Below are positions 1 to 64,000 of a stretch of DNA of 64,000 nucleotides, piece by piece. This DNA comes from Halofilum ochraceum (GTDB taxonomy: Bacteria; Pseudomonadota; Gammaproteobacteria; XJ16; Halofilaceae), in the NCBI RefSeq assembly GCF_001614315.2, contig NZ_LVEG02000007.1:62001-126000 (forward strand). The letters run 5' to 3'. Under the pieces are notes generated by a model. That model saw only the letters and a list, made by a program, of their open reading frames with translations. It had not been told where the DNA came from and searched no databases. Position 1 is the stretch's first letter. Each line of letters begins with the position of its first letter. The position numbers and the translations under genes were made by a program.

Positions 1-409
1 CGGTCTTGGCCGCTTCGGATCCGCGGTGGCCCGGATACTCACGGACCGGGGCGTGCGCGTACTCGCGGTTGATTCGGACCCGGACCGCGTGCGCGCGCGC
101 AGTGGCCATGGTTTCGAACTGCGCTACGGCGACGCCGAGGATCCGGAATTCGTGGGGTCACTGCCGCTGGATCGGGTACAGTGCGTGGTCAATACACTGC
201 GTGATCGACACGTGAATCGTGCGTTGCTGCACGGCATCGAGCGCAGCGGCAGCCGTCCAAGGGTCGTGCTGACCGCCGATTCGGATGCGGAAGCGGAGGC
301 CCTGCGCTCCCGCGGCGCCGATATTGCTCTGGTGCCCTACAGTGATGCGGCGAGGGACGCGGCAGACCGGATTCTCGCGACGGCGGAGCCGGAGCCGGTC
401 GATGCCTGA
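1..409 (+). CDS. TrkA-N (RCK) NAD-binding domain protein, 3' part
   Basis: The gene enters from the left edge; the reading frame is open from base 2. The first visible residues, GLGRFGSAVA, are the GxGxxG nucleotide-binding turn of a Rossmann fold, followed by an Asp-containing second strand end (AVDSDPDR). This is the TrkA-N/RCK fold that gates K+ channels and antiporters by binding NAD(H) or other nucleotides. About 135 codons are visible, so the domain is nearly complete and is the C-terminal end of its protein. A KefB-like or NhaP-like cation/proton antiporter ending in an RCK domain is the likeliest parent, but the membrane part is outside the window. The next gene, a universal stress protein, starts about 27 bases later and may be cotranscribed. 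Confidence 0.8.
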   Translation, partial: GLGRFGSAVARILTDRGVRVLAVDSDPDRVRARSGHGFELRYGDAEDPEFVGSLPLDRVQCVVNTLRDRHVNRALLHGIERSGSRPRVVLTADSDAEAEALRSRGADIALVPYSDAARDAADRILATAEPEPVDA

Positions 410-435
410 CCGGTCGTTTGCGGACGGAGATGATG

Positions 436-1407
436 ATGCAGCGATTTACCAGCGTGCTGTTCGTGGTCACCCCGGATGCGGACGATACATTCGCGTTCGA
501 GCGTGCACTGCGCCTCGCGGAGGCGAATCAGGCCCGGTTGACGGTAGTGGATCTGCAGCAGGGTCCCGACATACCCGTTGGCCGCATGCCGGAAGGGCTT
601 TCGAGCGAGCGTCTGCGTGCGGTGCTGGCCGGAATGAGCGGCGACCGGCTTCAGCAGTACATCGATGCTGCCGACGGGCGTGTCGATATCGACACGCGGA
701 CGCTTGACGGGATCGGCTTCGTCGAGGTGATCCGGGCCGTCCAGGCCGGCGGCTATGATGTGGTCATGAAGGCGGCCATGGAATCCGGAAGCCGGCGCCG
801 TTACCTGTTCAGCAGTTTCGACATGCATCTCCTGCGCAAATGCCCGGTGCCGGTTTGGCTTATCAAACCGGAGGTCGGCGAAGAGCGGTATCGGCGCGTG
901 CTCGCGGCGGTCGACGTGGATCCAGACGCTGCCGCGAAGATGGACCCCTCCCTGAACCGCCGTATTATCGAGACCGCGGCGTCACAGGCGCTCGCGGACG
1001 GCGCCGAACTGCACGTCGCGCATGCGTGGGAGCCGGCCTACGAAGGGGTCCTGCGCAGCCGCGGCGTGTTCTCGGGAGAGACCGAGGCGCAGCGGTACGT
1101 CGAGTCGGAGCGTCAGGCGCATCAAGCGGCATTCGATCGGCTTGCCGCCGACATGCCCTCCTGGGTCGGCGGTGAGACCTGTGACTGGCTTCAGCCCGTA
1201 TTCCATCTCCGTCAGGGCCAGGCCGGCACGGTGATCCCGGGACTGGCACAGGAACTGGGAGTCGGGCTCGTGGTCATGGGAACGGTCGGTCGCACGGGCA
1301 TTGCCGGGCTGCTGATCGGAAACACGGCGGAGACCATCGTCGAAGGCATTGCCTGTTCCCTGCTCGCCGTCAAGCCGCCGGGATTCCGTTCACCGATTGA
1401 AGCGTGA
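436..1407 (+). CDS. tandem universal stress protein (UspA family)
   Basis: This 323-residue protein carries two Usp domains, like E. coli UspE. The C-terminal half ends with a good ATP-binding signature: VVMGTVGRTG followed by LLIGNTAE and a last strand with CSLLAVKPP, matching G-x2-G-x9-G(S/T). The N-terminal half ends in KCPVPVWLIKP but has a degenerate loop. I chose the third of three consecutive ATG codons because GGAG at 426-429 then lies six bases upstream; an in-frame TTG at 418 has no ribosome binding site. It sits between an RCK-domain gene and a K+/H+ antiporter, so a role in ion or energy stress is plausible but inferred. Confidence 0.85.
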   Translation: MQRFTSVLFVVTPDADDTFAFERALRLAEANQARLTVVDLQQGPDIPVGRMPEGLSSERLRAVLAGMSGDRLQQYIDAADGRVDIDTRTLDGIGFVEVIRAVQAGGYDVVMKAAMESGSRRRYLFSSFDMHLLRKCPVPVWLIKPEVGEERYRRVLAAVDVDPDAAAKMDPSLNRRIIETAASQALADGAELHVAHAWEPAYEGVLRSRGVFSGETEAQRYVESERQAHQAAFDRLAADMPSWVGGETCDWLQPVFHLRQGQAGTVIPGLAQELGVGLVVMGTVGRTGIAGLLIGNTAETIVEGIACSLLAVKPPGFRSPIEA

Positions 1408-1497
1408 TACCCGCAACCCGCCCGCCGACAACACCCGATTGTTTCGGCGCGCGGCAGGCCATCGACGGGATCATCAGCACCTGGACAGGACGCGCGG

Positions 1498-3231
1498 ATG
1501 GATACGGCCGCTCAGCTGATATTCGGCGTCGGCGCACTGCTGCTGGTCAGCGTGCTGGCCAGCCGCATTACCGACCGGCTCGGCGCACCGCTGCTGCTCG
1601 TCTTTCTGGTGATCGGCATGCTCCTGGGCGAGGACGGCCCTGGCGGGATCGTCTTCAACGATATCGATGGCGCATTCGTGCTGGCGAGCCTCGCGCTGGC
1701 GGTCATCCTGTTCGACGGGGGGCTGCGCACGCCGCGTGCAATCTTCCGTCTGGGGCTGCAGCCGGCCGTCGCGCTGGCGACGGTGGGGGTTGTCGTCACG
1801 GCCACGATCACCGGCGCCGCCGCCATGTGGATATTCGATGTCGGCCCGATGGTCGGGCTGATGATCGGCGCAATCGTCGGTTCCACGGACGCGGCGGCCG
1901 TATTCTATCTGCTGCATGCGCACGGGCTTGAGATCAACGAACGCCTGCGCGCGACCCTGGAAATCGAGTCCGGTAGCAACGATCCCATGGCGGTGTTCCT
2001 GACGCTCGCCGTGATCGAACTGCTCCGGGTTCCGGGGGCGGCCGGCGGATGGGAAATGCTCGCCTGGTTCCTTTGGCAATTCGCGGGCGGCGCGGTCTTC
2101 GGTGTGGTTGCCGGCCTTGCGATCGCTGCGCTCGTCAATCGTGTCAGCCTGACCGAGTCGTTTTATCCGATTCTCGTGCTGGCATCCGGTCTGGCCGTTT
2201 TCGGCCTGGCCGGTAGCCTTGGCAGCAGCGGTTTTCTCGCTGCCTATGTCGCCGGTGTGGTGGCCGGCAACCGCATGCGCCGCTCGCGTCACGAGGTCCG
2301 TCGGTTCCACGATGGCATGGCCTGGCTGAGTCAGGTGGGTCTCTTCCTCATGCTCGGTCTACTCGTGACGCCTTCGGAGTTGATCCCCGTGGCGCTGCCG
2401 TCGCTTGCACTCGCGGGTGTGCTGATCCTCGTCGCGCGTCCGCTCGCAGTGGGCATTTCGCTCCTGCCGTTCCGGTTCAATCTGCGCGAGCAGGCATTCA
2501 TCTCCTGGGTCGGGCTACGGGGCGCGGTACCGATCGTGCTGGGCCTCTATCCGCTCCTCGCGGGCATCGCCGAGAGCCGCACGGCGTTCAATATCGCCTT
2601 CTTCGTCGTCCTTATTTCACTCCTGATCCAGGGCTGGACAGTCGCACCGGCGGCACGGCGACTGGGTCTGCAGTTGCCGTCGCGCGCGATCGGCAGACGC
2701 CTGATGGAGCTCGATGCGCCGGGTCTGCAGGGCCGCGAGCTCGTGGTCTACCGGGTGATGCCCGCGGCACCGGCCGTAGGCTTCGAGGTGCGCAATCTGC
2801 CATTGCCGGCGGATGTTCGATTGATGACCGTCGTGCGCGACGAGGAGCCGCTGGCATTCCCGGAGAGCGAGATTCTCGCGGCACGCGATCACGTCTATCT
2901 GCTCGTTTGGCCTGCCGAGCTGCCCGAACTCGAGCACCTGTTCGGTGTCGAGCCAGCCGCGGGACCGCGACCCGAGGGCTTCTACGGGACGTTCACCCTG
3001 CGCGGTGATGCGCGCCTGGTAGACGTGCTGTCGCTCTACGGCGTCGAGCCTCCCGCCGTCGACGCCGATCGTACGCTGGATCAGTTTCTGCGTGCGCGGT
3101 TCGGCCGGCGGGTCGCCGTGGGCGACCGCGCCCATCTGGGGCGTGTGGATCTGATCGTGCGGGAAGTCGAGGCGGGCCGGGTCGTCGAGGTTGGTCTACG
3201 TTTCCGCGACGATTACGACAGCGAGACCTGA
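1498..3231 (+). CDS. nhaP2: K+/H+ antiporter, NhaP2/CvrA type (CPA1 family)
   Basis: The 577-residue product has about a dozen hydrophobic segments over residues 1-390 and then a soluble tail. Family motifs of CPA1 exchangers are visible: LFDGGLRT near residue 75, GSTDAAAVF near 126 and ESGSNDPMA near 155; the paired acidic residues there are the usual ion-binding site. The tail (about 400-577) fits the TrkA-C and CorC-like regulatory domains of NhaP2/CvrA, and the length agrees with E. coli CvrA (578 residues). It would sit in the inner membrane and expel K+ in exchange for protons, useful in cells that accumulate K+ under salt stress. It follows a universal stress protein gene by 90 bases. 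Confidence 0.92.
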   Translation: MDTAAQLIFGVGALLLVSVLASRITDRLGAPLLLVFLVIGMLLGEDGPGGIVFNDIDGAFVLASLALAVILFDGGLRTPRAIFRLGLQPAVALATVGVVVTATITGAAAMWIFDVGPMVGLMIGAIVGSTDAAAVFYLLHAHGLEINERLRATLEIESGSNDPMAVFLTLAVIELLRVPGAAGGWEMLAWFLWQFAGGAVFGVVAGLAIAALVNRVSLTESFYPILVLASGLAVFGLAGSLGSSGFLAAYVAGVVAGNRMRRSRHEVRRFHDGMAWLSQVGLFLMLGLLVTPSELIPVALPSLALAGVLILVARPLAVGISLLPFRFNLREQAFISWVGLRGAVPIVLGLYPLLAGIAESRTAFNIAFFVVLISLLIQGWTVAPAARRLGLQLPSRAIGRRLMELDAPGLQGRELVVYRVMPAAPAVGFEVRNLPLPADVRLMTVVRDEEPLAFPESEILAARDHVYLLVWPAELPELEHLFGVEPAAGPRPEGFYGTFTLRGDARLVDVLSLYGVEPPAVDADRTLDQFLRARFGRRVAVGDRAHLGRVDLIVREVEAGRVVEVGLRFRDDYDSET

Positions 3232-3347
3232 CGGCACGCCGATGAGTACGGTGACGATCCGACTGTTCTGTCGCCCCGGATTGGTCGCCTGGTGTAGCCT
3301 GCAGGCATGACTCCTTCCGCTTCGCTGTAGCCCGGAGCCACAGACTT

Positions 3348-4217
3348 ATGCAGCAATGGTTCACCGATCCGCTGGTGGTCAGGCTGTTCGTGACGGCCGT
3401 GCTGATCGTCGCGATCGCGGTGGCGCGCTCCGTCATCGCCGGGCGGATTGCCCATCGGCAGAATGTCCCGGACGAGCGCCGCCGCCGGGATCTGTTTTAC
3501 ATGCGCAGCGGGCTCAGCCTTGTGCTCGTGGCGGGCCTGTTCATGATCTGGATCGGTCAGATCCAGAGTGTCCTGCTTTCCCTGACCGCGGTGACGGTCG
3601 CCATCGTGATCGCTACCAAAGAACTGCTGATGTGCGTCAGCGGTTTCCTGTTGCGCACGACCGGCAAGCTCTTTTCGGTCGGGGACTGGATCGAATGCAA
3701 CGGCATGCGTGGCGAAGTGACCGATCTCACGCTGCTGTCCACGACGCTGCTGGAGCGGGAAGCGGGTGCGCACGGCTACGGGTTCACGGGCCGCACCTTC
3801 ATCCTGCCGAACAGCGTTTTCCTCAGTCATCCGGTGCACCGGGAGAATCTCGGCCGCGATTTCGCATCGCATCGATTCGCCATCACCCTGGAAAATCCGG
3901 TCGATGCCGTGGCCGCTGTCCAGTGCCTGCAGCAACGCGCCGAGGAAGTGTGCAGCGCGTTTCTGGCGGAGGCGCGCGCGCAGCGTGCCAAAACCGAACG
4001 CCGCCTCGGGGTTGCGCTGGGCGGCGCGGAGCCGGTCGTGACGATCACCACCACCGATATCGGCAAGATGCAACTGGAGGTCGCGCTGCTCTGTCCGGCG
4101 GCGAAAGCCGTCGCGCTGGAGCAGGAGATAACCGCTGAGTTCCTGTCGGCGGTGAGCGATGGCCGCATCTCCGGCGGTCAGCTGACCAGTTCGTCTTCGC
4201 AGGCAAATGATGACTGA
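3348..4217 (+). CDS. MscS-like mechanosensitive ion channel
   Basis: The 289-residue protein has about three N-terminal membrane helices (residues 8-30, 58-78, 80-105) and then the MscS core: the pore-lining region leads into FSVGDWIEC near residue 110, the hallmark start of the beta domain, and NSVFLSHPV near 160. Channels of this family open under membrane tension and release osmolytes on hypo-osmotic shock. Family members vary greatly in length; this is a short version without extra periplasmic domains. It ends in a convergent arrangement with the next minus-strand gene, with a shared hairpin between them. Beyond that the role is inferred from family. Confidence 0.85.
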   Translation: MQQWFTDPLVVRLFVTAVLIVAIAVARSVIAGRIAHRQNVPDERRRRDLFYMRSGLSLVLVAGLFMIWIGQIQSVLLSLTAVTVAIVIATKELLMCVSGFLLRTTGKLFSVGDWIECNGMRGEVTDLTLLSTTLLEREAGAHGYGFTGRTFILPNSVFLSHPVHRENLGRDFASHRFAITLENPVDAVAAVQCLQQRAEEVCSAFLAEARAQRAKTERRLGVALGGAEPVVTITTTDIGKMQLEVALLCPAAKAVALEQEITAEFLSAVSDGRISGGQLTSSSSQANDD

Positions 4218-4230
4218 ACCGCGCGTGGAT

Positions 4231-4254
4231 CGCGGCCGCCCTCAGGCGGCCGCG
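4231..4254. terminator. bidirectional hairpin between convergent genes
   Basis: A perfect 10-bp inverted repeat, CGCGGCCGCC and GGCGGCCGCG, is separated by the four bases ctca. It lies just after the MscS stop codon and overlaps the stop codon of the convergent minus-strand gene. No T-run follows on either side, so it may work with Rho or only protect 3' ends. Confidence 0.5.
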
Positions 4255-4508
4255 CCGGTCGTCACCGCAGGAACCGGTCCGGTGTTCAAGCGGCGCCGTG
4301 CGTGCAGGATTCGACCGATCTGAATCGTATTGAGCAATACGAACAGCAGGTTCCAGTACACCACCTCCATCAGGGGCTGCGCGCGGCTGCCGAAGTACAC
4401 CGCCAGACAGGTCGCGGCCGTCACCGTCAGCAGGCGCAGGTACAGAATATCCCGCACGCCGTAGGACAATAGATAGAGACCGTTGGCAATGTAGATCAGG
4501 GCGTCCAT
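4242..4508 (-). CDS. stand-alone Popeye-like three-helix membrane protein
   Basis: This 88-residue protein has three hydrophobic stretches. It resembles the N-terminal membrane part of Popeye-domain (POPDC) proteins: a LANG-like start (YIANGLYL), then LRLLTVTAATC, then VYWNLLFVLLN and a basic end (RRRLN). In POPDC proteins these helices are followed by a cyclic-nucleotide-binding domain; here the gene stops right after the third helix. I start at ATG 4508 because the family begins there, although an in-frame ATG at 4532 exists. The function of the isolated module is unknown. The family assignment is from memory of the motif pattern, so moderately sure. Confidence 0.6.
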   Translation of the reverse strand: MDALIYIANGLYLLSYGVRDILYLRLLTVTAATCLAVYFGSRAQPLMEVVYWNLLFVLLNTIQIGRILHARRRLNTGPVPAVTTGAAA

Positions 4509-4682
4509 CGTTTCTCTCGGGTACGACCTCATGGAGGTCGCCTGGCTGGCACACGGACCGCACGCGCGCTCCGTGTGCCGGGGTTGCTGATGATCGACCG
4601 TTGGCCTTTCAGCCGAACGGACCTTGTCGCTGCTTGTCCGATCAGTGCGGATGACGTTCAGCCCGCACTGTCCTCAGGGCTT

Positions 4683-5267
4683 TCACGCGGCGGCCTGCTG
4701 ACGCTGGACCCGGTTCAGCTTGACCGGTACCGGCCGACAGACCGTGGTGCACACGGGTGAATGCCCGCGGGCGGTTTCGAGCAGAGCCTCGATCTCCTCA
4801 TCGCTGCAGTCCGCGTCGATCTCCATATCGATCGTGATGCCCTGGTAGCCAGCCTGGACGTCTGGATCCAGTGCGAGCATGCCCTGCAGATCGATCGTTC
4901 CACGCAATGTGGTCGCGATCGAACGGATGGGAATACCGCGCGCGGTGGCATGCGTGACGGTGGTGGTGGTCACGCAACCGGCCAGCGCGTGGAGCAGAAA
5001 CTCCACGGGATTCGCGCCCTCGTTGTTGCCGAGCAGCACGGGCGGCTCGCCGTTGGTGAACACGAACGGCTCCTCGCGTGAGGTATCCTCCTGACCGGCG
5101 CCGTAAAAGGACTGGATGGTCGAGCGGTTCTCACCGCCGTTGACCCAGCGGTTGGTCGCGCGGAATTCGAATGCCGCGAGGGTGGGGTCGCCACGCAGTG
5201 CGTCGAGCGTCTGCGTCATCTGATCGACGTTCAGGCCGTTCATCGTTGGGGTGGATTGCGTATTCAT
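4683..5267 (-). CDS. OsmC family peroxiredoxin-like protein
   Basis: The 194-residue product matches the OsmC/Ohr fold. Both redox cysteines are present: Cys98 in HALAGCVTT and Cys173 in HSPVCTTV, the same spacing class as OsmC proteins that reduce organic hydroperoxides with thiols. NPVEFLLHALAGC is the usual central helix. The start ATG at 5267 is preceded by GAGG; a longer frame upstream lacks family similarity. It is divergent from a GlxA-type AraC regulator at 5455, which may control it. It is the longer subgroup with an N-terminal extension before the core, so the natural substrate could differ from classic OsmC. Confidence 0.88.
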   Translation of the reverse strand: MNTQSTPTMNGLNVDQMTQTLDALRGDPTLAAFEFRATNRWVNGGENRSTIQSFYGAGQEDTSREEPFVFTNGEPPVLLGNNEGANPVEFLLHALAGCVTTTTVTHATARGIPIRSIATTLRGTIDLQGMLALDPDVQAGYQGITIDMEIDADCSDEEIEALLETARGHSPVCTTVCRPVPVKLNRVQRQQAAA

Positions 5268-5386
5268 CGTTTCAGCCTCGTTGCCTGGATCGCGTTCCGG
5301 GACCGCCGACATGGCGATCGCTCCGGTGCTGCGACGCCGCCCGGATAAATGGCCCTGGTGGCACCGCATGACACGCACGATAGGCC

Positions 5387-5415
5387 TTGCTTTTTTTCAG
5401 GGTAAGCGGTATTCA
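5387..5415 (+). promoter_or_regulatory. candidate sigma-70 promoter for the GlxA-type regulator
   Basis: TTGCTT at 5387-5392 and TATTCA at 5410-5415 are separated by 17 bases, good sigma-70 geometry, and sit 40 bases before the GTG start of the regulator in the divergent gap with the OsmC gene. This is pattern matching only. Confidence 0.35.
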
Positions 5416-5454
5416 GGACGAAAGCGGGGCATTCGTGCCACGCGAGGGGATTCC

Positions 5455-6540
5455 GTGAATCAGCGATCCCGGGAGTCCGAGAGCGTCCTGCTCGTTGCGG
5501 TACCGCAAACGGCCGGTTCGGCCCTCTACGGCATGCTCGACGTCCTCTCGGTTGCCGGCACGATCTGGCAACAGCTCACGCGCAGCGGGGCGGGGCAGCG
5601 CCTGTTCTCCGTGGGGATTGTCTCGCCCCTGCGCCAGCGTTTTACCTGCGGCAACGGCGTGCCCGTCAGTCCGGATGCCGCGATCGCGGACGATCCCGCC
5701 GCCGATGTCGTCATCCTGCCCGAACTCTGGCTTGGCCCCGATGACTCGATCCACGGACGCTACCCTGGCGTAATCGAGTGGGTCCGTCGGCGCCACGAGG
5801 CCGGGGCGGCGGTCTATTCCGCCTGTTCCGGTGCGGTCATGCTGGCGGAGACCGGTCTGCTCGACGGTTGCCCGGCGACCTCGCACTGGGCCTACGCCGA
5901 CCTGTTCGAGCGTCTGTATCCCGCCGTCGATTTCCAGCCCGAACCGAATCTCGTGTTTGCCGATCCCGAGGGCCGCATCGTAACCGCTGGCGGCACCACC
6001 TCATGGCACGATCTCGCGCTGCACATCATCGCCCGCTACGGAAGTCCCGGCGAGGCCAGCCGGATTGCGCAGGTGTATCTTCTGAAGTGGCACGGCGAAG
6101 GGCAGTTGCCATTCATGCCGCTGTGTCGGGATCGCGCCCATGGCGATGCCGTAATCCGCGCGTCGCAGGAGTGGCTGGCTGAACACTACCGTGAACCGGA
6201 TGTCGTGCAACGTGCGGTCGAACGGTCGGGACTCGCGGAACGCACGTTCAAGCGACGGTTCAGGGCGGCGACCGGGAGCACGCTCATCGATCATGTGCAG
6301 AATCTGCGCGTTGAAGCCGCGAAGCGACTGCTTGAGGGTGAGCGGGTAGCCGTGGATGAGATCAGCGTCGACGTCGGTTACGAGGATGCCTCGTTCTTCC
6401 GGCGTCTGTTCCGGCGGCGAACCGGGCTTTCCCCCAGTGAATACCGACGCCTGTTCCGCCCGGTCCGGCTGAGCGGGACACGGGTGGCATCGGAGCGAGC
6501 TGCCGCCGGTCATGTCCGTGTGGGTTCCCACGTCGCCTGA
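5455..6540 (+). CDS. GlxA-type AraC family transcriptional regulator (DJ-1/PfpI + HTH)
   Basis: The 361-residue protein joins an N-terminal DJ-1/PfpI-like domain (about residues 8-190) to a C-terminal AraC DNA-binding domain. The first domain has the nucleophile-elbow-like segment YSACSGAVMLAE, and the second has SGLAERTFKRRFR and the closing signature VGYEDASFFRRLFRR followed by GLSPSEYR. Regulators of this GlxA/FtrA class sense small metabolites, but the ligand here is unknown. A GTG start at 5455 is preceded by GAGG at 5444-5447, seven bases away; the frame runs further upstream but without a better start. It is divergent from the OsmC gene, its most obvious target. Confidence 0.85.
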   Translation: MNQRSRESESVLLVAVPQTAGSALYGMLDVLSVAGTIWQQLTRSGAGQRLFSVGIVSPLRQRFTCGNGVPVSPDAAIADDPAADVVILPELWLGPDDSIHGRYPGVIEWVRRRHEAGAAVYSACSGAVMLAETGLLDGCPATSHWAYADLFERLYPAVDFQPEPNLVFADPEGRIVTAGGTTSWHDLALHIIARYGSPGEASRIAQVYLLKWHGEGQLPFMPLCRDRAHGDAVIRASQEWLAEHYREPDVVQRAVERSGLAERTFKRRFRAATGSTLIDHVQNLRVEAAKRLLEGERVAVDEISVDVGYEDASFFRRLFRRRTGLSPSEYRRLFRPVRLSGTRVASERAAAGHVRVGSHVA

Positions 6541-6674
6541 TCGATCCGTGAGGGGTTCGGCCCCCTTTCGGTGCCCTGGGTGCTGGTCTACGGTTGGTGC
6601 AGCATTCGAATCGGCGGGTAGAACCGTCTCCACGGTGATACCGGGATCGACGGCGTACATAGGCGGAGGTTTGC

Positions 6675-7739
6675 ATGAAAGCGACGGTATTCATTGAACC
6701 GGGACGGATCGAACTGGAGGACAAACCGGTACCGGATGTCGGGCCCAACGATGCGCTCCTGCGCGTGACGACCACGACGATCTGCGGTACCGACGTCCAT
6801 ATCGTCAAGGGTGAGTACCCGGTCGAGAAAGGGCTTACGATCGGGCACGAACCGGTGGGCGTGATCGAGAAACTCGGCGCCAACGTCCACGGCTACGAGG
6901 AAGGCCAGCGCGTGATCGCGGGCGCGATCTGTCCGAGTGGCTACTCCAATGCCTGCCTGGATGGACTCCATTCCCAGGACGGCCAGAGCTGCGCCCACGG
7001 GCTCAAGCCGCTGGGCGGCTGGCGGTTCGGCAATACCATCGATGGGGCGCAGGCGGAGTACGTGCGTGTCCCCGATGCGATGGCCAATCTGTCGCCGGTC
7101 CCGGATGGTCTGACCGATGAGCAGGTGTTGATGTGCCCGGACATCATGTCCACCGGCTTCGCCGGCGCCGAGAGCGGCAATATCCGCATCGGCGATACGG
7201 TGGTCGTTTTCGCCCAGGGTCCGATTGGCCTCTGTGCCACCGCCGGCGCGAAACTTAAGGGTGCGACGACGATCATCACGGTCGACTCGGTGGCCGAGCG
7301 CCTCGAGATCTCGAAACGCATGGGCGCCCACTACACGGTCGATTTCAATCGCGTGGATCCCGTTGACGAGATCATGCGGATCACCGAGGGGCGCGGTGTC
7401 GATGTCGCGATCGAGGCACTGGGGCTGCAGCAGACCTTCGAGAACTGCCTGCGGGTACTCAAGCCCGGCGGCACGCTGTCGAGCCTCGGTGTGTATTCAC
7501 AGGATCTCAAAATCCCGCTCGATGCCTTTCACGCGGGCCTCGGCGACAACCGAATCATCACGTCCCTGTGTCCGGGCGGCAAGGAACGGATGCGTCGACT
7601 GATGAATGTGATCGCCAGCGGCTCTGTCGACCTGGAACCGCTGGTCACCCACCGTTATCGGCTGGATGACATCGTCGATGCCTATGACCTGTTCTCGCAG
7701 CAGCGTGACGGTGTGCTCAAGGTCGCCGTAACGCCCTGA
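6675..7739 (+). CDS. zinc-dependent alcohol dehydrogenase (secondary alcohol type)
   Basis: This 354-residue medium-chain dehydrogenase has the catalytic zinc ligands in TICGTDVH (Cys about 37) and TIGHEPVG (His about 58), and a Rossmann turn FAQGPIGLCA near 178. The pattern GFAGAE, the late SLCPGG and VTHRY resemble clostridial secondary alcohol dehydrogenases, which also lack the four-cysteine structural zinc site; no such cluster is seen here. It would oxidise or reduce secondary alcohols and ketones with NAD(P)(H); the exact substrate cannot be told. GGAGG stands directly upstream of the ATG. It follows a GlxA-type regulator on the same strand. Confidence 0.85.
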   Translation: MKATVFIEPGRIELEDKPVPDVGPNDALLRVTTTTICGTDVHIVKGEYPVEKGLTIGHEPVGVIEKLGANVHGYEEGQRVIAGAICPSGYSNACLDGLHSQDGQSCAHGLKPLGGWRFGNTIDGAQAEYVRVPDAMANLSPVPDGLTDEQVLMCPDIMSTGFAGAESGNIRIGDTVVVFAQGPIGLCATAGAKLKGATTIITVDSVAERLEISKRMGAHYTVDFNRVDPVDEIMRITEGRGVDVAIEALGLQQTFENCLRVLKPGGTLSSLGVYSQDLKIPLDAFHAGLGDNRIITSLCPGGKERMRRLMNVIASGSVDLEPLVTHRYRLDDIVDAYDLFSQQRDGVLKVAVTP

Positions 7740-7883
7740 TCCACCGTGAATGAATGACCCATGGCGCATCGCCCGGTTCACGCGGGCGGTGCGCGGCAGT
7801 TTTCCACTCACGTCATTTTCATGACGACCAGGACGCTCCTGCCGTTCCCGCATAATCGGCGGACCACCTCGATCGAGTCTCCG

Positions 7884-7928
7884 TTGATCCAGATCAATAC
7901 GGTAAGCGCAGCTCCGTGCAACTATAGT
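7884..7928 (+). promoter_or_regulatory. FNR/ANR-dependent promoter of the arginine deiminase operon
   Basis: TTGAT-ccag-ATCAA at 7884-7897 is a perfect match to the FNR/ANR half-sites TTGAT-N4-ATCAA. A good -10 element, TATAGT, lies at 7923-7928. Centre to -10 spacing is about 32 bases, slightly longer than the classic class II arrangement, so the true start site may use the overlapping AACTAT at 7920. It precedes the NhaC-arcA-arcB-arcC genes. Control of arginine deiminase genes by ANR is well known in Pseudomonas; that it applies here is inference from the site. Confidence 0.75.
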
Positions 7929-7965
7929 AATGATGCGATCTTTCGGCTTTTGAAAGGAGTCCCTG

Positions 7966-9696
7966 ATGCCAACCCTGATTCCCCGCCGTTTCAAAGCGGG
8001 CGGCCGCTTCCGCCCTGCGTTATCCGTATCGACGCTGTTGTTGATTGCCATGGCCGTTCTGCTTTGGGCATCGCCGGTGCTTGCGCAGGAGGCTGGCGCC
8101 GCCGGCGATTCGGTTCCAGGTTGGCTCTCGATTCTTCCGCCCGTTATCGCCATCGCCCTGGCGCTGCTGACGCGGCGCGTGATCCCCTCGCTGGCCGCTG
8201 GCATCTGGGTGGGCGCGTGGTTCGCCAATGAGTTGAGCCTGTACGGCATCTGGGCCGGGCTGCTCGACGTATTCGATACCTGGGTCCTGCAGGCGCTGGC
8301 ACCGCCGGACGGCAGTACCGGTCATATGTCGATCATCCTCTTTACGATGATGATCGGCGGCATGGTCGGCATCATCTATCGCAATGGCGGGGCGTTGGCG
8401 ATCGTCGAGAAGCTCACCAACTGGGCGAATAACCGGCGGCGTGGCGAAATGGCGTCGGCCGGGGTCGGTACGGCGATCTTTTTCGATGACTACGCCTCGT
8501 TGCTGGTGACGGGCAACGCAGTCCGTCCGATGACGGATCGTCTGCGGATATCACGGGAAAAGCTCGCGTATTACGTGGATACCTCGTCGGCACCGATCGC
8601 GACCCTTGCGCTGGTGACCACGTGGATCGGCTTTCAGGTCGGATTGATCGGCGATGCGACCAGCGGCCTCGAGGGTTATGACAAGAGTGCGTACGGCACC
8701 TTCCTGGGCGCGATCCCATACATGTTTTACCCGATCCTCGCATTCATCTTCATGTGGATGCTCGCGGGCACTTCGCGCGATTTCGGGCCGATGGCCCGTG
8801 CACAGCAGTACGCCCTCGAACATGGCCCGCAGGATGCGCGGGGCGGAGACCAAGAGTCGGAAGAAGGACTGGAAGCGAAGGAGGGCATTGCCCACAGGGC
8901 GATCAACGCCTGGTTGCCCGTCGCGGTACTGCTGGGCGTGACCATCATCGCGCTGTTCGTCACGGGCGAGGGCGACAGTGTCGGGGATATCATCGGCAGC
9001 GCCGATTCGTTCTCGGCATTGCTGTGGGGCTCACTGCTGTCGGTGCTGGTCGCGGGCATCCTGTCGGTCGGCCAGGGTCTGCTCTCGCTGGGTGAGACCG
9101 TCGAGGCGTGGCTGGCCGGTATCCGTTCGGTGCTCACCGTCCTGATCATTCTGACGCTGGCCTGGGCGCTGTCCTCGGTGACTGAAGAGCTGGATGCCGC
9201 GGCATTCCTGGCCGAGCTGCTGGGCGAAGCGATCCCGACCTGGATCCTGCCGGCGCTGCTGTTCGTGCTGGCCGCGGCCACGGCCTTCGCCACCGGCACG
9301 AGCTGGGGCACGATGGGAATCCTGCTGCCGCTCGCCATCCCGCTGACTTGGGCCATTCTTGGCAACGACGGTATGGCGAACGAGTCCGGCATGATGATCC
9401 TGCACGCCAGCGTGGCCTCCGTGCTCGCAGGCGCTGTGTGGGGCGATCATACCTCACCGATCTCGGATACGACGGTACTGGCGGCGGCGACGTCGCATTG
9501 CGGCGTCGCCGAGCATGCCAACACGCAGTTGCCGTACGGCCTTGTCGTCGGCGGTATCGCGATCGTCCTCGGACTGTTGCCGGTCGGATTCGGCGCCCCG
9601 TGGTGGGTGGGCATGATCCTTTCCATCGCCGCCCTGTTCGGGGTGGTCTACGGGATAGGGCGCCCGGTGGACGAAGTGCGGAAAAGCGGCGCCTGA
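7966..9696 (+). CDS. NhaC-family Na+/H+ antiporter, probable arginine/ornithine transporter
   Basis: The 576-residue product has a signal-like first helix ending in VLAQEAG and then about 11 membrane helices, with NhaC-family features such as [14 protein letters not shown] near 170 and [15 protein letters not shown] near 445, and HTSPISDTT near 495. NhaC members exchange Na+ and protons or move organic ions. The gene is first in an FNR-controlled operon followed at 49 bases by arginine deiminase, the place usually held by the arginine/ornithine antiporter ArcD. I therefore infer transport of arginine and/or ornithine, but a plain Na+/H+ antiporter protecting pH remains possible. AAAGGAG precedes the ATG. 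Confidence 0.82.
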
Positions 9697-9745
9697 TGGT
9701 GCCGCTTCCGCCGCACCGGCCACTGTATACGACACGGAGAATCCG

Positions 9746-10978
9746 ATGATCGATCAAGCTGTTCCTGGCGTGCATTCCGAAGTCGGCCGGCTGCGCACGG
9801 TCATGATCTGTCCGCCCGGGCTGGCGCACCGGCGCCTCACCCCGGCCAATTGCGACGAACTGCTGTTCGACGATGTCTACTGGGTCGACGAGGCCCGCCG
9901 CGATCACGATCAGTTCCGTTCGGTGCTGGAGGACAACGGCGTCGAGGTGCTCGACCTGCAGGCGATGCTCGGCGAAGTGCTCGAGCAGCCCGAAGCCCGG
10001 CAGTGGATCCTGGATCGCAAGATCACGTGGAATCACGTGGGCGTAGGCATGGTCTCTGACCTGCGAGCTTTCCTGGACGATCTGCCGGCGGCCGACCTCG
10101 CCGATTTTCTGATCGGGGGCATTGTCGTGCGGGATCTGCCGTTCGAGCCGTACGGGATGTTCGGTCGCTATCTCGGACCCGACGGCTTCGTGCTGCCACC
10201 GCTGCCCAACACGATCTTCACCCGGGATACGAGCTGCTGGATCTACGGCGGCGTGACGCTCAATCCGATGCGCTGGCCGGCCCGTCATCAGGAGACGATC
10301 CTGACCACGGCGGTGTACTCCTTCCATCCCCGTTTCCGGGATTCCGACTTCCGCATCTGGTGGGGCGATCCGGACGTCGCCCATGGCGCGGCGACCCTGG
10401 AGGGAGGAGACGTCATGCCGATCGGCAATGGCAATGTGCTGATCGGCATGGGCGAGCGTTCCACGCCGCAGGCGGTCGGGCAGGTCGCGAGCAGCCTTTT
10501 CCGCAACGGCGCGGCGGAGCGCGTGATCGCGTGTCAGATGCCCAAATCGCGCGCCGCCATGCACCTCGATACGGTGTTCACGCTTTGTGATCGCGAGGTC
10601 GCGACCAGTTTTGTCGAGGTCGCGGAACAGATCCAGTGCATCACGCTCCGTCCCGGGACCGGCGCACACCACCTTGATGTGCGTTACGAGGATTGCACGC
10701 TGTTCGATATCGCGGCGGAGTGCCTGGGTATCGATCGCCTGCGCGTGGTGCCGACCGGCGGCGATACCTTTGAGCGCGAGCGCGAACAGTGGGATGACGG
10801 CAACAACGTCGTGGCGATCGAACCGGGCCGGGTGATCGCCTATGACCGGAACGAATTCACGAATCGGGCGCTGCGGGAGGCGGGCATCGAAGTGCTCGAG
10901 ATCCCGGGCAGCGAACTGGGGCGTGGCCGCGGCGGCGGTCACTGCATGACCTGTCCCATTGCCCGTGATCCCGTGTGA
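9746..10978 (+). CDS. arcA: arginine deiminase
   Basis: The enzyme hydrolyses L-arginine to citrulline and ammonia in the cytoplasm, the first step of the fermentative arginine deiminase pathway. All guanidino-modifying enzyme motifs are present in the 410-residue protein: FTRD at 158-161, EGGD at 219-222, HLDTV at 273-277 and the nucleophile Cys400 in GGGHCMTCP. The length is that of bacterial ArcA (about 410). It lies between the NhaC-family transporter and arcB (32-base gap) in one operon under the FNR box at 7884. Nothing suggests damage. Confidence 0.95.
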
Positions 10979-11010
10979 GCGCGCCCTTATCGCGATCGAG
11001 GTAGTGATCC

Positions 11011-12012
11011 ATGCCGTATAACCTGCACAACCGCAATTTCCTCACCCTGAAGGATTTTTCGAACCAGGAGATCGCCTTTCTTCTGAAAATGGCGGGCGAA
11101 CTCAAATCAGCGAAATACGCGGGCACGGAGCAGCCGCGGCTGAGCGGCAAGCATATCGCGCTGATTTTCGAGAAAGACTCGACCCGGACGCGTATCGGCT
11201 TCGAGATCGCCGCCGCCGATCAGGGCATGCATGCAACGTATCTGGGGCCGAGTGGGACTCATCTGGGCCACAAGGAGACCGCGAAAGACACCGCACGGGT
11301 GCTTGATCGCATCTACGACGCCATCGAGTATCGCGGCTTCAGTCAGACCACCGTGCAGACCCTCGCAGACTATGCGAGTGTCCCGGTGTACAACGGCCTG
11401 ACCGATGAATTCCATCCCACCCAGATCCTCGCTGACTTCCTGACCATGCAGGAGCATACCGGCCGGCGCCTGCCGGAGATTTCGTTCTGTTTCGTCGGTG
11501 ACACCGGCAGCAACATGGGCGACTCCCTGCTGATCGGGGCCGCAAAGATGGGCATGGATGTCCGCCTGCTGGGGCCGAAGGACACCTGGCCGGAGCAGGA
11601 TGTCATGGACTACGCCCGCGGGCTCGCCGAACAAAGCGGTGCGCGGATCACGCTCACGGATGATATCGGGGAAGGGGTCAAGGGCGTCGATTTCATCTAC
11701 ACCGATGTGTGGCTGTCGATGGGCGACCCGGAGAGTGAGTGGGAGCGGCGGATCAACCTGATGAAACCGTACCAGGTCGACAGCGCGATGATGGGCAGAA
11801 CGGGCAACCCGGCAACGAAGTTCCTGCACTGCCTGCCAGCTTTCCACAACGCGGAGACCGAAATCGGGGCGAACATCAAGAAACAGTTCGGCCTGGATGC
11901 GATGGAGGTGACGGAAGAGGTGTTCGAATCCGATGTGTCGGTCGTTTTCGATCAGGCCGAGAATCGCATGCACACGATCAAGGCGGTCCTCGTCGCGACG
12001 ATCGGGACCTGA
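11011..12012 (+). CDS. arcB: ornithine carbamoyltransferase, catabolic
   Basis: The 333-residue protein has the carbamoyl-phosphate motif DSTRTR at about 56-61, the ornithine-loop HPTQ near residue 133 and HCLPAFH near 274. In the operon it would run in the catabolic direction, phosphorolysing citrulline to ornithine and carbamoyl phosphate. Anabolic and catabolic forms cannot be separated by motifs alone; the assignment rests on the neighbours arcA upstream and arcC six bases downstream. Confidence 0.95.
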
Positions 12013-12018
12013 GTCGCT

Positions 12019-12948
12019 ATGCGAATCGTAATCGCACTGGGAGGCAACGCGCTGCTGCGCCGCGGTGAACCGCTGGAGGCGGAACTGCAGCAGCGCAACA
12101 TCGAACGGGCGGCGCAGGCCATCGCGCCGCTCGCCCGTGATCATGAACTCGTCATCACCCACGGCAACGGTCCCCAGGTCGGCCTGCTCGCACTGCAGTC
12201 GGCGGCCTATACCGACGTCAAGCAATACCCCCTGGACGTACTCGGTGCCGAAAGCGAGGGTATGATCGGGTACATGCTCGAGCAGGCGTTCGCCAATGAA
12301 CTCGAGCAGCGCGATGTAGCCACGCTGCTGACCCGCATCGAAGTGGATGAAAACGACCCGGCATTCGAGCGGCCGACCAAGCCGATCGGCCCGGTCTATG
12401 AAGAGTCGGTCGCGCGCGAACTCGCGGAGCAGCGCGGGTGGTCGGTGGAGCCGGATGGTGACGGGTACCGTCGCGTCGTTCCGTCGCCACGCCCGCGGCG
12501 CATTATCGAGATCAACACCATCCGTACCCTGGTGAACGCCGGGGTGCTCGTGGTCTGTGCGGGGGGCGGCGGTATCCCGGTCATTCGCGTGCCATCCGGA
12601 GATATCGTCGGCATCGAGGCCGTGATCGACAAGGATCACGCCGCGGGCCTGCTCGCAAGGCAGCTGGAGGCCGACGCGTTCCTGATGCTGACGGATGTGG
12701 ATGCGGTCTACGTGGACTGGAACACGCCGGATCAGCGTGCCATCGCGAGCGCATCGCCGGCTGATCTCCGTGGCCTTGATTTGCCGGCGGGCTCGATGGG
12801 GCCGAAAGTGGCGGCGGCCTGCGAGTTTGTCGAGGGCGGCGGCTCGTTCGCCGCGATTGGCCGCCTCGACGACGCCAGCGGGCTTGTCGACGGCACGGCC
12901 GGTACGCGCATAGCACAAACCGGAGAAAGCCTGAGTTTCAGGCCGTGA
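12019..12948 (+). CDS. arcC: carbamate kinase
   Basis: The 309-residue enzyme uses carbamoyl phosphate and ADP to make ATP, carbamate and so ammonia and CO2, the energy-yielding last step of the pathway. It begins with the amino-acid-kinase signature IALGGNALL, has THGNGPQVG near 54, and the ADP-site segment MLTDVDAVY near 222 and GSMGPKVAAA near 258. It begins six bases after arcB, so the two are translated together. Length is normal for ArcC. It completes arcABC. Confidence 0.95.
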   Translation: MRIVIALGGNALLRRGEPLEAELQQRNIERAAQAIAPLARDHELVITHGNGPQVGLLALQSAAYTDVKQYPLDVLGAESEGMIGYMLEQAFANELEQRDVATLLTRIEVDENDPAFERPTKPIGPVYEESVARELAEQRGWSVEPDGDGYRRVVPSPRPRRIIEINTIRTLVNAGVLVVCAGGGGIPVIRVPSGDIVGIEAVIDKDHAAGLLARQLEADAFLMLTDVDAVYVDWNTPDQRAIASASPADLRGLDLPAGSMGPKVAAACEFVEGGGSFAAIGRLDDASGLVDGTAGTRIAQTGESLSFRP

Positions 12949-13007
12949 TCCGTGCGGTGGCTGAACGCGCTGGCACATGAAGATCCACCGTCGCCTGATC
13001 GAATGGC

Positions 13008-13048
13008 TTGATCAGGGTCAAGTCGCGTCACGGAATGGTGCCTATAGT
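13008..13048 (+). promoter_or_regulatory. FNR/ANR class II promoter before a universal stress gene
   Basis: TTGAT-cagg-GTCAA at 13008-13021 matches the FNR/ANR box, and TATAGT at 13043-13048 forms the -10 element. If transcription starts about seven bases later, the box is centred near -41, the class II activator position. The box follows arcC by 60 bases and precedes a universal stress protein gene, so this gene has its own oxygen-responsive promoter. Confidence 0.75.
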
Positions 13049-13114
13049 GAGCATACGGACGCGATTTCCCGCCCCGAAGGGACGGATCGGACTGAACACG
13101 CCAGGAGACACGTT

Positions 13115-13972
13115 ATGGCACTGAAAAATATCCTGCTGCACATCGACAGCACGCGCGCCTGCGCTGGACGCGAGGATGCGGCGATCGCGCTCGCCCGTGA
13201 GCACGAGGCCCATCTCACCGCCCTGTACTGCATCGGCCAGATCCACATCGAGGGCTGGGCCGAGTGGCCGACCGACCTGATCGAGCAACAGAAGAGCAAA
13301 GCCGCCGAGTACGCGCAGAGCGCACTCGCGCATTTCCGCGAGAAAGCGGAGCGTGCCGGTATCGGTTACGAAACCCGAAGCGTTCATGTCTATGTCAATA
13401 GAATCGGGGAGCAGATCGCCCTGCATGCGCGCTATTCGGATCTGGCGATCCTCGGTCAGAACGATCCGGACGAAATCCCGGCCGGCGGGCCCCGGATCGT
13501 GGAGGATGTGCTGTTCGCTTCCGGCCGCCCGGTGCTCGTGATCCCCTATATCGGTGCGCCCGGTCAGGGGCGTAAGGGCGGGGCCGATTTCGGCCACAAC
13601 GTAATGGTCGCCTGGGATGCCGGCCGCGAGTCGGCGCGCGCCGTCAACGATGCCATACCGATGCTTGAGCGGGCGCGTCAGGTCGAGGTGGTTGCGGTGA
13701 ATCCGGAGAAGGGGGTACGCCATCACGGCGATGAACCCGGGGCCGATATCGCGCTGCATCTGTCACGTCATGACATCAAGGTCGACGTCAAAGCGGTCGA
13801 GGCGCGTGATATGGGCACGGCGGATACGATCCTTTCGCGGATCTCCGACCGTGACTGCGACCTGCTGGTCATGGGCGGATATGGCCATGGAAGATTGCGC
13901 GAGATGGCCCTCGGCGGCGTCACGCGCAACATCCTCAAGCACATGACCGTGCCGGTCCTTATGAGCCATTAG
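13115..13972 (+). CDS. universal stress protein, tandem Usp domains
   Basis: This 285-residue protein has two Usp domains. The second ends in LLVMGGYGHGRLREMALGG and TVPVLMSH, the ATP-binding loop of the UspA family with Gly residues intact; the first carries the weaker LAILGQNDPDE. The start at 13115 has AGGAG at 13103-13107, seven bases upstream; the frame extends further but through the promoter. Its promoter carries an FNR-type box, as known for Anr-controlled universal stress genes that help pseudomonads survive without oxygen. It lies directly after arcC, so it probably serves energy-limited anaerobic survival; that role is inferred. Confidence 0.88.
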   Translation: MALKNILLHIDSTRACAGREDAAIALAREHEAHLTALYCIGQIHIEGWAEWPTDLIEQQKSKAAEYAQSALAHFREKAERAGIGYETRSVHVYVNRIGEQIALHARYSDLAILGQNDPDEIPAGGPRIVEDVLFASGRPVLVIPYIGAPGQGRKGGADFGHNVMVAWDAGRESARAVNDAIPMLERARQVEVVAVNPEKGVRHHGDEPGADIALHLSRHDIKVDVKAVEARDMGTADTILSRISDRDCDLLVMGGYGHGRLREMALGGVTRNILKHMTVPVLMSH

Positions 13973-13979
13973 GCAACAT

Positions 13980-14066
13980 GCGCGCATTCGCCTTCGGCGA
14001 AGACGCGCCTACGACATTCGCAAGTCCGGCGTTTCGTAGGCGCGTTTTCGCGAAGCGAACGCGCGC
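13980..14066. repeat. inverted pair of REP-like palindromes, family A
   Basis: Two copies of a 32-34-base unit face each other at 13980-14013 and 14035-14066. Each carries GTAGGCGCG at its foot and an internal stem-loop such as TTCGCCTTCGGCGAA. A third, single copy is at 51405-51438. A conserved GTAG foot plus a hairpin is typical of REP elements moved by RAYT transposases; no such transposase is in the window. Located just after a stop codon, the pair may also act as a transcript end. Confidence 0.75.
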
Positions 14067-14130
14067 ATTGCCGGCCAAAGGCGTAACAACGTGAGCCGTG
14101 GGTCGGCCTGCGACCGAAAGGAGGCAGCCC

Positions 14131-14248
14131 GTAGGTTGGGTTGACGAAGGAAACCCAACATCATGCGCGACCCATCGCGGCCGCGATCACGCTGATCGAA
14201 CGCCGTGACCTCGACTTGTTGGGTATCGCTTCGCTCAACCCAACCTGC
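14131..14248. repeat. inverted pair of REP-like palindromes, family B
   Basis: GTAGGTTGGGTT with AAACCCAACA at 14131-14160 forms one hairpin unit, and TGTTGGGT with ACCCAACCTGC at 14217-14248 is a second, inverted unit. The foot again begins GTAGG, but the stem differs from family A. The two families together fill almost the whole gap between the stress gene and the eutA-like gene. Confidence 0.7.
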
Positions 14249-14284
14249 GTCAGCGGTAATCCCGGTCGCCGTTCCCGGGTGCAT

Positions 14285-15052
14285 TCAGACCGAGAACAGC
14301 GACCCCGCCCCGTGGCCATGGTCGCGGATGCCGGCCAGGCGCAGCATATGCCAGGCGAGGGCCTGGTTGCTGGAGATGACCGGCCGCTCGAGCTCTGCCT
14401 CTGCGTGGGCCAGCACGTCTAGCGTGCGGGCGTTGGTGCAGGAGACGATTACGCCGTCACAGGCTGCTGCCCGACCGACGCGCAGAATCGCCTCGAGCAT
14501 GGATGCCGGGCGGATCCGGGCGACCGTGTGTTCTTCGGACTGCTCGAACGAACCGACCGTGCTCAGGCTCAGGCCATCGGCTTCCAGTGCGTTTCGCACC
14601 GCGGAGGAGACCTCTGCGATGTAAGGGCTGACAAACGCCGGTCGGTGGACGCCCAGGGCGTGACAGGCGGCCTTGAGGGCCGTGAGCGGATCGGTCACGC
14701 CGCTCTCGCCGAAGTGGCCCGGATGATCCGTCGGTCGGGCATCGCGGATCGAGCCTGCGACCGCATCGGGACCGATCAGCGTTGCTCCCGAGGTACAGGC
14801 GTAGCCGACCACATCCATCGGGCTGGCCGGTGGCAGCATGCGCGCCGCCTCGGGGATTCGTGCGGCCATGTCCTGCAGGCTGTCAGCCGTCGCTTCGGTG
14901 CCACTGCGTATGCGCGTGCAGTACACGGCGACCCCGTCGTGGTCGATGAGGCGGTGGAATTCGGGTTCGACGGTCTCATCGACGTGCAGGACGATCAGCC
15001 CGAGCCGGGTGCGGTACCCGGCACCACCATCGAGTTCGTAATCCAGTCGCAT
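14285..15052 (-). CDS. eutA: EutA-like Asp/Glu racemase-superfamily enzyme of ectoine utilisation
   Basis: The 255-residue protein belongs to the maleate isomerase / arylmalonate decarboxylase branch of the Asp/Glu racemase superfamily. Both active-site cysteines are visible, in GYACTSGA near residue 86 and IVSCTNAR near 202. Members called EutA occur in ectoine/hydroxyectoine utilisation clusters; its precise reaction has been hard to assign, with a role in hydroxyectoine conversion proposed. Here it is the last gene of a four-gene minus-strand operon, 27 bases after doeA. The symbol rests on context plus family. Confidence 0.78.
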   Translation of the reverse strand: MRLDYELDGGAGYRTRLGLIVLHVDETVEPEFHRLIDHDGVAVYCTRIRSGTEATADSLQDMAARIPEAARMLPPASPMDVVGYACTSGATLIGPDAVAGSIRDARPTDHPGHFGESGVTDPLTALKAACHALGVHRPAFVSPYIAEVSSAVRNALEADGLSLSTVGSFEQSEEHTVARIRPASMLEAILRVGRAAACDGVIVSCTNARTLDVLAHAEAELERPVISSNQALAWHMLRLAGIRDHGHGAGSLFSV

Positions 15053-15079
15053 AACGGGTTGCCTCCGGGGCGATGCGGG

Positions 15080-16252
15080 TCAGTCGATGACGGGCAGTTC
15101 GGGGGCTGCTCGCCTGGAGAGCAGTTCGGCGCCGCTTTCGCGAATGACGATGTTCTCCTCGTGCACCATGCTCCGTCCCGGGCCGATTCCGAGACCCGGC
15201 TCGAGCGTCAGGACCATACCGGGTTGCAGGACCGTCCGGTCGTCCGGCGTATGCGATGGCCACTCGGTGAGCTGCATGCCGAGGCCGTGACCGAGGCGTC
15301 CGACATTGCCGCACTCGTAGCCGTCGGCCACGATGACGTCGCGCATCGCATGGAACAGATCGGCGCAGGTCGAACCGGGCCGCGCCGCCGCCTGACCGGC
15401 ATCGGTGGCTCGGTAGAGCGTGTCGTAGGCGCGTCGGGTGTCGTCGTCCGCTTGGCCGATTGCCCAGTTGCGGTCGAAATCGCAGAAGTAGCCATCGAAC
15501 AGTGCGCCGGTGTCCATCATCAGGATATCGCCGTCGCTGAGCGGATCCTCTCCCGGTGGCGTGATGACGTCCTCGTAACCGCCGGGGGCGGACGCGCCCA
15601 CCAGGTACGGGACGTTGTCGGCGCCATTGCGCAGCAGCGCCATCCGGAAGGCGCGGAACGTTTCCGTCAGCGGCTGTCCCAGAGCGACGAGTTGCGGTAC
15701 CTCGGCAAAGGCATTGGAAGCGATTTCGCAGATATGGGCGATCTTCGCGATCTCCCGTTCCGATTTGATCATCCGCAGTTCCCGCATCAGGGCACTGGCA
15801 TCGACGGGCTCTGCCGCCGGCAGTTGATACTGGAGCTGCCGGTAGTCATTGAGCGGCATGCGCAGCATGGTCTCGGGGCCCATCGGCAGGCCGATGCGTC
15901 CGGCGCCCGCGCCGGCATCGCGCAGCGCCTCGGCCAGCCGCGAAACGCCTTCATCGTCCGGCTGCGGGGAAGGCCAGGTGCGGATGTCGTCGATCCAGGT
16001 GCGGGCCATGAGCGGGGCGCCGATGCCGGGGATCACGGCGATCGGTTTGCCGTCACGCGGGACGACCAGGAACCATGGACGGGTCGGGCTCTGCCAGAAT
16101 TCGGTCAGGAAGCCGCTGAACCAGCGCACCTCCGGTTCGGTGGTCAGGAGCAGCGCGTCGAGGCCGGCGGTGGCCATGCCGCGCTGTGCCCGCGCCAGAC
16201 GCGCTTCGAACTCGGCGGGCGGCAGGCCGCGCTCGCAGGTCGCCGCCGTCAT
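15080..16252 (-). CDS. doeA: ectoine hydrolase (M24 peptidase family)
   Basis: The 390-residue protein is a creatinase-like M24 metallohydrolase. Metal ligands are recognisable: Asp in MMDTGALFDG, Asp in FCDFDRNW, His in RLGHGLGM, Glu in LTLEPGLG and Glu in VHEENIV. DoeA (EutD) opens the ectoine ring to N-acetyl-2,4-diaminobutyrate. The ATG at 16252 overlaps the doeB stop by four bases (ATGA), which fixes the start and implies coupled translation. A much longer reading frame covers this gene and runs on upstream, but its upstream part is only the wrong frame of doeB. Confidence 0.9.
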   Translation of the reverse strand: MTAATCERGLPPAEFEARLARAQRGMATAGLDALLLTTEPEVRWFSGFLTEFWQSPTRPWFLVVPRDGKPIAVIPGIGAPLMARTWIDDIRTWPSPQPDDEGVSRLAEALRDAGAGAGRIGLPMGPETMLRMPLNDYRQLQYQLPAAEPVDASALMRELRMIKSEREIAKIAHICEIASNAFAEVPQLVALGQPLTETFRAFRMALLRNGADNVPYLVGASAPGGYEDVITPPGEDPLSDGDILMMDTGALFDGYFCDFDRNWAIGQADDDTRRAYDTLYRATDAGQAAARPGSTCADLFHAMRDVIVADGYECGNVGRLGHGLGMQLTEWPSHTPDDRTVLQPGMVLTLEPGLGIGPGRSMVHEENIVIRESGAELLSRRAAPELPVID

Positions 16253-17415
16253 GGTGCGAGCCGCGCGCGCACGAGCCGGGTCCAGTATTCGATGCCCCAG
16301 GCCATGGCGGTGTCGTTGAAGTCGTAGCGCGGGTTGTGCAGGGGCGCGCCATGCGGGCCCTCGGTGCCGTTGCCCAGGAGCATGAAGCAGCCCGGTCGAT
16401 GGCGCAGGAAGCGCGCGAAATCCTCGGAAAACCCCATCGGGGCGTGGGCGTCGTCGACCTGTGCCCCCGCTATCCCGCGGGCCGCGCCGGCGGCCTGCTG
16501 CACTTCGGTGGCGGTGTTGATGGTCGGTTCGAACTCGCGCTCGTAGCGCAGGTTCGCGCGGGCGCCATGCGCGGTGGCGATGCCCTCGACGAGCGCGCGC
16601 ATGCGCTGCTCGATGGTCGCGCTGACCGCATCGTCGTAACCGCGCGTGTCGCCGCGGATGGTCACGGTGCCGGGCAGGATGTTGCGGGCGCCGTCGGTGA
16701 TGAACTCGGTGGCCGAGACCACGCCGAAATCCCCCGGCGACAGGGCGCGGGAGACGATCGTCTGCAGCGCCAGCACGATCTCCGAACCGATGACGAGCGG
16801 GTCGATCGCATGCTGGGGGCTCGAGGCGTGGCCCCCGCGTCCTTCGACTTCGATCGTGAATATCTCCTCGAAAGCGGTGAACGCGCCGGTGCGTGTAGCG
16901 AACGCACCGACCGGCAGGCCCGGGAGATTGTGCAGGCCGAAGATCGCGTCCATCGGGAACCGTTTGAACAGGCCATCGTCGATCATGGCCTGTGCCCCGC
17001 GGCCGTTTTCCTCGTCCGGCTGGAAAACGAAATACACCGTGCCCTCGAAACCGCCTTCCGCGGCCAGCGCCTGGGCGGCGCCGAGCAGCATCGTGGCGTG
17101 GCCATCGTGGCCGCATCCGTGGAATTTCCCTTCGACCGTGGAGCGGTGGGCGCACTCGGTCCGCTCCGTGATCGGCAGTGCATCCATGTCCGCGCGCAGG
17201 CCGATCGCCGCGTTGCCCTGACCTCGCTGCAAGGCGGCGACCACGCCGCTGCCGCCGACCCCGGTCGTCACCGCGAGGCCCGCCGTGCGCAGACGCTCGG
17301 CGAGCGTCGCCGCGGTGGCGGACACCTCGAATCCGGTCTCGGGTGCGCGGTGCAGGGCGTGGCGCAGCGATTCGAGTTCCCGCAGGTCGACCCGTGGCGT
17401 CGGCGCACCGCTCAT
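16249..17415 (-). CDS. doeB: N-acetyl-diaminobutyrate deacetylase (M20 family)
   Basis: The 388-residue product is an M20 amidohydrolase with the usual metal and catalytic segments: RADMDALP near 75, GCGHDGHATML near 100, QPDEENGRG near 135, RGGHASSP near 195 and the late SEDFARFL near 345. DoeB (EutE) removes acetate from N-acetyl-2,4-diaminobutyrate, the DoeA product. The start ATG at 17415 overlaps the stop of the upstream PLP enzyme by four bases and its stop overlaps the doeA start by four, a tightly coupled operon. A generic hippurate hydrolase would look similar; the neighbours decide the assignment. Confidence 0.9.
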   Translation of the reverse strand: MSGAPTPRVDLRELESLRHALHRAPETGFEVSATAATLAERLRTAGLAVTTGVGGSGVVAALQRGQGNAAIGLRADMDALPITERTECAHRSTVEGKFHGCGHDGHATMLLGAAQALAAEGGFEGTVYFVFQPDEENGRGAQAMIDDGLFKRFPMDAIFGLHNLPGLPVGAFATRTGAFTAFEEIFTIEVEGRGGHASSPQHAIDPLVIGSEIVLALQTIVSRALSPGDFGVVSATEFITDGARNILPGTVTIRGDTRGYDDAVSATIEQRMRALVEGIATAHGARANLRYEREFEPTINTATEVQQAAGAARGIAGAQVDDAHAPMGFSEDFARFLRHRPGCFMLLGNGTEGPHGAPLHNPRYDFNDTAMAWGIEYWTRLVRARLAP

Positions 17416-18506
17416 GCGTCCTCCCGGCCCTCGGAGATGAACGCCAGTATCCGGCTTTCGGGCGTCAGACCCAAAACGCCGCGTTGCCCATCGGCATGCT
17501 GCAGCGCCGCGACGCCGGCGGCACCGGAGGGCGTCGTGTCGAAACCCCGGGTCGCAAGGTGGGTGGCGGTCGCCGCCGCCTGGTCGTCGGTGATCGTCAC
17601 GAAATGGTCCGCGCCCCGTGCGAGTGCGCCCAGCGCGAGGTGTGACGGCTCTTTGCAGTCGAGCCGACCCATATTCGACTCTGCGCCGTTCGTCGCTACG
17701 GGGTGACCGGCGCGGATGCTTTCGATCAGCGCGGGCGCGCGATCCGGTTCGACGATCACGATGGCCGGGGTATCGCCCCAGCGATCGCGGAACAGGGCGG
17801 TCATCGCCGCGGCGAGGCCGCCGACACCGGCCTGCAGGAAGATGTGCGTCGGTGGTCTTTCCATGGCTTCGACCACCTCCGTGCCCATGACCAGATAGCC
17901 CTCCATGACTCGACGCGGAAGGTCGATGTAGCCGGGCCACGAGGAATCGGACAACAGCGTCCAGCCTTTGCGTTCGGCATCAGCCGCAACCGTGGCCATG
18001 GCATGCCCATAGTCGCCGCCGGGGCGAACGACCTCGGCATCGAAGCGGCGCAGGCGATCGGCGAATGCCTCCGGCACCGAGTCGGCCAGATAGATCACCG
18101 CGGTGGCGCCGAACAGGCGTGCGCCGGCCGCGACCGAGAGGCCATGATTCCCGGCGCTGGCGCAGGCGTACACCGAGCCGTCCAGCGCGTGGGCCATGCG
18201 GTCGCGATCGGCCGGGGCATCCGGTCCGTCCATCCGCAGCGCTGCCTCGCGCGCGATCACGTAGGCCGCACCGAGCGCTTTGAAGCTGCCGAGCCCCATG
18301 CGCGCGCGCTCGTCCTTGAGCAGGAGGGAGTCGACGCCGAATTGCCTGGCCGGATCAGGGTATTCCTGCAACGGCGTCGGCATCGCGGCCGGGCAACGGG
18401 TCAGCAGTGTCAGTGGTTCCGTGGGGTCGACGCTCACGTCCCCCTCAGCGAGCCCCACCGATTGCGGCAGTCCCGGGCCCCGGAAAGGATTCTGCAGAAC
18501 GTCCAT
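17412..18506 (-). CDS. PLP-dependent lyase, diaminopropionate ammonia-lyase-like (EutB position)
   Basis: The 364-residue protein has a fold-type II PLP enzyme layout: the lysine motif KDERARMGLGSFKALG (PLP Lys near 75), the substrate loop SAGNHGLS near 120, and the glycine-rich phosphate loop QAGVGGLAA near 224. The stretch SDSSWPGYIDLPRRVMEGY closely follows diaminopropionate ammonia-lyase, not the shorter threonine dehydratases called EutB. Being first in the ectoine catabolic operon, it may act on 2,4-diaminobutyrate or a hydroxylated relative; this is inference. The usual DoeC and DoeD genes are not nearby. Confidence 0.75.
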   Translation of the reverse strand: MDVLQNPFRGPGLPQSVGLAEGDVSVDPTEPLTLLTRCPAAMPTPLQEYPDPARQFGVDSLLLKDERARMGLGSFKALGAAYVIAREAALRMDGPDAPADRDRMAHALDGSVYACASAGNHGLSVAAGARLFGATAVIYLADSVPEAFADRLRRFDAEVVRPGGDYGHAMATVAADAERKGWTLLSDSSWPGYIDLPRRVMEGYLVMGTEVVEAMERPPTHIFLQAGVGGLAAAMTALFRDRWGDTPAIVIVEPDRAPALIESIRAGHPVATNGAESNMGRLDCKEPSHLALGALARGADHFVTITDDQAAATATHLATRGFDTTPSGAAGVAALQHADGQRGVLGLTPESRILAFISEGREDA

Positions 18507-18560
18507 GCGCGCCCCCGATGTCGGTACAACATGACGATAGCAGGATGTCGTTACTCGTTT

Positions 18561-18589
18561 TTGCTTGTAATCAGAGCATGGATTAATTT
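18561..18589 (+). promoter_or_regulatory. candidate doeX promoter in the AT-rich divergent control region
   Basis: TTGCTT at 18561-18566 and TAATTT at 18584-18589 have a 17-base spacer. The surrounding 18541-18601 stretch is clearly more AT-rich than its neighbours and separates the ectoine catabolic operon from doeX, so it is the likely DoeX binding region. The predicted start near 18596 would leave the ATG at 18602 almost leaderless. Confidence 0.45.
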
Positions 18590-18619
18590 GATTGCATCAG
18601 AATGGGTATGGAGTTTGTT

Positions 18620-19129
18620 ATGGGGCGATTGGAACTCGATACGAAAGATCGGCAGTTGCTCGATCTGCTCCAGCGGGATGCGCGCCAGTCACTGGAAACC
18701 CTTGCCGGTGAGGTCGCGCTCTCCGCGCCAGCCGTCCAGCGCCGGATCAAGCGGTTGCGCGAAGCGAGGGTGATCGAGCGCGAGGTCGCGGTCGTAGACC
18801 CGGCTGCCGTTGGCCTGCCCATGACGTTCGTGGTGATCGTGGAACTCGAACGCGAAAGCGCGGACCAGATCGATGCCTTTCGACGGAAGGTGATCGCGGA
18901 ACCGCAGGTCCAGCAGGGTTACTACGTGACGGGCGAAGGGGATTTCGTGATTGTCGCCGTTGCGCGGGATATGGATGATTTCGAGGCGGTCACCCGGAAG
19001 CTGTTCTTCGATGACCCGAATGTGCGCCGATTCCGGACGTCGGTTGCTATGGGGAAGGCCTTCCGGTCTTTGAATGTGCCGGCCGGATACGCGGGGACGA
19101 TCGCGGGGCAGGATCCGCCCCACGGATAG
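18620..19129 (+). CDS. doeX: Lrp/AsnC-family regulator of ectoine degradation
   Basis: The 169-residue protein has an N-terminal winged HTH (DTKDRQLLDLLQ then LAGEVALSAPAVQRRIKRL) and a C-terminal RAM ligand-binding domain with GYYVTGEGDFVIVA. DoeX of Halomonas is such a regulator, encoded with doeA and doeB. The gene is divergent from the catabolic operon, with a 95-base AT-rich gap, and likely senses a pathway intermediate. I chose ATG 18620 because GGAG at 18610-18613 is six bases upstream; ATG 18602, six codons earlier, has no such site and lies next to the predicted transcription start. Confidence 0.88.
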   Translation: MGRLELDTKDRQLLDLLQRDARQSLETLAGEVALSAPAVQRRIKRLREARVIEREVAVVDPAAVGLPMTFVVIVELERESADQIDAFRRKVIAEPQVQQGYYVTGEGDFVIVAVARDMDDFEAVTRKLFFDDPNVRRFRTSVAMGKAFRSLNVPAGYAGTIAGQDPPHG

Positions 19130-19174
19130 CCCCCGGACCTTCGACCTTGCGGCAACGGCGATCGACGGTTGTCG

Positions 19175-19663
19175 TCAGAATCGATAGAGGACGTTCGCCT
19201 GCAGTGATTCGGTGAGATCACGGATCACGTACTCACCACGGAGCTGTACGCGCGGTGCCAGATCGATGCCGACGCCGCCACCGGCCATGAGACCGTCATC
19301 GTCGCCGAAATCAGCCCCGAAGCGGCCAACCAGATCGACATTATCCGCGACCGGGAGGCTGGCCACGCCGGTGGTCCAGAGGCCGGAGATGTTCTCATCG
19401 CCCCGGAAACCGCGTCTGGGTCGGTCGAAATCACCGGCATCCTGGTAGCCGACCTCGAGCGCCGTGTCCGCCTGGCCGAGACTGAACGGGAGTTCGTAAC
19501 CCACAAACACCTGGGCGCCGGTGGAATCTTCACCATGGAGATCATTGGTACTGATCCCGCCGCCCGCGTAGAACCGGTCGGCTTCGAGTTCGGCTGCGTT
19601 CGCGATCGTTGGTGCCGCCAGAACGAGCGTGACTGCCGCGATGGTGATGCGACTGGACTTCAT
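19175..19663 (-). CDS. YfaZ-like outer membrane beta-barrel protein
   Basis: The 162-residue product starts with a clear signal peptide (cut after about residue 23, IANAAEL) and continues with short alternating strands ending in VLYRF, an outer-membrane C-terminal signature with a terminal Phe. The glycine-rich segment GLMAGGGVGIDLAP and the overall size fit the YfaZ family, whose function is unknown. AAGGAGG lies just before the ATG at 19663, fixing the start. The family name is tentative; that it is a small secreted barrel is well supported. Confidence 0.7.
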   Translation of the reverse strand: MKSSRITIAAVTLVLAAPTIANAAELEADRFYAGGGISTNDLHGEDSTGAQVFVGYELPFSLGQADTALEVGYQDAGDFDRPRRGFRGDENISGLWTTGVASLPVADNVDLVGRFGADFGDDDGLMAGGGVGIDLAPRVQLRGEYVIRDLTESLQANVLYRF

Positions 19664-19883
19664 GACAACCTCCTTGCGGGGGAACAGGGGGTATCCGGGC
19701 GGGCCCGAGGCGTACGGGGAGGGGCGAACGGCCGCGCCCGGATACGTCGGCACCGTGACAGGAAACCGACCATCCGGACTGTGAAGAATTTCACGCAGCG
19801 AACGGTGATGGAGCGACGTTACACAGCCGTAATCGCGGAGTAATGTGGCGGTTCATGTGTCGCAGCGCGCGGGTGCGCGCTGC

Positions 19884-20537
19884 TCAGAACATCCGATCTT
19901 TGCGGCGGCGCCACGGAATGCGCGTCACGATAATCCCGAAGAGAATGCCGCCGAACAGCACGCCGGCACCGATCATGAACCATTCACGGCGACCCCGTTC
20001 GGCCAGTGCCTCGGTCTCCGCGCGCAGGCTCTCGACGCGCTGCGCAAGTTCATCGTTGCGTTCCCGCAGGCGCTCGTTTTCGCCGCTCAGCTCAAGGCCC
20101 CGCTCCGCTTCTTCAAGGCGGGCCTCGAGTGATTCCTTCTCCGCGGTCAGGCTCTCGATGCGCTCCTGCGCGGATTCGTGATCCGTGCGGGTCTGTTCGA
20201 GCGTTTCCTCGAGCTCGGCGATGCGCTCATTCGCGTCCTGAAGGTCGGCACGCACCGTTTCCAGACGGTCGGCGGCAATCGGCTGCTCGGTCAGGTACTG
20301 CGAACGCACCCAGCCGGTTTCGTTGTTGGCGGTGCGGACCCGGGCCCACTCGCCGGACGTCTCCAGCGTTTCCAGCCGGGTGCCGGAGCCGATCACCTCG
20401 ATGATCCGGTACTGGGTGCCGGCCCCGGTGCGCACACTGATCCGCAGCTCGTCGGTGACGTAGCGGGTCGCGCCGAAGGCGGCGCTCGTCGTGAGGACGA
20501 GTACGGCGGCGATGGCCGCGCACGAATAACGTTTCAA
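19884..20537 (-). CDS. YgiM-like SH3 domain protein with coiled coil (TIGR04211 type)
   Basis: The 217-residue protein has a signal peptide, a bacterial SH3 domain (about 25-90, with RTGAGTQYRIIEV and GWVRSQYL), a long Glu/Arg-rich coiled coil (about 95-180), one membrane helix (about 185-207) and a short basic tail. This is the arrangement of E. coli YgiM and TIGR04211 proteins; the SH3 part would be periplasmic. I start at TTG 20537 because GGAG lies seven bases before it and it opens the signal peptide; no ATG fits. Its cellular role is not known. Confidence 0.82.
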   Translation of the reverse strand: MKRYSCAAIAAVLVLTTSAAFGATRYVTDELRISVRTGAGTQYRIIEVIGSGTRLETLETSGEWARVRTANNETGWVRSQYLTEQPIAADRLETVRADLQDANERIAELEETLEQTRTDHESAQERIESLTAEKESLEARLEEAERGLELSGENERLRERNDELAQRVESLRAETEALAERGRREWFMIGAGVLFGGILFGIIVTRIPWRRRKDRMF

Positions 20538-20864
20538 GTGATCACTCCGCCAGCCGGGCAGGACAGTCCGTCTGTTCGCGGCACCGGCTGCCGCCGCGAC
20601 AGGCGCCGTAGCATACGCCCGCTTGGCCGGACGGCCAAGACCGGAGAGGCGGCCCGGCGAGGGCCATGTTCGCGGATTGGGGAATGGTTCACACGCTCCG
20701 CGCCGGATTCCGCCTGAGCGCAGCAAGGGCGGTGTGGCTGCGGAGGGCCGGGAGTGGCGGCGAAATCGGGGCCTCGCGCGCCGCAAACCGGTACCATGCG
20801 CATCCGCTTCGTTGTCCGCGATCCAGTGGGCATGGACGCGCAAACAGGGGGAGCTCGAGACACC
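20538..20864. other. non-coding gap with divergent control region
   Basis: This 327-base gap separates the SH3 gene from tpm. I see no gene. On the minus strand TTGGCC (20633-20638) and TATGCT (20610-20615) are 17 bases apart and could drive the SH3 gene. CTTGGCC-ggac-GGCCAAG at 20622-20639 is a perfect 7-bp hairpin overlapping that -35 element. Confidence 0.4.
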
Positions 20865-21530
20865 ATGAAACCCGGCTTCTGGCGTGATCGCTGGCAAAAC
20901 GGCGAAATCGGTTTCCACCGCGACGACGTTCATCCGGCGCTGGAGCGATTCTGGCCAGCGGTGGCGGGCGGGGCGGCGACGGTCCTGGTACCGCTGTGCG
21001 GCAAAACGCTCGATATGCGCTGGCTTGCGGAGCGGGGCCACACGGTCACCGGTGTCGAACTGGAACGCCGGGCCGTGGAGGCCTTCTTCCGTGAGTGGGG
21101 CGTTGATCCGCGTGAGCGCGAGCGCACAGATGGCCTCGTTGAGCTCGTCGGTGCGGGGGTTCATCTGGTGCCCGGGGATTTTTTCGCCTTTCGGCCCGAT
21201 ATCGCCCCGGACTGTTTCTACGATCGCGCGGCGCTGGTCGCACTGCCCGAATCGATGCGCCCCGACTATCTGGCTCATCTCGCGCGGTGTGTGGCGCCGG
21301 GGGCGCAGGGGCTGCTGATCGCGTTCGAATACGATCCCGCCGACATGGATGGGCCGCCGTTCCCGGTGACCGAGGCCGAGCTGCGCGCGCAGCCCTGGTT
21401 CGCGGTCGAATGCCTCGATCGGCGCGATGTCACGGCCGAGAACCCACAGCTTGTCGACCGTGGAGCGCGCGGACTGCGCGAGGCCGTTTACCGGATGACC
21501 CGGTTTGACAGGCCTCGGGGCACGGGATAG
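20865..21530 (+). CDS. tpm: thiopurine S-methyltransferase
   Basis: The 221-residue enzyme methylates thiols, selenols or tellurium oxyanions using S-adenosylmethionine. Family marks include the N-terminal FWRDRWQNGEIGFH, the SAM-binding VPLCGKTLDMRWL, the acidic strand end GVELERRAVEAFF, and YDRAALVALPE. Length equals E. coli and Pseudomonas TPMT proteins. ATG 20865 gives the typical MKPGFW start. In Pseudomonas such genes confer tellurite resistance; whether that holds here is unknown. The gene stands alone, with a kinase gene 43 bases downstream. Confidence 0.93.
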   Translation: MKPGFWRDRWQNGEIGFHRDDVHPALERFWPAVAGGAATVLVPLCGKTLDMRWLAERGHTVTGVELERRAVEAFFREWGVDPRERERTDGLVELVGAGVHLVPGDFFAFRPDIAPDCFYDRAALVALPESMRPDYLAHLARCVAPGAQGLLIAFEYDPADMDGPPFPVTEAELRAQPWFAVECLDRRDVTAENPQLVDRGARGLREAVYRMTRFDRPRGTG

Positions 21531-21573
21531 CTTCCAATAGCCCCGGGTCACTCCCACCCGCCCTGGATCCGCG

Positions 21574-23334
21574 ATGCCGCCATCTTTTGAAAGGGGCGAT
21601 CTGATCGGTCGGTACGAAGTCGTCGCCCTCCTGGGCGAGGGCGCGATGTCGCGCGTATATCGGGCGCACGATCCCGATATCGGCCGTACCGTGGCGATCA
21701 AGGTCCTGCGCGACGAACTGCTCGCCGACAGCGCCTATGTGGCGCGTTTTCTCCGCGAAGCGCGCTCGGCCGGGGCGCTGGTTCACCCGAATATCGTCAC
21801 CGTGTTCGACGTCGGCGAGGTCGACGGGACCCCGTACATCGCCATGGAGTGCGTCGAGGGCGAGCCGCTGTCCAGACGCCTGCGGAGCGGGCGGCGGTTC
21901 AGCTCACGCGAGGCCGTTTCGATTGCCCAGCAGATCGCCGATGCGCTCGACTTCGCCCACCGCAACGGGGTGGTACACCGCGATATCAAGCCGAGCAACG
22001 TGCTGTTCACGGCCGATGCAGGGCGCGTGAAGCTGGTCGATTTCGGGATCGCCCATATCGATGCGACTGACGACGCGGAGCGTACCCGCACGGGCGCGAT
22101 CATCGGCACGCCCCGGTATATGTCCCCGGAGCAGGCGGCGGGTGGCGAGGTGGGTCCGCGCTCGGACCTGTTCTCGCTGGGGGTGATTCTCTACGAGATG
22201 CTCGGCGGCAAGTGTCCGTTCGATGCGCGCAATACCACGGCCCTGTTGCTGCAGATCACGACGAAGGATCCGCAGCCGATCCGCAAGCTGGCGCCGGAGA
22301 CGCCGGTCGGCACCGCCCGCATCGTGGGCCGCCTGCTGAACAAGGAGCCGGGAAGAAGGTTCCAGTCCGGTGCCCATCTGGCGGCCGCACTGACGAAGGA
22401 GTACGACGCGCTCGCCGAGCATGAGGTCGAGCGCAGGCGCAACCGTCGGATCCCGCTGAAAGTACAGTGGGCCGGCGGCATGGGCCTCATTCTCACGGTG
22501 GTCATGGTGGTGACGGCGCTGTCGGTGTACCACCTGCAGCGCGAAGAAATCTCACGCGTCATCCTCGACTCCGGCAGTTCACTGGCCCGTTATGTCGCGT
22601 TCGACGTGGCGACGCCACTGCTGAGCGAGGACTGGACGACCCTGCAGGCGATCGTCGAGGACGCCAACCGGCGCGAGACCTTCCATTACCTGATCGTGAG
22701 CGACCGCAGCGGGATCGTGCGGGCCGCGACGGATCCCTCCCGGGTGGGCGCTCCGCTCGCTCTGCCAGGCGAGGTCCGCGAAGCGCGCTCGGTTTCGGGC
22801 ACGGAAGTCGCGCGGGTCACGTTGCCGGACGGGGAAAGTGCCCTGAATTTCTCGGCGCCGTCCCGGTTCCAGGATCAGCGGGTGGGGATGGTGCACCTGG
22901 GTCTGCCGCGTTCCGGCCTCGACAGCGTCATGGCCCGCACGCGTTGGCTTCTGGCCGCCCAGGCGGCGATCACGATCACGAGTGTGATCGGCCTCCTGTA
23001 TCTGTTCGGCAGCCTGATCGGGAGGCCGATCGAGCGGGTGCGGCGGGCGATGGCGGATCTGGCCGCCGGTGACACGGCGACGCGGATATCGGTGACGCGG
23101 CGGGATGAGTTCGGCGTGCTGTATCGCGCGTTCAATGAAATGGCGGAGCGGGTCGAACGGGATCCGGACGGGACCCTGTGGTCCTACCCCGGTGCCGGCG
23201 GGAGCGAGGACGATCGCACGCCGCGCCCGGGTGGCGTCGAAAGAACGGACGATGGCGGCGCGCGCGGTATCGACGATACGGATGATGATGACGCCACCAC
23301 GGTCGTCAACGAACCCGATCGCGGACGTGACTGA
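21574..23334 (+). CDS. membrane Ser/Thr protein kinase with C-terminal periplasmic sensor and HAMP
   Basis: The 586-residue protein begins with a Hanks-type kinase domain (residues 14-275): glycine loop LGEGAMSRVYRA, ATP lysine in AIKVL (43), HRDIKPSN (135-142), DFGIA (156-160), GTPRYMSPEQ. A membrane helix follows (300-318), then about 135 periplasmic residues, a second helix (458-479), a HAMP domain (480-528) and a very acidic Asp-rich tail. The order is the reverse of a sensor kinase: the HAMP points toward the tail, not the kinase. The stimulus and targets are unknown. An FHA-domain cyclase encoded 1 kb away could be a phospho-reader. Confidence 0.88.
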   Translation: MPPSFERGDLIGRYEVVALLGEGAMSRVYRAHDPDIGRTVAIKVLRDELLADSAYVARFLREARSAGALVHPNIVTVFDVGEVDGTPYIAMECVEGEPLSRRLRSGRRFSSREAVSIAQQIADALDFAHRNGVVHRDIKPSNVLFTADAGRVKLVDFGIAHIDATDDAERTRTGAIIGTPRYMSPEQAAGGEVGPRSDLFSLGVILYEMLGGKCPFDARNTTALLLQITTKDPQPIRKLAPETPVGTARIVGRLLNKEPGRRFQSGAHLAAALTKEYDALAEHEVERRRNRRIPLKVQWAGGMGLILTVVMVVTALSVYHLQREEISRVILDSGSSLARYVAFDVATPLLSEDWTTLQAIVEDANRRETFHYLIVSDRSGIVRAATDPSRVGAPLALPGEVREARSVSGTEVARVTLPDGESALNFSAPSRFQDQRVGMVHLGLPRSGLDSVMARTRWLLAAQAAITITSVIGLLYLFGSLIGRPIERVRRAMADLAAGDTATRISVTRRDEFGVLYRAFNEMAERVERDPDGTLWSYPGAGGSEDDRTPRPGGVERTDDGGARGIDDTDDDDATTVVNEPDRGRD

Positions 23335-23426
23335 GCAGAAAGCGCTCGGATCTTCTTTCTACCGGCGATGCAGCATCGACCGCCCGTGATGTGAGCGGCG
23401 TAGGGATCGGCGGACCCGGCTCGGGA

Positions 23427-24302
23427 TCACTCACCGGTGGCGGTTTTCTCCTCGCGCTGGATTCGATCCAGTTGCTGCTGCAGCGCCTCGGCCCGGTCAC
23501 GGTAGCTGAGGCAGTGCTGGTGGTCGGTATCCATCTCCAGCACGCGTCCGCAGTACCACAGTGTCCGATCGAGATCCTGTTGCTGAAAGGCGATCGTCGC
23601 CTTGCGGTAATAGCGGCGGATCAGGGCGCGGTCGGAGTCCGACAACGGGGCGCCCGTATCGGTCTGTTCATCGGCGGTCGACCCGTCGTCGTCACTGTCC
23701 CCGTCGCCTTCGGCGGTACGCGATACAGGCGTCCTGGTGTCCACGGTCCCGGCGGAGTCGTCGATCCCGGATGGCTCATCGATCCCGGATGAGTCATCGA
23801 TCGGGTCGTCGGCGTCCGGCGACCCCATCTCCGCGATGCGCACCCCGCTTGCATGCTCGGTCAGCGGGATGCGGATCAGTTGGCCTGCGGCGACCCGGTT
23901 CGGCGCGGCTATGCCGTTGTAGCGGGCAAGGGCGAAAAACTTGAGTGGGTCGTCCAGGTAATGGCGGCTGAGAGCCGAAAGTGTCTGTCCCGCACGCAGC
24001 CGGACATTGAAATGATCGTCCGGGAAGTAACGGTGGATCGGCCGACGGATCTGCTCGAGCATATGCTTTGACCGCTCCGCATAGCCGGGTGTATCCCGCA
24101 GGTCCTCGAACAGTTCTTCCGCCTGCCGCTCCTCGCCACTCCCCAGCATCTTCAGCGCCATATGCCAGCGTTCACCGGGCGACTCGGTTGCCGGGAGGAT
24201 GGTCTGATCGACGACGGCACCAATACCGCTGCAACCGCTGACGACAAGCATCAGCAGCGCCACTGCGGCCGGGGCACCGGGCAGTCGCCTCAGCGCGCGC
24301 AT
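23427..24302 (-). CDS. LysM-domain lipoprotein with acidic linker
   Basis: The 291-residue product has a lipoprotein signal (LVVSGC, lipid Cys near residue 24), a TPR-like early part, a LysM domain (about 104-150, with VRLRAGQTLSALSRHYL and AAGQLIRIPL), then a low-complexity Asp/Ser linker with repeated GIDxSxGID units, and a C-terminal alpha-helical segment with YYRKATIAF that looks like a TPR. It would be anchored to the outer membrane and bind peptidoglycan. It is 79 bases downstream of the cyclase gene on the same strand and probably cotranscribed. Confidence 0.78.
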   Translation of the reverse strand: MRALRRLPGAPAAVALLMLVVSGCSGIGAVVDQTILPATESPGERWHMALKMLGSGEERQAEELFEDLRDTPGYAERSKHMLEQIRRPIHRYFPDDHFNVRLRAGQTLSALSRHYLDDPLKFFALARYNGIAAPNRVAAGQLIRIPLTEHASGVRIAEMGSPDADDPIDDSSGIDEPSGIDDSAGTVDTRTPVSRTAEGDGDSDDDGSTADEQTDTGAPLSDSDRALIRRYYRKATIAFQQQDLDRTLWYCGRVLEMDTDHQHCLSYRDRAEALQQQLDRIQREEKTATGE

Positions 24303-24381
24303 GGTGTCCGGGATGTCGATGAATGATGCGGACGCATGGCCCGTTGGCCTCCGTCGTATCGCCGGTTGTCCGTCCAGTCGC

Positions 24382-25287
24382 TCAGGCGGGCTCGACCACG
24401 AATTCCACGGCCTTTGTATGCTCGTCATCCAGGCGACGGCCCAGACTGATCCGTCCGGCACCGATCAATGGATGTTCCGAACGCCGGATGAAATGCTCGC
24501 TGCCGTCCGCCTGCTGCAGCCACGTGCCGTTGGTACTCTGGTCGACCAGAAAAAAACGATCGTTCCGGCGCTCGATGCGAATATGCTGGCGGGAGGCCAG
24601 CGGTTCGTCGATCCGCAGATTGCACACGCGGTTGCGGCCAAGGACAAGGGCCGTGCGACTGGCATCGAGCACGACCTCGCATTCCCCGTAACGCACGCGC
24701 AGCCGCTCCGCCGCGCTTCCCGAGGGATCCAGTACCTGATCCCTGCCCGCCATAAGGGTCAGATCGTCATGCTCCCAGAGCAGTTCGACCAGTTCCACCT
24801 CACCCTTGCCACGGATGGTGGCGTAATCGATGAAACGCGTGCTGCGCCGGAATGCGTCCGCGAGCATCCCTGCGGTGGAGCGGGGCAGCACGGTCTGGCG
24901 GGCCTTGGCCTGCTGGACCATGCGGGCGGCGATGTTGACCGTGTCGCCGTAGATATCCTCGGTGTCGGCGATGATCGGGCCGTGAAAGAATCCGATCCGG
25001 ACGGATACCGCGGTCCTTGCCGGGTCATGCTCGTTACGGTCTTCGAGGGCCTCGTGCATGTCGCAGGCCGCCGCCGCGGCGGCATCGGCCGTATCGAACA
25101 TCACCATGATCTCGTCGCCGATTTCCTTGACGACAATTCCGCCGTGTATTCGCGCGACCCCGGAAAGGGTCTCCAGTACCCGGGTAACGATTTGATGCGC
25201 CTCGCTGTCCCCCAGGGTCTCATACAGGGACGTGCTGTCGCCGATATCGGCGAACAGGACGGAGACCTCGGCGGCACTGGACGTCAT
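24382..25287 (-). CDS. class III adenylate/guanylate cyclase fused to an FHA domain
   Basis: The 301-residue protein starts with a class III nucleotide cyclase catalytic domain (4-170). The two metal aspartates are at 14 (FADIGDST) and 58 (KEIGDEIM), with Lys54 in the purine-selecting position, and DTVNIAARM supplies the transition-state Asn and Arg. The C-terminal half (190-295) is an FHA domain with LGRNRVCNL, SRQHIRIER and NGTW, the phosphothreonine-binding residues. It is soluble, so probably recruited by a phosphorylated partner; the Ser/Thr kinase at 21574 is the obvious candidate. Lys54 favours ATP as substrate, but that is inferred. Confidence 0.88.
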   Translation of the reverse strand: MTSSAAEVSVLFADIGDSTSLYETLGDSEAHQIVTRVLETLSGVARIHGGIVVKEIGDEIMVMFDTADAAAAAACDMHEALEDRNEHDPARTAVSVRIGFFHGPIIADTEDIYGDTVNIAARMVQQAKARQTVLPRSTAGMLADAFRRSTRFIDYATIRGKGEVELVELLWEHDDLTLMAGRDQVLDPSGSAAERLRVRYGECEVVLDASRTALVLGRNRVCNLRIDEPLASRQHIRIERRNDRFFLVDQSTNGTWLQQADGSEHFIRRSEHPLIGAGRISLGRRLDDEHTKAVEFVVEPA

Positions 25288-25675
25288 CGATCTCCCCGGG
25301 CTGGCGGTGGGATGCGGTTGCTGGTTGCATTTGCACGGGGCTCAGCGGGCCGCAGCGGTACGACCGGCCGGGAGGCCGGAGGGCGCGGGTGCCGGCTTCG
25401 GGACGGACGAACACGCCTGACCATCGCGGATCCCGCAGCGGCGCGCGTTGGCTGAGGGGCCGATTATACTGATCTTCCGGCCGGATCAGTACTCACCCGA
25501 CCGCTGGGCAGGACTGAAGCCGCCGCGCTCCGCAGGGCGGATTGTGCACAAGTCTGCGGGCGGAGACATCCGTCACGCCCCGATTCGCGCCCGCTGGACA
25601 CGCACTGGCCGGGTGGGGCATGTTGATCGACCAGCTCAATATGGCCGTGACCATCCCCTCACAGGAGCCATCCGG
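25288..25675. other. 388-base gap without a recognisable gene
   Basis: No convincing coding sequence is present. ACTGATC at 25466-25472 and GATCAGT at 25482-25488 form an inverted repeat around a GGCCGG core, overlapping a -10-like TATACT at 25463-25468. This could be an operator for the downstream DUF4177-yidD genes, but no good -35 is seen. Confidence 0.3.
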
Positions 25676-25897
25676 ATGACCGAGAGCCGTTTCACCGAAT
25701 ACCGGGTCGTACATATCGCCGAGGGCGGCTGCGGGACGCTGTTGCTCGGCTCGTCCGGCCTGCCGATGAAGAAGATCGAGGCGGAGCTCAACGCGCTGGC
25801 TGCCGAGGGCTGGCAGGTCGTGTTCCAGGTCCTGGAACAGAAACGTTTCTGGCTGTTCTGGCAACGCGAGGCGATGATCGTCACCGTGGGCCGATGA
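25676..25897 (+). CDS. DUF4177 domain small protein
   Basis: This 73-residue protein fits DUF4177: a basic-aromatic start YRVVHI, a central helix KKIEAELNALAAEGWQVV and a final strand with AMIVTVGR. Proteins of this family are small and of unknown function. AGGAG lies eight bases before ATG 25676; the frame is open upstream but without a start having a ribosome site. Its stop codon overlaps the yidD start by four bases (ATGA). Confidence 0.7.
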   Translation: MTESRFTEYRVVHIAEGGCGTLLLGSSGLPMKKIEAELNALAAEGWQVVFQVLEQKRFWLFWQREAMIVTVGR

Positions 25898-26190
25898 CAT
25901 ACCGGGGATTCATGAACGGCGCCAGGCGATATTGCGCGCGTGTGATTCGGCCGCGGCGCGGCGTGCTGCGGGCCATCGAGGCCTACAGGAAAAGTGGCGG
26001 CGGCCAGCGCTGGTTCGGGATCGACTGCAATTTTGAACCGAGCTGCTCCGCCTACGCCGAAGAGGCGATCACCCGCTTCGGTCTGCGCCGGGGTGCGGTC
26101 ATGGCCTGGCGTCGGATCCGGCGCTGCCGCGCGCGCGACAGTGTCTGCAAATGCCTGGAACCCGTACCGGAACGGGGGCTCCATGCTTGA
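25894..26190 (+). CDS. yidD: membrane protein insertion efficiency factor YidD
   Basis: The 98-residue protein carries the YidD signature FEPSCSAYAEEAI followed by RFGLRRGAVMAWRRIRRC and a last C-K-C pair. YidD is a small, basic, membrane-associated protein that helps YidC insert membrane proteins. It normally sits between rnpA and yidC; here it is away from that cluster, inside an overlapping trio with DUF4177 and TM2 genes. It may be a second copy or the only one. The N-terminus is longer than in E. coli (85 residues). Confidence 0.85.
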   Translation: MTYRGFMNGARRYCARVIRPRRGVLRAIEAYRKSGGGQRWFGIDCNFEPSCSAYAEEAITRFGLRRGAVMAWRRIRRCRARDSVCKCLEPVPERGLHA

Positions 26191-26602
26191 TTGGCGCGCC
26201 GTCGAGGCCGAGGAAGACCGCCTGCGCGCCGCGGCGGCCGGATTGCCCGACCAGGAGCGGGCGGCGTTTCATCGGGAAGCGCGGCGCCGCCTGAAAGATC
26301 CCGATACCTATGCCGTGCTCAACTGGTTTTTCATCGTCGGGTTGCACCATTTTTACCTGGGCCGCCATGGTCGCGGGCTGCTGGATGTCGGACTGGTGGC
26401 GGCCGGTATCGGACTCATGGTCGAAGGTCACGTGCTCGCTGGACTCGGGCCGATCCTGGCCGTGCTCATACTCGAACTGGGGGCCCTGTTCCGGTCGCAG
26501 GTGATCGTCCAGGACTGGAATAACCGTATCCAGCGCCAACTGCTGCGCGCGTATGGCGCTGATCCGGATGCATCGGCGGCGGATCCGGGCCACAATCGCT
26601 GA
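26183..26602 (+). CDS. TM2-like membrane protein
   Basis: The 139-residue protein has a charged helical N-terminus (about 1-38) and two or three membrane helices. The segment AVLNWFFIVGLHHFYLGRHGRGLLD is a TM2-domain core (a hydrophobic helix then GxHxFYLGR). The end, NRIQRQLLRAYGAD, is cytoplasmic. Its ATG at 26183 overlaps the last eight bases of yidD, so translation is coupled. TM2 proteins have no settled role; this one may work with YidD at the membrane (inference from overlap). Confidence 0.75.
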   Translation: MLDWRAVEAEEDRLRAAAAGLPDQERAAFHREARRRLKDPDTYAVLNWFFIVGLHHFYLGRHGRGLLDVGLVAAGIGLMVEGHVLAGLGPILAVLILELGALFRSQVIVQDWNNRIQRQLLRAYGADPDASAADPGHNR

Positions 26603-26671
26603 GTGAGACCAAAGACCCGTGTCCGGGATGCGCAACCCGGCACATCAAGCCAAACGCACAGGAGTGGAATC

Positions 26672-27124
26672 ATGCGCGGATCGTGGATCGGACTGGCCCT
26701 GGCCCTTCTCCTCGCGCCCGCTGCGTGGGCGGGCGAGGGCATGGTTACACTGAAAAGTGCGCACGATGTCGAGACGACGGCGGATCGACTCGTGGCCGCC
26801 CTCGAGGACAAGGGCATGACGATCTTCCGGCGGGTGGACCACGCCGCGGGTGCCCGGGAGGTCGGGCAGGAACTCGGTCCGACCGAACTGGTGATATTCG
26901 GTAACCCGAAGGTCGGCACGCCCTTGATGCGCTGCGGGCGAACGGCGGCCATCGATCTGCCGCAGAAGGCCCTGATCTGGGAAGACGATAACGGCGAGGT
27001 ATTCCTCGCGTACAACAATCCGCGCTACCTCGCGCAACGTCACGGGATCGAGGGCTGCGAGGAGGTGATCGGCACGATCGAGAAGGCGCTGGCGAATTTC
27101 GCCCGCGCGGCGACCACCGACTGA
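26672..27124 (+). CDS. DUF302 domain exported protein
   Basis: The 150-residue protein begins with a signal peptide (cut near residue 20, AAWAGE) and then a DUF302 domain with SAHDVETTADRLVAAL, GMTIFRRVDHAAGA, PTELVIFGNPKVGTPLM and ALIWEDDNGEVFLAYNNP. This fold is widespread, often periplasmic, and of unknown function; some members bind metals or haem. AGGAG at 26660-26664 precedes the ATG. It stands 69 bases after the TM2 gene on the same strand. Confidence 0.85.
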   Translation: MRGSWIGLALALLLAPAAWAGEGMVTLKSAHDVETTADRLVAALEDKGMTIFRRVDHAAGAREVGQELGPTELVIFGNPKVGTPLMRCGRTAAIDLPQKALIWEDDNGEVFLAYNNPRYLAQRHGIEGCEEVIGTIEKALANFARAATTD

Positions 27125-27225
27125 GAACGACCCTGGGCAGGCGGCCGGAACGGGTCGTCTCAGCATCCATCGGATGATGCCGGGGCGCGGGGCGGTTATC
27201 GCGGCCCTTTGCGCGGGAGCGGATT

Positions 27226-27681
27226 ATGCAGGTGTGGGTTGATGCGGATGCATGCCCCGTCGCCATACGGGAGATCCTCTTCCGCGCGGCCGAACGCCGG
27301 GAGATCGCGCTCACGCTGGTGGCGAATCAGCCCATACGCACGCCCGCTTCGCGCTTTATCAACTCGGTACAGGTCGCGGCCGGGTTCGATGTCGCGGACA
27401 ACGAGATCGTACGTCGCTGCGCCCCCGGCGACCTCGTGATCACGAGTGATATCCCGCTGGCCGCGGAGGTCCTGGACAAGGGGGCCCATGCGCTCAATCC
27501 ACGCGGCGAGCGCTACTCGCCCGAGACGATCCGCGACCGCCTCAATATGCGCGATTTCATGGAGACGCTGCGCGCCAGCGGGATCCAGACCGGTGGCCCG
27601 CCGGCGATGAGCAAGGGCGACCGGCAGGCATTCGCCAACAGTCTCGATCGCTTCCTTACGCGACACGCCCGTCCGGGCTGA
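27226..27681 (+). CDS. YaiI/YqxD family protein (UPF0178, NYN-like fold)
   Basis: The 151-residue product is a full-length member of the DUF188/UPF0178 family: it starts with [10 protein letters not shown], has [29 protein letters not shown] and the closing [14 protein letters not shown]. The aspartates resemble those of PIN/NYN-type nucleases, so metal-dependent RNA cleavage has been suggested but not shown. ATG 27226 gives the usual compact N-terminus. The gene is alone on the strand between a DUF302 gene and the TonB-dependent receptor. Confidence 0.9.
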
Positions 27682-27811
27682 GCAGGGATTTTTGGGCCCC
27701 GCGGTGGTCGCCACCCGCACGGCCAACCCGTTCCCGCTATCCTCTTTACCCGCTTTTGGACGCACGCCGATCTCTCACGGGCCGTGTGGGCAGGGCAATC
27801 CAAGGCCAATC

Positions 27812-27844
27812 AGGATTGATTCTCATTTGCGGTGAAGGTAGCAT
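27812..27844 (+). promoter_or_regulatory. Fur box over the TonB-dependent receptor promoter
   Basis: Read on the minus strand, 27812-27830 matches about 12 of 19 positions of the Fur consensus, with the core AATGAGAATC. It overlaps a -35 element TTGATT at 27816-27821; a -10 element TAGCAT follows at 27839-27844 after 17 bases. The receptor gene starts 75 bases further on. Iron-bound Fur would block this promoter. Confidence 0.65.
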
Positions 27845-27919
27845 CCGCAAACGCGAATTATTCGCAATTCCTTCCCCCGATTGCCAACCCAACCACACCC
27901 CCTTCCGGGAGAACAATAA

Positions 27920-30055
27920 ATGCATAAGCGTTCGCTTGTCTCGCTCGCAGTCGCGGGCTGTCTGGCACCCACGTTCGTATCCGCCGAGGAAGCGGCTGCG
28001 CTCGAACCCATCAGCATCATCGGCGATTCCGAAGATGCCCGACAACTCCCGGGCTCTGGTTATGTCGTCGACAGCGAGCAGTTGGACACGGAGGGCACAA
28101 CGGACATCCATCAGGTACTCAAGACCGTTCCCGGCGTCTACGTGCGCGAGGAGGAAGGAGAGGGCCTGCGTCCCAATATCGGCATTCGGGCCGCCACGGC
28201 GGGTCGCAGCAGCAAGGTGACCCTGATGGAAGACGGCGTACTGATCGCGCCGGCGCCGTACTCGAATCCGGCGGCCTATTACTTCCCGACCACCGCCAGA
28301 ATCTCGTCGATCGAGGTGCTGAAGGGCGCGCCCCTGCTGCGCCACGGGCCGCAGACCACCGGTGGCGTGATCAACCTGCAGTCCACGCCAATCCCCACGG
28401 AGAAGAAGACCTACACCGAATTCGTCACGGACGAGCGGGGTTCCACGGATCTGCACGCCTGGCACGGCGATTCATCGGGGGACTGGAGCTGGCTGGTCGA
28501 GACTGCCCAGCGCGATGGCGCCGGATTCAAGGACATCGACCGCAGCAACCGCGATACCGGTTTCGAAATCCAGGATTACGTGGGCAAGGTTCGCTGGCAG
28601 GGCGATCGCCAGAGCGTTCGCGTGAAAATGCAGTATTCGGAGGAGACCTCCAACGCCAGCTATCTGGGTCTGACCGATGATGACTTCGACAACAATCCGA
28701 ACCGTCGTTACGGCCTGTCGAGTATCGATCAGATGAACAACAAGCACTGGGGCATCGACCTGACGCATGTGTTCGAACTGACGGATGCGGTGCAGACGAC
28801 CACCAAGCTGTACCACAACGATTTCGAGCGCAACTGGTTCAAACTCGATGGTGGCGGTCAGTACGTCGACGCGGCCAATGCCGGCAACGCCAATGCCCAG
28901 GGTATCCTGGACGGCACGGTCGATGAGACCGGGCTCGAATACAAGAACAACAACCGGGCCTATGAATCCGAGGGCGTCGAGGTCAACTTCGATATCGATC
29001 TCGGGGACCATCAACTGCAGACCGGTTTCCGGTATCACGAGGACCAGATGGATCGGTTCCAGCCGGTTGACGTCTACGACCAGGTCAACGGCTCGCTGGT
29101 GTTCCAGTCCACGAACGCGCCTACCGGCAGCAACAACCGGTTCGAGACGGCGGAGGCCCGCAGTCTTTGGCTGATCGACAGCTGGCAGGCGACTGCCGAC
29201 CTGAACGTCAATCTGGCACTCCGTCACGAGGACGTCGAAACGAGCCGTGTGCAGTATGCGGACGCGTCCCGTAACAGCGTCGATGAAACGCGCTCGAACG
29301 ACTCTTCCGAGTGGCTGCCCGGTGCGTCTTTCACCTACGACATTTCCAACCAGTGGCAGGTGCTGGGCGGGGTGCACCGCGGATTCGCACCGCTTGGCGG
29401 TGGTGCCTCCCGGAACGAGGAGCCGGAGACGAGCAACAACTGGGAATTCGGCGGGCGGTATTACGGTCCGGGCAATCTCTTCGTCGAGGCGATCGGCTTC
29501 TACAGCGACTTCTCCGACAAGACCGAGAATTGCTCGGTCGGGTCGCCATGCAGTAATGGCGCGACGTCCGGCACGTTCAAGACCGGAGAAGCCGAAGTGC
29601 AGGGTCTCGAGTTCCAGCTGGGCAACCGCTTCTCGAAGGGTGACTTCCAGATCCCGGTCGACGTGACGTACACGTACACCGAGGGCGAGATCAGCGAGGA
29701 TAATGCCGCCTCCGGCCTGAACAACGGTGATCAGCTACGGGACATCCCCGAAAACCAGTTCAGCCTACGCGCCGGGCTGGAACATGCCGGCGGCTGGGAC
29801 AACTACGCCATCGTGAAGTACATCGACGAGATGTGCGTATCGACCGGTTGCAATAAGACCGGCACCGATCTGGACGAAACGGAGTCACTGACCGTCGTCG
29901 ATTTCGTCAGCCGTTACCCGCTGCGCAAAGAGACCAATGCGTTCCTCCGGATCGAGAACGTGTTCGATGAGCAGCGGATCGTTTCCCGGCTCCCGGACGG
30001 GGCGCGCCCCAACAAACCCCTGACGGTGTCGGTGGGGCTGACACACGAGTTCTGA
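27920..30055 (+). CDS. TonB-dependent outer membrane receptor, FecA-like
   Basis: The 711-residue receptor has a signal peptide (cut near residue 22, VSAEE), a TonB-box-like EPISIIG, a plug domain (about 45-165, with VLKTVPGVYVREEEGEGLRP and GAPLLRHGPQTTGGVINL) and a long beta barrel ending with a terminal Phe (GLTHEF). It resembles FecA-class ferric-citrate or siderophore receptors. Two cysteine pairs lie in extracellular-loop-like stretches near 540 and 645. No N-terminal signalling extension and no adjacent FecIR genes are present, so the Fur box upstream is the likely control. The ligand is unknown. Confidence 0.9.
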   Translation: MHKRSLVSLAVAGCLAPTFVSAEEAAALEPISIIGDSEDARQLPGSGYVVDSEQLDTEGTTDIHQVLKTVPGVYVREEEGEGLRPNIGIRAATAGRSSKVTLMEDGVLIAPAPYSNPAAYYFPTTARISSIEVLKGAPLLRHGPQTTGGVINLQSTPIPTEKKTYTEFVTDERGSTDLHAWHGDSSGDWSWLVETAQRDGAGFKDIDRSNRDTGFEIQDYVGKVRWQGDRQSVRVKMQYSEETSNASYLGLTDDDFDNNPNRRYGLSSIDQMNNKHWGIDLTHVFELTDAVQTTTKLYHNDFERNWFKLDGGGQYVDAANAGNANAQGILDGTVDETGLEYKNNNRAYESEGVEVNFDIDLGDHQLQTGFRYHEDQMDRFQPVDVYDQVNGSLVFQSTNAPTGSNNRFETAEARSLWLIDSWQATADLNVNLALRHEDVETSRVQYADASRNSVDETRSNDSSEWLPGASFTYDISNQWQVLGGVHRGFAPLGGGASRNEEPETSNNWEFGGRYYGPGNLFVEAIGFYSDFSDKTENCSVGSPCSNGATSGTFKTGEAEVQGLEFQLGNRFSKGDFQIPVDVTYTYTEGEISEDNAASGLNNGDQLRDIPENQFSLRAGLEHAGGWDNYAIVKYIDEMCVSTGCNKTGTDLDETESLTVVDFVSRYPLRKETNAFLRIENVFDEQRIVSRLPDGARPNKPLTVSVGLTHEF

Positions 30056-30090
30056 TCGGATGACCGCGGCGGAATCGCCGCATCGGAGTA

Positions 30091-30124
30091 ATGCGGCCGG
30101 GTCCGGTATCGGATCCGGCCGCAT
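30091..30124 (+). terminator. strong hairpin after the receptor gene
   Basis: ATGCGGCCGG (30091-30100) pairs with CCGGCCGCAT (30115-30124), and an inner TCCG/CGGA extends the stem. It begins 35 bases after the receptor stop; gcgttt follows, a poor T-run. Probably a terminator. Confidence 0.6.
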
Positions 30125-30324
30125 GCGTTTCGGCATGGTCGGTCGATTGCAGTCGATCACAGTAGGCCGGCCTTCGCCCGGAATGAAATGGAGGGCGAAT
30201 GCCGGCACAGCGTTTCCATGGTCGATGGTCCGCGATCATGGGAACCGGGGGCGGCATTGCCCGGCGCCGATCGCCTCGAGGCCAGCCCCTCAATCGATTG
30301 CCCGGCAAGCCGTAACGCCTCGCA

Positions 30325-31368
30325 TCACTCCAGAAGGACACGCCGCCACTCACTCAGCAGGCGGTCTTCCGTCCACCCGGAAACGTCCGGCGGGGCAGGC
30401 GCGCCGTGTTCCAGCCATGCCTCGAGTCTCGCCACAAGCGGTTGCAACTGCCAGGCAGGATAACGGTACTCCGCCGGATACTGTTCGGGATAACAGAGGG
30501 CGTCCGGCACCAGTGGCGTCGCACCGGCGCTGACCGCTTCCAGCATTGCCAAGCCCTGGAACTCGTGGCGAGCCGTACTGATCGCGATCCCCGCGCGTCC
30601 AAGCAGCTCGCGGTACGCGGTCGCCTCCACCCGCCCGTCCGCGACGATCCGGTCCGCCAGCCCGGTACGGATCCGCCCGAGTGCCGGTGGAGCGGCGCGC
30701 GGGCGAGCACCGAGCAGCGCGAGCCGGAAATCGATCCCGGCCTCCGCGAGCTCGAGCACGGCGTCCGCGAACAGGTCCGGTTCCTTGTCGTATTCCCAGC
30801 GGTGGTTCCAGACGATCAGGCGCGGGTCGCGCTGCGGGGCCGGTTCGATCGGCGCGATCGGCACCGGGCAGACGGTCGCCTTCGCCGCGAGCCGCTCACG
30901 GATCCCCGCGGGCACCTGGTCCGGCATCCGCTGGAGCAGGCCGTCGACGCCCTCGAGGAAAGTGTCGCGATTGAACGCGGAATTGAACAGCAGGCGCTGC
31001 GCCGCCAGCGCACCGTAGACCTGCACGATCTGGGGTTCGACGGACTTCACCTGCTGCTCGCTGACGGGATACGCGAACTGGTTCTCATGGAAGTAATACC
31101 AGGCGGGGACGCCCGCCAGCATCGGATGGAGACCGCGGAGCGTGGCGAGATCGACCATAGAGGTCGCGAGAATACGCTCCGGCGGCTGCTCCGGCATCCG
31201 GTCAAGCCAGGACAGCGGGTTGCCACGAATCCGCCAGCGGAAATGGCGCCCGGGCAGTTCCAGGCGCTGCCATTGGATCTCTGGATACGTCCGCACCAGC
31301 CAGTCGGCCCAGGCGCGATGGCTGTCGGCACGGTAGGCCGAGAGGAGCAGGATCGAGCGTTGAATCAA
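30325..31368 (-). CDS. glycosyltransferase of the DUF3524/GTDC1 family (tRNA-queuosine mannosyltransferase-like)
   Basis: The 347-residue protein has an N-terminal DUF3524-type domain (LLLSAYRADSHRAWADWL, then WYYFHENQFAYPV near 92 and NSAFNRDTFL near 127) and a C-terminal GT-B donor domain with LIVWNHRWEYDKEPDLF, ISTARHEFQGLAMLEAVSAG and CYPEQYP. Human GTDC1 (QTMAN) of this family mannosylates queuosine in tRNA-Asp. I infer a similar tRNA-sugar role here, in the cytoplasm; the bacterial reaction is not certain. It is a lone gene on the minus strand. Confidence 0.8.
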   Translation of the reverse strand: MIQRSILLLSAYRADSHRAWADWLVRTYPEIQWQRLELPGRHFRWRIRGNPLSWLDRMPEQPPERILATSMVDLATLRGLHPMLAGVPAWYYFHENQFAYPVSEQQVKSVEPQIVQVYGALAAQRLLFNSAFNRDTFLEGVDGLLQRMPDQVPAGIRERLAAKATVCPVPIAPIEPAPQRDPRLIVWNHRWEYDKEPDLFADAVLELAEAGIDFRLALLGARPRAAPPALGRIRTGLADRIVADGRVEATAYRELLGRAGIAISTARHEFQGLAMLEAVSAGATPLVPDALCYPEQYPAEYRYPAWQLQPLVARLEAWLEHGAPAPPDVSGWTEDRLLSEWRRVLLE

Positions 31369-31500
31369 GGGGATACCCGGTAGCGAATGGCTGCGATGTC
31401 CGCGTGTTATCGTGTGATTGGTTCACGCGCGATGTCCGGCGAAGCGCCACTGCCGGCGCTCTCCGGCGTGCATTCATGACAACAATGGAGGACAGGAACG

Positions 31501-31977
31501 ATGGCGTTCGCTCTTTCCGACATGCAGGTTACCAGTCCCGCGTTCGAATCGCGTGGCCCGATCCCGAAACGCAACGCCGCCGACGGCGACGACCGCTCGC
31601 CGGAACTCGCGTGGTCCGCGCCGCCGGACGGCACCAAGTCGCTGGCGGTGATCTGCCATGACCCGGACGCCCCGCTGGTCACGCCCGGCACTTATGGTTT
31701 CGTCCACTGGGTGCTGTATAACCTGCCCGCGTCGACGACCCACCTGGCGGAAGCCACGCAGGAAGGCACCGTGGGCGGCAACGACTTCGGCAACATGGGC
31801 TATGGCGGACCGATGCCGCCGGAAGGCCATGGCGTGCACCACTATTTCTTCTGGGTGATCGCGCTCGACCGGGAACTCGATCTGGAACCGGGGCTGACGA
31901 TGTGGCAGTTCCTGGAGCGCGTCGAGCCGCATATCCTTGGCATGAACCGGATCGTGGGGACGTACGAGCGGGGCTGA
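31501..31977 (+). CDS. YbhB/YbcL family (PEBP-like) protein
   Basis: The 158-residue protein is a phosphatidylethanolamine-binding-protein homologue of the YbhB/YbcL group. Ligand-site features are seen: SPELAWSAPPDGTKSLAVICHDPDAP near 33-58, VHWVLYNLP near 68, GGPMPPEGHGVHHYFF near 102. There is no signal peptide, so it is cytoplasmic, like YbhB. The role in bacteria is unclear. GGAGG lies ahead of the ATG at 31501. It ends convergently toward a minus-strand gene. Confidence 0.9.
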   Translation: MAFALSDMQVTSPAFESRGPIPKRNAADGDDRSPELAWSAPPDGTKSLAVICHDPDAPLVTPGTYGFVHWVLYNLPASTTHLAEATQEGTVGGNDFGNMGYGGPMPPEGHGVHHYFFWVIALDRELDLEPGLTMWQFLERVEPHILGMNRIVGTYERG

Positions 31978-31985
31978 TCCCCGGC

Positions 31986-32018
31986 GCATGGTGCCGGCGC
32001 GCTACGCCGGTGCCATGC
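31986..32018. terminator. long hairpin between convergent genes
   Basis: GCATGGTGCCGGCG (31986-31999) pairs with CGCCGGTGCCATGC (32005-32018) over 14 positions, two of them G-T wobbles, with a short loop. It starts nine bases after the YbhB-like stop codon. No T-run follows. It could stop transcripts from both sides. Confidence 0.5.
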
Positions 32019-32058
32019 CACGCACGGTACCGGTGCAATGGCCCCGGAGGACCGGGCT

Positions 32059-32664
32059 TCAGCGCTCTTCGTCGAGGCTCTCCATGCTGAGCCCACTGGT
32101 ATCGATTTCGGCCGGTGGCGGCGTTTTGCGCTCGCTCAGCGGGCCGGCGTCGGCAGCGGCGAGACTGAGTCCGCTGGTGTCGATCTCGGGAGCGGGCTTC
32201 CCGTCGGAAGCGGTGAGCGGGGCGTCCGATGTGTCGATCTCCAGGCCTTCGAACGAATCCGGCACGGCGAGATGGACCACCGTATGGTTGGGATCACCGG
32301 CGGCGGCGATCGAGCCGGCATTGCGACCCGATGGAGTCGGTTCCGGGCGCGTTGCGCTCCGCTCTGCAGCCGGCTCCGCCGGGGCGGTCGTGGCGGCGCT
32401 CGCGTCCGGCGTTGCCGGGGCGGAGGCGGAGGACGACCCCCGCACTTCGCAGGCGGCGCCGGCGCGCAGGAATGCCTGTTCGAGCTTGCGGGCAGTGCTT
32501 TCGTCGATGTTCTTCTTGACGACGACCGGCTTCCCGCTGAACAGCGCCTCGACACGCTCGGGCGGCATCCGGAACAGGTTCCCCAACTGCTGTTTGACGA
32601 CCTCCACCGGCTGGTCGCCGGTGATCTCGCCGCGGAAAACGACCTGGAATTCTCCTTCCGCCAT
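32059..32664 (-). CDS. unrecognised protein with three C-terminal EIDTS repeats
   Basis: The 201-residue protein has a compact N-terminal domain (about 3-72) containing FRMPPERVEALFSGKPVVVKKNID, a module I have seen in many gammaproteobacterial proteins of unknown function. An Ala/Pro/Thr-rich linker follows, and the tail has three spaced copies of the motif (L/P/A)EIDTS, two continuing GLS(L/M). The repeats are evenly spaced (about 23-25 residues) in a disordered, acidic region, so they may be docking motifs for a partner. No signal peptide. Function unknown. Confidence 0.65.
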   Translation of the reverse strand: MAEGEFQVVFRGEITGDQPVEVVKQQLGNLFRMPPERVEALFSGKPVVVKKNIDESTARKLEQAFLRAGAACEVRGSSSASAPATPDASAATTAPAEPAAERSATRPEPTPSGRNAGSIAAAGDPNHTVVHLAVPDSFEGLEIDTSDAPLTASDGKPAPEIDTSGLSLAAADAGPLSERKTPPPAEIDTSGLSMESLDEER

Positions 32665-32795
32665 CGGCGTCTCTCCCGGCCACCGATTCCACCGGTGGCA
32701 TCCGGCCCGTCACGACGGCAAGCTTACCACGGAGCCGCAGAACGCTGCCGCACCCAGCGGGCACGGACGTCGGCTGACTGCAAGGAGCCGTTTAG

Positions 32796-33008
32796 ATGTT
32801 TGGCAAAACCCTGATCGTGCTGGGAGTCCTGCTGGTCGTGACCGGCGTGATATTGCTCTATGCACCGTGGCTGGTCAGCTGGTTCGGGCGCCTGCCCGGT
32901 GATATCCGGATCGAGCGCGACGGTGGCAGTGTGTTTATCCCGATCACCTCGATGGTGATCGTGAGCCTCGTCGTGTCCCTGATCCTCAATATATTCTTTC
33001 GCCAGTGA
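32796..33008 (+). CDS. DUF2905 small membrane protein
   Basis: This 70-residue protein has two membrane helices around the family signature GRLPGDIRIERDGGSVFIPI, typical of DUF2905. Function unknown. AAGGAG precedes the ATG. It is followed 42 bases later by another small membrane protein gene on the same strand, likely the same transcript. Confidence 0.88.
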   Translation: MFGKTLIVLGVLLVVTGVILLYAPWLVSWFGRLPGDIRIERDGGSVFIPITSMVIVSLVVSLILNIFFRQ

Positions 33009-33050
33009 CCGCCCGCAGCCAGCCATGTCGGGCGCCGGGGAGGCCCGCCC

Positions 33051-33524
33051 GTGACTGACTGGCAGGAAGGGCTGCGCCTGCTGCATCTGCTGGCGGCCGC
33101 CGTACTGCTGGGACTGCGCCTGGGTGGCGGCTGGTATCTCGCGCGGGCCTTGCGCAGTGGTGATCCGGCGGTCATCACGAATGTCGCGCGTGGCGGCGTG
33201 ATCGCCGAGCTGATCCTGACGACACCAGCCGTATTGGTCCAGCTGCTGACCGGCCTGGCGCTCGCGGATGGGCTCGGCCTGACCCTGTCGACGCCATGGC
33301 TCGCGGTGGCGCTGGGCGTTTTCATCCTGGTGGGCCTGCTCTGGTTGCCCCTGGTCTGGATCGAGTATCGGATCGCGTGCCTCGCGCGGGCTTCGGCCGC
33401 GGGCGCCGCGCCGCCGCAGGCGATGCAGCGGTGGGCTGCGTGGTGGCACGTCATCGAGTGGGCGATGCTGCTTGGTGTGCTCGCACTGTTCTGGCTGATG
33501 GTGTATCGCCCGGCATTGATCTGA
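33051..33524 (+). CDS. four-helix membrane protein, DUF2269-like
   Basis: The 157-residue product has four hydrophobic helices (about 8-32, 45-70, 80-103, 130-152). The pattern LRLLHLLAAAVLLG at the start, TTPAVLVQLLTGLALA and the WWHVIEWAMLLGVLALFWLM end resemble DUF2269 proteins. It starts with GTG at 33051, with GGGGAGG upstream. Function unknown. It follows the DUF2905 gene. Confidence 0.7.
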   Translation: MTDWQEGLRLLHLLAAAVLLGLRLGGGWYLARALRSGDPAVITNVARGGVIAELILTTPAVLVQLLTGLALADGLGLTLSTPWLAVALGVFILVGLLWLPLVWIEYRIACLARASAAGAAPPQAMQRWAAWWHVIEWAMLLGVLALFWLMVYRPALI

Positions 33525-33636
33525 TCGTCGACTCGCGCCGATCGGTTTACCCCCGGGTCCCGTCCCGGTAGTGTTTACATGACCGCCGCGGAGACGGCGG
33601 TTCGATAAGGATTCATCGATGACTCAGGGAGGCAAC

Positions 33637-33957
33637 ATGCTGATCAGCAACATGGAGATCGTGCCCGGTAAACGGGTCAAGAAGCATCTGGGACTGGTCC
33701 AGGGCAGCACCGTGCGGGCGAAGCATGCCGGTCGTGACATCATGGCCGGTCTGAAGAATATCTTCGGTGGTGAACTCAAGGGCTATACGGATCTGCTGAG
33801 CGAGGCCCGCGACGGGGCGCTCGAACGGTTGTCGGAACAGGCCGACTCGATCGGCGCGAATGCGGTCGTCAATGTCCGCTTTTCCACCTCGGCGATTGCG
33901 GCCGGTGCCTCCGAGATCCTCGTCTACGGTACCGCGGTCGTGCTCGAGGATATGTGA
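33637..33957 (+). CDS. YbjQ family protein (UPF0145)
   Basis: The 106-residue protein matches YbjQ: N-terminal GKRVKKHLGLVQGSTVRAKH, then GGELKGYTDLLSEARDGALERL and GANAVVNVRFSTS. YbjQ proteins form small ring-like oligomers of unknown purpose. I start at ATG 33637, where GGAGG at 33628-33632 is close upstream and the family N-terminus begins (MLISNMEIVPG); an ATG at 33619, with AAGGA before it, would add six residues. Only three bases separate it from the next gene, a YbjQ with a membrane anchor, which itself overlaps an M48 protease gene. Confidence 0.85.
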   Translation: MLISNMEIVPGKRVKKHLGLVQGSTVRAKHAGRDIMAGLKNIFGGELKGYTDLLSEARDGALERLSEQADSIGANAVVNVRFSTSAIAAGASEILVYGTAVVLEDM

Positions 33958-33960
33958 GCC

Positions 33961-34416
33961 ATGATCGCCGAAATCGTCATCTTCCTCGTATTGCTGCTCC
34001 TGGGCTTCGGCTTCGGGCGGCTGGCGGAAAAGCGTCATTACCGCCGGATCCGCGAGCGTGAAGACGCGTACCGCAGCCTGATCGTCGTGCCCGGCCGGGT
34101 GCTGCCGAGCCAGTATGTCCATCACCAGAGCCGGCTGGTGCGCGGCAACGTCGTCATCTCGGTGGACTACTTCAAGGTCGTGGTCGCGGGTCTGCGCAAT
34201 CTGGTGGGCGGCCGCGTGGCAACGTTCGAGTCGCTGCTCGACCGTGCCCGGCGCGAAGCGATCCTGCGCATGCAGGCCCAGGCCCGCGAATGCGGTGCCG
34301 ATGCGGTCTACAACATGAAATTCGAGACCAGTCGGGTATCCGGCAATGCAGGCCAGTCGGTCGGTTCGGTCGAGGTGCTGGCCTACGGCACGGCGTTGAT
34401 ACCGCGCGCGGGATGA
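33961..34416 (+). CDS. membrane-anchored YbjQ-like protein
   Basis: The 151-residue protein starts with one membrane helix (residues 3-19, IVIFLVLLLLGFGFG), a basic linker, and then a diverged YbjQ domain (about 45-148: VVPGRVLPSQYVHHQSRLVRGNVVISVDYFK, VGGRVATFESLLDRARREAILRMQAQA, GADAVYNMKFETS). It is therefore the membrane-bound partner of the soluble YbjQ just upstream. Its stop overlaps the start of the M48 metalloprotease gene by four bases, suggesting a joint complex. Confidence 0.82.
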   Translation: MIAEIVIFLVLLLLGFGFGRLAEKRHYRRIREREDAYRSLIVVPGRVLPSQYVHHQSRLVRGNVVISVDYFKVVVAGLRNLVGGRVATFESLLDRARREAILRMQAQARECGADAVYNMKFETSRVSGNAGQSVGSVEVLAYGTALIPRAG

Positions 34417-35255
34417 CCGCGCCGGACGGCAATCCGCGACCCCGGGAGGGCATCAACAGCACGGAGACCAGCGGTCTCGGCGAGTTCGCGATCCTGGTCT
34501 GTGGGCTCGGGTGCGCTGCCGTGGCGCTCACGGCGATCCTGACCCTGTCCGTCGGCTGGCTCGCGCCGTGGATCCCGTTCTCCTGGGAGACGGCGGTCGC
34601 CGGCGATGTCGATCCGGCGGGGGAGACGGAGCACCCGCGCGCGGAAGCGGCCCTCCAGGAACTGTCGGAAGAACTCGCGCGGCATGCGGAGCTGCCCGCG
34701 GGCATGCGGGTGCGGATGCACCTCAGTGACAGTGAACAGCCCAATGCGTTCGCCACGCTCGGCGGTCACGTGATCGTGACAAGAGGGCTGCTGCAGTCCG
34801 TGTCTTCGGAGAACGCGTTGGCGATGGTGCTGGCGCACGAGATCGCACACGTCGAGCACCGGCATCCGATTCAGGCGCTTGGACGCAGCGCCGTCGTCAG
34901 TCTGGTCTGGGCCGTACTCGCGGGGGCGACCGGCCAGTCGGCCGTGCAGGACGTGCTCGGCAACGCGGGCCTGCTGACCATGCTGGGGTTCAACCGCGAA
35001 ATGGAGCGGGTCGCGGACCGCGATGCCCTCGCGACGCTGCGTGCACGCTACGGCCATACCCGTGGGGCGGCCGAATTCTTCCGCACCCTGCAGGCCCGCC
35101 GGGGCGGCGAGAGCGCGGAGTGGACCGGGCTGTTCCAGACCCACCCGCGCACCGCGGAGCGGCTGCAGACGATCGCCCGCCGTGCGGCCGACACATCGGA
35201 CGCCGCGGTTGAGCCGTTGCCCGAGCCCATCGCGGCGCTTGCCGAGCCGGGGTGA
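34413..35255 (+). CDS. M48 family metallopeptidase, membrane bound
   Basis: The 280-residue protein has one membrane helix (about 25-52) and then an M48 peptidase domain with the zinc motif HEIAH (142-146) and the third-ligand region NREMERVADRDAL. It resembles the LoiP/YcaL group of envelope proteases more than HtpX, which has several helices. The domain is probably periplasmic. The TGA of the preceding YbjQ-type gene overlaps its ATG. There is no lipoprotein signal. Confidence 0.88.
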   Translation: MTAPDGNPRPREGINSTETSGLGEFAILVCGLGCAAVALTAILTLSVGWLAPWIPFSWETAVAGDVDPAGETEHPRAEAALQELSEELARHAELPAGMRVRMHLSDSEQPNAFATLGGHVIVTRGLLQSVSSENALAMVLAHEIAHVEHRHPIQALGRSAVVSLVWAVLAGATGQSAVQDVLGNAGLLTMLGFNREMERVADRDALATLRARYGHTRGAAEFFRTLQARRGGESAEWTGLFQTHPRTAERLQTIARRAADTSDAAVEPLPEPIAALAEPG

Positions 35256-35373
35256 ACACCCGATGACTGCGGTCTCACACGCGCCGGGTGCCGTAGCCCG
35301 GTGACCCGCGGCGTTCGCGGTTATCGGGCGCGCATGCCTATACTGGTCGCGCGTCCCGGTCAGGAGCAGGCCC

Positions 35374-35757
35374 ATGAACCTCGAACGCGTCGTTTTCGGT
35401 TTCTTCAACATCCTTGCACTGAGCCTCAACTACGCGTTCGTGGCGGGCGGTGTCGAGACGCCCGCGCACCACAATGTCTGGATTCTCACCCTCGCCATCA
35501 TCATCAATCTGGTCGCGACCGGCCTGAAGCTCGGCGATCGTTCGCAGACGGGCGCGCTGCTGCTGGCATCCGGTCTGGTGGCCGATCTGCTCCTGATCGC
35601 CGCCCGTGTGGTCTGGATCGTCGCCGAGCCGGACGGCGGCGGTGGACCGGCACCCGGGCAGATGGCGGATATCGTCTCGCTCGCGACCGGCGCGCTGGTC
35701 GCGAATGTCGTCGCCACGGCCATACTCGTCGGCGATACGCTGCTGTCGCGGCGTTAA
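35374..35757 (+). CDS. DUF6394-like membrane protein
   Basis: The 127-residue protein has four hydrophobic helices. The start VVFGFFNILALSLNYAFVAG, the PAHHNVWILTLAIIINLVATGLKLGDRSQTGA centre and the LVADLLLIAA segment match small proteins I know as DUF6394, often encoded beside RCK-domain K+ channels. That is the case here: the channel gene begins 67 bases downstream. AGGAG lies upstream of the ATG. It may be a channel accessory subunit, by context only. Confidence 0.7.
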   Translation: MNLERVVFGFFNILALSLNYAFVAGGVETPAHHNVWILTLAIIINLVATGLKLGDRSQTGALLLASGLVADLLLIAARVVWIVAEPDGGGGPAPGQMADIVSLATGALVANVVATAILVGDTLLSRR

Positions 35758-35823
35758 AGAGACGGAAATCGACCGCCGCGGGGGCATACGGGATCCGGGG
35801 CAGGGCAATGGGGGCCTGAACGC

Positions 35824-37566
35824 ATGACGCCGACCTCCGATCTCGATCGCGTGACGATGATCGTCCTGCGCTATATGCGCCGACCGCTGTTTGCGCTGCT
35901 GGCCGTGTACTCGGTCGGCATCGTCGGTATGGCCCTGATACCGGGCACCGTCGTCGATGGCGAGACGACATATATGAACCTCTTCCACGCGTTCTATTTC
36001 TTTACCTACACGGCCACTACGACCGGCTTCGGTGAATTGCCGAACGGTTTCAGCGATGAGCAACGCCTGTGGACGATCTTCTGTCTCTACACGGGCGTGA
36101 TCGCATGGTTCTACGCGATCGGGTCCCTGATCCGGTTGTTCCAGAATCCGCATTTCATACAGGCGCTGGATGAGTTCCGTTTCTCCCGCAAGGTCCAGGG
36201 CAATAAAGAGCCTTTTTTCATTCTGTGCGGCTTCGGCGACACCGGCAGTCTGCTGGCCCGCGGCCTGAGCGATCACCGGATGCGTGCGGTGATCCTCGAT
36301 TCGGATCCGGAGCGGATCAAGGCGCTGGGAGTACGTGATTATGCGGTGGCGATGCCGGGCCTCTGTGCGGATGCCAGCGCACCCAAACACCTGCTGGCTG
36401 CCGGGGTCGACCACGCGGCCTGTCGCGCGGTCGTCGCGCTGACCAACGATGACGACGTCAATCTCAAGATCACCGTCATGGCGCGGCACCTGAATCCGCG
36501 GCTGCGGGTCATCTGTCGCTCGACCTCATCCCGTCATGAGGCGAGCCTCCGTTCGCTCGATAACGTCACGGTCGTCGACCCGTTCGAGATCTTCGCGCAG
36601 CTTGTCTGCCGGGCGGTCGCACGCCCCGAGCTGCACAACCTCAACGCCTGGCTCGTGGGCGCACGGGGCGTTGAGCTGGGTGCGCCGGTGCGGGTCCCGG
36701 AGGGCGACTGGATTCTCTGCGGGTACGGCCGCATGGGGCACTGGATCCACCATCATATGCAGGCCGAGGGGATCGGTGTACGGATTATCGATCCGGATGT
36801 GGACGAGAAGGCCGATACCGTCGGCGAGGGCGCGATCGTGATCCGGGCGCACGCCGATCGCGCGGCCCTGCAGGCGGCGGGTATCGACGATGCCGCGGGG
36901 ATTCTCGCCGGGACCAACCGCGATGCGGACAACCTCAGCACGCTGCTTGCCGTCGCCGAACTGAACCCGGATGCTTTCTGCATCGTCCGCCAGAACAGTC
37001 ACGAGAATCAGGTGGCTTTCGATGCCGCGCGCGCGGATCTGATCCTGCAGCACAGCCTGACCACGGCGCGCCGGATCCTCAAGCTGTTGATCTCGCCGCT
37101 TGTCCAGGAACTGCTTGACTGGCTCGCCGATCGCGAGCCGGCCTTTACGGAGGCGCTTGTGGACCGGCTGCGTGCCGTGCTGGGGGCGGAGCCGCCGCAT
37201 CTCTGGTCGGTTCGGCTGGTACGGGAGGAGGCCGAGGCGGTGACCGAATATCTGGACACCGAGCGCGTGATCCCGCTCGGCGCGCTCTGCCGCGATCCGC
37301 GTGCATTCCCCGAGCAGCTCCCCTGCGAGGCGCTCGCCATCCGCAGGGCAGGTCAGGCGATCATGTTGCCGAACGCGGATTTCCCGCTCGCAGCTGGTGA
37401 CGAGATCCTCTTCTGCGGTATCTCGTGGGTGGAGCACATGCTGCAGGCCACGCTTCAGAATCCCTATACGCTGCGGTATGTGGTAACCGGTTTCGACGTG
37501 CCGCGCGGGTACGTGTTCGCGTGGTTGCAGGGCGAGCGCTTGCCAAAAGCGCGACGATCGCATTGA
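35824..37566 (+). CDS. two-helix potassium channel with two RCK (TrkA-N) domains
   Basis: The 580-residue product has two membrane helices (about 22-40 and 88-108) around a pore loop whose filter reads TTTGFGE (65-71), a variant of the TVGYGD K+ filter. Two cytoplasmic RCK modules follow: the first with CGFGDTGSLLARGL near 137 and DSD at the strand end, the second with CGYGRMGHWI near 298 and DPDVDE. A TrkA-C-like part ends the chain. K+ channels of this type are gated by nucleotides or ions bound to RCK domains. The unusual filter makes ion selectivity uncertain. Confidence 0.85.
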   Translation: MTPTSDLDRVTMIVLRYMRRPLFALLAVYSVGIVGMALIPGTVVDGETTYMNLFHAFYFFTYTATTTGFGELPNGFSDEQRLWTIFCLYTGVIAWFYAIGSLIRLFQNPHFIQALDEFRFSRKVQGNKEPFFILCGFGDTGSLLARGLSDHRMRAVILDSDPERIKALGVRDYAVAMPGLCADASAPKHLLAAGVDHAACRAVVALTNDDDVNLKITVMARHLNPRLRVICRSTSSRHEASLRSLDNVTVVDPFEIFAQLVCRAVARPELHNLNAWLVGARGVELGAPVRVPEGDWILCGYGRMGHWIHHHMQAEGIGVRIIDPDVDEKADTVGEGAIVIRAHADRAALQAAGIDDAAGILAGTNRDADNLSTLLAVAELNPDAFCIVRQNSHENQVAFDAARADLILQHSLTTARRILKLLISPLVQELLDWLADREPAFTEALVDRLRAVLGAEPPHLWSVRLVREEAEAVTEYLDTERVIPLGALCRDPRAFPEQLPCEALAIRRAGQAIMLPNADFPLAAGDEILFCGISWVEHMLQATLQNPYTLRYVVTGFDVPRGYVFAWLQGERLPKARRSH

Positions 37567-37734
37567 TTGTCAGGCCACCATGGCGAACCCGGCGCGCCGG
37601 ACGTCCGGGTATCGAATTGTGCGCAATCAGGTTACGCTGTGCCGATTCCAGCGGACCCCCGGATCGATCCTTCGATCCCGCCCCATCATTCCGGTCCGCC
37701 GTCTATCGTCAATCCGGTTCCAAAGGAGTCAAGC

Positions 37735-38787
37735 ATGTCGCAAGCGCGTGCCTACGGTGCACAATCGCCGTCTTCGGGCCTCGCCCCCCTGAACATCGAG
37801 CGGCGCGAGCCCCGCCCGGACGATGTCGCGATCGAGATCCTCTACTGCGGGGTCTGTCACACCGATATCCATTTCGCGCACAACGACTGGGGCTTTACCG
37901 AGTATCCGCTGGTCCCCGGCCATGAAATCATCGGCCGCGTGACCACGACCGGCTCCGGCGTATCGGGTTTCCGTGAAGGAGATATCGTCGGTGTCGGCTG
38001 CATGGTGGATTCGTGCCGTGAATGCAGCGCCTGCAACGATGGGCTTGAGCAGTACTGCCTCGAAGGCTGCGTGGTCACTTACAATGGGCACGATCGCCAC
38101 GATGGCAGCACCACGTACGGCGGGTATTCCGAATCGATCGTCGTCAGCGAGCGCTTCGTGGTGCGGGTACCGGACGCCCTCGATCCCGCCGCCGCGGCCC
38201 CGCTGCTGTGTGCGGGCATCACTACGTATTCGCCGCTGCGCCACTACGGCGTTCGCGCCGGTCACCGCGTAGGTGTGGTCGGCATGGGCGGGCTGGGCCA
38301 CATGGGCATCAAGTTCGCCAAAGCGCTCGGCGCCGAGGTGACCGTGTTCACGCGCTCCGACGCAAAGGTGGAAGAGGCCCGCCATCAGGGGGCCGACCGC
38401 GTGGTGGTCTCGTCCGATCGCGAGCAGATGAAGGGCATTGCCGGGTACCTCGATTTCATCCTCGATACGGTGCCGGTGCAGCACGACCTGAATCCTTATC
38501 TCACTGCACTTAAATATGATGGTATGCATATCCTGGTGGGCCTGCTCGAACCCGTGGAGCCGCCGCTCAACGCGGGCGCGCTGGTCGCGCAACGCAAGGT
38601 GCTCGCCGGCTCGCTTATCGGCGGCATGCCCGAGACCCAGGAGGTGCTGGATTTCTGTGCCGAGCACGGCATCGCCTGCGACGTCGAGATGCTCGATATC
38701 CGCAATATCAACGATGCGTACGAGCGGGTGCAGCGCAGTGACGTCCGCTACCGTTTCGTCATCGATATGGCGACACTGCGCGACTGA
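37735..38787 (+). CDS. NADP-dependent alcohol dehydrogenase, YahK/CAD type
   Basis: The 350-residue enzyme has the catalytic zinc site in CGVCHTDIH (Cys about 39) and PGHEIIG (His about 61), the structural zinc cluster CRECSACNDGLEQYC (about 93-107), and a Rossmann turn VGMGGLGHMG near 182. The next strand ends in TRSDAK rather than an acidic residue, favouring NADP. This is the cinnamyl-alcohol-dehydrogenase/YahK group, which reduces many aldehydes. AAAGGAG precedes ATG 37735. It is followed eight bases later by rlmD. Confidence 0.9.
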   Translation: MSQARAYGAQSPSSGLAPLNIERREPRPDDVAIEILYCGVCHTDIHFAHNDWGFTEYPLVPGHEIIGRVTTTGSGVSGFREGDIVGVGCMVDSCRECSACNDGLEQYCLEGCVVTYNGHDRHDGSTTYGGYSESIVVSERFVVRVPDALDPAAAAPLLCAGITTYSPLRHYGVRAGHRVGVVGMGGLGHMGIKFAKALGAEVTVFTRSDAKVEEARHQGADRVVVSSDREQMKGIAGYLDFILDTVPVQHDLNPYLTALKYDGMHILVGLLEPVEPPLNAGALVAQRKVLAGSLIGGMPETQEVLDFCAEHGIACDVEMLDIRNINDAYERVQRSDVRYRFVIDMATLRD

Positions 38788-38795
38788 GGCGGGTC

Positions 38796-40130
38796 ATGGG
38801 TCGTAAAAAGCCGCGGCGGCTGGCACCGGAACAGGCCCCGCGGCTGGATGTCCGGATCGACGACCTCGACCACGAGGGTCGGGGGGTCGGGCGGGTCGAC
38901 GGCAAGGTCGTGTTCGTCGACGGTGGCCTGCCGGGCGAGCGGGTCCGTGCCCGCTGCACCACTCGGGCGAAGCGTTTCGACGAGGCGGTCGTAGAGGCGT
39001 TGCTGGAGCCGTCGGCGGAGCGGGTCGAACCGTTCTGTCCGGTATTCGGGCGGTGTGGCGGTTGCACCCTGCAGCATCTCGCCCCGGCGGCACAGCTTCG
39101 CCAGCGTGAGCGCCGGGTCCATGAGCAGCTGACGCGAGCCGCCGGCGCGGCCCCCGCGCAATGGTTGCCGCCGCTGACGGGGCCGGACCGGGGGTACCGT
39201 ACGCGGGCACGATTAACGGTCCGGTATGTCCGCCGCCAGGGCGTACTGCTCGGGTTCCGCGAACGCGGCGGCCGTCATGTCGTCGACACCGACGCCTGCG
39301 CCATTCTCGATGACCGTCTCGAACGGCTCATTCCGCAGCTCAAGACCCTGATCGCCTCGCTGGACCGGCCCGAGCGGGTATCCGAGCTGGAACTGGCGGC
39401 CAGCGATGGCGATACGGTTGTTGCCTTCCAGTACGCCGGCGCGGTCGGCGAAGCGGACCGGGCACGCCTGGCGCGTTTCCAGGACGAGGCCGGTGTGGCG
39501 ATCGAACTCGCCGGCGGCGCACGGACGGGACCACTCGATGCGGCGCGCCCGGCCGATGCGTATTACGCGCTGCCCGATGAAGACCTCGTCCTGCGGTTCG
39601 CCGCGGGCGATTTCGTACAGTCGAACGCCACCGTGAACCGTGCCCTCGTCGGGCGCGCGATGGAACTGCTCGCCCCCGAGCCGGGCCAGACGGTACTCGA
39701 TCTCTACTGTGGTATCGGCAACTTCAGCCTGCCCGCCGCATCACGCGGCGCGGCCGTCACGGGGATCGAGGGCGATGCCGGACTCGTGGAGCGCGCCGCG
39801 GTCAATGCGCGTGCCAACGGGCTCGCCGAGCGCACGGATTTCCAGCAGGCGGACCTCGCCGCCGCACCGCTGGCTGACTGGCTGCAACGGCTGAATCCGG
39901 CCGCAGTGCTGCTCGATCCCCCGCGCGCGGGCGCACCGGAAGCCGTTACCGCACTGGTGGCGCGACCGCCGCGGCGCATCGTGTACGTATCGTGTGATCC
40001 GGCGACCCTCGCGCGCGATGTCGGGCGCCTGACGGGCGAGGGCGGCTACTGTCTGCAGGCCGCCGGTATCGCCGACATGTTCCCGCACAGCGGGCACGTC
40101 GAGGCCATCGCCGCCCTGGAATCCGTCTGA
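38796..40130 (+). CDS. rlmD: 23S rRNA (uracil1939-C5)-methyltransferase
   Basis: The 444-residue enzyme has an N-terminal TRAM domain (about 15-70), the iron-sulphur cysteines 81, 87 and 90 (CPVFGRCGGC) with a fourth in TDACAIL, and a SAM-dependent domain with LDLYCGIGNFSLP, DPPRAGAP and the catalytic Cys in YVSCDPATLARD. RlmD methylates U1939 of 23S rRNA. The related RumB lacks the TRAM domain, so RlmD is preferred. It follows the dehydrogenase gene by eight bases. Confidence 0.93.
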   Translation: MGRKKPRRLAPEQAPRLDVRIDDLDHEGRGVGRVDGKVVFVDGGLPGERVRARCTTRAKRFDEAVVEALLEPSAERVEPFCPVFGRCGGCTLQHLAPAAQLRQRERRVHEQLTRAAGAAPAQWLPPLTGPDRGYRTRARLTVRYVRRQGVLLGFRERGGRHVVDTDACAILDDRLERLIPQLKTLIASLDRPERVSELELAASDGDTVVAFQYAGAVGEADRARLARFQDEAGVAIELAGGARTGPLDAARPADAYYALPDEDLVLRFAAGDFVQSNATVNRALVGRAMELLAPEPGQTVLDLYCGIGNFSLPAASRGAAVTGIEGDAGLVERAAVNARANGLAERTDFQQADLAAAPLADWLQRLNPAAVLLDPPRAGAPEAVTALVARPPRRIVYVSCDPATLARDVGRLTGEGGYCLQAAGIADMFPHSGHVEAIAALESV

Positions 40131-40363
40131 GCCAAGGCACCGGAACGTTTCTTTGCAGCCGACGTTATTGGCACCCGCCCGGCCGTGGCGAGAGAAAACG
40201 TCGAAATCCGGTGGGCTCGTCCGTGCGGTTTCGGCATTCCACCCGTCCGTCGGCCGGCGAACGCCGCCCGGACGCCAGTCTATTGTCAGGCCGGTCGCAA
40301 CCAGGCAGCTTGCCACTGGCACCGGCTCCGGTGCGCCGCCGCCAACGCGAACGCGAGGTCAAC

Positions 40364-40861
40364 TTGCAGATCCCGGTCCGGGCGATCGTCATCGCACTGA
40401 TCCTGCTGCCGCTCGAAAGCGTGGCCGACGCCGTTGCGATCCCCTTGAGCGAGCGCGGCGCCTCGACGCTGTATGTCGAGGTGGATGTGCAGGGGGCGGG
40501 TTCGCGTGATTTCCTGGTCGACACCGGCTCCAGCTATACCAGCATCGGAATGGAAACGCTCGACATACTCGAAGCCCGCGGGATGGCGACCTTCGTGCGC
40601 CGCGTCGGCGGGACAATGGCCGATGGCAGCCGGCGGTATGTGCCGATCTACTCGATCGATGGACTGACGGTGGGCGACCGTTGTCGACTCGACGACGTCA
40701 AGGTCGTGGTGCTGCCGGGGCGCGGACGACCCATCCTTGGTGTCAACGCGTTACGCCGGCTCTCCCCGATCACCTTCTCGATGGATCCCCCCGCGCTCGA
40801 GCCAGGGCGGTGCCGTGAAGGCGCCCCGTCGGACGAGCGGACCGCCTCGTCGGACGGCTGA
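40364..40861 (+). CDS. retropepsin-like aspartic protease, exported
   Basis: The 165-residue protein begins with a hydrophobic signal (about 5-23) and then a single-domain aspartic-protease fold: LVDTGSSYTSIG (catalytic Asp53), the flap-like GTMADGSRRYVPIY and ILGVNALRRL. Single-domain proteases of this type act as dimers. I start at TTG 40364 with GAGG five bases upstream; the frame is open much further but only the TTG opens directly on the signal peptide. A longer cytoplasmic start cannot be ruled out. Substrate unknown. Confidence 0.72.
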   Translation: MQIPVRAIVIALILLPLESVADAVAIPLSERGASTLYVEVDVQGAGSRDFLVDTGSSYTSIGMETLDILEARGMATFVRRVGGTMADGSRRYVPIYSIDGLTVGDRCRLDDVKVVVLPGRGRPILGVNALRRLSPITFSMDPPALEPGRCREGAPSDERTASSDG

Positions 40862-41095
40862 TCAAGGACGCATCGCGGCGCCTCGGTCAGCTGGACACGG
40901 CCTCCCTGCCACCGGATTTTCAGTCACTGCACGGGAACTGTGCAGCGCCCGCCGGCGTAAGTAGAAATGGATGCGTACTTCCTGCGGGCGACGGCCGGGC
41001 CGCTTCGGTTACCTGAAGCGGTCCGCCACGGGCGAAGCCGCGTCCATGGCGTCGCCAGGGGGAGAGCGGCAGAGTCGTTTTCGGAGATTGCGAGC

Positions 41096-41587
41096 ATGGG
41101 ATATCAGAAGCGGGCGCGGTCACTATCGGCAATGGCCGTTGCCCTGCTGTTGACCACGGGGACGCTGATCGCGGCGGACGAGGGCGATGAGATGGCCGCT
41201 CCGGCCAATGGGGATTCGATGTCGATGGAGGGCGAGTCGACTGTAGAATCCGCCGGCACCGCAGCCGGTCGGGAAGCGGTGGATATCATTGGCCGCGATG
41301 TGCTCGATCAGCAGAGCGAGCGGATCGGCACCGTATCGAACGTGTTGATCGGGCCCTCGGGCCGCGTCGATGCGGTCGTACTGCGTACCGGTGGCGTGCT
41401 GGGGCTCGGCAGTCGCGAATACGAGGTCCCCTGGGATCGGATCGCGATGAGCCCGGACGGACAGAATGTCATGGTCGGTATCGCCAAAGACGATGTAGAG
41501 ACGGAATTCAGCGCGTTCGAGGTAAAGGCCGCGCCGGAACCGGCGGTGGTCGAGGAACCGGCGAGCGAATCGGAGGTCGGCGAATAA
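41096..41587 (+). CDS. exported PRC-barrel domain protein
   Basis: The 163-residue product has a signal peptide (cut near 27, LIAADE), an acidic Met/Ser-rich linker, and a PRC-barrel domain (about 60-140: DIIGRDVLDQQSERIGTVSNVLIGPSGRVDAVVL and YEVPWDRIAM), then a Glu-rich tail. Such proteins are common in halophiles and alphaproteobacteria, role unknown. GGAG at 41083-41086 precedes the ATG. A good terminator follows. Confidence 0.82.
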   Translation: MGYQKRARSLSAMAVALLLTTGTLIAADEGDEMAAPANGDSMSMEGESTVESAGTAAGREAVDIIGRDVLDQQSERIGTVSNVLIGPSGRVDAVVLRTGGVLGLGSREYEVPWDRIAMSPDGQNVMVGIAKDDVETEFSAFEVKAAPEPAVVEEPASESEVGE

Positions 41588-41613
41588 ACGATTACGTTGC
41601 GGGTCGGGTCGAG

Positions 41614-41645
41614 CGGCGGTGCCACGCGAGCGGTACCGCCGTTTT
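41614..41645 (+). terminator. Rho-independent terminator
   Basis: CGGCGGTGCC (41614-41623) pairs with GGTACCGCCG (41632-41641), with one G-T wobble, and is followed by TTTT. It ends transcription of the PRC-barrel gene and lies just before the convergent stop of the sigma factor gene. Confidence 0.8.
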
Positions 41646-41653
41646 CTGCCGGG

Positions 41654-42142
41654 TCAGGCCGCGGTGGTGTCCATCCCGAGCAGCCCGCGCAGGGCTGCGC
41701 GTCCCCGCGATATGCGCGACCGGACGGTGCCAATGGGTATGCCGAGGATATCCGCCGCCGTTCGATAATCCAGTCCATGGAGCGTGACCAACTGAAGTGT
41801 CTCGGCCTGTTCGGGCGGAATCCGGCGAAGGGCACGATGCACGGCAAGCAGATCCAATCCCGCCTCCGGGGTTGAGGCCGGTGCCACGAGATCCGCGGGG
41901 AGCCGCGCGCCGCGATTCTCCGGTGTTCGTCGACGCCGGGCGGACACGTACAGGTTATGCTCGATCCGGAACAGCCAGGGGCGCAGACGCGTGGCCGGGT
42001 CCCATTGGTGTTCGCGCCGCAGTGCACGCTCGATACAATCCTGGACCAGATCTTCCGCCGCATCGGCATCATGGGCGAGCCGAAGTGCATACCGCCGCAG
42101 GTGCGGGATTTCATCCACGATCGAGTCGCGTAGAGCGATCAT
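41654..42142 (-). CDS. ECF-type sigma-70 family factor
   Basis: The 162-residue protein has region 2 (about 8-75, RRYALRLAHDADAAEDLVQDCIERAL, then LRPWLFRIEHNLY) and region 4 with the helix-turn-helix IPPEQAETLQL, LDYRTAADILGIPIGTVRSRISRGR. Its length and lack of regions 1 and 3 make it an extracytoplasmic-function factor. ATG 42142 matches the family start; the open frame upstream has no homology. No anti-sigma gene is adjacent: upstream is a small basic exported protein and downstream a convergent gene. Regulation is unknown. Confidence 0.88.
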   Translation of the reverse strand: MIALRDSIVDEIPHLRRYALRLAHDADAAEDLVQDCIERALRREHQWDPATRLRPWLFRIEHNLYVSARRRRTPENRGARLPADLVAPASTPEAGLDLLAVHRALRRIPPEQAETLQLVTLHGLDYRTAADILGIPIGTVRSRISRGRAALRGLLGMDTTAA

Positions 42143-42319
42143 TGGTGGCCAACGGTAGCGCGTCGGCACCGACGGGCCGATCTGCCCTGATATATAGACC
42201 GTGGCGGCATGGCCGCCAAGGCGCGCCGGCACCACGCCCATCTCCCGACGGGGGTGAATGTGCCCGGGAGCGGTTGACGGCGCCCACGGATGCGTCGGCG
42301 CCTCGGTTACGCCCAACGC

Positions 42320-42733
42320 TCAGCGATAATGACGTTCACTCCAGATGAACGTGACGCCATCGATGTTCAGGCCGATGCCGCTGCGGTAACTGTGGTGGCG
42401 GCGCGTGTAGAGCCCACCATACGGCCGGTAGTGACGATAACCGTGACCCCGATACCCGTGGCCGCGATACCCGCGGTAATGGTCGCGTTTCCAGTGATGC
42501 TTTGCCTTGCCGCGGTAGCTGCGCTTGTGCCCGCCATACCGGTGACTGCGGTGGATCTCGCGTTTGCCACCGTGGCGGTAGTGTTTCGCGCCCTTTCGGT
42601 GGTCGCGCTCGTACTGGTGCGCGCCGTGACTTTTGTCGGCCCATCGGCCATGGCGGTCACCGGCTTCGGCGGCCGTGACGGTGCCGAGTCCTACAGCGAT
42701 CGCGATCGCCAGTGCTGTTGCCGTTGTCTTCAT
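42320..42733 (-). CDS. small exported His/Tyr/Arg/Gly-rich protein
   Basis: After a clean signal peptide (cut near 25, AAEAGD) the 137-residue protein is strongly basic and low-complexity, rich in His, Arg, Tyr and Gly, with repeated RGHGYR units in the middle, and ends in a short folded-looking stretch GLNIDGVTFIWSERHYR. It may bind polyanions, metals or the cell surface. The start ATG 42733 is close to GAGG. I recognise no family. It is upstream of the sigma factor on the same strand and divergent from the glycine-zipper gene. Confidence 0.7.
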   Translation of the reverse strand: MKTTATALAIAIAVGLGTVTAAEAGDRHGRWADKSHGAHQYERDHRKGAKHYRHGGKREIHRSHRYGGHKRSYRGKAKHHWKRDHYRGYRGHGYRGHGYRHYRPYGGLYTRRHHSYRSGIGLNIDGVTFIWSERHYR

Positions 42734-42910
42734 GGCGTATACCTCCTCGTCCAGGCGGCGACGGACGTGTCGCCCTCCAGTGGCGCCGAGTATCGCGAAG
42801 GCGGGCTGAACGGGAACTGAACGGTTCGTTCAGCCTCGATTAAGCCAGCGCCGGATACCGTGTCTCCCGAAAGTGCGGGAATGGCCCGCGCGAGATGGGA
42901 GGAACGCGCA

Positions 42911-43495
42911 ATGAAAATTGGCGGATTGCTGTTGGCTCCGATTCTGGTTCTGGGGCTCGCACTGGCCGCGGCGCCGGCAACGGCGGGGGACTATGACGAC
43001 TATGACGAATACGATGACCGTCGCGCGTACGACGGCGAGGCGTTTTATGTCGATGCCCCGGTTGTCGAGGTACGCCCGCTGATCCGGGTCGTGGAGGTCT
43101 CCGATCCGCGCCGGGTGTGCTGGGACGAAGAGGTGGAGCGCATCGTCCATGAGGATCGCCGCGGTCCATCGACCGGAACGCTGGTCGGGACGGTCATCGG
43201 TGGCGCGATTGGCCACAATGCCTCGAAAGGCCGTAGCCGGATGGCCGCGACCGCCGCGGGCGCCGTCCTCGGCGCGGTTATTGGCCGGGATATATCGCGG
43301 GCGCATCGGGGACCGCCTCGACGCGTGATCGACACGGAGCGCCGTTGCGAAGTCGAGCGCAACGTGCGCGAGGAGGAACGGATCGAGGGTTACCGCGTTT
43401 TCTATCGCTACGCCGGTCGGACGTTCGAGACGCGCTCTCACCGTGACCCGGGTGACACGATTCGGGTGCAGGTCCGTATTACCCCCGGTACCTGA
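42911..43495 (+). CDS. exported glycine-zipper (17-kDa antigen-like) protein
   Basis: The 194-residue product has a signal peptide (cut near 25, ATAGDY), an Asp/Tyr-rich stretch, a glycine-zipper segment GTLVGTVIGGAIGHNASKG followed by AATAAGAVLGAVIGRD, as in the outer-membrane 17-kDa antigen family, and a C-terminal YRVFYRYAGRTFETRSHRDPG. It probably inserts its zipper helices into the outer membrane. The ATG at 42911 has GGAGG close upstream. A PepSY gene begins 60 bases later, and then a two-component pair. Confidence 0.85.
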   Translation: MKIGGLLLAPILVLGLALAAAPATAGDYDDYDEYDDRRAYDGEAFYVDAPVVEVRPLIRVVEVSDPRRVCWDEEVERIVHEDRRGPSTGTLVGTVIGGAIGHNASKGRSRMAATAAGAVLGAVIGRDISRAHRGPPRRVIDTERRCEVERNVREEERIEGYRVFYRYAGRTFETRSHRDPGDTIRVQVRITPGT

Positions 43496-43555
43496 ACGTG
43501 AATGCGGCCGCGCGGGCAGTACAATGGGGTCCGGGCGAACGGGACGGTGGAGCGA

Positions 43556-43846
43556 ATGCGCGGCAGGACGGGGTGGATGGTGGCGGCGGCTTTCGCCGTA
43601 ATGATGCTCGGGACACCCGCGGTAGCGGGTAACGTGGACCTCGAAGGCGTTCAGCTGGTCCAGCGCGATGATCTGATCTCGCGTGATCGGGCCGCCGATA
43701 TCGCCCGCTCCCGAACGGGCGGGCGGGTGCTGCGGGTCGAGCTGCGCGATGGCGATCGACCGTGGTACCGGGTCCGCGTGCTCATCGACGGCGAGCACGT
43801 GCGGAGTGTCGCGGTGGATGCCCGCAGTGGCCGGGTGCGGCGCTGA
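43556..43846 (+). CDS. PepSY domain exported protein
   Basis: The 96-residue protein has a signal peptide (about 1-24) and one PepSY-like domain with AADIARSRTGGRVLRVELRDGDRPWYRVRVLIDG. PepSY domains inhibit proteases or sense the periplasm. I start at ATG 43556; GGAG lies a few bases before it. The gene lies 15 bases before the response regulator, so it is probably part of that two-component operon, as in many PhoPQ-like systems. Confidence 0.8.
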   Translation: MRGRTGWMVAAAFAVMMLGTPAVAGNVDLEGVQLVQRDDLISRDRAADIARSRTGGRVLRVELRDGDRPWYRVRVLIDGEHVRSVAVDARSGRVRR

Positions 43847-43861
43847 CGCGGGAGAGGCGGC

Positions 43862-44545
43862 ATGCGGATCCTGATCGCCGAAGACGATAGGGCGCTGCAG
43901 ACGGAGATCGCCAACGCACTGCGCGCGCATGGATTCGCCGTCGATACGACGGGGGATGGGGAAGAGGCGATCTGGTGCGGCAACGAGTATCCCGTGGATG
44001 TAGCGATCCTCGACCTCGGGCTGCCGGGCCGCAATGGGCTTGACGTGCTGCGGGCGTGGCGCGATGCGGGACGGACCTTCCCGGTGTTGATCCTGACCGC
44101 GCGCGGGCGCTGGCAGGACAAGGTAACCGGCCTCGAGGCGGGTGCGGACGATTATCTCGTCAAACCATTTCATATCGAGGAGGTGGTCGCGCGCCTGCGC
44201 GCCCTGGTCCGGCGCTCGACCGGCTGGTCGCGCCCCGTGATCGAGGCCGGCCCGATCGCGATCGATACGACCGCCCAGACGGTGACCGTGGAGGGCCGGC
44301 CGGTCCTGCTCACGGCCTATGAATATCGTCTGCTGGAGTATCTCGCCCTGCACGCCGGTGAGGTCGTCTCCAAAACGCGCCTCGGCGAACATATCTACGC
44401 CGAAGAGATCGAGCGGGACAGCAACGTCCTGGAGGTCCTGCTGACGCGACTGCGGCGCAAACTCGATCCGGACCGGTCGCTGGAACCGATCGAGACGCTG
44501 CGCGGACGTGGTTACCGCCTGCGCCTGCCCGTGGCCGGAGACTGA
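43862..44545 (+). CDS. OmpR-family response regulator
   Basis: The 227-residue regulator has a receiver domain with acidic pocket EDD (7-9), phospho-Asp51 in AILDLGLPG and Lys101 in YLVKPF, then a winged-helix domain (about 130-222) with TAYEYRLLEYLALHAGEVVSK and RRKLDPDRSLEPIETLRGRGYRL. It looks like PhoP/QseB. The cognate kinase follows six bases after its stop; a PepSY gene precedes it by 15 bases. Confidence 0.93.
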   Translation: MRILIAEDDRALQTEIANALRAHGFAVDTTGDGEEAIWCGNEYPVDVAILDLGLPGRNGLDVLRAWRDAGRTFPVLILTARGRWQDKVTGLEAGADDYLVKPFHIEEVVARLRALVRRSTGWSRPVIEAGPIAIDTTAQTVTVEGRPVLLTAYEYRLLEYLALHAGEVVSKTRLGEHIYAEEIERDSNVLEVLLTRLRRKLDPDRSLEPIETLRGRGYRLRLPVAGD

Positions 44546-44551
44546 ACGGCG

Positions 44552-45925
44552 ATGACGCCGCACTCGCTCGGTGCGCGCCTTACCCTGGGCCTGGCGGTGG
44601 TGCTGATCGCGTTTCTGGGGCTCGCGGGGCTCGCGCTGGAGCGCGCCTTCCGCGAGAGCGTGGAACAGGCGGTGCGGGAGAATCTTGAAGTCCAGGTCTA
44701 CCTGTTGCTCGGCGCCGCCGAGGTCGACGCGGCGGGTCAACTGCGGATGCCGGATGTCTTGTCGGAACCGCGCCTCGCCACGCCCGAATCCGGCCTCTAC
44801 GCGGCCATCCGGGATGCGTCCGGCGAGCGCTTGTGGCAGTCGGAGTCCAGCATCGGACTCGATATCGGCTATCCGGGCCCGGCGGCGACCGGTAACCGTG
44901 CGTTTGCGCGCATCGCCGCACCCGATGGCCGTGAACTGTTCGGGCTGCGCCACGCGGTGAGCTGGGAGACCGAAGGTGAGAATCGCCGCCTCGTTTTCCT
45001 GGTGGCGGAGAGTGCCGAGGCGGCCGCGGCGCGTGTCGCGACGTTCCGCCGGACACTCTGGGGCTGGTTCGGCGGCGTCGCGATCCTACTGTTGCTGCTG
45101 CAGGCGCTGTTGCTGCGCTGGGGCCTGCGCCCGCTTCGACGTGCCGCCCGGGAGGTCACCGCGATCGAGCGCGGTGAACGCGCGCGTATCGGTACCGATT
45201 ACCCGCGCGAACTGCGCCCCCTGACCGCCAGTGTCAACGAACTGCTCGCCAGTGGCGCCAGCCGTCTCGAGCGTTACCGCGAGGCACTGGCCGACCTGGG
45301 CCACAGCCTCAAGAACCCCCTCGCCGTACTCCGCTCGATCGGCGACGATCCGGCCACGGGGGATCGCGGCAGTGAAATCCGGGATCAGGTCGAGCGCATG
45401 CAGCAGGCGATCGACTGGCATGTCCAGCGCGGCGCCGCCGCGGGAAGGGGTGGTCTCGGACAGTCGGTCGCGCTCGCCGAGCTGGTCGAGCGCGTCGGCG
45501 CCTCACTGGCCCGGGTCCATGCGGATCGAGGCGTCAGGCTGGCGTGTGATATCCCCCGGGACGCGGTCGTCCGCGGGGATCCCGACGATCTGATGGAAAT
45601 CGTCGGTAATCTGCTCGACAACGCCTGGAAATGGGGGCGTACACGAATCCGTGCCACGAGCTGGTCAGAGCCGGACGGCGGTCTGGTCATGGCGATCGAG
45701 GATGATGGTCCGGGGATTCCCGCGGACCGGCGAGACACTGTGCTTGAGCGCGGCGTACGGATCGATGAAAGCGTGCCCGGCGATGGCATTGGCCTGGCGG
45801 TCGTGCGCCGGATGATCGAGGAGACCTGGGGCGGTCGGCTCGGGCTGGAGGCGAGCGATCTCGGCGGACTGCGCGTGTGGGTGACATTCCCGCCGCGATC
45901 CGCGGTGGTGCCGAAATACCGGTAA
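44552..45925 (+). CDS. sensor histidine kinase, PhoQ-like
   Basis: The 457-residue kinase has a membrane helix (about 8-30), a periplasmic domain (31-168), a second helix (170-190), a HAMP-like linker, His251 in DLGHSLKNPLAVLR (the PhoQ-type phospho box) and an ATPase domain with DLMEIVGNLLDNAWKWG, EDDGPGIP and GDGIGLAVVRRM. It would phosphorylate the regulator encoded immediately upstream. PhoQ senses Mg2+ and peptides; the ligand here is unknown. Confidence 0.92.
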   Translation: MTPHSLGARLTLGLAVVLIAFLGLAGLALERAFRESVEQAVRENLEVQVYLLLGAAEVDAAGQLRMPDVLSEPRLATPESGLYAAIRDASGERLWQSESSIGLDIGYPGPAATGNRAFARIAAPDGRELFGLRHAVSWETEGENRRLVFLVAESAEAAAARVATFRRTLWGWFGGVAILLLLLQALLLRWGLRPLRRAAREVTAIERGERARIGTDYPRELRPLTASVNELLASGASRLERYREALADLGHSLKNPLAVLRSIGDDPATGDRGSEIRDQVERMQQAIDWHVQRGAAAGRGGLGQSVALAELVERVGASLARVHADRGVRLACDIPRDAVVRGDPDDLMEIVGNLLDNAWKWGRTRIRATSWSEPDGGLVMAIEDDGPGIPADRRDTVLERGVRIDESVPGDGIGLAVVRRMIEETWGGRLGLEASDLGGLRVWVTFPPRSAVVPKYR

Positions 45926-46045
45926 ATCGTGTCGACCGGTTCACAGAATCGGTAATCGGCGCGCGCTGTAACGCGTTTTCGCCCGGATTCCGCGGTCTAC
46001 GAGATTGAATCCGCGGTCCGCGCTAAGAATACTGGGGTCAGGCCC

Positions 46046-46312
46046 ATGGATTCGACGGTGACTCCCGTGAAGCTGATCCCGATCGAACTGACGTTCGCCT
46101 GCCGCTGTTGTAACGGACGCACGTTCCGTGTGGAGTCAGAGCCGCATGGACGCTGCCCGGTGATCTGCAAAGGATGTGGCCGCAATGTCGGCCGCTGGGG
46201 CGACCTGCGCGCAAGCGGCATGATCGCCTCGACAGGCGGAACGGACGGTGTCGTAGCCGGTATGATCGATCGCGTATTCGCCCGCCGCCGCGCCCGCCTC
46301 GACTCGAAATAG
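46046..46312 (+). CDS. small zinc-ribbon-like protein, unknown
   Basis: The 88-residue product has two CxxC-type knuckles, CRCC near 19-22 and CPVICKGCGR near 37-46, suited to bind a zinc ion. The basic tail (FARRRARLDSK) has no clear similarity. I recognise no family. A GTC/GGG-rich start region with AGG lies upstream of ATG 46046. It stands alone between the histidine kinase and the convergent bioD gene. Confidence 0.6.
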   Translation: MDSTVTPVKLIPIELTFACRCCNGRTFRVESEPHGRCPVICKGCGRNVGRWGDLRASGMIASTGGTDGVVAGMIDRVFARRRARLDSK

Positions 46313-46355
46313 CGCAAAAACCCCTGACGGCATAACCAGGCGCGCTATCCTGAAC

Positions 46356-46390
46356 CTCAGCCCTCAGCCCTCAGCCCTCAGCCCTCAGCC
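46356..46390. repeat. five tandem copies of the heptamer CTCAGCC
   Basis: Five perfect copies of a 7-base unit run head to tail. The last units contain the bioD stop codon (46385-46387). Short tandem repeats like this can expand or shrink by slippage; here a change would add or remove bases around the stop codon of bioD. Confidence 0.9.
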
Positions 46391-47062
46391 CTTGGTTCCT
46401 GCAGGCTGAACGATCCGCGCCAGTTCGGTCGAGGCTTCCCAGTCCATTTTCCCGTGCCGGCAGGTAATCACCGGGATATCCAGTACCGCCGCGAGGTCAT
46501 CGCGATACGTGTCGCCGTCGGTCGCGCCCGGGTCCGGCACATTGACCACGACCGCTTTCGCTTCCAGTCCGCGGTTGCGGATCGCCTCGACTGTCAGCCG
46601 ACTGTGGTTGATGCAGCCACTGCGATTTGCGGCCACGACCACGACGGGGAAACCCAGCGCCACGGCGAAATCCGCATTGGTGGCGTCGATCGTCAGCGGT
46701 GACAGAAAACCGCCTGCCCCCTCGACGAGCCGAAAGATATCCGGATCACCCGCCTCCACGGCGGCGACCACCGCGGCCAGATCGACCTGGCTGCCACCAG
46801 CCTGCGCGGTCTGTGCCGCCGAGATCGAGCCGGCCAGTCGGTACGGTGTGACCCGGTCGATCGGTTCGCGTTCCCCTGCCGCCTGTGCCAGCGCCAGTCC
46901 GTCGGCTGGGTAGAGCGCGCCACCCTGGCGCTTGCAGCGCTGTTCGATCGGTTTGCGCGCGGCGACATCGACGCCGAGATGGCGCAGCGCGACGGTCAAG
47001 TGACAGGAGACCGTCGTCTTGCCAACCGCCGTGTCCGTACCCGTGATAAACACCCCCTGCAT
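46385..47062 (-). CDS. bioD: dethiobiotin synthetase
   Basis: The 225-residue enzyme closes the ureido ring of dethiobiotin from 7,8-diaminopelargonate, CO2 and ATP. It starts with the P-loop GTDTAVGKTT (8-17), has KPIEQRC near 37, VEGAGGFLSPL near 113 and VVVNVPDPG near 172, all usual for BioD. ATG 47062 gives the family start; the frame upstream is non-homologous. No other biotin gene lies nearby, so it is a detached bioD. Confidence 0.93.
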   Translation of the reverse strand: MQGVFITGTDTAVGKTTVSCHLTVALRHLGVDVAARKPIEQRCKRQGGALYPADGLALAQAAGEREPIDRVTPYRLAGSISAAQTAQAGGSQVDLAAVVAAVEAGDPDIFRLVEGAGGFLSPLTIDATNADFAVALGFPVVVVAANRSGCINHSRLTVEAIRNRGLEAKAVVVNVPDPGATDGDTYRDDLAAVLDIPVITCRHGKMDWEASTELARIVQPAGTKG

Positions 47063-47229
47063 GGATGGACCCCCCGTTCGCCGTTCCGCGTGGAAAAATG
47101 AATCATTGCGTACTCGGGCCGGGACGACAAGAGGACAGTCGTGGGGTATCTGAAACCCCGGGGGCAGGGAACCCGTAGCATAGGGCGCGTGTCGGACAGT
47201 CCGATACCGTGTGAACAGGGAGTATTGAT

Positions 47230-47676
47230 ATGTTGATGACAAAAAGCGGGATCGCGGGCCTCATGGTGCTTGTATTGCTGCTCGCGGGCTGCAGTTTCCC
47301 CAAGAACTCGCGCGACAAGGCCGAGTGGTTCTTCGAGAAGGGGCACGACAAGATCGTCGATTCGCTGGAGGACCAGGGTGTCGAAGGTGAGGAGATGGAA
47401 CGGGTCAGGGCCGTGCTCGCGGACCACCGCTCAGCGGTCGTCTCCGACCTGACCGTCGCGTTCTCGGAACAGCGGACCAGCTTCAAGACGCTGTACTCGG
47501 GGGCCGATACGTCCAGTCTCCTGTCGACCGAGGATCAGGCGAGCCGTGCGAAGCGCGATTCCCTGCGCAGTATCGGCGCGATGCATGCCGATATCGAAGA
47601 GGTCGTCGGGGCGGATACCTGGGCCGCGGCGAATGAACAGCGGCGAAAGCGGTTCGAGGACCGGTTCGAGGACTGA
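47230..47676 (+). CDS. small lipoprotein, unknown
   Basis: The 148-residue product has a lipoprotein signal (LLLLAGCS, Cys near residue 21) and a highly charged helical body with EWFFEKGHDKIVDSLEDQG, similar in style to Spy/CpxP-like helical periplasmic proteins but without the LTxxQ motif. AGGGAG precedes ATG 47230. It is divergent from bioD. No family is recognised with confidence. Confidence 0.72.
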   Translation: MLMTKSGIAGLMVLVLLLAGCSFPKNSRDKAEWFFEKGHDKIVDSLEDQGVEGEEMERVRAVLADHRSAVVSDLTVAFSEQRTSFKTLYSGADTSSLLSTEDQASRAKRDSLRSIGAMHADIEEVVGADTWAAANEQRRKRFEDRFED

Positions 47677-47783
47677 TCGCATCGCAAGTCCCGGGGTGTG
47701 GTCTCCGTGTCGATGACGAGCGGGGTTGAAATCGCCGCGTCGTCGTCGGCATTTTCCCTCCGGAGAACGATCGAGGAGGGCTT

Positions 47784-48098
47784 ATGCACATCGAGATCAA
47801 TGCGGCCGACGGCGTCGAACGGTCAGCGGCCCTGGACGACCATATCCGCGAGCGCCTGGAGCGGGTGGAACGCCATCACGGGAACCGCCTGACGCAGATC
47901 ATCGTCCACCTCAAGGACACCAACGCCCGCAAGGGCGGCGTCGACAAGCTGTGCGGCATGGAGGCGCGGCCGACCGGCCTTGATCCGATTTCCGTGCATG
48001 CCGTGGACACCGATATCTATCTCGCCGTGCGCGACGCGAGCGAAAAACTCGACCGCGCGATCGAGCACCGGCTGGGGCGCCAGGCGGCGGGACAGTAA
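47784..48098 (+). CDS. HPF/RaiA-like ribosome-associated protein
   Basis: The 104-residue protein has the fold pattern of hibernation factors: an opening strand IEINAADGVE, a helix LDDHIRERLERVERHHGNRLTQIIVHLKD, and a last helix AVRDASEKLDRAIEHRLGRQ. This is the short-form sigma-54 modulation/HPF family; the middle is less basic than in E. coli HPF, so it could serve another role. AGGAGG lies just before the ATG. Confidence 0.8.
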   Translation: MHIEINAADGVERSAALDDHIRERLERVERHHGNRLTQIIVHLKDTNARKGGVDKLCGMEARPTGLDPISVHAVDTDIYLAVRDASEKLDRAIEHRLGRQAAGQ

Positions 48099-48127
48099 AA
48101 GGGCGCCGGCCCCGGTTCCCGGCGCCC
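48097..48127 (-). terminator. Rho-independent terminator for the minus-strand gene
   Basis: GGGCGCCGG (48101-48109) pairs with CCGGCGCCC (48119-48127). Read on the minus strand the hairpin is followed by TTTT, so it ends the solute-binding protein gene. It sits right behind the convergent HPF-like gene and can act there too. Confidence 0.75.
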
Positions 48128-48154
48128 CGATCATGTCGACCGGTGCCGCTGGCG

Positions 48155-48949
48155 TTAGCGCCAGCGCTCCGCGATCCGCTCCATGGTGCCGTTCTCGGTG
48201 ATGATTCGCTTGCCGCGGTCGAAGGCCGCCAGCAGCTCCTCACCGCGGGCGTTGCTCTTCAGCGCGGTAACGAACTCGCGCGTCTCGTCGAACGCGGGCG
48301 TCTTGCCGAACTCCCCGCTGCGGCCCAGTTCGCGGATCTTGTAATCCCAGACGACTTCGTACCCGGCGAAGCCATCGATCCGGCCCTCGTCCAGCATCCG
48401 GAACCCCTGTTCGATCGAGTCGACCAGTTGCTTCTCGAACGCGGACTGCTGCTCCCAGCGGTCACCGAAATTCCAGCCACGGGCGGCGCCGATGGTCTGT
48501 CCGGCGAGAGACTCCAGACCATTCCATTCCAGGTCGGTCTCGCCATCGGTGTAGATCAGGAAGTCGACGGCGTTGACCGGTTCACTCGAGTAATCCATGT
48601 ATTCCATCCGCTCGGCGTTCTTGCCGGCGGGGAAAAGCAGTTCGACCTTGCCGCGTTTCAGTTCGTACATCGCGCGGGACCACGGGACGATCCGCAATTG
48701 GAGGGTGTAACCGGCAGCGTGGAAGCTCTCCCGGATCACGTCCCAGCTGTATCCCTGAAAGATCCGCGAGTCGGAGCCCGGCGGGACCCGATCCCAGGTC
48801 TGGTTATCGGCGTCGGGCTTGTAGAAGCAGTAGGGCGAGTACCCCGGGAGCGTGGCGATCGAGACCACCTTGTCGCCGTCGGCGGCGAGTGACGGCATGG
48901 CCATACAGGAGAGCAGGGCTGCAAGTGCAACGGAGCGGAAATACAACAT
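48155..48949 (-). CDS. periplasmic solute-binding protein (SBP family 3)
   Basis: The 264-residue protein has a signal peptide (cut near 22, PSLAADG) and the two-lobe fold of family 3 binding proteins, with GYSWDVIRESFHAAGYTLQLRIVPWSRAMYELKRGKVELLF early and IDGFAGYEVVWDYKI in the second lobe. Family members bind amino acids or act as sensors; the ligand is not evident. ATG 48949 has AGGGG upstream. No transporter genes are adjacent, so it may be an orphan or serve a sensor. It ends at a good terminator. Confidence 0.85.
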   Translation of the reverse strand: MLYFRSVALAALLSCMAMPSLAADGDKVVSIATLPGYSPYCFYKPDADNQTWDRVPPGSDSRIFQGYSWDVIRESFHAAGYTLQLRIVPWSRAMYELKRGKVELLFPAGKNAERMEYMDYSSEPVNAVDFLIYTDGETDLEWNGLESLAGQTIGAARGWNFGDRWEQQSAFEKQLVDSIEQGFRMLDEGRIDGFAGYEVVWDYKIRELGRSGEFGKTPAFDETREFVTALKSNARGEELLAAFDRGKRIITENGTMERIAERWR

Positions 48950-49165
48950 GGGCAACCCCTTGGCGTCTGAGGGTAGTGGAGGCCCGATGTCCGGATGCCG
49001 CCGTTCCGATGGCTCGTTCCGATGGGTATCCCGTTGCCCGGTCCATCAGGTTAAATGTTTACAAGCACATATTATGCCACGGCACAGTCTCTGGCGAGCC
49101 CGGACAGCGACTCGCCAGATTCGGCCGTACTTCCCGCTCCTGAGCCTGTTACGTGTCGCTCGACC

Positions 49166-49567
49166 TCAGGTGGTGGTTTCCTCCGGTGCCGGATACACGC
49201 CGTCGGCGTCATGGACTTCCTTGCCGGTCAGGGCCGGACGGAACACGCAGACCATGCGCATGTCGGCAGCCTCGTAGGCGCGCAGATAATGCTCGTCATT
49301 CTGATCCAGCACGTAGACCGTATCGGGCCCGATGGGCCACTTGCGGCCGTCGGCGACCGTGTAGACCTCGCCTTCACCGGCGATGCAGTAGACCGTTTCG
49401 AGGTGGTTCTTATAGTGAATATGGGTCTCCGTGCCCGCGCGGATCACGGTGTCATGGACGGAATAGCCCATGTTGTCGTCGGCGAGTACGAGCCGGCGGC
49501 TGATCCAGGTTTCGCCATCGACCTCGCGCTCGGTGCCGAGGATCTCGTTCAGTGTACGCACGATCAT
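49166..49567 (-). CDS. ectC: ectoine synthase
   Basis: The 133-residue cupin closes the ring of N-gamma-acetyl-diaminobutyrate to ectoine. It is a full-length Ect[10 protein letters not shown] start, [45 protein letters not shown] with the cupin iron ligands (Glu, Tyr, His), then [25 protein letters not shown]. It follows ectA after 144 bases with no ectB between. A 9-bp hairpin lies in that gap. Ectoine is a common compatible solute of halophiles. Confidence 0.96.
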
Positions 49568-49597
49568 GCTGTTGCTCCGGTTACGGTTGTAAAGATC

Positions 49598-49620
49598 GGC
49601 CGCCGCGCCAGGCGGCGGCC
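49598..49620 (-). terminator. hairpin in the ectA-ectC gap
   Basis: GGCCGCCGC pairs perfectly with GCGGCGGCC across a five-base loop; on the minus strand it is followed by gatcttt. It may stabilise mRNA ends or partly stop transcription between ectA and ectC. Confidence 0.35.
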
Positions 49621-49711
49621 GTGGTGACTGCGGTTCGGGGCGCGATCCCCCGGCTACGCGGCGGCGGCACGTATCATCGCGCGGGACAGGGGGATACCGG
49701 TTGGCGGCGTG

Positions 49712-50287
49712 TCAGGCCTCGGGCCATTCCAGCGGGCCCACCCGGAAGAGGTCTTCGCCCTCGTGCTCCTCGGGGAAGAATTCCGCCGGGAAGAACGGGA
49801 TCTTCCGGCACGGAACCCCCCATTTGCGCGCGAATGACCGGAACAGGCTTTGTGAGGGCCGGTTCGACGGGGTAATGCTCGCCTCGATGTAGCGGACGTT
49901 GCGGCAGCCGTCGAGCGCCAGCAGGTGGCGCAGGAGCTGGATACCGACCCCGCGTTTGCGGACCTTCGTGCTGACGCCGACCTGCCATACGAAGACGGTG
50001 TCGTCCTGCCGCGGCGGTATGTAGGCAAGCACGAAGCCGACGATCTCACCATCCTTCTCGGCCACGAGGCAGGTATCGCCGAAGTGCTGGCAGAGCAGGA
50101 TATAGGCGTACGACGGATTCAGTTCGAGGGTGCCGGCCGCCTGCACGAATTCCCACATGCGGGCACCATCCGTCGGCGTGGCCGGACGGTAAATGATATC
50201 CGCGTGGCGTGGACCCGGGATGCCCGGCTTCCCCGTCTGCTCCTTCTCCGACGTGCCGCCTTCGAGTGCGGTCGGTTGTTCCATCAT
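49712..50287 (-). CDS. ectA: diaminobutyrate acetyltransferase
   Basis: The 191-residue GNAT enzyme acetylates L-2,4-diaminobutyrate with acetyl-CoA. Family marks include IIYRPATPTDGARMWEFV, YAYILLCQHF, the acetyl-CoA loop VSTKVRKRGVGIQLL and ITPSNRPSQSLFRSFARKW. I start at ATG 50287, where AGGAG at 50294-50298 is six bases upstream; ATG 50317, which overlaps the stop of the aspartokinase remnant (TGATG) and has GGAGG before it, would add ten residues. ectC follows. Substrate would normally come from EctB, which is absent here. Confidence 0.95.
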   Translation of the reverse strand: MMEQPTALEGGTSEKEQTGKPGIPGPRHADIIYRPATPTDGARMWEFVQAAGTLELNPSYAYILLCQHFGDTCLVAEKDGEIVGFVLAYIPPRQDDTVFVWQVGVSTKVRKRGVGIQLLRHLLALDGCRNVRYIEASITPSNRPSQSLFRSFARKWGVPCRKIPFFPAEFFPEEHEGEDLFRVGPLEWPEA

Positions 50288-50316
50288 CGGAATCTCCTGG
50301 ATTTTTGCGGTGTGCA

Positions 50317-50496
50317 TCAGCTGGCCTCCGCGAGCGCGAGGCGCTCATGCAGCAGTTCGACTGCCGGCTCGACCTTTTCGGGCTCGATCACGCAGGTCAG
50401 GGCGTGCCTGGCGTTGTAGATGCGGTCGGCAACCTGTTGGATTCGTTGCTCGTCGGCGACGGAAGAACCGCCGTACTTCTGCACGATTATGCTCAT
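50317..50496 (-). pseudogene. ask: aspartokinase remnant with internal deletion
   Basis: This 59-codon frame begins exactly like an aspartokinase (SIIVQKYGGSSVADEQRIQ) and then, after about residue 31 (RIYNARH), continues with what looks like the very end of an aspartokinase (LTCVIEPEKVEPAVELLHE), the last strand and helix of the ACT region. A normal enzyme has about 400 residues, so some 350 codons seem to have been lost in frame. No catalytic domain is left. Its stop overlaps a possible ectA start. An ectoine-specific aspartokinase often accompanies ect genes, though usually downstream. Confidence 0.75.
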
Positions 50497-50563
50497 GACG
50501 GTGAGAGTAGCTTCTCCTTTTGCGTGATGATTCCGGAATCCGGCGATGCAGTACCGGGTGCGG

Positions 50564-51148
50564 TCAGGCCGTACGTCCACCCCGGCGGCGCGCGGCGGGT
50601 TGCGGCTCGACCGGCAGATCATTGACGTCGGGATTGGCCGACCCGTGGGCCAGCAGCGGGGCGGCTTCGATGCCTTCCGCCTCCAGCAGGGCGACCACCT
50701 CGTCGAGGTGGTCCGCGATCGCTTCCCGGCGCTCCGCGGGCAGGGTGGCGAAGCGCCCGACGAATTCTTCCTGCAGTGGGGCCGGGGCTTCGTTGACGAC
50801 GGCGGTGCCGGCTTCGGTCAGTTCAATCCGCACCTGACGCTTGTCGGTGTTGCGCCGACGGCGCGTTACCAGACCACGTGCCTCGAGGCGATCCACGATG
50901 CCCGTGACCGTCGGCGGTTTGAGACCGACGTTGCGTGCCAGCTGGCCCGGATTGAGGGATGCGCCGCGCTGGATTTCGCGCAGGCAGATGATCTGTGGGC
51001 CGGTCAGTCCGTAGCGGGATTTCAGTCTGCGGCCGTGCTGATCCACCGCCTGGAGGATCCGGCGGAGCGAGCGCAGCACCGAGCGAGCGGTTTCATCCTC
51101 GCGGGTCGCGGCCGGTCGCTCGCTATCGTTGGCAGGTTGTTTGGGCAT
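50564..51148 (-). CDS. MarR-family regulator, EctR-like
   Basis: The 194-residue protein is a MarR regulator with a long charged N-terminus (about 1-25), a winged HTH (QIICLREIQRGASLNPGQLARNVGLKPPTVTGIVDRLEARGLVTRRR, with RQVRIELTEAG) and a dimerisation helix. EctR regulators of this family control ect genes in halophilic methylotrophs and others. It is the first of the minus-strand run marR - ask remnant - ectA - ectC, with a palindrome-rich promoter before it. ATG 51148 lies just after a CGAAATTTTCG palindrome. Confidence 0.85.
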   Translation of the reverse strand: MPKQPANDSERPAATREDETARSVLRSLRRILQAVDQHGRRLKSRYGLTGPQIICLREIQRGASLNPGQLARNVGLKPPTVTGIVDRLEARGLVTRRRRNTDKRQVRIELTEAGTAVVNEAPAPLQEEFVGRFATLPAERREAIADHLDEVVALLEAEGIEAAPLLAHGSANPDVNDLPVEPQPAARRRGGRTA

Positions 51149-51190
51149 CGAAATTTTCGTGCATGAATATTTCGTGTGCGAAATACTATA
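51149..51190 (-). promoter_or_regulatory. promoter and palindromic operators of the EctR-like gene
   Basis: CGAAATTTTCG (51149-51159) and TTTCG-tgtg-CGAAA (51170-51183) are two palindromes sharing the TTTCG/CGAAA half-site. On the minus strand a -10 TATAGT lies at 51185-51190, so both operators cover the start site and would allow self-repression. The rest of the gap 51191-51604 has no gene; it holds one REP-like copy. Confidence 0.55.
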
Positions 51191-51404
51191 GCGCACCCGT
51201 TTCCCGAATCCAACCGGCCGTGCGACGCCTGTGTCGGGCGTGCCAGGCGGGCAGAGGTCCGCAGCCCGAACGGCATCCCTTGCAGGCGTCGTCATCGGGG
51301 GCGGGAGAATCGGGTGACGGCAGACTGCCCGCATGGCCCACCAGGAACCGGCAGGCGATGTCCGTGACATGCGCGAAGTTCCGGATTCCGATCACACGCG
51401 GATC

Positions 51405-51438
51405 GCGCGCGTTCGCCTGCGGCGAAAACGCGCCTACG
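51405..51438. repeat. single REP-like palindrome, family A
   Basis: This 34-base copy (GCGCGCGTTCGCC...GGCGAAAACGCGCCTACG) matches both arms at 13980-14066 almost exactly, with the GTAGGCGCG foot on the minus strand. Here it stands alone in the gap between the EctR-like and TraB-like genes. Confidence 0.75.
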
Positions 51439-51604
51439 GACCACCAGGATCCTGGGGGGCCGCGCAGGCGCATCCGCGGTGGGGACATCGCACCATCGGC
51501 CGAGTGCGCGCGGCACACCCGGAGTCCCGGATTCCGGTATCAGGCAGACCGCGCGTTCGTCGTGGCGGTTTGCACGCGCCTGCCAGCCAGAGCGCGGATT
51601 CGGC

Positions 51605-52834
51605 TCAGCCGGCGAGCTGCTCGATGATGCGGGCGCCGCCCACGTAGGTTGCGATCGCGGATCCCGCCGTCGAGAAGACGAATACCAGCAGAATCCGGGT
51701 TACGCGGTTCTTCCACCAGTTGCGGGGCTGGGCGAGTTGGTCGCGCAGGGTATCGAAATCGCTCATGCGCGGACGCCGCATGATGGTCTCGACGGCCCCC
51801 GTCACCATCCCGGCACCGATGGTGGGATTGAGCGATGTCAGCGGTGCGGCGAAGAAGCCGGTGATGATGGTCAGCGGGTGGGCGCGCGCCAGGAGGGCGC
51901 CGATGGCGGTCAGGGTGCCATTGATGAGGACCCATTCCATGACCAGGCGGCCGCCGAACTCGGGGCCGCGGGCGAAGCCGAGCGCAAAACCGCCGAGGAT
52001 GATGCCGACCACGAGCCAAGGCAGGATCCGGATGAGGCGCCCGCGCGGCGGGATATGCTCGAGTTCCGCGCGCTCGCTGGCGGGGGGCGGATCCGATTCC
52101 AGGCGTTCGGCCAGCCCGTCCAGGTGGCCCGCACCGACCACCACGAGGAGCCGCCGCGGATGTTCGCTGCGGATCCGCTCGAATATATGGCCCGCCATGT
52201 AACGGTCGCGTTCGGCGATCATGATCCGGTACAGCGTGGGCGAGCGCTGCGAGAATTCGGCGAACGTGCTCTCGAGGACGTCGCCTTCCTTGAGCTGTTC
52301 GATCTCTTCTTCCTCGAGCTTGGAGCGCGACAGACAGGTCGCCAGCAGCCCGGTCATCAGCGTCCAGCGCTGATACCACGGGACGCTGCGCGTGAGGCGC
52401 TTGAGGGTGGTCCCGATCTCGCGGTCGATGAGCCACAGCGGCAGATTCCGCTCGCGCGCCGCTTCCACGGCCACCCGCATTTCGCCGCCGGGCTCCACCC
52501 CCAGCTGATCGCCGAGACGTTTCTGGTACGCGGACAGCGCGAGCTGGGCGGCGACCATGCCGGCGCGCCCCGAACGTACGATCCGGAACAGATCGACATC
52601 CGACCAGTCGTCGCCGCCAATCAGCCGCTGATGCCGCGGTTGGCACAGTTCCACAGCCACGGCGTCGTAATCGCCTTCGGCCAGGGCCTGACGGACATCG
52701 TCCATGCTCTGGTTGGATACATGGGCCGTGCCGAGGAGCGTTACCTCGGTGCCGTCGACCGTCAGGGTCCGGGTGGGTGCGGTGCTGGTCGAGCTCACTA
52801 TGTTTGCAGGCCAGGTGGTGCGGGAGACGCGCAT
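51605..52834 (-). CDS. TraB/PrgY-family membrane protein
   Basis: The 409-residue protein has an N-terminal TraB domain with TLLGTAHVSNQS near 33, YDAVAVELCQPRHQRL, REIGTTLKRL and VVVGAGHLDGL, and a C-terminal membrane half with five or so helices (about 265-400, e.g. LPWLVVGIILGGFALGFA). TraB/PrgY proteins resemble metalloproteases (GxxH motifs) and in enterococci reduce peptide pheromone signals; the function in gammaproteobacteria is unknown. The start is uncertain: I use ATG 52834, without a clear ribosome site. Confidence 0.8.
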   Translation of the reverse strand: MRVSRTTWPANIVSSTSTAPTRTLTVDGTEVTLLGTAHVSNQSMDDVRQALAEGDYDAVAVELCQPRHQRLIGGDDWSDVDLFRIVRSGRAGMVAAQLALSAYQKRLGDQLGVEPGGEMRVAVEAARERNLPLWLIDREIGTTLKRLTRSVPWYQRWTLMTGLLATCLSRSKLEEEEIEQLKEGDVLESTFAEFSQRSPTLYRIMIAERDRYMAGHIFERIRSEHPRRLLVVVGAGHLDGLAERLESDPPPASERAELEHIPPRGRLIRILPWLVVGIILGGFALGFARGPEFGGRLVMEWVLINGTLTAIGALLARAHPLTIITGFFAAPLTSLNPTIGAGMVTGAVETIMRRPRMSDFDTLRDQLAQPRNWWKNRVTRILLVFVFSTAGSAIATYVGGARIIEQLAG

Positions 52835-52862
52835 GGTACGCAAACTGCTCATCCCCCACCAG

Positions 52863-53090
52863 GAGCCTGTCCGGGAAACCATGTGCCTACTGCGCGCGTA
52901 CCACAGCGGCGTCTTTCCGCGAGCGCTCAACTCGCATGACGCCTATCATGCTCGTTTCACGATCGCGTAACGGAATCGCCGGGAGCGATCCCGCGTGCCA
53001 GCCCGTAAAGGGCGAGGCGCAGGGATGCGCCGAGCAAACCCGCTCGCTGTGCTACGCGCTCGCTACGGAACCGATTTCCCGGACAGGCTC
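52863..53090. mobile_element. MITE-like element bounded by 16-bp inverted repeats
   Basis: GAGCCTGTCCGGGAAA at 52863-52878 recurs as its exact reverse complement at 53075-53090, giving a 228-base segment with perfect 16-bp ends. Inside I see no gene. It fills most of the gap between the TraB-like gene and the TIGR03546 gene. Size and ends fit a small non-autonomous element; no target duplication is clear, so this is tentative. Confidence 0.45.
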
Positions 53091-53168
53091 TAGGCTCAAC
53101 ACACTACAGCGGTTACAGTTGGACCCCGGTCACCCGCGATCTCCGGTGGCTGCAGGAGATTTACCTCG

Positions 53169-53675
53169 ATGATTGGTCTGCTCGCGCGCATCCTCAAGGT
53201 GCTGAACTCGGAAACGGATCCGCGCCAGATCGCGGGCGCCGTCATCCTCGCATGCCTGTTCGGACTGACACCGCTGTGGACGCTGCATAACCTCATTGTT
53301 CTGCTGCTGGTACTCGTGCTGCGGGTGAACCTGAGCATCTTCCTCATCGCGTGGGGATTCTTCACGGTGCTGGCGTTCGCGCTCGATCCGCTCTTCGATC
53401 TGCTGGGCCATGCGGTGCTGACCGCGGAGCCGTTGCGCTCGATGTGGGCCGCGCTGTACGCCACGGATATCGGCAAACTGAGTGCCTTCAACAACAGTGT
53501 TGTCATGGGGAGCCTCTGCGTGGGGCTGTTGCTGGCACCGGTACTGTGGTTCGCCACCATTTATCTCGTGCGCAACTACCGCGTGCACATGCTCGATTGG
53601 GTCCGCCGCAAGCGGATCTATCAGGTCATCAGCGGTAGCCGCCTCGTGACCACCTACCAGTCGTTCCGCAGCTGA
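53169..53675 (+). CDS. TIGR03546 family membrane protein (DUF2062-like)
   Basis: The 168-residue protein has four membrane helices. The segment IAGAVILACLFGLTPLWTLHNLIVLLLVLVLRVNL and the ending RVHMLDWVRRKRIYQ match the TIGR03546 family, which nearly always precedes a TIGR03545 gene; the pair is kept here with only nine bases between. AGGAG lies upstream of the ATG. Function unknown; the constant pairing points to a shared envelope role. Confidence 0.82.
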   Translation: MIGLLARILKVLNSETDPRQIAGAVILACLFGLTPLWTLHNLIVLLLVLVLRVNLSIFLIAWGFFTVLAFALDPLFDLLGHAVLTAEPLRSMWAALYATDIGKLSAFNNSVVMGSLCVGLLLAPVLWFATIYLVRNYRVHMLDWVRRKRIYQVISGSRLVTTYQSFRS

Positions 53676-53684
53676 GGGCGCGCT

Positions 53685-55418
53685 ATGAAAGCAATCCGCT
53701 GGTGGGGTCTCGGTGCGTTCGTCGCGATCGTCGGCGGTATCGTCGCGTTGTGGGTGTCGTTCGCCGATACGTTAGTCCGTTGGGGCGTTGAATCGACCGG
53801 CACCTCCATGGTCGGCGCCCGGGTCGAACTCGAGGCGGCGGATGTCGGCTTCTCGCCGGCACGGCTCGAACTGCGTGGCCTCGCGGTCACGAACCCCGAC
53901 GAACCCATGCGCAATGCGCTTGAGGCCGAGCGGCTGGCCTTCGATATCGACTGGATCGGACTCCTGCTGGATCGGGTCCACATCGACGAGGTCTCGGTCG
54001 AAGGGCTGCAGTTCGGGACCGAACGCGAGACGAGTGGCGCGGTCATGGCCACCGAGCGGACCGTGGAAGAAAGCGGCCTGCTGGACAAGGCGCGCGAGCG
54101 CGCCGAGATCCCGCCGCTGGAGGTCCCTTCGGTCGAGACGGTGCTCGGACGCGAGGATCTGCGCAGTCCCGAACTCATCGAAGAGGCGCGCGCCAGCCTT
54201 GAAAAGCGGCGTACCGCGCTCGAAGAACGCCTTGCCGACCTGCCCGGCGAGGAGGAACTGGAACGCTACCGCCAGCAGATCGACGAGGCGACCGAAGGCG
54301 ATGACGCCGCCTCCCGTCTCAAGGGGCTCAGACAGCTTCGTGATCTGGTGGATGATATCGACGACGACCGCAAGGCACTCCGCCGGGCACGTGACGAAGT
54401 AAAGGAATCACTCGCGGCCGCCGGGGATACGGCGTCGGAAGCGCGCCGCGCGCCGCAAGCCGATATCGAGCGGCTGTATCGCAAATATACCGATCCCGGC
54501 GCGGTTGCCGGGGAACTGGCCTATTACCTGCTCGGCCCGAAGGTGGAGCAATGGGTGAACCAGGGCTGGTACTGGTATGGCCGGCTGTCCCCCTATCTCG
54601 GGGGCGGCGGGGCCGATACCGAGGCGGCGAGTGGCCCGGAGACCGTCCCCGCCGCCCGCCGTGTCGGGCGCAACGTCCTCTATCCAGAGGCCGGTGAGGA
54701 GCCGCGCGTCCTGGTCCGCCAGGTGCGGGTCAGCGGTGCCGCGGGCGGTGGCGACCTCGACGGGCGGGTCACCGATATCGCGGTCCCGCCGAACCTGTGG
54801 GGTGAGCCGCTGCGGCTCAATCTGGCCGGGCAGTCGGTCAGCGGTATCGACCGCCTCCAGGTCGATGGTTCCATGGACCGGCGCGATCCGGCGAGCAGTA
54901 TCAGCCGGCTGGATCTCACTGCGAACGGCACCGACGTCGCCGGCCTCGCGCTCGGACCGGAAGATGGCATCCTGGCGGACCGTGGACAGGCGGATTTCCA
55001 GGTCGCGGGGACCATCCGGGACCGTGCCCTGGATCTCGACGTGACGTCGGCGATCCGCGATGCGGCCTTCAGCGCCGGTAGCGGTGCCGACTCGATCCTG
55101 CAGGAAGTCGCCGCCGCCCTCGGCAATGCCGGGCGGCTGAATATCGGCGCCAATGTCGGCGGGACGATCGATGCACCGGAGTTCGAGCTGACTTCCTCGC
55201 TGACGGGCATCCTGGAGCCGCTGCTGCGCAGCCGTCTGCAGGCGGAGGCCGGCGAGTTCCGCGAGGGGCTCGTGGCTGCGGTGAAGGACCGCACCGGCGG
55301 CTCGCTGGAAGAACTCGAGGCGTCCAGCGCGAAGCTGAACAGTCTGGAGCAGGAGCTGGAAGGCCGGCTGGAAGGGTTCCGCAAGGTGCTCGACCGGGCG
55401 CGCAAGCCGCTCGACTGA
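53685..55418 (+). CDS. TIGR03545 family AsmA-like envelope protein
   Basis: The 577-residue protein has one N-terminal membrane helix (about 8-28), an AsmA/DUF748-like beta region (LEAADVGFSPARLELRGLAVTNPDEP), a central coiled coil (about 165-265, Glu/Arg/Leu-rich) and a C-terminal beta-rich part with RLNIGANVGGTIDAPEF. That layout fits TIGR03545. AsmA-like proteins span the periplasm and move lipids; this is a reasonable but untested role here. It follows its partner TIGR03546 by nine bases. Confidence 0.82.
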   Translation: MKAIRWWGLGAFVAIVGGIVALWVSFADTLVRWGVESTGTSMVGARVELEAADVGFSPARLELRGLAVTNPDEPMRNALEAERLAFDIDWIGLLLDRVHIDEVSVEGLQFGTERETSGAVMATERTVEESGLLDKARERAEIPPLEVPSVETVLGREDLRSPELIEEARASLEKRRTALEERLADLPGEEELERYRQQIDEATEGDDAASRLKGLRQLRDLVDDIDDDRKALRRARDEVKESLAAAGDTASEARRAPQADIERLYRKYTDPGAVAGELAYYLLGPKVEQWVNQGWYWYGRLSPYLGGGGADTEAASGPETVPAARRVGRNVLYPEAGEEPRVLVRQVRVSGAAGGGDLDGRVTDIAVPPNLWGEPLRLNLAGQSVSGIDRLQVDGSMDRRDPASSISRLDLTANGTDVAGLALGPEDGILADRGQADFQVAGTIRDRALDLDVTSAIRDAAFSAGSGADSILQEVAAALGNAGRLNIGANVGGTIDAPEFELTSSLTGILEPLLRSRLQAEAGEFREGLVAAVKDRTGGSLEELEASSAKLNSLEQELEGRLEGFRKVLDRARKPLD

Positions 55419-55470
55419 GGCCGGAGCCGCGCCGGGCATAGCCTGCGAGCGCGGGCTGCCTCGGGCCGCT

Positions 55471-56466
55471 TCAGGTGGTTCGGTCGGCTTCCACGCGCCA
55501 GCCCGTAACCGATCCGCTCTCGTCTTCGAATACCGCCGTGTGGACGGCGGTGAAACCGGCCGCATCGAACCGCCGTTCGATCGCGGCGATGTCTTCCTCG
55601 GCGCATGCGGCGGCCTGCATATCGGCAAGGCGCTGGCGCATCGATACCACGCGCTGGCGGGCCTCCTCGAGCCAGCCGAGGGCTTCCTTCGCCCCGACCT
55701 GCCCGGTCATGGCCAGCACTTCCTGCACGTAGTTCAGCGGCCCCAGAAGAGCGCGCGGATTGGTCTGCCCGCGCGCGGCGGTCTGGATGGACTCGATCGC
55801 CTCGTCCACGGCGCGGCGTTTCTTCGCCGCCTTCGGGGGCAGCGTCCCGCCGGCACCGCCGCCTGGTGTGCGCTTTTCCGCCAGCGCCCGCAGAAAATTC
55901 CGGGTCTTGAGGTAGATGCGGGCATCGTCGAGTACGTAGTCGATGCCCTGGGCCTCTTCACGGGCCGCGCGGACGAACGAAGAGTCGCCGTGATGGACGA
56001 TCAGCGCGGCCCGTCCCCCGCTGCGCAGCACGCGCGCCAGTTCCGGGATCGAGCGGGCCGTGTCGCTGTATTCGAGACCGAACTGGCTGCACACGAGATC
56101 GAACGTGGCATCGGCGAACGGCAATGCCTCCGCCGGTGTGCGCGGGTGGAAATGGATACTTGCCAGGCGTTCGCGCACATCGCCGTCCGGGACCTGCGTT
56201 ACGGGGTCGATCGCGGCCAGGTCGGTACCGTGGACGGTGAATTCGCGTCCGGTGGCCGCCGCCGTGTCGAGCGCCAGCAGGGCAACGGCGCCGTTGCCGG
56301 TGGCCACGTCAACGATGCACGCGCCGTCCGGCAGGGCCGCGAACTGCTCGCGCCAGAACGCGGCGATGTCGCCCCCGTAGTTGCCCTGCGTGACCTGACT
56401 GAACGAGTGGAGATTGCCGTACGCCCAGTATCGATCCCACGGGTCGGTTGCGGAGGCGGCGGTCAT
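55471..56466 (-). CDS. class I SAM-dependent methyltransferase
   Basis: The 331-residue protein has a Rossmann-type methyltransferase core: motif I IVDVATGNGAVALL near 51, an Asp-ending second strand HGTDLAAID, and VCSQFGLEYSDT, then LARVLRSGGRAAL. A long C-terminal helical part with a Lys/Ala-rich patch follows. The substrate cannot be told. It overlaps no neighbour and lies between TIGR03545 and a DUF4382 lipoprotein gene. Confidence 0.82.
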   Translation of the reverse strand: MTAASATDPWDRYWAYGNLHSFSQVTQGNYGGDIAAFWREQFAALPDGACIVDVATGNGAVALLALDTAAATGREFTVHGTDLAAIDPVTQVPDGDVRERLASIHFHPRTPAEALPFADATFDLVCSQFGLEYSDTARSIPELARVLRSGGRAALIVHHGDSSFVRAAREEAQGIDYVLDDARIYLKTRNFLRALAEKRTPGGGAGGTLPPKAAKKRRAVDEAIESIQTAARGQTNPRALLGPLNYVQEVLAMTGQVGAKEALGWLEEARQRVVSMRQRLADMQAAACAEEDIAAIERRFDAAGFTAVHTAVFEDESGSVTGWRVEADRTT

Positions 56467-56599
56467 GGCGATACCTGTACCGGGGCGAGTGACGAGAGGG
56501 GCGATTCTACTGCCCGTCGATTGGCCGGCACCACATGCGATTATGGGGATAGCCCGGTTGTCCGGAGGCAGTGGGGCCGAGAAGGGGCGTTCAACGAGA

Positions 56600-57514
56600 C
56601 TACGGTGGGCCGAAATGATGCTTGACCGTGTCGCCGGGCCCGGTGCGGATCACGGCAGTGCCGAAGAAGGCGAACGCGTCATCGGTTGTCGCCCGATCGC
56701 CGCCGGCGTTGCAGGTCAGTGCAATCGTGTAGGGGCCGGGCGCGAGGAAGGCCGCATGGAACTCGAATGGCGCTTCGGCGTCTTCGGCCTGGCCGCGGCT
56801 GACGCTGACCGGGCGCGGACCGGGGCCGCCGATATCATCTGGCCCAACGCCTTCGCCGCTGAAGACGTAGAGCGCGATGCCGCTGCGATGCGGCTCGCTG
56901 CAATGGCGTGCGATCAGGTCCCGGTCGGCGCTCGCCACGATGTGGGAGGCTGTTTCGGTTGCTACCGAGCGGAGTATGGGACTGATTGCATAGGTATTGG
57001 TGGTGGGCCCTTTTTCACCAAGCGGTTCGTGCAGCTGGAAATCGATCGTGCGTTTCACCGTGCCGTCGGGTGGAACCGTGAACGGTGCTCCGATATGCAG
57101 GTGATTGCGCACTCCGCTGGGGACGACTAGTTCCCGAATCGAATTGTCCGCGAGCACGAGATACGTATCCTTTTTGCCCCGGGTGTTGAGATGCAGTTGT
57201 ATCCACTCGTACGCACCGGCCGGCAATTCCATGTCTTCGGTCAGCCTGGCGGTGTTGCCGCGTCGCAGTCTGGCGATATCGATCCGCTTCGGTTCATCGA
57301 AGCCGTGCTGGACGCGCTGACCGTCGACGCGCTCGACGGTCAGCCCGGAAAACTCCAGCCATGCCGCGCGGATGCTGCCATCCGGGAGGCCGCCCGTGAG
57401 GTCCAGATCGATCCGACCCGGAGATTCCTCGGCGTCGCCGCAACCGGCGATGAACAGTGCGAACAGTATGAGCGCCCCGCAGGCTATTGCAGTGGACGGG
57501 GATGGACGCTGCAT
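56600..57514 (-). CDS. DUF4382 lipoprotein
   Basis: The 304-residue product has a lipoprotein signal (LFIAGCGD, Cys near residue 25) and a DUF4382 domain (about 36-180: GRIDLDLTGGLPDGSIRAAWLEFSGLTVERVDG, LPAGAYEWIQLHL), an immunoglobulin-like fold found in many exported bacterial proteins. A second beta-rich part ends the chain with a Pro-rich tail. It would be an outer-membrane or surface lipoprotein of unknown role. Confidence 0.82.
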   Translation of the reverse strand: MQRPSPSTAIACGALILFALFIAGCGDAEESPGRIDLDLTGGLPDGSIRAAWLEFSGLTVERVDGQRVQHGFDEPKRIDIARLRRGNTARLTEDMELPAGAYEWIQLHLNTRGKKDTYLVLADNSIRELVVPSGVRNHLHIGAPFTVPPDGTVKRTIDFQLHEPLGEKGPTTNTYAISPILRSVATETASHIVASADRDLIARHCSEPHRSGIALYVFSGEGVGPDDIGGPGPRPVSVSRGQAEDAEAPFEFHAAFLAPGPYTIALTCNAGGDRATTDDAFAFFGTAVIRTGPGDTVKHHFGPP

Positions 57515-57692
57515 CGGGGATCGCCTCCGGCGGGTCGCCAGGCTGGTTGTGGGGCCGTACCCACGACCCTTCGAGCTAGAATGGCACCATGGGCGGGAGG
57601 ATGGAAGCGGGGTGCAATGAAGCGGGTTTCATCACCGCCGCGCTTGCCGCGGCCGCTGGCGACCACGGAATCCATACGACCGTCCCGGGAGG

Positions 57693-59930
<2,238 letters not shown>

Positions 59931-60116
59931 GGCAATGGCAACCGATCCCGTTCCCTGGTCGTCGATTGTAGACGCGCGTGATTGCTCGATGCGACGGGCA
60001 TGTGACACGTGCCCTTGGCCGGTGCGGTCCGATCGGGTACTGTCCGCCGATCCACACACCGCTGCACGGGTGGCATCTCCATGAACGAGGCTGGCCGCTC
60101 AACGTCGGAACCCATC

Positions 60117-61778
60117 ATGAACAAGTACCTGTTTCGGCGTTGTCCGCCGGTCTTGATCTGGACTGCCGTCCTTGCGTTGGCCGGCTGCGCGACCCCCGGG
60201 CTCGACAAAGGCGGCGGATCGGAAACAGACGGTTCCGTGGCAACGGCGCCGGACGGGAACGAAACGACGGACAGGGCCGCGCGGAACCCGGCCATGAGTG
60301 GCCAGGCGGCTCCACGCCTCGAGTCTGGGGCGAGGGTGGTGGATCCCCCGACGGTCGAGCCCGGGGCGGAAGACGTCTGGTCGCGGCTGCGGGACGGGTT
60401 CGGGCTGCCGAACGTCGAGGAGGAGCGCATCGATGCCGAGATCGCGCGCTATGAAGGACGGCAGCGCTATTTCGAGATTGTCGCGGAGCGCGCGCAGCCG
60501 TATCTGCGCTATATCCTCGATCGCATCGAGGCGCGCGGCATGCCGGCCGAACTGCTGCTGATCCCCGTCGTCGAGAGCGCGTTCCGTCCGTTCGCCTATT
60601 CCTATGCGCGCGCGGGCGGTCTCTGGCAGTTCAAACCCCTGACCGGGAAGCGCTTCGGCCTGAAACAGAACTGGTGGTACGACGGCCGCCGGGACGTGCT
60701 GGCGAGCACCGATGCCGCGCTCGACTACCTGGAGTACCTGCACGGGTTCTTCGATGGCGATTGGCTGCTCGCCATCGCCGCCTACAACGGCGGTGAGGGG
60801 ACGGTGCAGCGCGCGGTACGGGCCAACGCGGCGCAGGGCCAGCCCACCGACTACTGGCATCTCGACCTGCCGACACAGACCGAGAAATACGTGCCGCGCA
60901 TATTGGCGTTGCGGGCCATTCTGAGCACACCCGGCAAGTACGGGATCGCGTTGCCCGCGATGCCCGAAGAAGAGGCACTGACCATCGTGGAGCTCGATGA
61001 TCAGGTGGATCTCGCGGTCGCCGCGGAGATGGCCGGCATGCCGCTGGAAGCGCTGCATCGCTACAACTCGGGCTACAACCGCTGGGCGACGCCGCCGGAT
61101 GGGCCGCATCGCCTCGCAGTGCCGAAAAGACAGGCCGACACCCTGCGGGCGGCGCTGGAAACCCGTGACGACCGGGGCATGATCCGTTGGCGTCGGCACG
61201 CCGTCGAATCCGGCGATACCCTGGGGGCGATCGCCGATCGCTATGGCACGACGGTCGATATGCTGCGCGATGCGAATGATATCAACGGGGCCATGATCCG
61301 GGTTGGACAGAAACTGCTGGTGCCCATGCCCAGCCGCGACGGTGAGGCCTACACCCTGAGTCTCGAAAACCGCCGTCAGCGCACCCAGGCGAGCGGACCC
61401 TCCGGGCGCGAACGCATCGACTACCGTGTACGTCCGGGCGACACCTTCTGGGGAATCGCCCGCTCGCATGACGTCAAAGTTCGCCGCCTGGCCGCCTGGA
61501 ACGACATGGCCCCCGGGGACGCGATCCATCCCGGGCAAAGCCTGGCGATCTGGGTCGAGGCCAGCCAGGCCGGCCGCGGCGGACCCACGCAGAATCTGCA
61601 GCAGGTCACCTACAGGGTGCGCGAGGGCGATTCACTGTACGCGATCGCCCGCCGGTTCAATCTCGATGTCGAGGCGATCCGGCGCTGGAACAGCCTGCAG
61701 GCCGGGGCGTATCTCCAGCCGGGGCAGAGCCTCGATCTGCAGGTCGATGTCACCGAACAGGCGGAGGCGCGACCGTAG
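60117..61778 (+). CDS. mltD: membrane-bound lytic murein transglycosylase D
   Basis: The 553-residue lipoprotein (LALAGCAT, Cys near 24) has an SLT domain (about 105-270) with ELLLIPVVESAFRPFAYSYARAGGLWQF, catalytic Glu in VVESAF, and AIAAYNGGEGTV, followed by three LysM domains (about 360-405, 435-480, 500-548), each with an xVxxGDTL-like start. MltD cleaves peptidoglycan with formation of anhydro-muropeptides. E. coli MltD has two LysM units; three are seen here. ATG 60117 gives a proper lipoprotein signal; ATG 60081 would add 12 residues. Confidence 0.92.
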   Translation: MNKYLFRRCPPVLIWTAVLALAGCATPGLDKGGGSETDGSVATAPDGNETTDRAARNPAMSGQAAPRLESGARVVDPPTVEPGAEDVWSRLRDGFGLPNVEEERIDAEIARYEGRQRYFEIVAERAQPYLRYILDRIEARGMPAELLLIPVVESAFRPFAYSYARAGGLWQFKPLTGKRFGLKQNWWYDGRRDVLASTDAALDYLEYLHGFFDGDWLLAIAAYNGGEGTVQRAVRANAAQGQPTDYWHLDLPTQTEKYVPRILALRAILSTPGKYGIALPAMPEEEALTIVELDDQVDLAVAAEMAGMPLEALHRYNSGYNRWATPPDGPHRLAVPKRQADTLRAALETRDDRGMIRWRRHAVESGDTLGAIADRYGTTVDMLRDANDINGAMIRVGQKLLVPMPSRDGEAYTLSLENRRQRTQASGPSGRERIDYRVRPGDTFWGIARSHDVKVRRLAAWNDMAPGDAIHPGQSLAIWVEASQAGRGGPTQNLQQVTYRVREGDSLYAIARRFNLDVEAIRRWNSLQAGAYLQPGQSLDLQVDVTEQAEARP

Positions 61779-61808
61779 CGGTATGGGCACGGGATCCCGG
61801 GGGCGCAT

Positions 61809-62243
61809 GTGGCAGGGTTGAGCGAACGGCTGGATGCATCCGAGCGGGTGCTTTTCCACGAGCGGGTACACCCGGCCATCTGGCTACGCCCGGGCGCCGT
61901 GCTCGGAATCGGTCTGTTCGCCATGCTGGGGGCGGGCGGGCCCGCTGCCGTCATCACCATCCTGGTCGGGCTGATCGACCTGTGCGGTCGGGCGTTGCAG
62001 GCGACCCGGATCGAACTGATGGTGACCGAGCGCCGGGTACTGGCCCGGACCGGGATCTTCCGGACGCGGGAGGTCGCAGTTGTGGGCGCGAACGCTGTCG
62101 AACTGATCCAGCATGGCCTCGCCAGGCATCTCGGGTTCGCGTTCGTTCGGCTCACGCCCGCCGAGGGAAATCCGCGGACGGTTGGCTTCGTTCCCGAGCC
62201 CGCGGCATTGCGCCAGGCGCTTGAGAGCGCCAGTCCGGCCTGA
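61809..62243 (+). CDS. bacterial PH domain membrane protein
   Basis: The 144-residue protein has two hydrophobic helices (about 28-58) and a bPH2-like domain with RIELMVTERRVLARTGIFRTREVAVVGANAVELIQ. Such proteins are found at bacterial membranes, role unclear. The start GTG at 61809 follows mltD by 30 bases, so the two are probably cotranscribed. Length is typical for small YdbT-like proteins. Confidence 0.78.
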   Translation: MAGLSERLDASERVLFHERVHPAIWLRPGAVLGIGLFAMLGAGGPAAVITILVGLIDLCGRALQATRIELMVTERRVLARTGIFRTREVAVVGANAVELIQHGLARHLGFAFVRLTPAEGNPRTVGFVPEPAALRQALESASPA

Positions 62244-62258
62244 GACCGGCCCGTCGAC

Positions 62259-62987
62259 TCAGGGGCGAGCGGCGCGCGGAAAGTCCGCGGCGGCGATGCG
62301 TTCCCAAAGACCCCGCCACACGGGCCAGCTATGCCCGCCTTGCCCGAGAAAGACCCGTTCCGATGGTAACTGTCGGGCCAGCAGATCCCCGGCCTCGGCG
62401 AAACGGTCATCACGGCCATAGCCGAGTACGATCCAGGGCCGATCCGCGCCTCGCGTGGTCTCTTTGAGCCAGCGCCAGTGCCTGCGCTGCCAGTCTTTAC
62501 CCGCCGTGGTTTCGCCCGTCCATGTCGCCAGACCCCCGGCGTCGGCGATGTCCTGCACGAGGACCTCGTCCCCGGGGTAGGGCGCCAGCAGGATCAGCCC
62601 GTCGATCATGCCCGGGTGGGCCTGCGCGTAGAGCCCGGCGCCCAGACCGCCCGCCGAGATCCCCAGTAACCAGATGCGCTGGTAGCCCCGTGCGCGCGCT
62701 GGCCGGATGATGTCCTCGTGCAGCCGGTCAACGATCGTCTCGCTCGTGTAGTAGCCGAAATGCGCGTCGGCCGCGAGCAGGTCGTAGCCGCGCCCGGCAC
62801 CGATTTCCATGAACCCCTCGTCGACGAAGTCCGGCCCGCGGTCGCCGCGCCCCGGCAGGAAGACGAGCAGGGTGTCGGACCGGCGCGCTTCCGGCTGAGC
62901 GATATTGCCCATGGGCTGCGTCGGCGGCGGTGCCCACGCGCAGGCGCTCAGGAAGAGCGCGGTCAAGAGGATGATCCATTTCGCCAT
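62259..62987 (-). CDS. alpha/beta hydrolase lipoprotein
   Basis: The 242-residue product has a lipoprotein signal (LFLSACAW) and an alpha/beta hydrolase domain: TLLVFLPGRGDRG with an oxyanion-side turn, the nucleophile elbow LLGISAGGLGAGL (Ser near residue 118), an acidic GYGRDDRF and the His in GQGGHSWPVW near 225. This is an esterase/lipase-like enzyme of the envelope with unknown substrate. It ends 15 bases after the stop of the convergent PH-domain gene. Confidence 0.85.
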   Translation of the reverse strand: MAKWIILLTALFLSACAWAPPPTQPMGNIAQPEARRSDTLLVFLPGRGDRGPDFVDEGFMEIGAGRGYDLLAADAHFGYYTSETIVDRLHEDIIRPARARGYQRIWLLGISAGGLGAGLYAQAHPGMIDGLILLAPYPGDEVLVQDIADAGGLATWTGETTAGKDWQRRHWRWLKETTRGADRPWIVLGYGRDDRFAEAGDLLARQLPSERVFLGQGGHSWPVWRGLWERIAAADFPRAARP

Positions 62988-63190
62988 CGGGCGGGGTCCA
63001 CGCAGGTTGTCGGGCCGTCCCCGGGGGCGTCCTGCATGCCGCCCTGGCGGGGGGTGTGAAAAGCGAGTGTAGCGCCCCGTATCAACCAGGATACAATCCC
63101 GCGCTTGGCATCGTGGACGTTTTGGGCGACCCTCTCGTTCACGCTGGTCGGTATAAGGCCGGTCCATCATGCATTATCGGGGACGCGATC

Positions 63191-63652
63191 TTGACCGCAG
63201 AAGAAACCACGGACGACTCACTCGAACTCGGCAATCAGCTGTGTTTCAGCGTCTATTCGACGGCTCATGCGTTCACCCGCCTGTACACGAGCCTGCTGAA
63301 ATCGCTTGATGTCACGTACACGCAGTACCTGGTCCTGCTGGTCCTGTGGGAAGAGGATGGCCCGACGGTGAAGGCGTTGGGCGATCGGCTCTCGCTGGAT
63401 TCCGGCACGCTGACCCCCTTGTTGCGGCGACTCGAAGACGCGGGCTACGTCCATCGGGTACGCGCCGAGCGCGACCAGCGCTGCATGCACGTCTACCTCA
63501 CGGAACATGGCCGCGCGGTCCGCCCCGACGTGCACGACGTGCGCCGCTCGGTGTTCGAGGCGACGGGCCTGAGCTTTGCGGAACTGAAAGATCTCCAGGG
63601 GCGACTGGAAACATTGCGCTCGGCGCTGGATTCGGCCGCCCAGCGCGGGTGA
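63191..63652 (+). CDS. OhrR-like MarR-family regulator
   Basis: The 153-residue protein is a MarR regulator of the organic-peroxide-sensing type: Cys18 in QLCFSVYSTAHAF is the conserved redox cysteine, followed by TYTQYLVLLVLWEEDG, KALGDRLSLDSGTLTPLLRRLEDAGYV and the wing RAERDQRCMHVYLTEHG. I start at TTG 63191, preceded by GGGGA at 63178-63182, giving a typical OhrR length; GTG 63056 would add 45 odd residues. No ohr gene is adjacent; an OsmC gene lies at 4683. It is convergent with an adaptor gene. Confidence 0.85.
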   Translation: MTAEETTDDSLELGNQLCFSVYSTAHAFTRLYTSLLKSLDVTYTQYLVLLVLWEEDGPTVKALGDRLSLDSGTLTPLLRRLEDAGYVHRVRAERDQRCMHVYLTEHGRAVRPDVHDVRRSVFEATGLSFAELKDLQGRLETLRSALDSAAQRG

Positions 63653-63663
63653 TGGATCGCGGG

Positions 63664-64000
63664 TCAGCGCTGACCGATGGGCATCACTCGCGTGCCCTCG
63701 GTGATCGTTCTGGACGGCTGGAGTACCACGGTCTCGCCCTCGCTGAGGCCCTCCCGGATTTCGACGTCGAGTCCACCCTCGTGGCCAATCTGCACGCCAC
63801 GCCGTTGGGCAATGCCATCGGCGATCACGTACACCGCGTAGCCGTCGTCGGTCTCGAAAAGGGCGTTCTCGGGGATCTGCACGACGTCTTCCGCGGACCA
63901 GAGGATGAACTCCGCCTCCACCCGATAGGCGTCGCCGAGGCCCCGCCACCGTGAATGCGGGGCGGTGATTTCGGCGATCACGCGGACACGCTGTTCCTCG
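63664..64000 (-). CDS. RND efflux periplasmic adaptor (HlyD/MFP family), 3' part
   Basis: The gene enters from the right edge; about 111 codons are visible. The segment VVQIPENALFETDDGYAVYVIADGIAQRRGVQIG is the membrane-proximal part of a membrane fusion protein, with VPxxAL-like strand and the closing VVLQPSRTITEG. The partner pump genes would lie upstream, beyond the window. It is convergent with the OhrR-like gene. Confidence 0.85.
   Translation of the reverse strand, partial: EEQRVRVIAEITAPHSRWRGLGDAYRVEAEFILWSAEDVVQIPENALFETDDGYAVYVIADGIAQRRGVQIGHEGGLDVEIREGLSEGETVVLQPSRTITEGTRVMPIGQR

Follow-up and report, generated by a model that had tools for sequence, protein, structure and literature searches.

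A divergent diaminopropionate ammonia-lyase heads a four-gene operon in Halofilum ochraceum that may act on a diamino-acid derivative apart from the ectoine pathway

Diaminopropionate ammonia-lyase (DAPAL) removes the alpha proton of its substrate and expels the beta substituent. From the structural work on the E. coli enzyme, we take D120 to be the base that serves the D-isomer and D189 the base that serves the L-isomer. D120 has also been named, together with K77, as a potential catalytic residue of DAPAL (PMC4000059). In the E. coli ygeW-ygeX-ygeY cluster, DAPAL is encoded beside an M20-family hydrolase, and hydrolysis to diaminopropionate is followed by the lyase reaction; YgeX and YgeY degrade ureidoalanine to pyruvate (PMC12507026). 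The eutABCDE/doeABCDX clusters of ectoine breakdown bring together a PLP lyase, an M24 protein, a EutA-family protein and an Lrp/AsnC regulator, and the precise activities of EutA, EutB and EutC are unknown (PMC8739950).

The combination of the eut/doe clusters is also met in the window, by which we mean the whole stretch of 64,000 nucleotides of H. ochraceum DNA that was analysed. The features are as follows.

18602..19129, plus strand: divergent Lrp/AsnC-family regulator
17412..18506, minus strand: DAPAL-like PLP fold-type II lyase, 364 aa, with K76 (Schiff base), D187, A118, S327 and R281/D283/K285
17412..17415, minus strand: ATGA shared by the lyase stop and the M20 start
16249..17415, minus strand: M20-family amidohydrolase, generic, with the motifs HGCGHD, DEEN, GLHN and LHN
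16249..16252, minus strand: ATGA shared by the M20 stop and the M24 start
15080..16252, minus strand: M24 prolidase/creatinase-fold hydrolase, not EutD, with the five metal ligands D, D, H, E and E
14285..15052, minus strand: EutA-like protein of the Asp/Glu-racemase/arylmalonate-decarboxylase family, with conserved C86 and C205

The lyase gene, a 364-codon open reading frame that fills its interval exactly, is the head of a four-gene, mostly translationally coupled operon in a marine bacterium. The original prediction had described a four-base overlap with the next gene, and this is the ATGA at the lyase stop; 27 nt separate the M24 gene from the EutA-like gene. Compared with the eut/doe clusters, the operon has an M24 protein of the metal-binding type and an M20 deacylase that is not of the EutE type, and it has no EutC, ATF or SSD. 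Compared with the E. coli yge cluster, with which it shares the lyase beside an M20 hydrolase, it is without hydantoinase, YgeW, SsnA and YgfK and carries the M24 and EutA-like genes instead. The arginine deiminase operon of the window (7966-12948, plus strand) faces the lyase operon and encodes an NhaC/ArcD-like antiporter, arginine deiminase, ornithine carbamoyltransferase and carbamate kinase. A urate (ygeX) pathway was considered and rejected because no YgeW-type carbamoyltransferase was found, the nearby carbamoyltransferase and carbamate kinase being those of the ornithine/arginine-deiminase set.

The lyase is a member of the DAPAL family, in a divergent subfamily, and is not EutB. It scored 273.8 bits against the NCBIfam DAPAL model NF006058, just under the cut-off of 276, and 170.3 bits (cut-off 532) and 148 bits (cut-off 274) against two further DAPAL models, TIGR03528 and TIGR01747. 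The scores against the EutB models NF005680 and TIGR02991 were 59.7 bits (cut-off 413) and 44.7 bits (cut-off 413.35). The closest PDB sequence match was E. coli DAPAL (4d9g, E 1.3e-38), the nearest solved relatives were the E. coli and Salmonella DAPALs, and the AlphaFold2 model (mean pLDDT 94.1) had E. coli DAPAL 4d9i as its top PDB match (TM 0.86). In a tree of 30 proteins, the entire DAPAL branch stood apart from EutB and IlvA (support 100/100), and the window lyase occupied a sub-branch of its own within it (97/100). These results rule out a EutB or threonine dehydratase identity and bear out the original prediction, which had read the motifs SFKALG (74-79), SDSSWPGY (186-193) and QAGVGG (225-230), all present in the translation, as those of a DAPAL and not of a short threonine dehydratase, and had proposed phylogeny as the check.

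The window lyase shares with DAPAL (YgeX, EC 4.3.1.15; 4d9g/4d9i, 5ygr) the fold, the PLP lysine, the residue D189, the phosphate loop and the N1 serine, but it is shorter, only about 27% identical to the E. coli enzyme in the structural alignment, and altered in two places, with Ala for D120 and R-D-K for G-A-G. With EutB it shares the PLP fold type II and, in some Rhodobacteraceae, the gene neighbourhood. We aligned 98 lyases, namely 87 subfamily members and 11 proteins that keep D120, the E. coli enzyme included. The E. coli residues K77 and D189 (K76 and D187 in the window) were kept in 98/98. The position of E. coli D120 (A118 in the window) was Ala in 87/87 subfamily members and Asp in 11/11 of the others, and the residues R281, D283 and K285 of the window lyase, which are G, A and G in E. 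coli, were present in 85/87 subfamily members versus 0/11 D120-keeping proteins. Judged from these residues, the loss of D120 and the R-D-K signature, the subfamily is likely an L-specific lyase with an altered pocket, and the signature may mean that the substrate is quite unlike 2,3-diaminopropionate. We found no substrate assay for any subfamily member in the open-access literature that we searched, nor a paper there that mentions both hydroxyectoine and diaminopropionate ammonia-lyase.

Could the operon be the ectoine operon of this genome, as the original prediction held, with the M24 protein as DoeA, the M20 protein as DoeB and the lyase as the first step after 2,4-diaminobutyrate (DABA)? 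The enzyme classes match, a EutA-like gene and an Lrp regulator are present, and the structural model of the M24 protein also resembles EutD 6twk (TM 0.86). However, the M24 protein scored only 68.2 bits against the EutD model (cut-off 613) and 53.1 bits against DoeA_2 (cut-off 575), and, although it was the sole tblastn match to EutD in the window, it is just 25% identical to it. All five ligands of the prolidase dinuclear metal site are present in this protein and in nearly all of its homologues, whereas EutD of this genome and the two annotated DoeA proteins compared have E, P, Y, I/M and S/T at the same sites and so have lost every ligand. The low scores and the retained ligands together rule out DoeA or EutD, and the nearest relatives by both sequence and fold are prolidases.

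The M20 protein likewise missed the DoeB2 cut-off (302.4 bits, cut-off 550) and passed only the generic amidohydrolase model TIGR01891 (302 bits, cut-off 153.75), so the identity of this neighbour as doeB, taken for granted originally, is not clear and is disfavoured. Its nearest solved relatives are an IAA-amino-acid hydrolase and YxeP, and no EutE match was reported for it in the profile search. The EutA-like protein is 31-35% identical to annotated EutA and scored 148 bits against the EutA model (cut-off 318); C86 and C205, cysteines of the catalytic type of the racemase/isomerase superfamily, were found in >93% of 50 aligned EutA-like proteins. The idea that its gene is the sole EutA of the genome was dropped, as a better EutA-family protein (214.8 bits) is encoded at C8:101883.

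Better matches to the other ectoine enzymes were also found elsewhere in the genome. A profile search of its contigs placed EutB (428.7 bits, above the cut-off) at the start of contig C8, beside a PRK07482-type aminotransferase and an SSADH-type dehydrogenase, and EutE on contig C1 (388 bits, cut-off 402.7). The end of contig C7 carries EutD (484 bits) and two EutC matches (467.9 bits, above the cut-off, and 447.8 bits).

L037:8953-13286 (end of C7): EutC, two EamA-type transporter genes and EutD
L043:34-5170 (start of C8): EutB, aminotransferase, SSADH-type dehydrogenase and alanine-dehydrogenase-like gene

Because their gene order and strand fit, these two pieces are probably one operon split by the contig end. 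A third EutD-family M24 gene on C1 (L038:9559-10710; 164 bits to DoeA_2) has no ectoine neighbours and has lost the metal ligands. Within the window, tblastn found no DoeD, DoeC, EutB, EutC, EutE or true EutD; the stated absence of DoeD and DoeC from it was thus correct, and genes of both types are present in the genome outside the window. Given the failed EutD and DoeB2 cut-offs and the real ectoine genes on C7, C8 and C1, the claim that the lyase heads the ectoine operon of this genome is not supported. Furthermore, the second amino group of DABA is gamma and not beta, so the direct elimination of ammonia from DABA that had been suggested is a misfit with the beta-elimination of DAPAL and is unlikely; 3-hydroxy-diaminobutyrate, which has a beta hydroxyl, is chemically possible as a substrate. 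An assignment of the operon as the genome's ectoine operon is therefore strongly disfavoured, and we consider it very improbable.

Which partners does the lyase keep in other genomes? A scan of bacterial genomes returned 543 lyase relatives, and the best 80 loci, mostly from Rhodobacterales and Roseibium-type bacteria, were taken for neighbourhood work; no relative of the lyase was found on viral contigs. The nearest relative, 85% identical, is in a metagenome-assembled genome labelled uncultured Ectothiorhodospiraceae bacterium. Start sites in the fetched loci are approximate, since a simple script was used to call the genes there. Counting the window and the 80 fetched loci, which are not independent because many come from congeners, an M24 homologue was present in 75/81 and a EutA-like homologue in 45/81. 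As a rule, the M24 frame begins inside the end of the lyase frame or no more than 64 nt from it. M20 was found in only 4/80 fetched loci, and a divergent Lrp gene is also upstream of the lyase in five (L049-L052 and L062).

Lyases that keep D120 have the same companions. Such DAPALs occur with the same M24 type, M20 and EutA-like proteins in L024, L025 and L175, for example in Roseovarius pelagicus and Aliiroseovarius; in Phaeobacter sp. G2, the partners are the M24 type and M20, and in rhizobia (L131, L132, L179) they are M24, an amino-acid ABC transporter and an M20-type hydrolase. On a Vibrio plasmid, dpaL stands with RidA and adjoining M24, BCCT and M20 genes. The L025 lyase passes the DAPAL model NF006058 at 475.7 bits. 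That bona fide DAPALs share the M24 partner is our chief reason to expect a 2,3-diaminopropionate-type intermediate. We favour, with somewhat less than even confidence, an operon for a diamino-acid derivative, headed by a lyase of the divergent DAPAL subfamily and separate from the ectoine pathway, although its enzymes resemble those of that pathway in type.

Several loci showed variants of the arrangement. On plasmid pPGA1_262 of Phaeobacter inhibens DSM 17395 (L134:5431-8134), Lrp, a subfamily lyase (PGA1_RS18505) and M20 are found without M24. At L041:2-4081 (G053), a D120-type DAPAL and M24 are grouped with EutA-like and a phytanoyl-dioxygenase-like frame, so that some versions may include a hydroxylation or demethylation step. 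For some hosts, N-methylated substrates are hinted at by what is encoded near the DAPAL/M24/EutA-like genes, namely an FAD oxidoreductase with folate-binding domains (L024:15147-17597) and sarcosine oxidase subunits (L136:2341-3908).

On the other hand, the trio of lyase, M24 and EutA-like genes was found inside the ectoine clusters of some Rhodobacteraceae, and a role beside ectoine breakdown is therefore a serious rival. The operon could form an accessory branch beside EutB/EutC that takes water or ammonia from 3-hydroxy-2,4-diaminobutyrate, or handles a side product such as gamma-N-acetyl-DABA. In five Rhodobacteraceae genomes (L170-L174), EutD is found 2-7 kb away from the trio. The order in L170, L172 and L174 is EutB, EutC, aminotransferase, lyase, M24 and EutA-like, with EutD divergent; the trio also comes after the aminotransferase in L171 and L173, and only 4 nt separate the lyase frame from that of the aminotransferase in L170. 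The lyases of these five loci are 65-75% identical, however, so that the five cases perhaps represent one event. In L175, EutD is in one stretch with M20, a D120-type DAPAL, M24, EutA-like and transporter genes.

The co-occurrence data have the same two sides. EutD was present in 29/30 genomes with operon loci, and EutB, EutC and EutD all occur in the genome of the window as well. Among 248 genomes of one family, in which subfamily presence was set by a bit-score threshold, EutD was found in 87/104 carriers versus 70/144 non-carriers, which is above expectation (odds ratio 5.4, p about 1e-8, a statistic that ignores shared ancestry). Yet EutD was missing from 17/104 of these carriers, and most of the 80 loci had no eut gene within about 8 kb. 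There is also a double dissociation among the compared genomes, some of which may be incomplete: G002, a sister species of the same genus, has EutD (494 bits) and neither this operon nor a close lyase relative, whereas the gammaproteobacterium G016 carries a related cluster of lyase, M20, M24 and Lrp genes but lacks EutD (best match 96 bits). Moreover, EutB/EutC already fill the step in question. Taken together, an accessory ectoine branch is possible, although we think it unlikely.

In the L170 ectoine cluster (L170:55-16070), an acetylornithine-deacetylase-type gene behind EutD stands in the place of EutE, and the same stretch includes DppA, a further gene of the M24/creatinase fold and an ABC transporter of the polyamine type. 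In L117 and L093, the trio is accompanied by a similar transporter and M24 gene.

The proximity of the M24 protein to prolidases fits another alternative, the general salvage of dipeptides or beta-substituted alanines, in which M24 would be a dipeptidase and the lyase a broad L-specific ammonia-lyase. Candidate substrates would be serine-like compounds, N-methyl-diaminopropionate, ureidoalanine (the E. coli YgeX/YgeY precedent) and plant isoxazolinone or cyano amino acids. The rhizobial versions with their M20-type hydrolase would also fit, as nitrile hydratase genes lie near DAPAL-M24 clusters in Sinorhizobium alkalisoli and Rhizobium leguminosarum (L131:15169-16552 and L179:1-1535), hinting at the cyano or isoxazolinone amino acids of legumes. 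The open-access search gave no paper joining nitrile hydratase, diaminopropionate and rhizobia, and the BMAA literature it covered held only general statements on DAPAL. Against general salvage, the strict R-D-K signature suggests one specific substrate, and nearly every member of the M24 group has Ile and Thr at the prolidase positions His192 and His291. We regard general salvage as improbable.

For the favoured diamino-acid-derivative operon, the following course is plausible from the enzyme families. The metal-dependent M24 protein and the M20 protein would strip an imported diamino-acid derivative of its amide or acyl part, and the EutA-like two-cysteine racemase would set the alpha-carbon configuration. 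Next, the PLP lyase would take the alpha proton off the L-isomer through D187 and eliminate the beta substituent. The substrate is most likely an L-2,3-diamino acid, from which ammonia would leave, and the resulting enamine would decay to a keto acid and ammonia. The order of hydrolase before DAPAL is proposed on the precedent of E. coli YgeY/YgeX acting on ureidoalanine (PMC12507026). Expression of the operon would be controlled by the Lrp/AsnC regulator. A more specific version, which we hold to be rather doubtful, is an undescribed pathway, widespread in marine Rhodobacterales, for a 2,3-diaminopropionate-based ectoine-like solute or for hydroxy-diaminobutyrate; here, M24 would open or de-acylate the solute, the EutA-like protein would set the configuration and the new L-specific lyase with the R-D-K pocket would split the product.

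Dozens of marine and soil bacteria carry the lyase-M24(-racemase) module, which is apparently a so far uncharacterised route for some nitrogen-rich compound. Its genes are in part annotated simply as "pyridoxal-phosphate dependent enzyme", "Xaa-Pro peptidase" and "Asp/Glu racemase". The change of D120 to Ala and the R-D-K signature make the subfamily easy to tell from EutB and ordinary DAPAL. Neighbours of the M24, M20 and EutA families are not in themselves enough to identify an ectoine operon, and the presence of the trio inside some ectoine clusters bears on the roles of EutA, EutB and EutC with hydroxyectoine.
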